Shown: positions 1-17,762 of the stretch, in pieces | Layout: the number at the start of each line of letters is the position of its first letter | Numbering within the stretch: position 1 is the first letter of the stretch | Assembly: GCA_009845645.1 (NCBI GenBank) | Contig: VXZF01000537.1 | Location: 535-18,296, forward strand | Direction: 5' to 3' | Length of the DNA stretch: 17,762 nucleotides | From: Gemmatimonadota bacterium | GTDB taxonomy: Bacteria; Latescibacterota; UBA2968; UBA8231 | The notes under the pieces: model-generated | The model's input: the letters and a program-made list of their open reading frames with translations, nothing else | Told to the model about the DNA's origin: nothing | The model's database searches: none | Position numbers and translations under genes: made by a program

Positions 1-1212
1 CTCCAAGGTCCGGCGCAGCGCGGCATCGGCTTGCTGGTAGTTTTTGCTCAATAACAAAGATCGGCCTAGACCAAAGGCGGCACGCACCGAAGTAGAGTCG
101 AGAGCAATAGCCGCGGCAAAAGATTGCTGGGCCGCGGCAAAATCCCGCTCGAGGAGATGAGTTTCCCCCAATAGCGAATGGGCTTCGACATGTTCGGGCT
201 CTACGCCGAGGATCCGTTCTAGGAGGAGGCGAGCACTTTGTGGGTCATTTCCTTGTAAATGCACAATACACAAGCTGAGGTACGCGTCAACAAAAGAAGA
301 ATCGATCTCTATCGCTTGGGAGAACGAAGTAATTGCCTGCTCTCGTTTGCCTTTGAGCAGGTAGATTTGCCCCTGATCATAGTGGCGCTTGGCCGTGCTC
401 AGGCGCTGGTAACTTTGCAGTGCTTTGGCTGCTTCGTCGGCTCTTTCCATCCGGTTGAGGATTTGGTGATGCAAATAGTGGGCTTGGGCGTGGCGCGGTT
501 CTTGGGCGAGGGCTTGTTCTAGGGCAGACATGGCTTCTCGATGTCTCCCCGCTTGGGTTTGCAAGGTGGCCAAGGCGACGAGAGCGGCTACGTGCTGGGG
601 TGCCAGCACCAATAGTTTTTTGTATCCAGCCTCGGCTTCGGCGGGTCTATTGCTGCGCCCGAGCAATTCGCTGCGGTGGTAGAGGGCATCTACAAAATCA
701 GGCTCCAAATCCAGTGCTGCTTCAAAGGCGGCAATGGCCCCGGCGAAATCCGCCGTAGCTCTCATAGATTTACCGAGCTGATAGCGATAGAGCGCCTTTT
801 CTGGTTCCAACTCAATGGCGCGCTGATACTGGAGTATAGCCTCGGGGTAGCGGTGTTCGGCACTAAGGGCATCCCCTAAGACAAAGCGAAAGGAACCATT
901 GAGCGAATCGAGTTCTACAGCCCGTTGAAGGGGAGGGATAGCTAGCCCGTACTCGCCTAGGCGAACGTGGGCTAGCCCCCAGTTAAAGTGGACTGAGGGA
1001 AGTTTGGGCACCCGTTTTGCGGCTTGGTGCAGAACGGTCAGCGCTTTGCGCGGCTGACCCTGTTTTAAAAAGAAAGCCCCTTGGTTGACCAATCGCGCGC
1101 CTTCTGGATCCTGCGCTATAGGGCGAGTCTCTTCGGGAGGGGGGGTATCAGTGCTGCAAGCATATAGGAGCAGGACAACCCAAAAGACGCTGCAGCAGCG
1201 GTGAATAGACAT
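1..1212 (-). CDS. TPR-repeat lipoprotein (3' end beyond window)
   Basis: I translated the reverse strand from the ATG at 1212: 404 codons stay open to the window edge, so the C terminus is missing. Residues 1-19 form a short lipoprotein signal with a hydrophobic stretch and an L-Y-A-C lipobox (Cys19), followed by an acidic/proline linker. The Tyr at -2 makes the lipobox slightly atypical. From about residue 40 the protein is back-to-back tetratricopeptide repeats, about ten 34-residue units of the form AxxxYQRAIELEP and AIxxFxQAIEID. TPR lipoproteins of this kind act as protein-protein scaffolds on the periplasmic face of a membrane; the partner cannot be told from sequence. It is transcribed divergently from the MFS/spermidine-synthase-like gene, which also carries TPRs, so a shared complex is possible but is inference. 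No clear Shine-Dalgarno sequence precedes the ATG. The gene call is firm; the function is only a fold-level assignment. Confidence 0.9.
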   Translation of the reverse strand, partial: MSIHRCCSVFWVVLLLYACSTDTPPPEETRPIAQDPEGARLVNQGAFFLKQGQPRKALTVLHQAAKRVPKLPSVHFNWGLAHVRLGEYGLAIPPLQRAVELDSLNGSFRFVLGDALSAEHRYPEAILQYQRAIELEPEKALYRYQLGKSMRATADFAGAIAAFEAALDLEPDFVDALYHRSELLGRSNRPAEAEAGYKKLLVLAPQHVAALVALATLQTQAGRHREAMSALEQALAQEPRHAQAHYLHHQILNRMERADEAAKALQSYQRLSTAKRHYDQGQIYLLKGKREQAITSFSQAIEIDSSFVDAYLSLCIVHLQGNDPQSARLLLERILGVEPEHVEAHSLLGETHLLERDFAAAQQSFAAAIALDSTSVRAAFGLGRSLLLSKNYQQADAALRRTLE

Positions 1213-1251
1213 CGCGGACTCAATCCAGTTGTCGCGGTCCCTTTTTTCTTT

Positions 1252-1281
1252 TTACCATACATAGGGCTACGGCAATATAAT
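1252..1281 (+). promoter_or_regulatory. Candidate sigma70-type promoter of the MFS/SpeE-like gene
   Basis: A perfect TATAAT lies at 1276-1281, with TTACCA at 1252-1257 (18-bp spacer) or TTTACC at 1251-1256 (19-bp spacer) as a weaker -35. The predicted start near 1288 leaves a leader of about 24 nt before the ATG at 1312. This also argues against the upstream GTG at 1201 as the gene start, because that codon lies upstream of the promoter. Confidence 0.45.
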
Positions 1282-1302
1282 CCCCGATCTGGAAAGCAGC
1301 AA
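1274..1302 (-). promoter_or_regulatory. Candidate promoter of the TPR lipoprotein, overlapping the opposite one
   Basis: On the reverse strand TTGCTG (1302-1297), a 17-bp spacer and TATATT (1279-1274) form a promoter-like pair. The -35 matches at only three positions. The -10 shares its bases with the forward TATAAT, so the two polymerases would compete for the same site. Confidence 0.3.
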
Positions 1303-1311
1303 CGACCTACT

Positions 1312-4122
1312 ATGGCTACAGGCGCTCGTACTGTGCAGCTTCTGATTGCGCTCATCTGCTTTTTCCTCTCTGGCTTTGCGGGCCTAGTGTACGAGGTCGT
1401 CTGGATCCGCCAAGCTTCATTGCTGTTTGGCTCCACTACCTTTGCCCTCAGCACAGTCCTAGCGGTTTTCTTCCTAGGCCTAGCCTGCGGTTCGTATCTC
1501 TTCGGTCGCTACGGTCAGCGGACCGGCCATCCTCTGCTCGTTTTTGCTCTGGTTGAAATCGGCTTGGGGCTTTCGGCGCTAGCCAGTCCATATGCCTTCG
1601 AATTGGCAGACATCCTCTACGGCACAGTTTATCGGTCCCTAGCCGGGTACGCCATTTTGCACTTCCTGACTCGGATTGTTCTAGTGGGATTCGTGATCTT
1701 GCCGCCGACTGTTCTCATGGGTGCCACCCTCCCCCTCTTCTGCCGTCAGTTTGTGCGCAGTGATGCTAAAATTGTCCGTTCCGTCGGCTTGCTCTACGGC
1801 ATCAACACCTTGGGCGCAGCCTTGGGTTGTGTCTGCGCCGGATTTGTCCTTTTGCCTGAGCTAGGCTTTCTGGACACAGTGCGCCTTGGCGCCGTTCTGA
1901 ACATACTCGTAGGCATCGTCGCAGGATCTCTGCCAATCGCCAGAAGCGGACTGGCTCGACCTCGGCTTCTAAGGCCTGAAGAGAGAGGTCACTGGGGTGT
2001 ATTTGCGCTGTTTTTTGCCGTTGGCTTTGTAGCGTTGGGAAGCGAGGTGCTGTGGACGCGCTATCTGGGACTTTTAATCGCTAATACAGTATATACTTAT
2101 ACGCTGACCTTGGCCGTAGTGCTAGTGGGTTTAGTGTTGGGAAGCGTGCTCGCCTCCCTGTTCTTTGACAGGACAGGACATAGAGCACGGTATTTCGGCG
2201 CTCTCCAGGTGCTTTTGGGGTTAGTGGTACTCCTCCTAATGATGCTCCCATCGGACATCTGGCGACGTCTAGGGGAGGAGTGGTGGATTTATGCCGTTTT
2301 ACTGCTGCCTCCTGGTGTTTTAGGAGGTGCCTCTTTTCCGCTGGCGGTGAGAATGGTGGTCGAGGACGCATCCGCAGCGAGTGGTGGCACGGGAAAAATC
2401 GCCGCAGTCAACACATTGGGGGGCATCGCGGGGGCGTTGGCGATCGGTTTTGTGGGCCTGCCATTCTTCGGTCTGGAGAGCAGTCTTCTCTTCATCACGG
2501 GCACGAGCTTGGCTGTCGGGTTCGCGGCGTGGATCTGGCTCGACCGCACATCTACCCTAACCGTTAAAGCGGCATTCATAGGACTCTTCTCGTGCGTGTG
2601 GCTCGGAGTTTTCTGCCTGCTGCCCACCCGTATTCCCGCCGACTTTCTGGGCGAGCGGGAAGAGCTTGTCGACTTCCGCGAGGGCTACGGCTCCAACTTG
2701 GCGGTCATCCGCCAAGATCGTGGACTTCAACTCGAGATCAACCGCTGGTGGCAAGGCAGGGACCGCAAGACACATCAAGTAATGGCGGCCCATGTCCCCA
2801 TGTTGTTGCATCCCGAGCCCAAGCGAGTCCTCTTGGTGGGCATCGGCACCGGTCAGACTGCGGCTCGCTTTCTGCTCTACCCGATTGACCGCCTAGAGTG
2901 CGTCGATATCGAACCTACCATCTTCAGTTTTATCCGCCCTCATTTCGACTCCCGTTGGATGGAAGATCCCAGAGTCAAACTGATTGGTGCCGACGGCCGC
3001 AACTATCTGCGCCACACCCCCTCGACGTACGATGTGATTTCCCTCGAATTGGGCCAGCTTTCCCGTCCCGGTGTGGCATCCTTCTACACGGCCGACTTCT
3101 ATAGCCAAGTGAAAAAACGGCTGCGTTCTGGCGGTTTTCTGGTCCAATTTGTCCCCTTATCCCTTTTGACCACCGACCATTTCCGCAGCACTGTGCAGAG
3201 CTTTCTCGAGGCTTTCCCCCACAGCCTGTTGTGGTACAATACTTCAGAATTGCTGCTCATCGGCAGTGGACGGGATTTCGCCATTGATCGAGCCATTCTC
3301 GAAGGACGTCTATCCAACGAAAAAATTCGCCGGGATCTAGAGTACAGCCACTGGGGAGGCCCCCTCTACTGGCTCAACCGACCACAGGTCTTTTTGGGCA
3401 GTTATCTGATGGGATCTGGCGGTTTAGCCGAATTGGCGAATGAAGCCCCTAGCTACAGAGACGATCGGCCCGTTCTCGACTACGCGGTCGCTCGCGCCTT
3501 TGTACATCGGACAAACGCACTCCCGACACTCGATCTTTTGCACAAGCATTTAGACCCCCTCGCCACCTTGATGCCTATTGGGTCCGATGAAGAGAGGACC
3601 ATTGAGGAAATACGGGCCAAAAACCTGCGGGAAATTGCCGCTAGCGCCGCCCTCCGGCAAGCCAAAGTCCTAATCGCCGTCCGCAACTATCTGGACGCCT
3701 CAAAGCTATTGGCAGGCACCCTGCACCAACTCCCCGAGCACCTAGTGGTTAGGCGCACACTAGCGGATGTACTAATGCGCTTGGGCCGCTTTGCAGAAGC
3801 GAGGGCTCATTACACCCAAGTCGTAGAAATCGCCCCGCAAGATGTACAGGCCCTAGATGGCTTGGCTCTGGCATTCCACCAGTTGGGGCATCTCGACGAA
3901 GCGATCCACCACTACAAGGCTGCACTGCGGCTACAGCCCGACCGGGCGGAGACCTGTAGCAATCTCGGAGGAGCACTAGCCCGGCGAGGAAAGCTAAAAG
4001 AAGCCCAGTTCTATCTCGAAAAAGCACTCCAGCTCAAAGCCGACTTCGCCGATGCCAAACGCAACCTCGCCCAAGTACAAGCGGCCTTACAGCGAAGGGA
4101 GAAATCGCGCACTTCGCCGTGA
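1312..4122 (+). CDS. Fused polytopic membrane / spermidine-synthase-like protein with C-terminal TPRs
   Basis: Length is 936 aa from the ATG at 1312. The frame opens at a GTG at 1201, but that would overlap the divergent gene and add 37 residues; the family begins with a motif like the FLSGFAGLVYEVVWIRQ seen just after Met1 here. Residues 1 to about 460 hold many hydrophobic helices (MFS-like). Residues ~470-720 form a SAM-type Rossmann domain related to SpeE: VGIGTGQ at 509-515, the acidic nucleoside motif D-I-E-P at 532-535, A-D-G-R at 560-563. Where active aminopropyltransferases have D-[ST]-x-D-P, this protein has DVISLELGQ (574-582), so the catalytic Asp is absent. About three TPRs follow (~812-928). 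Such fused MFS/spermidine synthase proteins are widespread in uncultured bacteria and their substrate is not established. I infer an inner-membrane protein acting on, or sensing, an adenosyl-type ligand, not a polyamine synthase. The stop is 29 nt from the convergent selenoprotein gene, and no terminator is visible between them. Confidence 0.9.
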   Translation: MATGARTVQLLIALICFFLSGFAGLVYEVVWIRQASLLFGSTTFALSTVLAVFFLGLACGSYLFGRYGQRTGHPLLVFALVEIGLGLSALASPYAFELADILYGTVYRSLAGYAILHFLTRIVLVGFVILPPTVLMGATLPLFCRQFVRSDAKIVRSVGLLYGINTLGAALGCVCAGFVLLPELGFLDTVRLGAVLNILVGIVAGSLPIARSGLARPRLLRPEERGHWGVFALFFAVGFVALGSEVLWTRYLGLLIANTVYTYTLTLAVVLVGLVLGSVLASLFFDRTGHRARYFGALQVLLGLVVLLLMMLPSDIWRRLGEEWWIYAVLLLPPGVLGGASFPLAVRMVVEDASAASGGTGKIAAVNTLGGIAGALAIGFVGLPFFGLESSLLFITGTSLAVGFAAWIWLDRTSTLTVKAAFIGLFSCVWLGVFCLLPTRIPADFLGEREELVDFREGYGSNLAVIRQDRGLQLEINRWWQGRDRKTHQVMAAHVPMLLHPEPKRVLLVGIGTGQTAARFLLYPIDRLECVDIEPTIFSFIRPHFDSRWMEDPRVKLIGADGRNYLRHTPSTYDVISLELGQLSRPGVASFYTADFYSQVKKRLRSGGFLVQFVPLSLLTTDHFRSTVQSFLEAFPHSLLWYNTSELLLIGSGRDFAIDRAILEGRLSNEKIRRDLEYSHWGGPLYWLNRPQVFLGSYLMGSGGLAELANEAPSYRDDRPVLDYAVARAFVHRTNALPTLDLLHKHLDPLATLMPIGSDEERTIEEIRAKNLREIAASAALRQAKVLIAVRNYLDASKLLAGTLHQLPEHLVVRRTLADVLMRLGRFAEARAHYTQVVEIAPQDVQALDGLALAFHQLGHLDEAIHHYKAALRLQPDRAETCSNLGGALARRGKLKEAQFYLEKALQLKADFADAKRNLAQVQAALQRREKSRTSP

Positions 4123-4151
4123 ATCTGGCTGGAGTTTGTTGAGCCTGCTTT

Positions 4152-5048
4152 TTACCGCACGAGTGTCATCTTGCGGCTCTCTGCTCTATTCCCGCTACTC
4201 AAACGGTAAAAGTAAATGCCGGAGGGTACCGGCTGCCCTCCGGCGTCCCGACCTGCCCAATTTACCCTATGACGACCGGTCTGCAACCGCCCAACCACCA
4301 GATTGGCCACAGGCCGTCCCAGTACATCGAAAACCTGCAAATGCACTTCTGTTTCACCAGACAGGCTAAAAGGGATAACCGTGCCGCTATTAAAGGGATT
4401 GGGGTAATTCCTCTCCAACTCAAAATTCCACGGTTGCCCCTCCGACATTTCCTCCCCTGCGGTTGCCTCTAGCTGCTCCAGCCCTTTATCTCCAGCTAAA
4501 AGCGCTGAGCCTAAGTTACCTAGCGCCAGCTCGATGTGCTGGCGGATAACCTGTTCGTCGAACCGCCGGGCAACAACGCCCACCGAACGATAGCGCAGAA
4601 TCCCCTCGTGGTCGATCACCGCATAGTTGTGCTGGGTAAAACCATAGAGAGCCCCTACTGTACTGGCCTGGAGAAGAAGAGGGTAAGTCGTTTCTGTTCT
4701 CTGGCGAAAACTCAGGTCCACCTGTCGGCTGATGCCATCCGCTACATCCACGCCAATCAAGACGAACTCCTCCCCTTTAAAATCCTGCCAAATCCGCTCT
4801 ATCTTCGCGGCCTCCGCGAGACAGTGACTTCAGATGAAACCAAAAAAGTTGATGAGGACCACCTTGCCGCGGAAGTCGTTCAGAGACACATAGTCGCCCT
4901 CTAGCTGCTGCAAAGTGAAATCCGGCGCTAGATCGCCCACTTTGGGCACTTGCCCCATCGTCCCTTGGACGCTTAGCAGCAGGGCGGTCAGTGGCCCCCA
5001 GAAAACACCGCTGTTCACCCTCACACAGTAGTTCATCACCTTGACCAT
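4152..5048 (-). CDS. Exported redoxin selenoprotein (UxxC) with T9SS-type C-terminal domain; in-frame TGA read as Sec
   Basis: Reading through the TGA at 4832-4830 gives one 298-residue protein. Residues ~1-26 are a signal peptide (hydrophobic GPLTALLLSV, cut near TMGQ). Residues ~27-185 are a TlpA/AhpC-like thioredoxin fold: VGDLAPDFTL, then GKVVLINFFGFI-U-SHC, where U73 and C76 align with the CxxC of NFWATWCPPC-type redoxins, then IGVDV and YAVIDHEGILRYRS. Residues ~205-298 are a FlgD-like / T9SS type A sorting domain (NYPNPFN at 214-220, FDVLGRPV, SGIYFYRL, KMTLVR). The usual cis-Pro before the VID strand is replaced by H140/N141. Start choice: ATG 5048 is preferred; TTG 5078 and ATG 5036 are in frame, and none has a convincing ribosome site. 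Inferred role: thiol-disulfide or peroxide chemistry in the periplasm or at the cell surface. A nonsense pseudogene is the alternative, but the TGA position, the SECIS-like hairpin and the intact frame beyond it argue against that. The gene is divergent from a PpiC/SurA-like lipoprotein. Confidence 0.82.
4218..4244. repeat. Perfect 9-bp inverted repeat near the 3' end of the selenoprotein gene
   Basis: GCCGGAGGG (4218-4226) and CCCTCCGGC (4236-4244) flank a 9-nt loop. It lies inside codons for the GGQPVPSG part of the sorting domain, about 65 nt before the stop. No T-run follows on either strand, so it is not an ordinary terminator. It could stabilise or attenuate either convergent transcript, or be a by-product of Gly/Pro codons. 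Confidence 0.4.
4799..4824 (-). promoter_or_regulatory. Bacterial SECIS-like stem-loop after the UGA
   Basis: Five nucleotides after the UGA the mRNA can form CUGUCUCGCGG (4824-4814), loop AGG (4813-4811), CCGCGAAGAUAG (4810-4799). This gives 11 pairs (one G-U) with a single bulged A. The apical loop begins 17 nt after the UGA and has a G at its second position. Both properties agree with the bacterial SECIS pattern as I know it: small apical loop, G in the first two loop bases, loop about 16-37 nt after the UGA. It would bind SelB. The hairpin lies in coding sequence and was folded by eye, not with an energy model. Confidence 0.75.
4830..4832 (-). other. Predicted selenocysteine codon (UGA)
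   Basis: The TGA falls in the reading frame of the redoxin, between GFI and SHC, at the first position of the redox CxxC. The following residues (SHCLAEAAKIERIW) are normal for redoxins just after the active site. TGA is a genuine stop elsewhere in the window (4120-4122 and 15185-15187), so a general code change is not the explanation. Confidence 0.8.
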
Positions 5049-5113
5049 TTTAGTATATTTTATCTGTTTAACCCGCAATTCACGTCAATTGTCCTTGGAC
5101 AGAAGAAGATTCC
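5049..5113. promoter_or_regulatory. AT-rich divergent promoter region between redoxin and PpiC-like genes
   Basis: Only 65 bp separate the two starts. On the reverse strand a TAAAAT (5062-5057) and a TTGACG (5088-5083) are present but 20 bp apart, which is too far for a standard promoter; TATACT (5057-5052) lies so close to the ATG that a leaderless start is possible. On the forward strand TGTCC-TT-GGACA (5090-5101) is a small perfect inverted repeat 12 nt before the PpiC-like ATG and could be an operator. No start site can be fixed from sequence. Confidence 0.35.
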
Positions 5114-6760
5114 ATGAAACACCTCCTACTAGCCTGCTTGGTTTTTTCGACTAGCTGCAGCCCTCCCGAAGAATCGCTCGTGGCGGAAGTTGGCCCGCAC
5201 CAGATCAGCGCACGCCTGTTGCACCTCTATGTGGAAGAACTGCCCGACGGGCTACGCACCCAAAAGACAGGCGATGAGGCCCGCCAGTACTACCTCCAAG
5301 CCCTGATAGACCGCCGACTTTTGCTGTTAGAGGCCCGTTCCCGAGGACTCGATACAACCGGCGATTTCCAAAATTCAGTCCAAGACGCCGTCAATGCTCG
5401 GGTCCGGTCGATATATAAATCACAGGAAATAGCTTCTAAAGTCAAAATATCAAATGACACAGTACGTCGCTATTTCGAAAAGGAAGACTACGGTCGAGAG
5501 CGTCTGCTCAACGCCATCAAAGTAGGGAGCCGGGCTGCCATCGACACCGTTCTTCAAGAACTGAGGGCGGGCCGTCCCTTTGCGGAGGTCGCCCGGGCTC
5601 GCTCGCTGGATGAGCGCTCGGCCGAACGGGGTGGCGAGTTGGGCTTTATCGGCCGGGACCAGCTCGAGTCGCTTCACATCCCACCGGTGGTCTTCAAGAC
5701 CCTGCCTCAAGATCAACTCTCAGAGCCACTACCCGCCGGTTCGGCCTGGCATATTGTGCGCTTTAGTGAAGACCGCTCGGCCTCTTATGAGAAATACCAA
5801 GCGAGGATCGCCAGTCTACTCTACCAAAAGCGCCTCGCCCAGGTAGAGGCCGAACACTTGGAGCAATTGCGCGATTCCTTCAAAGTGCGCCTCAACCTGT
5901 CTGCCCTGCGCGAGTTGGTCAACGCCTATCAGGCAAAGCAACCCACGCTCATAGAAGGGAATTCGACGGCTTTATACACCTATAAAGACGGCGAAATAAC
6001 CTTGGGTCAGGTCCAGGAATTTTTGCGTCAGAGGAATATCAGTTTTGGCCTTGCCGACAGCGCTCAAGCTGTGGTCACCCTGAACCGGTATTTTTTGGAG
6101 GCCCATCTGATCCAGGAAGCAGCCCGCAAAGACGGTTTTTACCAAACGCCCGAGATGCAGAAGTTCGTCGAGCGCACCGCGAATACCAAACTTCTTGAAA
6201 TCGTGAGAAAGAGCGTCATAGCCGACCTAATTGACCTCTCCGAAGAAGACGTGCGCCACTATTACGACACCCATTTGGAGACCTTCCGCCACAGCGAGGC
6301 CATATGGATTGAGGAAGTACTGCTCCCTACTCAGGCCGACGCCCTACAGGTCAAAGCCCAAATAGAAGCAGGTGCGCCCTTTGATCAATTCGTCGATAAG
6401 AGCTTGAGGGCAGACGCACAAAAGTACAATGGACGATATCATTTCCACATGCTGGGAAGAGCCCGCTATCCCGTGCTTGTACCCGCTGTTTTCCAAGCCC
6501 AACAGGGCCAACTTGAAGGTCCTTTGCAAGTAGAGGGAGGCTACTCTGTATTCCGCGTCCTAGAACGGGAAGAAAGCAACGTCGAACCTTTTGAAACTGC
6601 TCAGCGGCGGGCTCGGGCACTAGTTCGTCTAGAGCGGGAGACCCAAGCGCTAAATGCCTTTCTGGTGCAACTGAGAAAAAAATATGCTGACCAGATCAAA
6701 ATCTACCCCGACCGCCTCAAGGGAGCAGTGCCCGACTCCCTATTGCTAGCCCAAAATTAA
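5114..6760 (+). CDS. Lipoprotein with two parvulin-type (PpiC/SurA-like) domains, probably non-catalytic
   Basis: Length is 548 aa. Residues 1-15 are a lipoprotein signal ending in S-T-S-C (Cys15). Residues ~20-125 are helical and resemble the SurA N-terminal chaperone region (ALIDRRLLLLEARSRGLDT). Parvulin-like domain 1 spans ~128-225 (GGELGFIGRDQL, WHIVRF); domain 2 spans ~391-490 (GYSVFRV). In active parvulins the domain opens with a [R]-H-I-[LV] strand and closes with G-[YF]-H-I. Here the opening strands read NAIKVG and WIEEVLL, and the second closing motif is GYSVF. Only the domain 1 closing His is kept, so proline isomerase activity is doubtful and a holdase chaperone role is more likely. 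Anchored in the envelope and divergent from an exported redoxin, it probably handles unfolded exported or outer-membrane proteins. The ribosome site is weak (AGAAGA, 5101-5106). The domain assignment is firm; the lack of activity is inference. Confidence 0.85.
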   Translation: MKHLLLACLVFSTSCSPPEESLVAEVGPHQISARLLHLYVEELPDGLRTQKTGDEARQYYLQALIDRRLLLLEARSRGLDTTGDFQNSVQDAVNARVRSIYKSQEIASKVKISNDTVRRYFEKEDYGRERLLNAIKVGSRAAIDTVLQELRAGRPFAEVARARSLDERSAERGGELGFIGRDQLESLHIPPVVFKTLPQDQLSEPLPAGSAWHIVRFSEDRSASYEKYQARIASLLYQKRLAQVEAEHLEQLRDSFKVRLNLSALRELVNAYQAKQPTLIEGNSTALYTYKDGEITLGQVQEFLRQRNISFGLADSAQAVVTLNRYFLEAHLIQEAARKDGFYQTPEMQKFVERTANTKLLEIVRKSVIADLIDLSEEDVRHYYDTHLETFRHSEAIWIEEVLLPTQADALQVKAQIEAGAPFDQFVDKSLRADAQKYNGRYHFHMLGRARYPVLVPAVFQAQQGQLEGPLQVEGGYSVFRVLEREESNVEPFETAQRRARALVRLERETQALNAFLVQLRKKYADQIKIYPDRLKGAVPDSLLLAQN

Positions 6761-6795
6761 ATCCATCCCTATGTTGTGGGGACGCTTCACCGATT

Positions 6796-6840
6796 CTCGT
6801 CGGCGTGCAACCGCTTTAAGCGGGTGACTCACGCTGCGAG
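6796..6840 (+). ncRNA. Strongly folded intergenic element of unknown class
   Basis: CTCG (6796-6799), a bulged T, and CGGCGTG (6801-6807) pair with CACGCTG (6830-6836) and CGAG (6837-6840) in an 11-bp stem with one G-U. Inside sits a second hairpin, CCGC-TTTAA-GCGG (6811-6823). The element lies 36 nt after the PpiC-like stop and about 160 nt before the next start. No T-run follows, so it is not a normal Rho-independent terminator, and I do not recognise a riboswitch core. A processed 3'-UTR structure, an sRNA or a dispersed palindromic repeat are all open. Confidence 0.35.
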
Positions 6841-6883
6841 CACCTATTCTCGATAACCGCCATCAAACGATTCCAAAAAAAGT

Positions 6884-6911
6884 TTGTTTAATGACCTATA
6901 TTTCTTAAAAT
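6884..6911 (+). promoter_or_regulatory. Candidate promoter of the first discoidin/FlgD gene
   Basis: TTGTTT (6884-6889), a 16-bp spacer and TAAAAT (6906-6911) lie in an AT-rich stretch that stands out from its surroundings. A start near 6918 would give a leader of about 80 nt containing two hairpins. Confidence 0.35.
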
Positions 6912-6936
6912 AACATCGTACATTTCTCGGCTCTGA

Positions 6937-6952
6937 CAGCATGTCTATGCTG
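6937..6952 (+). repeat. Leader hairpin
   Basis: CAGCAT and ATGCTG flank a GTCT tetraloop, a perfect 6-bp stem in the predicted leader of the 6999 gene. There is no T-run after it. Confidence 0.35.
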
Positions 6953-6957
6953 CAAGT

Positions 6958-6993
6958 CCTGCGCAGTTGATGCGGTCACATGCGCACAGGAGG
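6958..6993 (+). promoter_or_regulatory. Shine-Dalgarno site with a possible occluding stem
   Basis: AGGAGG at 6988-6993 sits 5 nt before the ATG at 6999 and fixes that start. CCTGCGCA (6958-6965) can pair with TGCGCACAGG (6981-6990) as eight pairs with a 2-nt bulge, covering the first half of the ribosome site. This could tune translation of the secreted protein. Confidence 0.4.
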
Positions 6994-6998
6994 CCCCT

Positions 6999-9900
6999 AT
7001 GAGACGCCCGAGTTACTCCTCTCACTGCCCTGCCCTGATTCTCACCTTTTTGCTCGGCCTGATCCTCGTGCCCCCCCAGCCTACTGAAGCTCAGAAACGG
7101 GGATACCGGATCGCCGGCAACCAAATCATTGTCAACTCCCCAGCCCACTGGGAGCGTTGGAGTATGCCCACACATGCCGTAAACATACTCCCCTCCGGCG
7201 GCGTTCACCCCCACTTCTCCCGCTCCCGATTCAATGTCCTAGACGACTTGGAGACCTATACGCGTCGCTTACCAGAACTTAGGCGCAAGAAAGGTCAGAC
7301 CGCCGTCTTAAATATCGACAGCACCGAAACGCTGGATATCTTCGGCAACGTCATACTCGATCGCAAGAAAAATCCCCTCTACACCCATCTATCTCGCATA
7401 GGTATCAGCCGCGTTGGATCCAATCCCAGGGCAGCGGCCAATATTCTGGATGGCGACCCCAATACCTTCTGGGAACCCGATTTCAACGACCCCATAGAGG
7501 ACTGGTGGGTCGAGGTGGACCTCGGCCGGAGCCTGCCCGTCGACGAGTTGGTCTTAAACTTTGTCGATGAGTCGTTGGGCGATCCCTTCCGCCAGTTCAG
7601 AATATTGAGTGCCCCTTTCCAAAAAATTATTAACCAAGAGGTGAACGAAATTCCCTTTCGCCGCGAAGGCGGCACCAAAGGCTCCAACGAGGACCAGCGG
7701 GTGTTCTCTTTCCACCTGGACCAATTCCAGGCCGACCCCAATTGGATTGGGGAAACCGTCCAGGTAGTCCGCATTGTGGTAACCGATTCCAAATTTGGCC
7801 GGGGCAAATTGATCTCAGAAGAGGAATGGTCTGCTCTGGACCGGGCGGATCGGGGGGATGTTGTCCACTTTATTAAAAACCAGCAGGGGTTCGAAGAACC
7901 GGTTGAAAAATCTGTCTACGACGACCTGTCGCCCGAACGCCAAGGCAGAATAGAGCACTACATCCGCGAGCGGCCTCGGCTGGCCGACATCCAAGTCTGG
8001 GGATTTGGGGACAATCTTGGCCCGGGGCTCGTAGAAGGGGGCGGCTCGGCCGCCTTCCATGGGGCCAACGATTCCTTTTCTCCGGCCCCGGCGTTTGACG
8101 GAGATGGAGGCTCCAACTTTATCCACCTAGTCTGGTCTCCGACGGTGGACCGAGGAGTTCTGTTCGTGGATATGGGGGCTACTTTCTGGTTGGACACCTT
8201 CCGCATGTCCTCCTCCCTGCCTCGACTTTTGATCGATGGCTATATTCTGCGCGGCTCGGACGGGTCGCGCGATTCTAGCGGTCGGATCAAATGGCGACGC
8301 ATAAGTGATCCGGCCCGAGAACATAACATGACAGATCGGTTCGAGCACATGATGGACGTGTACCAGCCCCCTCCCAAAGTACGATTTCTAGAAGTAATCA
8401 TCGTCTCCGATGACCCCCGCCGCCGGGGCGGTTATACCGCGGGTCCGAATGTTTCCGAATACCAACTCTTCTCAAATGGCTATCCGGCTGCAGTAGAATT
8501 GGTCTCGGATCTGATAGAACTGCCGGGGACGCGAAATTTTGGCGGTATCACTTGGGAAAGCGAGACTCCGCCAGGGACCACGCTGGAGGTGCGCACCCGC
8601 ACGGGCGATATGTTGGCCAAGGAAACCCGCTATTTCGACAAAGGTGGTACGGAAATTACCGCCGACGCCTGGAAGAATCTCATCGGCAGTTTTAAAGGTC
8701 CGGCGGATACCACCTTTATCCCGACGAGAGGTTGGAGCCCCTGGAGCCGGGCCTACCAGAACCCGGGGGACCCGGTGACCTCTCCTGGGCTGCGGAAATT
8801 CATGCAGATCCAAGTCAAATTGCTCACGACCGATCGCAATGTCGCCGCCTCCATCCAATCCATCGGCGTTGAGCTGGCTACCCCGGTGGCCGAACTCATT
8901 TATGCCGAAGTGTGGCCCATTGATGTTCTCAATCCGGGCATCGTCGATACTTTTGAAGTATTTATCCAACCCAATTTTATCGAAAGCCCCTCTAGAGCGC
9001 GCAGTACTGGGTTCGATGAAATCCTGCTGACTAAGCCCGCTTCCCAAAGCATGGAACTCCTTGAGGTGGGCCTAGACACCGATCCCCAGACCGAGAGGGA
9101 AGACCAAGTTTTCCTTCCCACTGAAGATGGAAGTTTCGTCGCTGGAAACGGCGAGTTGCTCCAGTTCTTGGGTCCCCCCACGGGTTCCGATTCCATCTGG
9201 GTGCAACTACCCACTCCACTCCATAGCCTCGCCGATTTGCCCAAAATCTATAACAAGATCACCACAGAAGGGGATCAAGTACCAGTAACAGGAGACGGCT
9301 TGCTGCTCTCGGGGGATTCTTACGGTTTGCTCGATGACGAGGAAAAGGGAGATATCCTCTATTTCGACACAGAGGGCAACTCCATCGATCAGGCCGCCTA
9401 CCTAGCGCTCGCAGAGGAAGAGCGAGGCGACATGCGCTACCTTAGACTGCTGAACGGGGATGGGGCTCAGTTTCCCTTCGACGAGGTGGGCGATTCGCTT
9501 GATGTTGCTGCCTACAACCGCCTCTCCAGCAGGGAAAAAGGCAATATAGTTGGCCGTGGCCCGTTGGTGCGGCTGCGCTATAGGGCACCGGTCTTTCTCA
9601 ATGGCACTACGTTGCGCCTAGCAGTACGCAATACCAGCAGCGGCAGTGATGCACCATGGCAGAGCGTCGCTGCCGGCGATGCGACTTCTTTGGTGGGGAG
9701 CAATTCCCTTTCTATCAATGTGCCATTGGAGAGCAAGCCTATCGATAAATTTAGCCTAGACCCCAATCCCTTCACCCCCAATGGGGATGGCATCAACGAC
9801 GAGATTGTGATTCGCTTCTCCATCTTCAAAATAACTACCAGCCGCCAAGTGAAGGTGAAGATTTTCACTCTGGATGGCCGCTCTATATGGGAGACGACGC

Positions 9901-10058
9901 AGATTCTCGACAGCGGCCACGTTTCAATTCGCTGGTCCGGCGAAGACCGCAACGGCCAAAAAGTGGCACCCGGGCTCTACCTCTGCCAGCTAGATCTAGA
10001 TGTAGACAACCAAGCAGGCGGGTCCACCCAAACCCGTCTGCTTTCCGTCGTCTACTAG
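6999..10058 (+). CDS. Secreted discoidin-like protein with FlgD-like / gliding-type C-terminal domain
   Basis: Length is 1019 aa. The signal peptide spans ~1-31 (LILTFLLGLILV, cut near TEA-QKR). The first discoidin-like (F5/8 type C) sandwich is at ~140-335 (NILDGDPNTFWEPDF, WWVEVDLGRSLPVDELVLNF, RLADIQVWGFG). A second is at ~340-500 (APAFDGDGGSNF, VRFLEVIIVS). A W-rich beta module follows at ~515-610 (LEVRTRTGD, GWSPWSRAY). The C-terminal domain at ~919-1019 has NPFTPNGDGINDE, a VKIFTLDGRSIW strand and APGLYLCQL, as in FlgD-like and T9SS/gliding C-terminal domains. Discoidin domains usually bind glycans or surfaces. An ~18-residue repeat interrupts the first discoidin domain and recurs later in the protein. 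Shared architecture with the 15265 gene shows paralogy. I infer a cell-surface or extracellular adhesin-like protein; its ligand is unknown. Confidence 0.85.
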   Translation: MRRPSYSSHCPALILTFLLGLILVPPQPTEAQKRGYRIAGNQIIVNSPAHWERWSMPTHAVNILPSGGVHPHFSRSRFNVLDDLETYTRRLPELRRKKGQTAVLNIDSTETLDIFGNVILDRKKNPLYTHLSRIGISRVGSNPRAAANILDGDPNTFWEPDFNDPIEDWWVEVDLGRSLPVDELVLNFVDESLGDPFRQFRILSAPFQKIINQEVNEIPFRREGGTKGSNEDQRVFSFHLDQFQADPNWIGETVQVVRIVVTDSKFGRGKLISEEEWSALDRADRGDVVHFIKNQQGFEEPVEKSVYDDLSPERQGRIEHYIRERPRLADIQVWGFGDNLGPGLVEGGGSAAFHGANDSFSPAPAFDGDGGSNFIHLVWSPTVDRGVLFVDMGATFWLDTFRMSSSLPRLLIDGYILRGSDGSRDSSGRIKWRRISDPAREHNMTDRFEHMMDVYQPPPKVRFLEVIIVSDDPRRRGGYTAGPNVSEYQLFSNGYPAAVELVSDLIELPGTRNFGGITWESETPPGTTLEVRTRTGDMLAKETRYFDKGGTEITADAWKNLIGSFKGPADTTFIPTRGWSPWSRAYQNPGDPVTSPGLRKFMQIQVKLLTTDRNVAASIQSIGVELATPVAELIYAEVWPIDVLNPGIVDTFEVFIQPNFIESPSRARSTGFDEILLTKPASQSMELLEVGLDTDPQTEREDQVFLPTEDGSFVAGNGELLQFLGPPTGSDSIWVQLPTPLHSLADLPKIYNKITTEGDQVPVTGDGLLLSGDSYGLLDDEEKGDILYFDTEGNSIDQAAYLALAEEERGDMRYLRLLNGDGAQFPFDEVGDSLDVAAYNRLSSREKGNIVGRGPLVRLRYRAPVFLNGTTLRLAVRNTSSGSDAPWQSVAAGDATSLVGSNSLSINVPLESKPIDKFSLDPNPFTPNGDGINDEIVIRFSIFKITTSRQVKVKIFTLDGRSIWETTQILDSGHVSIRWSGEDRNGQKVAPGLYLCQLDLDVDNQAGGSTQTRLLSVVY
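7824..7964 (+). repeat. Coding repeat, copies 1 and 2 (first block)
   Basis: Residues 276-292 (EWSALDRADRGDVVHFI) and 304-322 (KSVYDDLSPERQGRIEHYI) share the pattern [YW]-x-x-L-x-x-x-[DE/R]-x-G-x-[IV]-x-[HY]-[FIY]. The block lies between the VRIVVTDS strand and the RLADIQVWG strand of the first discoidin-like domain, where the family normally has only a short loop. Confidence 0.55.
9315..9557 (+). repeat. Coding repeat, copies 3 to 5 (second block)
   Basis: Residues 773-790 (DSYGLLDDEEKGDILYFD), 797-815 (DQAAYLALAEEERGDMRYL) and 835-853 (DVAAYNRLSSREKGNIVGR) repeat the pattern A-Y-x-x-L-x-x-x-E-[RK]-G-[DN]-[IM]. The DNA of the copies is clearly diverged, so this is an old protein-level repeat and not a recent duplication. 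Confidence 0.6.
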
Positions 10059-10107
10059 TGGGAAAGGCTCAAGGCTCATAGTCCGCTACCAATGTATTGG
10101 AAAGAGC

Positions 10108-10136
10108 TTGACAAGCTGTCCAACTTAGCATATCTC
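10108..10136 (+). promoter_or_regulatory. Candidate promoter of the 10211 gene
   Basis: A perfect TTGACA (10108-10113), exactly 17 bp, then TATCTC (10131-10136). The -35 lies inside the inverted repeat AGCTT-GAC-AAGCT (10105-10117). The -10 is weak, which often goes with activator dependence. Confidence 0.45.
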
Positions 10137-10146
10137 TACGCGCGAA

Positions 10147-10158
10147 TAACTTAAGTTA
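10147..10158. promoter_or_regulatory. 12-bp perfect palindrome, operator-like
   Basis: TAACTTAAGTTA reads the same on both strands and sits about where transcription from the 10108 promoter would begin. This is a typical place for a repressor site. The regulator is not identifiable. Confidence 0.35.
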
Positions 10159-10210
10159 AGTATAGGATCAGAGCACGATCCCGCTGAAGACAACGCAAAG
10201 GAGGCAGTTG

Positions 10211-12895
10211 GTGATTACACGAAGATCAGCTTTTTGCCTCATTTGGGGCGTAATCTGTCTGAATTTGAGCCCATTTCACGCCCTAGCTCAAGAGTACGGA
10301 AGCCGTCTCGGCACGGTCCAGCGAGGGGGAGAAGTATCCTTCCAACCCAGGGGCCCAGGGGTGCTCTTTGGTGCCCTAGACCCTGCCCAGAGGAAATGGT
10401 ATGTACCCCAAGAACTCTTTAATGAGTACCAGTGGCGCCAGTGGGAGTACTCCAACTATGCCCGGGAACATTTTCAGCGGTATGTCGATATCGTCCAGGA
10501 AGGCGATTCTTTCTACGACCTCTACGGCAACTATATCACTCGGGGTTGGGTTATCTTCAATAATTCCCAAACCCAGCCGCAACAGTTTGGCTCTTCCATC
10601 CTCAAAGCCAACAGGTTTAGTCAATGGTTCAGCGGTGCCCTTATCTCGGCCGATGCCAAGGGCCAAAACTACTATGCCCTGACCATGGGTGCCGCCCTCC
10701 GCACCACCCTCACCCCCATGACCTTTTCCAAACCTCGCTGGGATGGAATCCAATTCGACTACGCCGCCGACAAGTACCAGGGGACTATAATCTACTCTCG
10801 CATCAGCCAGCCCGGCGGCACTACTACGAACGATATTGAGACTCTAGCGACCAACACCACGTCCCTCATTGGCGGGCGCTTTATCACCCAAGTCGGCGAT
10901 TTTGCTACCATTGGTCTCACCAGCGTCAATAGCCACCAGTCCAATACCATCATCGATGGATTCGCCGGCAATCCCATCACCGGCGAACTGACTCTGGATC
11001 AGAACAACACCATTTCTGCCATTGAAATTGTCCTGCGCGATGACTCGCCTGAAGACGGAGTGGGAGGTGCCGCCTTCTTCCCGGCCGGTTCCGATATTAT
11101 CATCACCTACCTAGACGGTACGGTGGACCGGGGCAAACAAATTCGCTTTGATCCCGTCATCGAAGGAGGTTTTGTCCGCGAAGGCTTCCTCTCAGCCGAT
11201 GGCACCGAGGAAATCCGCCTGCGTTATGACTTTGACAGCCCGGCCTTTATCAGCCGCGCCAGTGCCTCCAAGGAAGATATCAAAAAGGTGAAATTCCGTC
11301 TGGTTCTGGGCAACGATTACCAAGTGTGGGTGACCTCGGATCGGCAATTGAACCAATCGGACGTTTCGGTTTTGATTTTGCAGGCCCAAGCCGAGGGCAA
11401 CGTCCAAGACAATACCAACCTGCAGGTAGTCAGCTTCGAGTATGGCCTGCCCACGGCTACCCAGATCTGGGGCGGCACCTTGGAGTTAAATGAGGTTTTG
11501 GGCTTCGATTTCTACGGCGAATACGACCTGAGCTATTCCTATACTAAGTACCCCAATGTTACCATCGATGCCACTGAGAAGGATCACTCCACTTGGTCGG
11601 GCATTGAAGGAGATCGAGCGGCTCCGGCTTGGATGATCAATCTATCGCGCGCCGATTACCCTTGGTTTCTCTTTGCCGAAGCCTACAGCATGGATCCGCG
11701 CTACAACACGAGGACCTTCACCACCCTCAGTTCCGGCTTTATCGATTATGAGGACGAACGCGCTCATGTATTAGAATTGGTGGAGGACAACGACGATCAG
11801 GACCAATTCCCCGATACGGTCCGCAAGGACTGGAGATCGGGCGACCAGCAAGTCTATCCGGGTTGGGATGAAAACGGCGACTTTATATCGGACTTCAATC
11901 AAAACGACAACCGCTCGTTGACTAACTCCATTCCCGACTACGATGAGCCTTTTCTGCGCCACAACGTGGATCGTCCCGAGTTTCTCTTTGGGGTCGATAT
12001 GAACAACAACGGCTGGATTGATCGCTTTGAAAATGACGAATTGCCGGATTATCCCTACAAGAAGGATCACCGAGGATACAACACTTATTTTGGCATCCAT
12101 CTGAGCCCAGAGATTCGCATCACTCTTGGGGCCCTGCGCGAGGATCTGATTTCCTCGGACCAGAGGAACCAGTCTAGATACGCTCTCTTCACCTTGGACC
12201 GCGATACGCCCACATGGGGTCATTGGCGTCTTTTCAATATGCTCAAGTCAGTGGAAGACGATATTGCCGACGATTTACTGCAGTGGCTGCCCAACGCCAA
12301 TATTCGCACCGGCGAATCCACCAAAATCGAGGATCCTCTCATTGGGCGCGATACCTGGATCAATTCCCTATGGCTAGGAAATGACTACAAACTCAGCGGA
12401 TTTAAGGTCAGTAACTACCTAAAGTACGATTTCTATCACCAGCGGCTCAGCCAGAATGAGCGTGCTCCTTTGGGTTTGCGCGAACAAGATTTCTTCTTTG
12501 GCCTCATCAATAAAGCCAGCTACCGCTTCGACTTGGGCAGCCTGTGGATCGAACCGCGCTGGAAAAGCGAATTCCGCCACCAGAGCATCGATCTAACCTC
12601 CACCGATAAACGCCGAGAACTCACTCAGTTGGGCGGCCTTATTTTGGGATTCCCCCTACTGGCCCATACTAGTGTCCAGGCCGGTCTGGAGCTCTCCCGA
12701 TTCGACGATTTCGAAAACGACATCAACGACTTCAACGGCGTGGTGAGTGCGGTGCAATTCAGCAATGATTCGGCCTACCTAGGGTACCAGTTGACTACCC
12801 GGATGGGCTTGCAAATAGATCGCCGCAAAGCCAAAGGGAAGAGCGCGAGCATCATCACCCAGAGTTTCCTCACCGTCTATGCTGGTATACAGTAA
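10211..12895 (+). CDS. Large exported protein, candidate outer-membrane beta-barrel with EF-hand-like Asp-rich segment
   Basis: Length is 894 aa from the GTG at 10211. The AGGAGG at 10199-10204 is 6 nt upstream of it but only 3 nt from the TTG at 10208, so GTG is preferred. The signal peptide spans ~1-27 (FCLIWGVICLNL, cut after HALA). I do not recognise a named family. An Asp/Asn-rich segment at ~515-640 contains a full EF-hand loop, DMNNNGWIDRFE (596-607), and a shorter calcium-loop-like stretch, DENGDFISDFNQND (from 553). From about 640 to the end the sequence alternates aromatic and polar strands (LGGLILGFPLL, YLGYQLTTRMGLQI, SFLTVYAGIQ), as in outer-membrane barrels, although the final residue is Gln and not the usual Phe. 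It is followed after 12 nt by the glycosyltransferase gene, so the two are probably co-transcribed. The inferred role is an outer-membrane partner of the neighbouring secreted proteins. Confidence 0.8.
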   Translation: MITRRSAFCLIWGVICLNLSPFHALAQEYGSRLGTVQRGGEVSFQPRGPGVLFGALDPAQRKWYVPQELFNEYQWRQWEYSNYAREHFQRYVDIVQEGDSFYDLYGNYITRGWVIFNNSQTQPQQFGSSILKANRFSQWFSGALISADAKGQNYYALTMGAALRTTLTPMTFSKPRWDGIQFDYAADKYQGTIIYSRISQPGGTTTNDIETLATNTTSLIGGRFITQVGDFATIGLTSVNSHQSNTIIDGFAGNPITGELTLDQNNTISAIEIVLRDDSPEDGVGGAAFFPAGSDIIITYLDGTVDRGKQIRFDPVIEGGFVREGFLSADGTEEIRLRYDFDSPAFISRASASKEDIKKVKFRLVLGNDYQVWVTSDRQLNQSDVSVLILQAQAEGNVQDNTNLQVVSFEYGLPTATQIWGGTLELNEVLGFDFYGEYDLSYSYTKYPNVTIDATEKDHSTWSGIEGDRAAPAWMINLSRADYPWFLFAEAYSMDPRYNTRTFTTLSSGFIDYEDERAHVLELVEDNDDQDQFPDTVRKDWRSGDQQVYPGWDENGDFISDFNQNDNRSLTNSIPDYDEPFLRHNVDRPEFLFGVDMNNNGWIDRFENDELPDYPYKKDHRGYNTYFGIHLSPEIRITLGALREDLISSDQRNQSRYALFTLDRDTPTWGHWRLFNMLKSVEDDIADDLLQWLPNANIRTGESTKIEDPLIGRDTWINSLWLGNDYKLSGFKVSNYLKYDFYHQRLSQNERAPLGLREQDFFFGLINKASYRFDLGSLWIEPRWKSEFRHQSIDLTSTDKRRELTQLGGLILGFPLLAHTSVQAGLELSRFDDFENDINDFNGVVSAVQFSNDSAYLGYQLTTRMGLQIDRRKAKGKSASIITQSFLTVYAGIQ

Positions 12896-12907
12896 TTCCT
12901 CCCGGGC

Positions 12908-15187
12908 ATGACTGCACCTTTTGCCCTAGGCGACTGGCGGCGCTTGGGGCCTGCTCTTTTGTTGGGCCTGTTGGCGCTAATCCTCCGCCTTGTCTACTTG
13001 GAGCAAATTCGAGATAGCCTATTCTTTAATATCCCAATCGTAGATGCCAAGACTTATGTGGAGGACGGACTCTATCTAAGCAGTCAGTCTTGGGCCGGCC
13101 GGCCGACGCCCTTCTGGCAGCCGCCGCTGTACCCCTATCTCCTGAGCCTCTTTTTCTGGTTTTTCGATCAAAACCTCTACTTGCCGCGCCTAGTCCAAGC
13201 TCTACTTGGAGCGGGCATTTGCGTCTTCACCTACATTCTCGGTCTCCGCGTTTTCTCCTTTACCGTGGCTTTTGGAGCCGGGTTGGTAGCTGCTTTTTAC
13301 GGTCCGCTGATCTACTTTGGCGGCGAGTTGCTGCCCACTATTCCAGCCATTTTCCTCAATCTGCTGTTGCTGTTACATCTGAGCCGCCAGCCCAGCCCAG
13401 TTCGTTGGCCCTATCTGGTCTCCGGACTCTTGCTAGGTATATGTGCCTTGGCCGTAGCCAATATTCTTTTGTTCCTTCCCTTCCTGCTTTTCTGGCTGTG
13501 GTCCACTGGTAAAAGGGCACATATTGCCCTCCCTCGCATCTTGCAACAAGGCGTCCTCCTTCTTTTAGGATGTGGCCTTATCATCGCTCCCGTTGCGCTG
13601 CGTAACTATCTGGTTGGCGGCGATCTAGTGCTGATTTCCCATAATGCCGGCATCAATTTCTACATCGGCAACAACCCCGACTACGATCACACGGTCAATA
13701 TCCGCCCGGGGCAAGACTGGCTTCACCTAATTGAAAGCCCCGAAAGAGAAGCAGGCATTGAACGCCCCTCGTCAAAATCCCGCTTTTTCTTTGCCCGCTC
13801 ATGGGCCTATATCGCTGATGCCCCCTTGGATTACCTGAAACTTTTGGGGCGCAAACTCTATCTTTTTTGGCACGGAGACGAAATCCGGCGGAATCTCGAC
13901 CCCTATTTCGCCCGCCGCGATTCGACCTTGCTCCAAGTCTTACTGTGGAAGTTTGGTCTAGCCTTTCCCTTTGGGCTAGTGGGGCCTTTCGCCCTGCTCG
14001 GACTGGCATTCTTCTGGTGCAGCAAAGAAGGCCGTACTCCCCAAGGACGTCTGCTGTTATTTTTTATCCTTGCCTACATGCTCTCGGTGATTCTCTTCTT
14101 CGTGACTGCTCGCTATCGCCTGCCTGCCGTGCCTATTTTGTTGCTCTTCGCCGCTTTTGGCCTGTCCAGGCTCTGGTACACATCTCATCGCCCCTGGGTC
14201 CTAGCCGGCGTAGTCGGGGTCCTAGTGTTGACCAACTTGGGCGCTGGTCGAATGGATATGGCAGGGGATACTCAGCAGCGCTTTTGGATGGGCTATGCCT
14301 ATGAGCAGAAGGGCATGATCGCCAACGCCATGCGGGAATACCGCACCGTGATTGAGGACCGTCCCGGTCACCGGAATGCCCTGTTGAGCTTGGCCAACCT
14401 CTACAACGCAAAAGCACAACACGCCGATGCCATAGCAATCTACCTTCAATATGTGCGCTTTTATCCCGAGACCGTTCCCACTCGTTTTCTGCTGGGCAAT
14501 GCCTATCTGGGTGCCCAGTTGTATCAGGAGGCCATCGCCATCTATTCCGATCTGGTTCCTCTACGACCCCAATGGGCCGCCCTCCACGGCCGCTTGGGCT
14601 ACGCCTATGTAATGGCTGGCCAGCCCCAGCGCGCCATCCAAACCTATCGCCAAACCCTTGAGCTCCAGCCGGATTCGAGCCTAGTGCGCTACCAGTTGAC
14701 CCGGCTCTACGAAGAGACCGGCGAGATAGATGCAGCCGAAAAAGAGTGCCGCATCCTGCTGAGCCAAGAACCGGAAAATCCCCAGTACCATACCTTGCTG
14801 GCCAATCTTTTGATCAAGCGCGAAGGAGCTGAAAAAGGGGCGAACCCGTTAGGTCGATCCCCCCGATTGCTAGCGGCAGAAGACCATCTGCTCCAAGCCG
14901 TCGGCTTGGATGCCAATTCCGTCCAGACCCGTTGGAGTTTGGGTCTCCTCCTGGCCCGACAAAAGCGCTACAGCGAAGCAATCGAGCACTTCGAGGAGAT
15001 CCTGCTCTTAAGTCCCACAGACTTTGAGGTACACAGGCACCTAGGCAATCTCTACAAACGCGCCGGAGACCTCAACAAGGCCGACGAACACTACGGTCTT
15101 TATAGCCTTGCCGAAAAGCAACAAAAAATGCGGCAACAAGCCGAAACCTCGATAAAAGACCAATTGACAAGAATCTTGGGAAAATGA
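12908..15187 (+). CDS. GT-C fold membrane glycosyltransferase (GT39/ArnT-like) with C-terminal TPRs
   Basis: Length is 759 aa. Residues ~1-435 contain about ten hydrophobic helices. After the first helix comes VDAKTY, with Asp46 in the position of the catalytic Asp of GT-C enzymes in the first extracytoplasmic loop, then FWQPPLYPYL. This is the layout of PMT/ArnT-type transferases, which move a sugar from a polyprenyl-phosphate carrier to a protein or lipid outside the cytoplasm. Residues ~455-745 are about seven or eight TPR units (AIAIYLQYVRFYPE, AIQTYRQTLELQPD, AIEHFEEILLLSP), so the protein may grip protein substrates or partners. It starts 12 nt after the stop of the candidate barrel gene without a clear ribosome site, which suggests translational coupling. 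Given its neighbours, surface-protein glycosylation is a plausible but unproved role. The donor and acceptor are unknown. Confidence 0.85.
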   Translation: MTAPFALGDWRRLGPALLLGLLALILRLVYLEQIRDSLFFNIPIVDAKTYVEDGLYLSSQSWAGRPTPFWQPPLYPYLLSLFFWFFDQNLYLPRLVQALLGAGICVFTYILGLRVFSFTVAFGAGLVAAFYGPLIYFGGELLPTIPAIFLNLLLLLHLSRQPSPVRWPYLVSGLLLGICALAVANILLFLPFLLFWLWSTGKRAHIALPRILQQGVLLLLGCGLIIAPVALRNYLVGGDLVLISHNAGINFYIGNNPDYDHTVNIRPGQDWLHLIESPEREAGIERPSSKSRFFFARSWAYIADAPLDYLKLLGRKLYLFWHGDEIRRNLDPYFARRDSTLLQVLLWKFGLAFPFGLVGPFALLGLAFFWCSKEGRTPQGRLLLFFILAYMLSVILFFVTARYRLPAVPILLLFAAFGLSRLWYTSHRPWVLAGVVGVLVLTNLGAGRMDMAGDTQQRFWMGYAYEQKGMIANAMREYRTVIEDRPGHRNALLSLANLYNAKAQHADAIAIYLQYVRFYPETVPTRFLLGNAYLGAQLYQEAIAIYSDLVPLRPQWAALHGRLGYAYVMAGQPQRAIQTYRQTLELQPDSSLVRYQLTRLYEETGEIDAAEKECRILLSQEPENPQYHTLLANLLIKREGAEKGANPLGRSPRLLAAEDHLLQAVGLDANSVQTRWSLGLLLARQKRYSEAIEHFEEILLLSPTDFEVHRHLGNLYKRAGDLNKADEHYGLYSLAEKQQKMRQQAETSIKDQLTRILGK

Positions 15188-15191
15188 CCCA

Positions 15192-15220
15192 TTGACAGGC
15201 AAAACTATTTCGCGCATAGT
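15192..15220 (+). promoter_or_regulatory. Candidate promoter of the second discoidin/FlgD gene
   Basis: A perfect TTGACA (15192-15197), a 17-bp spacer and CATAGT (15215-15220, four of six -10 matches) begin 5 nt after the glycosyltransferase stop. The leader would be about 38 nt. The same TTGACA-17 arrangement occurs before the 10211 gene. Confidence 0.5.
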
Positions 15221-15264
15221 TCAACATTAGGCCACTCAGTTCCAACCGTTGCTGAGGAGATGCC

Positions 15265-17382
15265 ATGCTTAAGAATACAGTATCCTCAAGACAGGTCATT
15301 TTAATTGGGATTGGAGTCCTGTCCCTCTGCCGTTGGGCGGTGGCGCTGGAGACGGTGAGTCTTGGCGAGAACGGCTCCCTCAACTGGCGCGGTGAAGGTT
15401 CGTCCTCGGTGGAGACTATCGAGCCTCAGTACCGATCTCTTTTCCAAGACAAAAGCTTGCCGGGAGTGGAACTGGATGTGGGAAACTCGCCCGGCAATTT
15501 GATCGAGTTTGAGAGCGACCAATTCCCCGATAGTATTCATCCTCTGCGCATTCCAGATGGCGAGAATATCGCCAATACCGCCCTGAAACGCGGAGGTGGT
15601 ATAACCGCACCCAATGTCTTTGACTTGGGCGGCTTCGCCGCCGGCATTTTTGATGCCAACGACCTGCGGCTCACCTTGGAGGAACTCATCGAAACGAAGG
15701 ACGGCGGCGAAATAAAAGCGTTCGAACGCAATAATTACAATGCCTTGGGAACCCTAATATTTATCGAGTTGGGGGGACTTTTTGGGGTAAATCGCGTTCG
15801 CTTCTATCCCCGCAATACGGTTTTCCCCTCGCCTACCACCCCATTCCAAAACGATTTTTTGCGGGCCTTTGAACTGTTTACCAACGACGGCAGCCAGACC
15901 GAAGGAGGCAATCGCATCTGGGAGCCACTGCTCCTAGAACCTGATAACGTGAATCCAGTTGTTGATGTAATCATAGATCCACCGCGCCCTGTCAAAGCCC
16001 TGCGCTTGCGGGCGACGACCACGGTCAACTACGAGATCGACGAGTTTGAGGTGTTCGGTACGGGCTTTTTGTCCCACGCCGAGTATATTTCACCTATTTT
16101 CGATGCGGGCCAACCTGCGGTGTGGAACGTACTCCGCTGGCAGGAAGAAGCAATTGGCGATCCGGCCTTTTCCAATATCCAAATTCGCACCCGCACAGGT
16201 AGGGATACCAACCCATTTGTCTTTACTCGTCTGCTCTACGGCCAGCGCAATCCCACAGAAATTTCGCTCTCGGTAAATGACCCGGAACAGGAAATGGATT
16301 TGGCAGAGTACAAATCACTGCCGCTCGACGACGAATTGGGCCGCCGATGGGAGCACGGACCGGTTCGGGACGATCTAGTCAACTGGAGTCCGTTCAGCAC
16401 GCCGTTTCCCGCCAGTGCAGCCAACGATACGGCGGGCTCACCCATTACCTCACCCGGACCGCGGCGCTATTTTCAGTTCCGAGTACTTTTCAATAGCAGC
16501 GATCTGGATGCAGGGCGGGTGCTCAAGAATTTGAGTTTTGACGTGCTGGCACCCCCACTAGCCGATGCCATTATCGGCGAAATTTTTCCCCGGGATGTAC
16601 CGGTTTCCCAGAGTACGTCCTTCACCTATGCCCTGCGCACCGTGGCTCAATCCGACGGCTTGCTCGGTTTTGACACAGTGGAGATTTCCACCGCCGGCCA
16701 AGTGGAAAGCATCGACAAGATAGAAATGAGGGATTCCAGTGGCCAAGTTATCGCTGAGCGGGCTTTTTCTGGTCTAGATGATTCTTCTATTGAGGATGGG
16801 TTCCAGATCGTCTCGGTATCTCCTGCCAGTTTTTCGGTGCGTCTGCCGCCGGTGACAGAAGATAATATTGTGATTCTCCTCCGCTTCCAGACCGGAGTCT
16901 TGACCTACAGCACAAACTTCACTGGTTCGGTCCAGCTCTCCACTGAACCAGGGGCCTCGCAGGCCATTATTTCGGGCGATGCCGTTTCGTTGGGTGCAGG
17001 GGACGAGGCCGACTTATCCGGTACCACCGTGCTGAGTCCCTCGGTACTCGAAAAGACCCAACTGCTCGACCAGATACTTATCGAGCCCAATATCTTCAGC
17101 CCCAACGGAGACGGAGCTAATGATGTGATGGGGATGCGCTACAATCTGCTATCCCTGAGTATCGTCCGACCCGTGGCAATTGGGGTATACGATCTAAGCG
17201 GACGACAGATCCGGGTCATCCACGACGGACCCGAGGCCAATGGGCAGTACACGGACAAGACCTGGGACGGCCGCAATGAGCATGGGCAGCTAGTGCCGCC
17301 GGGACTTTATGTCGTGCACATCAGAGTCAAGGGAGACGCCAAGGTCGAGGAAAAGGCCCACATTGTCGGAGTGGCCTACTAA
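15265..17382 (+). CDS. Secreted discoidin-like protein with FlgD-like C-terminal domain (paralogue of the 6999 gene)
   Basis: Length is 705 aa. The start is fixed by GAGGAG at 15254-15259, 5 nt before the ATG. The signal peptide spans ~1-28 (VILIGIGVLSL, cut after RWAVA). A discoidin-like sandwich at ~145-270 ends in a YEIDEFEVFGTGF strand. The next module (VLRWQEEAIGD, IQIRTRTGRD, VNWSPFSTPF, SPGPRRYFQF) matches in order the ITWES, LEVRTRTGD, GWSPWS and SPGLRKFMQI module of the 6999 protein, and ADAIIGEIFPRDV matches AELIYAEVWPIDV. The C-terminal domain at ~604-705 has EPNIFSPNGDGANDV, IGVYDLSGRQIRV and PPGLYVVHI. It is thus a shorter paralogue with one discoidin domain and no clear second repeat block. 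I infer an extracellular, surface-bound protein delivered through its C-terminal domain; the ligand is unknown. Confidence 0.85.
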   Translation: MLKNTVSSRQVILIGIGVLSLCRWAVALETVSLGENGSLNWRGEGSSSVETIEPQYRSLFQDKSLPGVELDVGNSPGNLIEFESDQFPDSIHPLRIPDGENIANTALKRGGGITAPNVFDLGGFAAGIFDANDLRLTLEELIETKDGGEIKAFERNNYNALGTLIFIELGGLFGVNRVRFYPRNTVFPSPTTPFQNDFLRAFELFTNDGSQTEGGNRIWEPLLLEPDNVNPVVDVIIDPPRPVKALRLRATTTVNYEIDEFEVFGTGFLSHAEYISPIFDAGQPAVWNVLRWQEEAIGDPAFSNIQIRTRTGRDTNPFVFTRLLYGQRNPTEISLSVNDPEQEMDLAEYKSLPLDDELGRRWEHGPVRDDLVNWSPFSTPFPASAANDTAGSPITSPGPRRYFQFRVLFNSSDLDAGRVLKNLSFDVLAPPLADAIIGEIFPRDVPVSQSTSFTYALRTVAQSDGLLGFDTVEISTAGQVESIDKIEMRDSSGQVIAERAFSGLDDSSIEDGFQIVSVSPASFSVRLPPVTEDNIVILLRFQTGVLTYSTNFTGSVQLSTEPGASQAIISGDAVSLGAGDEADLSGTTVLSPSVLEKTQLLDQILIEPNIFSPNGDGANDVMGMRYNLLSLSIVRPVAIGVYDLSGRQIRVIHDGPEANGQYTDKTWDGRNEHGQLVPPGLYVVHIRVKGDAKVEEKAHIVGVAY

Positions 17383-17466
17383 TCGCTCCGCAATCAAAAC
17401 AACCCAAGATCTTGATCGTCGGTCTTACCTATTAATTGTCTACTCCAAACCAACAAGGAGCGAGTT

Positions 17467-17762
17467 ATGACAAACATAATGTTGCTCTGTTTTTGCGGCG
17501 TCTTACTTGGTGCTGCGCCCGTGTTGGGAGGGACGGAATACCGCTTAGGTGGGATTGATGGCAACCCTTGGCAGGCCATCCTAACCGGAGAAAGCATCTA
17601 CCAAGCCTTTGCTGCTGACGGCCAAGTCGAGCGTCAGGTATCGGTGGGAGTTTCGCCGTTTGGGGCGGGGGCCGATACGCTGATCGACTTTTCCGGCACC
17701 TCGATCCAACCTCGGCTCATTGACCCATCCGTCAATATCGCCCGAGCCGATGTCAATGCCGG
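17467..17762 (+). CDS. Start of a third secreted protein related to the 15265 gene (cut by window edge)
   Basis: Reading from the ATG at 17467 gives 98 open codons to the edge. AAGGAG at 17455-17460 lies 6 nt upstream and decides the start. Residues 1-21 are a signal peptide (IMLLCFCGVLLGAAPVLG). The mature N terminus (TEYRLGGIDGNPWQ, then LIDFSGTSIQPRLIDPSVNIA) lines up with the 15265 protein (ETVSLGENGSLNW, then LIEFESDQFPDSIHPLRI and ENIA). It is therefore probably another discoidin/FlgD surface protein, but no named domain is reached before the window ends. Confidence 0.75.
   Translation, partial: MTNIMLLCFCGVLLGAAPVLGGTEYRLGGIDGNPWQAILTGESIYQAFAADGQVERQVSVGVSPFGAGADTLIDFSGTSIQPRLIDPSVNIARADVNA

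Follow-up and report, generated by a model that had tools for sequence, protein, structure and literature searches.

A TGA-interrupted redoxin gene of Latescibacterota very probably encodes one selenoprotein with an export signal and a type IX-type sorting tail

Results

Organization of the locus

The window, a stretch of 17,762 nucleotides from contig VXZF01000537.1 of a Latescibacterota genome (GCA_009845645.1), carried on its minus strand a frame of 298 residues with a proper final stop when one TGA was read as selenocysteine (Sec) (Table 1). This TGA, at codon 73 in the context GFI-U-SHC, was the lone interruption of the frame and replaced the first Cys of a redoxin CxxC motif, with Cys76 as the partner. 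Re-reading of the DNA agreed with the earlier note, made from the sequence alone, which had placed a TGA at exactly this Cys in a frame otherwise open. The same note had claimed a complete NYPNPFN...KMTLVR domain, and NYPNPFN...RKMTLVR was found at the C-terminus of the read-through protein. Ordinary gene callers had been expected to split the gene, and standard ORF calling did break the frame into ORFs of 82 and 202 amino acids.

Table 1. Features of the redoxin locus (window coordinates)
Feature	Position	Strand	Basis
Undivided CDS, predicted UxxC redoxin selenoprotein, 298 residues through TGA read-through	5048-4152	minus	
In-frame TGA, predicted to be read as selenocysteine, UxxC position 1, partner Cys76	4832-4830	minus	
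SECIS-like hairpin, 6-bp stem (4819-4814 with 4810-4805), loop AGG (4813-4811)	4819-4805	minus	
Signal-peptide-like stretch, residues 1 to ~33, with basic, hydrophobic and short polar end parts	4950..5048	minus	by eye
AhpC-TSA/Redoxin domain, TlpA/ResA-like thioredoxin fold, residues 36-165	4554..4943	minus	profiles, PDB matches, model
T9SS type A sorting/FlgD-Ig-like C-terminal domain, residues 215-298	4155..4406	minus	Pfam, NCBIfam, model
Divergent neighbour, PpiC-type rotamase domains, lipoprotein-like start (by eye)	5114..6760	plus	
Convergent neighbour, spermidine-synthase-like and TPR domains	1201..4122	plus	

Both neighbours of the redoxin gene were kept at five close orthologue loci (L020-L024) among the 15 loci compared for synteny, and the other 10, which had shorter flanks, showed neither. 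The genomes of these five orthologues were labelled Latescibacterota or Latescibacteria (four) and Gemmatimonadota (one). Elsewhere in the window, two large proteins (6999-10058 and 15265-17382) ended in NxFxPNGDGxND-type tails, which we take to be of the CHU_C/gliding kind and perhaps further T9SS-like cargo.

Conservation of the in-frame TGA

When the read-through protein was searched against 25 genomes of the order, 202 matches were obtained, and 23 of them lay over the redoxin part (E ≤ 1e-20); the others listed were tails on many other proteins, and the tail-only matches among those listed contained no stops. Exactly one internal stop, always TGA, was present in all 23 redoxin matches, and the DNA of all 23 was re-read and had the TGA at the UxxC position. 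Six of these matches were close orthologues with 86-100% identity, the window included, and the remaining 17 shared 38-55% identity. Such complete retention indicated that the in-frame TGA was more than chance.

The TGA could in principle be a true stop in a gene that is degraded or wrongly assembled, so that the 82-aa piece, the 202-aa piece or neither would be made. The downstream piece is present as a protein in public collections, and the TGA base rests on the assembly. However, the TGA recurred in all 23 redoxin matches of the order, each open in frame before and after it, four of these matches came from genomes of about 6 Mb assembled as one contig (G010, G011), neither piece held the whole fold, and relatives carried Cys exactly there. 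We consider a true stop very improbable.

Across the phylum (64 genomes, E ≤ 1e-12), 53 matches were obtained, with one TGA in 38, no stop in 14 and a TAA in one. Fifteen of the TGA matches were outside the order; 12 were read (G044, G057 and G058 were left out), and the TGA stood before the same Cys in 12 of 12. One stop-free match (G016) came from the same family as the window. From the 14 stop-free matches six loci were taken, and five aligned over residue 73 (L090 gave no alignment); these distant relatives, with about 30% identity, had Cys in L086, L088, L089 and L091 and Ser in L092. The redoxin match with TAA rather than TGA (G060:C85:26017-26448) is possibly a frameshift or a pseudogene. 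Paired nearby TGA-redoxins were seen at L080, L081, L082 and L084, in other families of the class; relatives of these have Ig-like repeats and dockerin/EF-hand-like stretches where a T9SS tail would be. A single 3-kb contig (G005:C331) carried two distinct putative Sec redoxins, L042 and L057, one without a complete tail.

The protein homologue search returned 4327 matches, from which 120 listed homologues were counted. All 30 listed homologues that covered residue 73 had Cys at both 73 and 76, and 28 of these 30 contained a Por_Secre_tail domain; the architecture of a redoxin with a sorting tail is thus ordinary when it carries Cys. The other 90 began downstream of residue 73, and 72 of them began at residue 97 or 100 of the window protein, which is where a gene caller would restart after the TGA. 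We infer from these starts that the 90 are TGA-split genes, kept in databases as headless fragments without the active site. The earlier note had looked for Cys or Sec at residue 73 in homologues, and this was borne out by the 30 listed covering homologues and the 23 order matches, with the one distant Ser (L092) as the exception.

A conserved SECIS-like hairpin downstream of the TGA

The earlier note had pointed to 4790-4835 as the place for a SECIS element, and a SECIS-like hairpin was found within this range, at 4805-4819. Counted from the UGA, positions +11 to +16 paired with +20 to +25, and the loop started 16 nt past the UGA. The bacterial SECIS model has a loop of 3-9 nt, a stem of 4-16 bp, a G among the first two loop positions, a distance of 16-37 nt from the UGA and an energy of at most -7.5 kcal/mol (PMC13188914). 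The window hairpin lay within all of these bounds, with its AGG loop, 16-nt distance, 6-bp stem and core energy of -9.0 kcal/mol.

The hairpin alignment contained the 23 order sequences in 17 distinct rows. The five pairs from +11/+25 to +15/+21 were standard in 17 of 17 rows and hence in all 23 sequences. The pair +13/+23 was G-C in 12 rows and U-A in five, a double change that sets one subclade apart and may have arisen only once. The pair +16/+20 was unpaired in five rows, which gave a 5-nt CGUGC loop there; this subclade loop started 15 nt after the UGA, 1 nt outside the 16-37 nt of the model. An additional pair, +10/+26, formed in nine of the 17 rows. None of 500 shuffles reached either the covariation score or the cells-paired measure, and both fell when the partners were slid; two further counts, pairs changed on both sides and distinct pair types, were not unusual, as 136 of 500 shuffles reached each of them. 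A second clade (12 sequences, 11 distinct) had a GGUC loop beginning two bases later, with four pairs changed on both sides. Its covariation score was again reached by 0 of 500 shuffles, the other two counts by 13 and 70 of 500, and 72.7% of its cells were paired. The hairpins of both clades agree, fully or nearly so, with the bacterial SECIS model (PMC13188914).

In the window itself, the 45-nt energy was -15.9 kcal/mol against a mean of -8.1 (sd 2.9) under synonymous resampling, with 0.66% of resamplings as low. For the 19-nt core, 5.8% were as low, and a perfect 6-bp stem arose in 11%. Synonymous change in the hairpin among the six close orthologues was not significantly lower (1/9 against 62/213 variable, p=0.45), the shared stem was missed by six of the 23 single-sequence minimum-energy folds (L030, L031, L035, L054, L057 and L063), and Rfam gave nothing over threshold at the hairpin, with two matches far under their cut-offs. 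The case for the hairpin is carried by the comparative evidence rather than by the single sequence.

Selenocysteine machinery

The assembly of the window genome consisted of 769 contigs and was 75% complete with 1.3% contamination. Its tRNA-Sec scored 69.3 bits against a cut-off of 47, with the next match at 40.8, and ARAGORN agreed (anticodon tca). The tRNA-Sec model was also over its cut-off in five of 14 control genomes, so passing by itself is weak evidence; the window match stood 22 bits above the cut-off. A selA match of 556 bits was found, and among the controls only E. coli was over this cut-off (1/14). The selD match (378 bits; L058, G000:C142) had its own in-frame TGA, which makes selenophosphate synthetase a probable selenoprotein of this genome too. 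For selB, a C-terminal fragment cut by the start of contig C185 scored 123.8 bits against a family cut-off of 242.25 and held the SelB-specific β-barrel and winged-helix domains. Another SelB match, on contig C35, was considered as the N-terminal half; by eye its ORF encoded elongation factor Tu and lay next to an EF-G-like ORF, which leaves the C185 fragment as the one selB sequence. The genes selA and sprA, the latter of the type IX system (T9SS), shared contig C425, which argues against stray contamination. The machinery named by the earlier note was thus recovered as far as tRNA-Sec, selA and selD are concerned, and selB as a fragment only.

TGA-redoxins occurred in 27 of the 64 genomes. 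A selA match was present in 27 of these 27 (in G005 as a fragment under the cut-off), and tRNA-Sec was over its cut-off in 25, with G001 and G014 missing. Eighteen genomes lacked a selA match at E ≤ 1e-60, and none of them had a TGA-redoxin. Two genomes, G025 and G027, had no selA and weak tRNA-Sec matches of 48-49 bits.

Conservation implies read-through and leaves the residue unnamed, and a different amino acid might accordingly be inserted at the TGA, such as Trp carried by a suppressor or near-cognate tRNA. Against this stand the Cys at residue 73 of all 30 listed covering homologues, the presence of tRNA-Sec, selA, selD and part of selB in the genome, and the use of TGA as an ordinary terminator, which ends seven of the 23 read-through frames. 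Another amino acid is even less probable than a true stop. Judged from these sequences, it is near-certain that residue 73 is selenocysteine, and SelB with Sec-tRNA(Sec) would almost surely be what decodes UGA73, directed by the hairpin just downstream. The two annotated pieces very probably belong to a single redox protein that contains selenium and has both an export signal and a T9SS-type tail.

The redoxin domain

The redoxin part scored over the gathering cut-offs of both AhpC-TSA (PF00578, 59 bits) and Redoxin (PF08534, 43.1 bits). An AlphaFold2 model built from 47 sequences had a mean pLDDT of 81 and a pTM of 0.55, and the relative placing of its two domains was uncertain. The pLDDT was 89-97 in the redoxin block, 83-93 in the tail and under 50 at residues 187-211, and the N-terminus was of low confidence. 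In the model, residue 73 immediately precedes helix 74-90. The best PDB folds were a Bacteroides putative disulfide isomerase, ResA and a Geobacter thioredoxin-family protein. The protein resembles ResA in fold (1su9_B, target-normalised TM 0.88), and ResA, TlpA and DsbE in the position of the two redox residues. It differs from these three by Ile72 and by its extra tail; WCxxC proteins have Trp in place of Ile72. Its score with the ResA model of NCBIfam (NF002854) was 52.4 bits, under the cut-off of 170. The usual cis-proline place of ResA and TlpA, as inferred from the 3kcm alignment, was occupied by His140, and Pro was present there in none of the 47 aligned rows, so ResA-like behaviour cannot be assumed. 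We limit the TlpA/ResA-like label to the predicted fold and do not claim membership of ResA/TlpA.

Sec73 and Cys76 of this TlpA/ResA-like redoxin would form a fast dithiol-like redox centre outside the cell. Thiol-disulfide exchange appears the most likely reaction, by a modest preference, with peroxide reduction as the alternative. A selenol has a low pKa and a low potential, general knowledge that favours the reductase direction. The protein might instead be chiefly a peroxidase of the AhpC/Bcp kind: AhpC-TSA was the top Pfam match, and AhpE-type peroxiredoxins were among the fold matches. The nearest solved sequences and folds were, however, thioredoxin-family, ResA- and DsbE-like proteins, and the UxxC occupies the site of the peroxiredoxin TxxC motif. 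Thiol-disulfide exchange is retained as the preferred reaction, and a chiefly peroxidatic role seems unlikely.

In one order match (L038:91-2007, minus strand), the putative Sec redoxin was followed by a PF00144 serine-hydrolase domain and a FlgD-Ig/T9SS-type tail in a read-through frame of 639 residues.

The export signal and the sorting tail

The C-terminal tail was over the cut-offs of FlgD_ig (PF13860, 33.2 bits), Por_Secre_tail (PF18962, 28.8 bits against 27) and the NCBIfam model for the T9SS type A sorting domain (TIGR04183, 39.6 against 23). As candidate T9SS type A cargo (TIGR04183/PF18962) it passes both of these cut-offs, and here the cargo would be a selenoprotein. By regular-expression scan, 19 of the 23 read-through frames contained an NPFN-type tail motif, and 17 of these were complete to the stop; of the two exceptions, L039 was cut by its contig and L057 lacked the remainder of the tail. 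L036, L037 and L041 were tail-less putative Sec redoxins (3/23), and L063 ran into masked bases. In five tailed relatives that were scanned, FlgD_ig was over its cut-off and Por_Secre_tail was under it or absent; the window protein therefore has a stronger claim to the T9SS label than its paralogues do. Three proteins of the other clade had HYDIN/DUF1573-type Ig domains, with EF-hand or dockerin over the cut-off in two of the three.

SprA was over its cut-off in all 25 order genomes, including that of the window, and PorU in 22 of 25; neither was over the cut-off in any of the 14 controls. In the window genome, 75% complete as it is, the PorU model gave tail-domain matches only. The N-terminal signal would take the protein across the inner membrane, and the C-terminal domain would likely direct it to the T9SS (SprA, PorU), to be released or anchored outside the outer membrane.

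A selenoprotein that stays in the periplasm, and whose C-terminal domain serves structure or binding as a FlgD-like Ig module, has to be weighed against this route. The higher score of PF13860 than of PF18962, the FlgD_ig-only profile of the five tailed relatives, the three tail-less Sec redoxins and the lack of a PorU hit proper in the window genome all agree with it. On the other side, TIGR04183 was passed, the listed tail matches sat on many other proteins, and SprA and PorU were widespread in the order. A periplasmic location is rather improbable, and export by the T9SS is preferred. Of the exported, perhaps surface-anchored selenoenzyme proposed in the earlier note, the sorting domain stood (TIGR04183/PF18962, with SprA and PorU in the order); the surface location is a prediction, and PorU was unseen in the window genome.

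Taken from sequence evidence, the whole explanation, a single extracytoplasmic selenoprotein exported by the T9SS with a Sec73/Cys76 redox centre, is highly likely. The analysis shows the frame, the conserved TGA, the Sec/Cys exchange, the machinery, the covarying hairpin and a predicted fold, whereas we infer that Sec is incorporated in vivo and that the protein is secreted and located at the surface, as well as its substrate, electron donor and redox direction. A wider proposal, in which we place about half our confidence, is that Latescibacterota use the type IX system to display a selenoenzyme family on the outside of the cell, with the redoxin constant and the tail swapped by lineage, and that Sec acts beyond the outer membrane in an extracellular redox circuit. 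The swapped tails would be T9SS-type Ig domains in the window family and HYDIN/DUF1573 Ig-like repeats with EF-hand/dockerin-like ends elsewhere, once with PF00144 in between. If this is true, Sec works away from the cytoplasmic thioredoxin system. The survival and function of Sec beyond the outer membrane, and its reductant there, become testable.

Relation to known proteins

The earlier note described UxxC as an established Sec redox motif, and UxxC selenoproteins of PF00578 and PF08534 are indeed catalogued in the available text of two reviews (PMC13188914, PMC9312934), so the kind is already known. Those predicted bacterial proteins, the Prx-like thiol:disulfide oxidoreductase (PF00578) and the "Redoxin family protein" (PF08534), have the same domains and the same UxxC; compared by description only, they differ in that no sorting tail is mentioned in the available text (PMC13188914, PMC9312934). 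No selenoprotein with a type IX sorting tail and no selenoprotein study of Latescibacterota was found in the literature searched, as far as its text was available and with subscription papers and preprints outside the search. Within that literature, the statement that Sec with a C-terminal sorting domain is not a described architecture stands. Two papers considered as reports of a selenoprotein with a T9SS (PMC13055991, PMC12016528) were unrelated in their available text. A Latescibacteria genome was reconstructed in PMC8318568, and the selenoproteins in the available text of that paper belong to a deltaproteobacterium. If the present reading is true, this would be, to our knowledge, the first selenoprotein family to carry a type IX sorting signal.

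The listed Cys redoxins with Por_Secre_tail have the same domain order, with CxxC in the same column and 31-39% identity in the rows listed; they differ in having Cys instead of Sec, and for this reason their genes are annotated whole. The named sources of these listed proteins were Candidatus Marinimicrobia and Balneolaceae (two). A closer Sec/Cys exchange was seen with the Cys protein P0075, which was 77% identical to L037, a putative Sec protein of the order.
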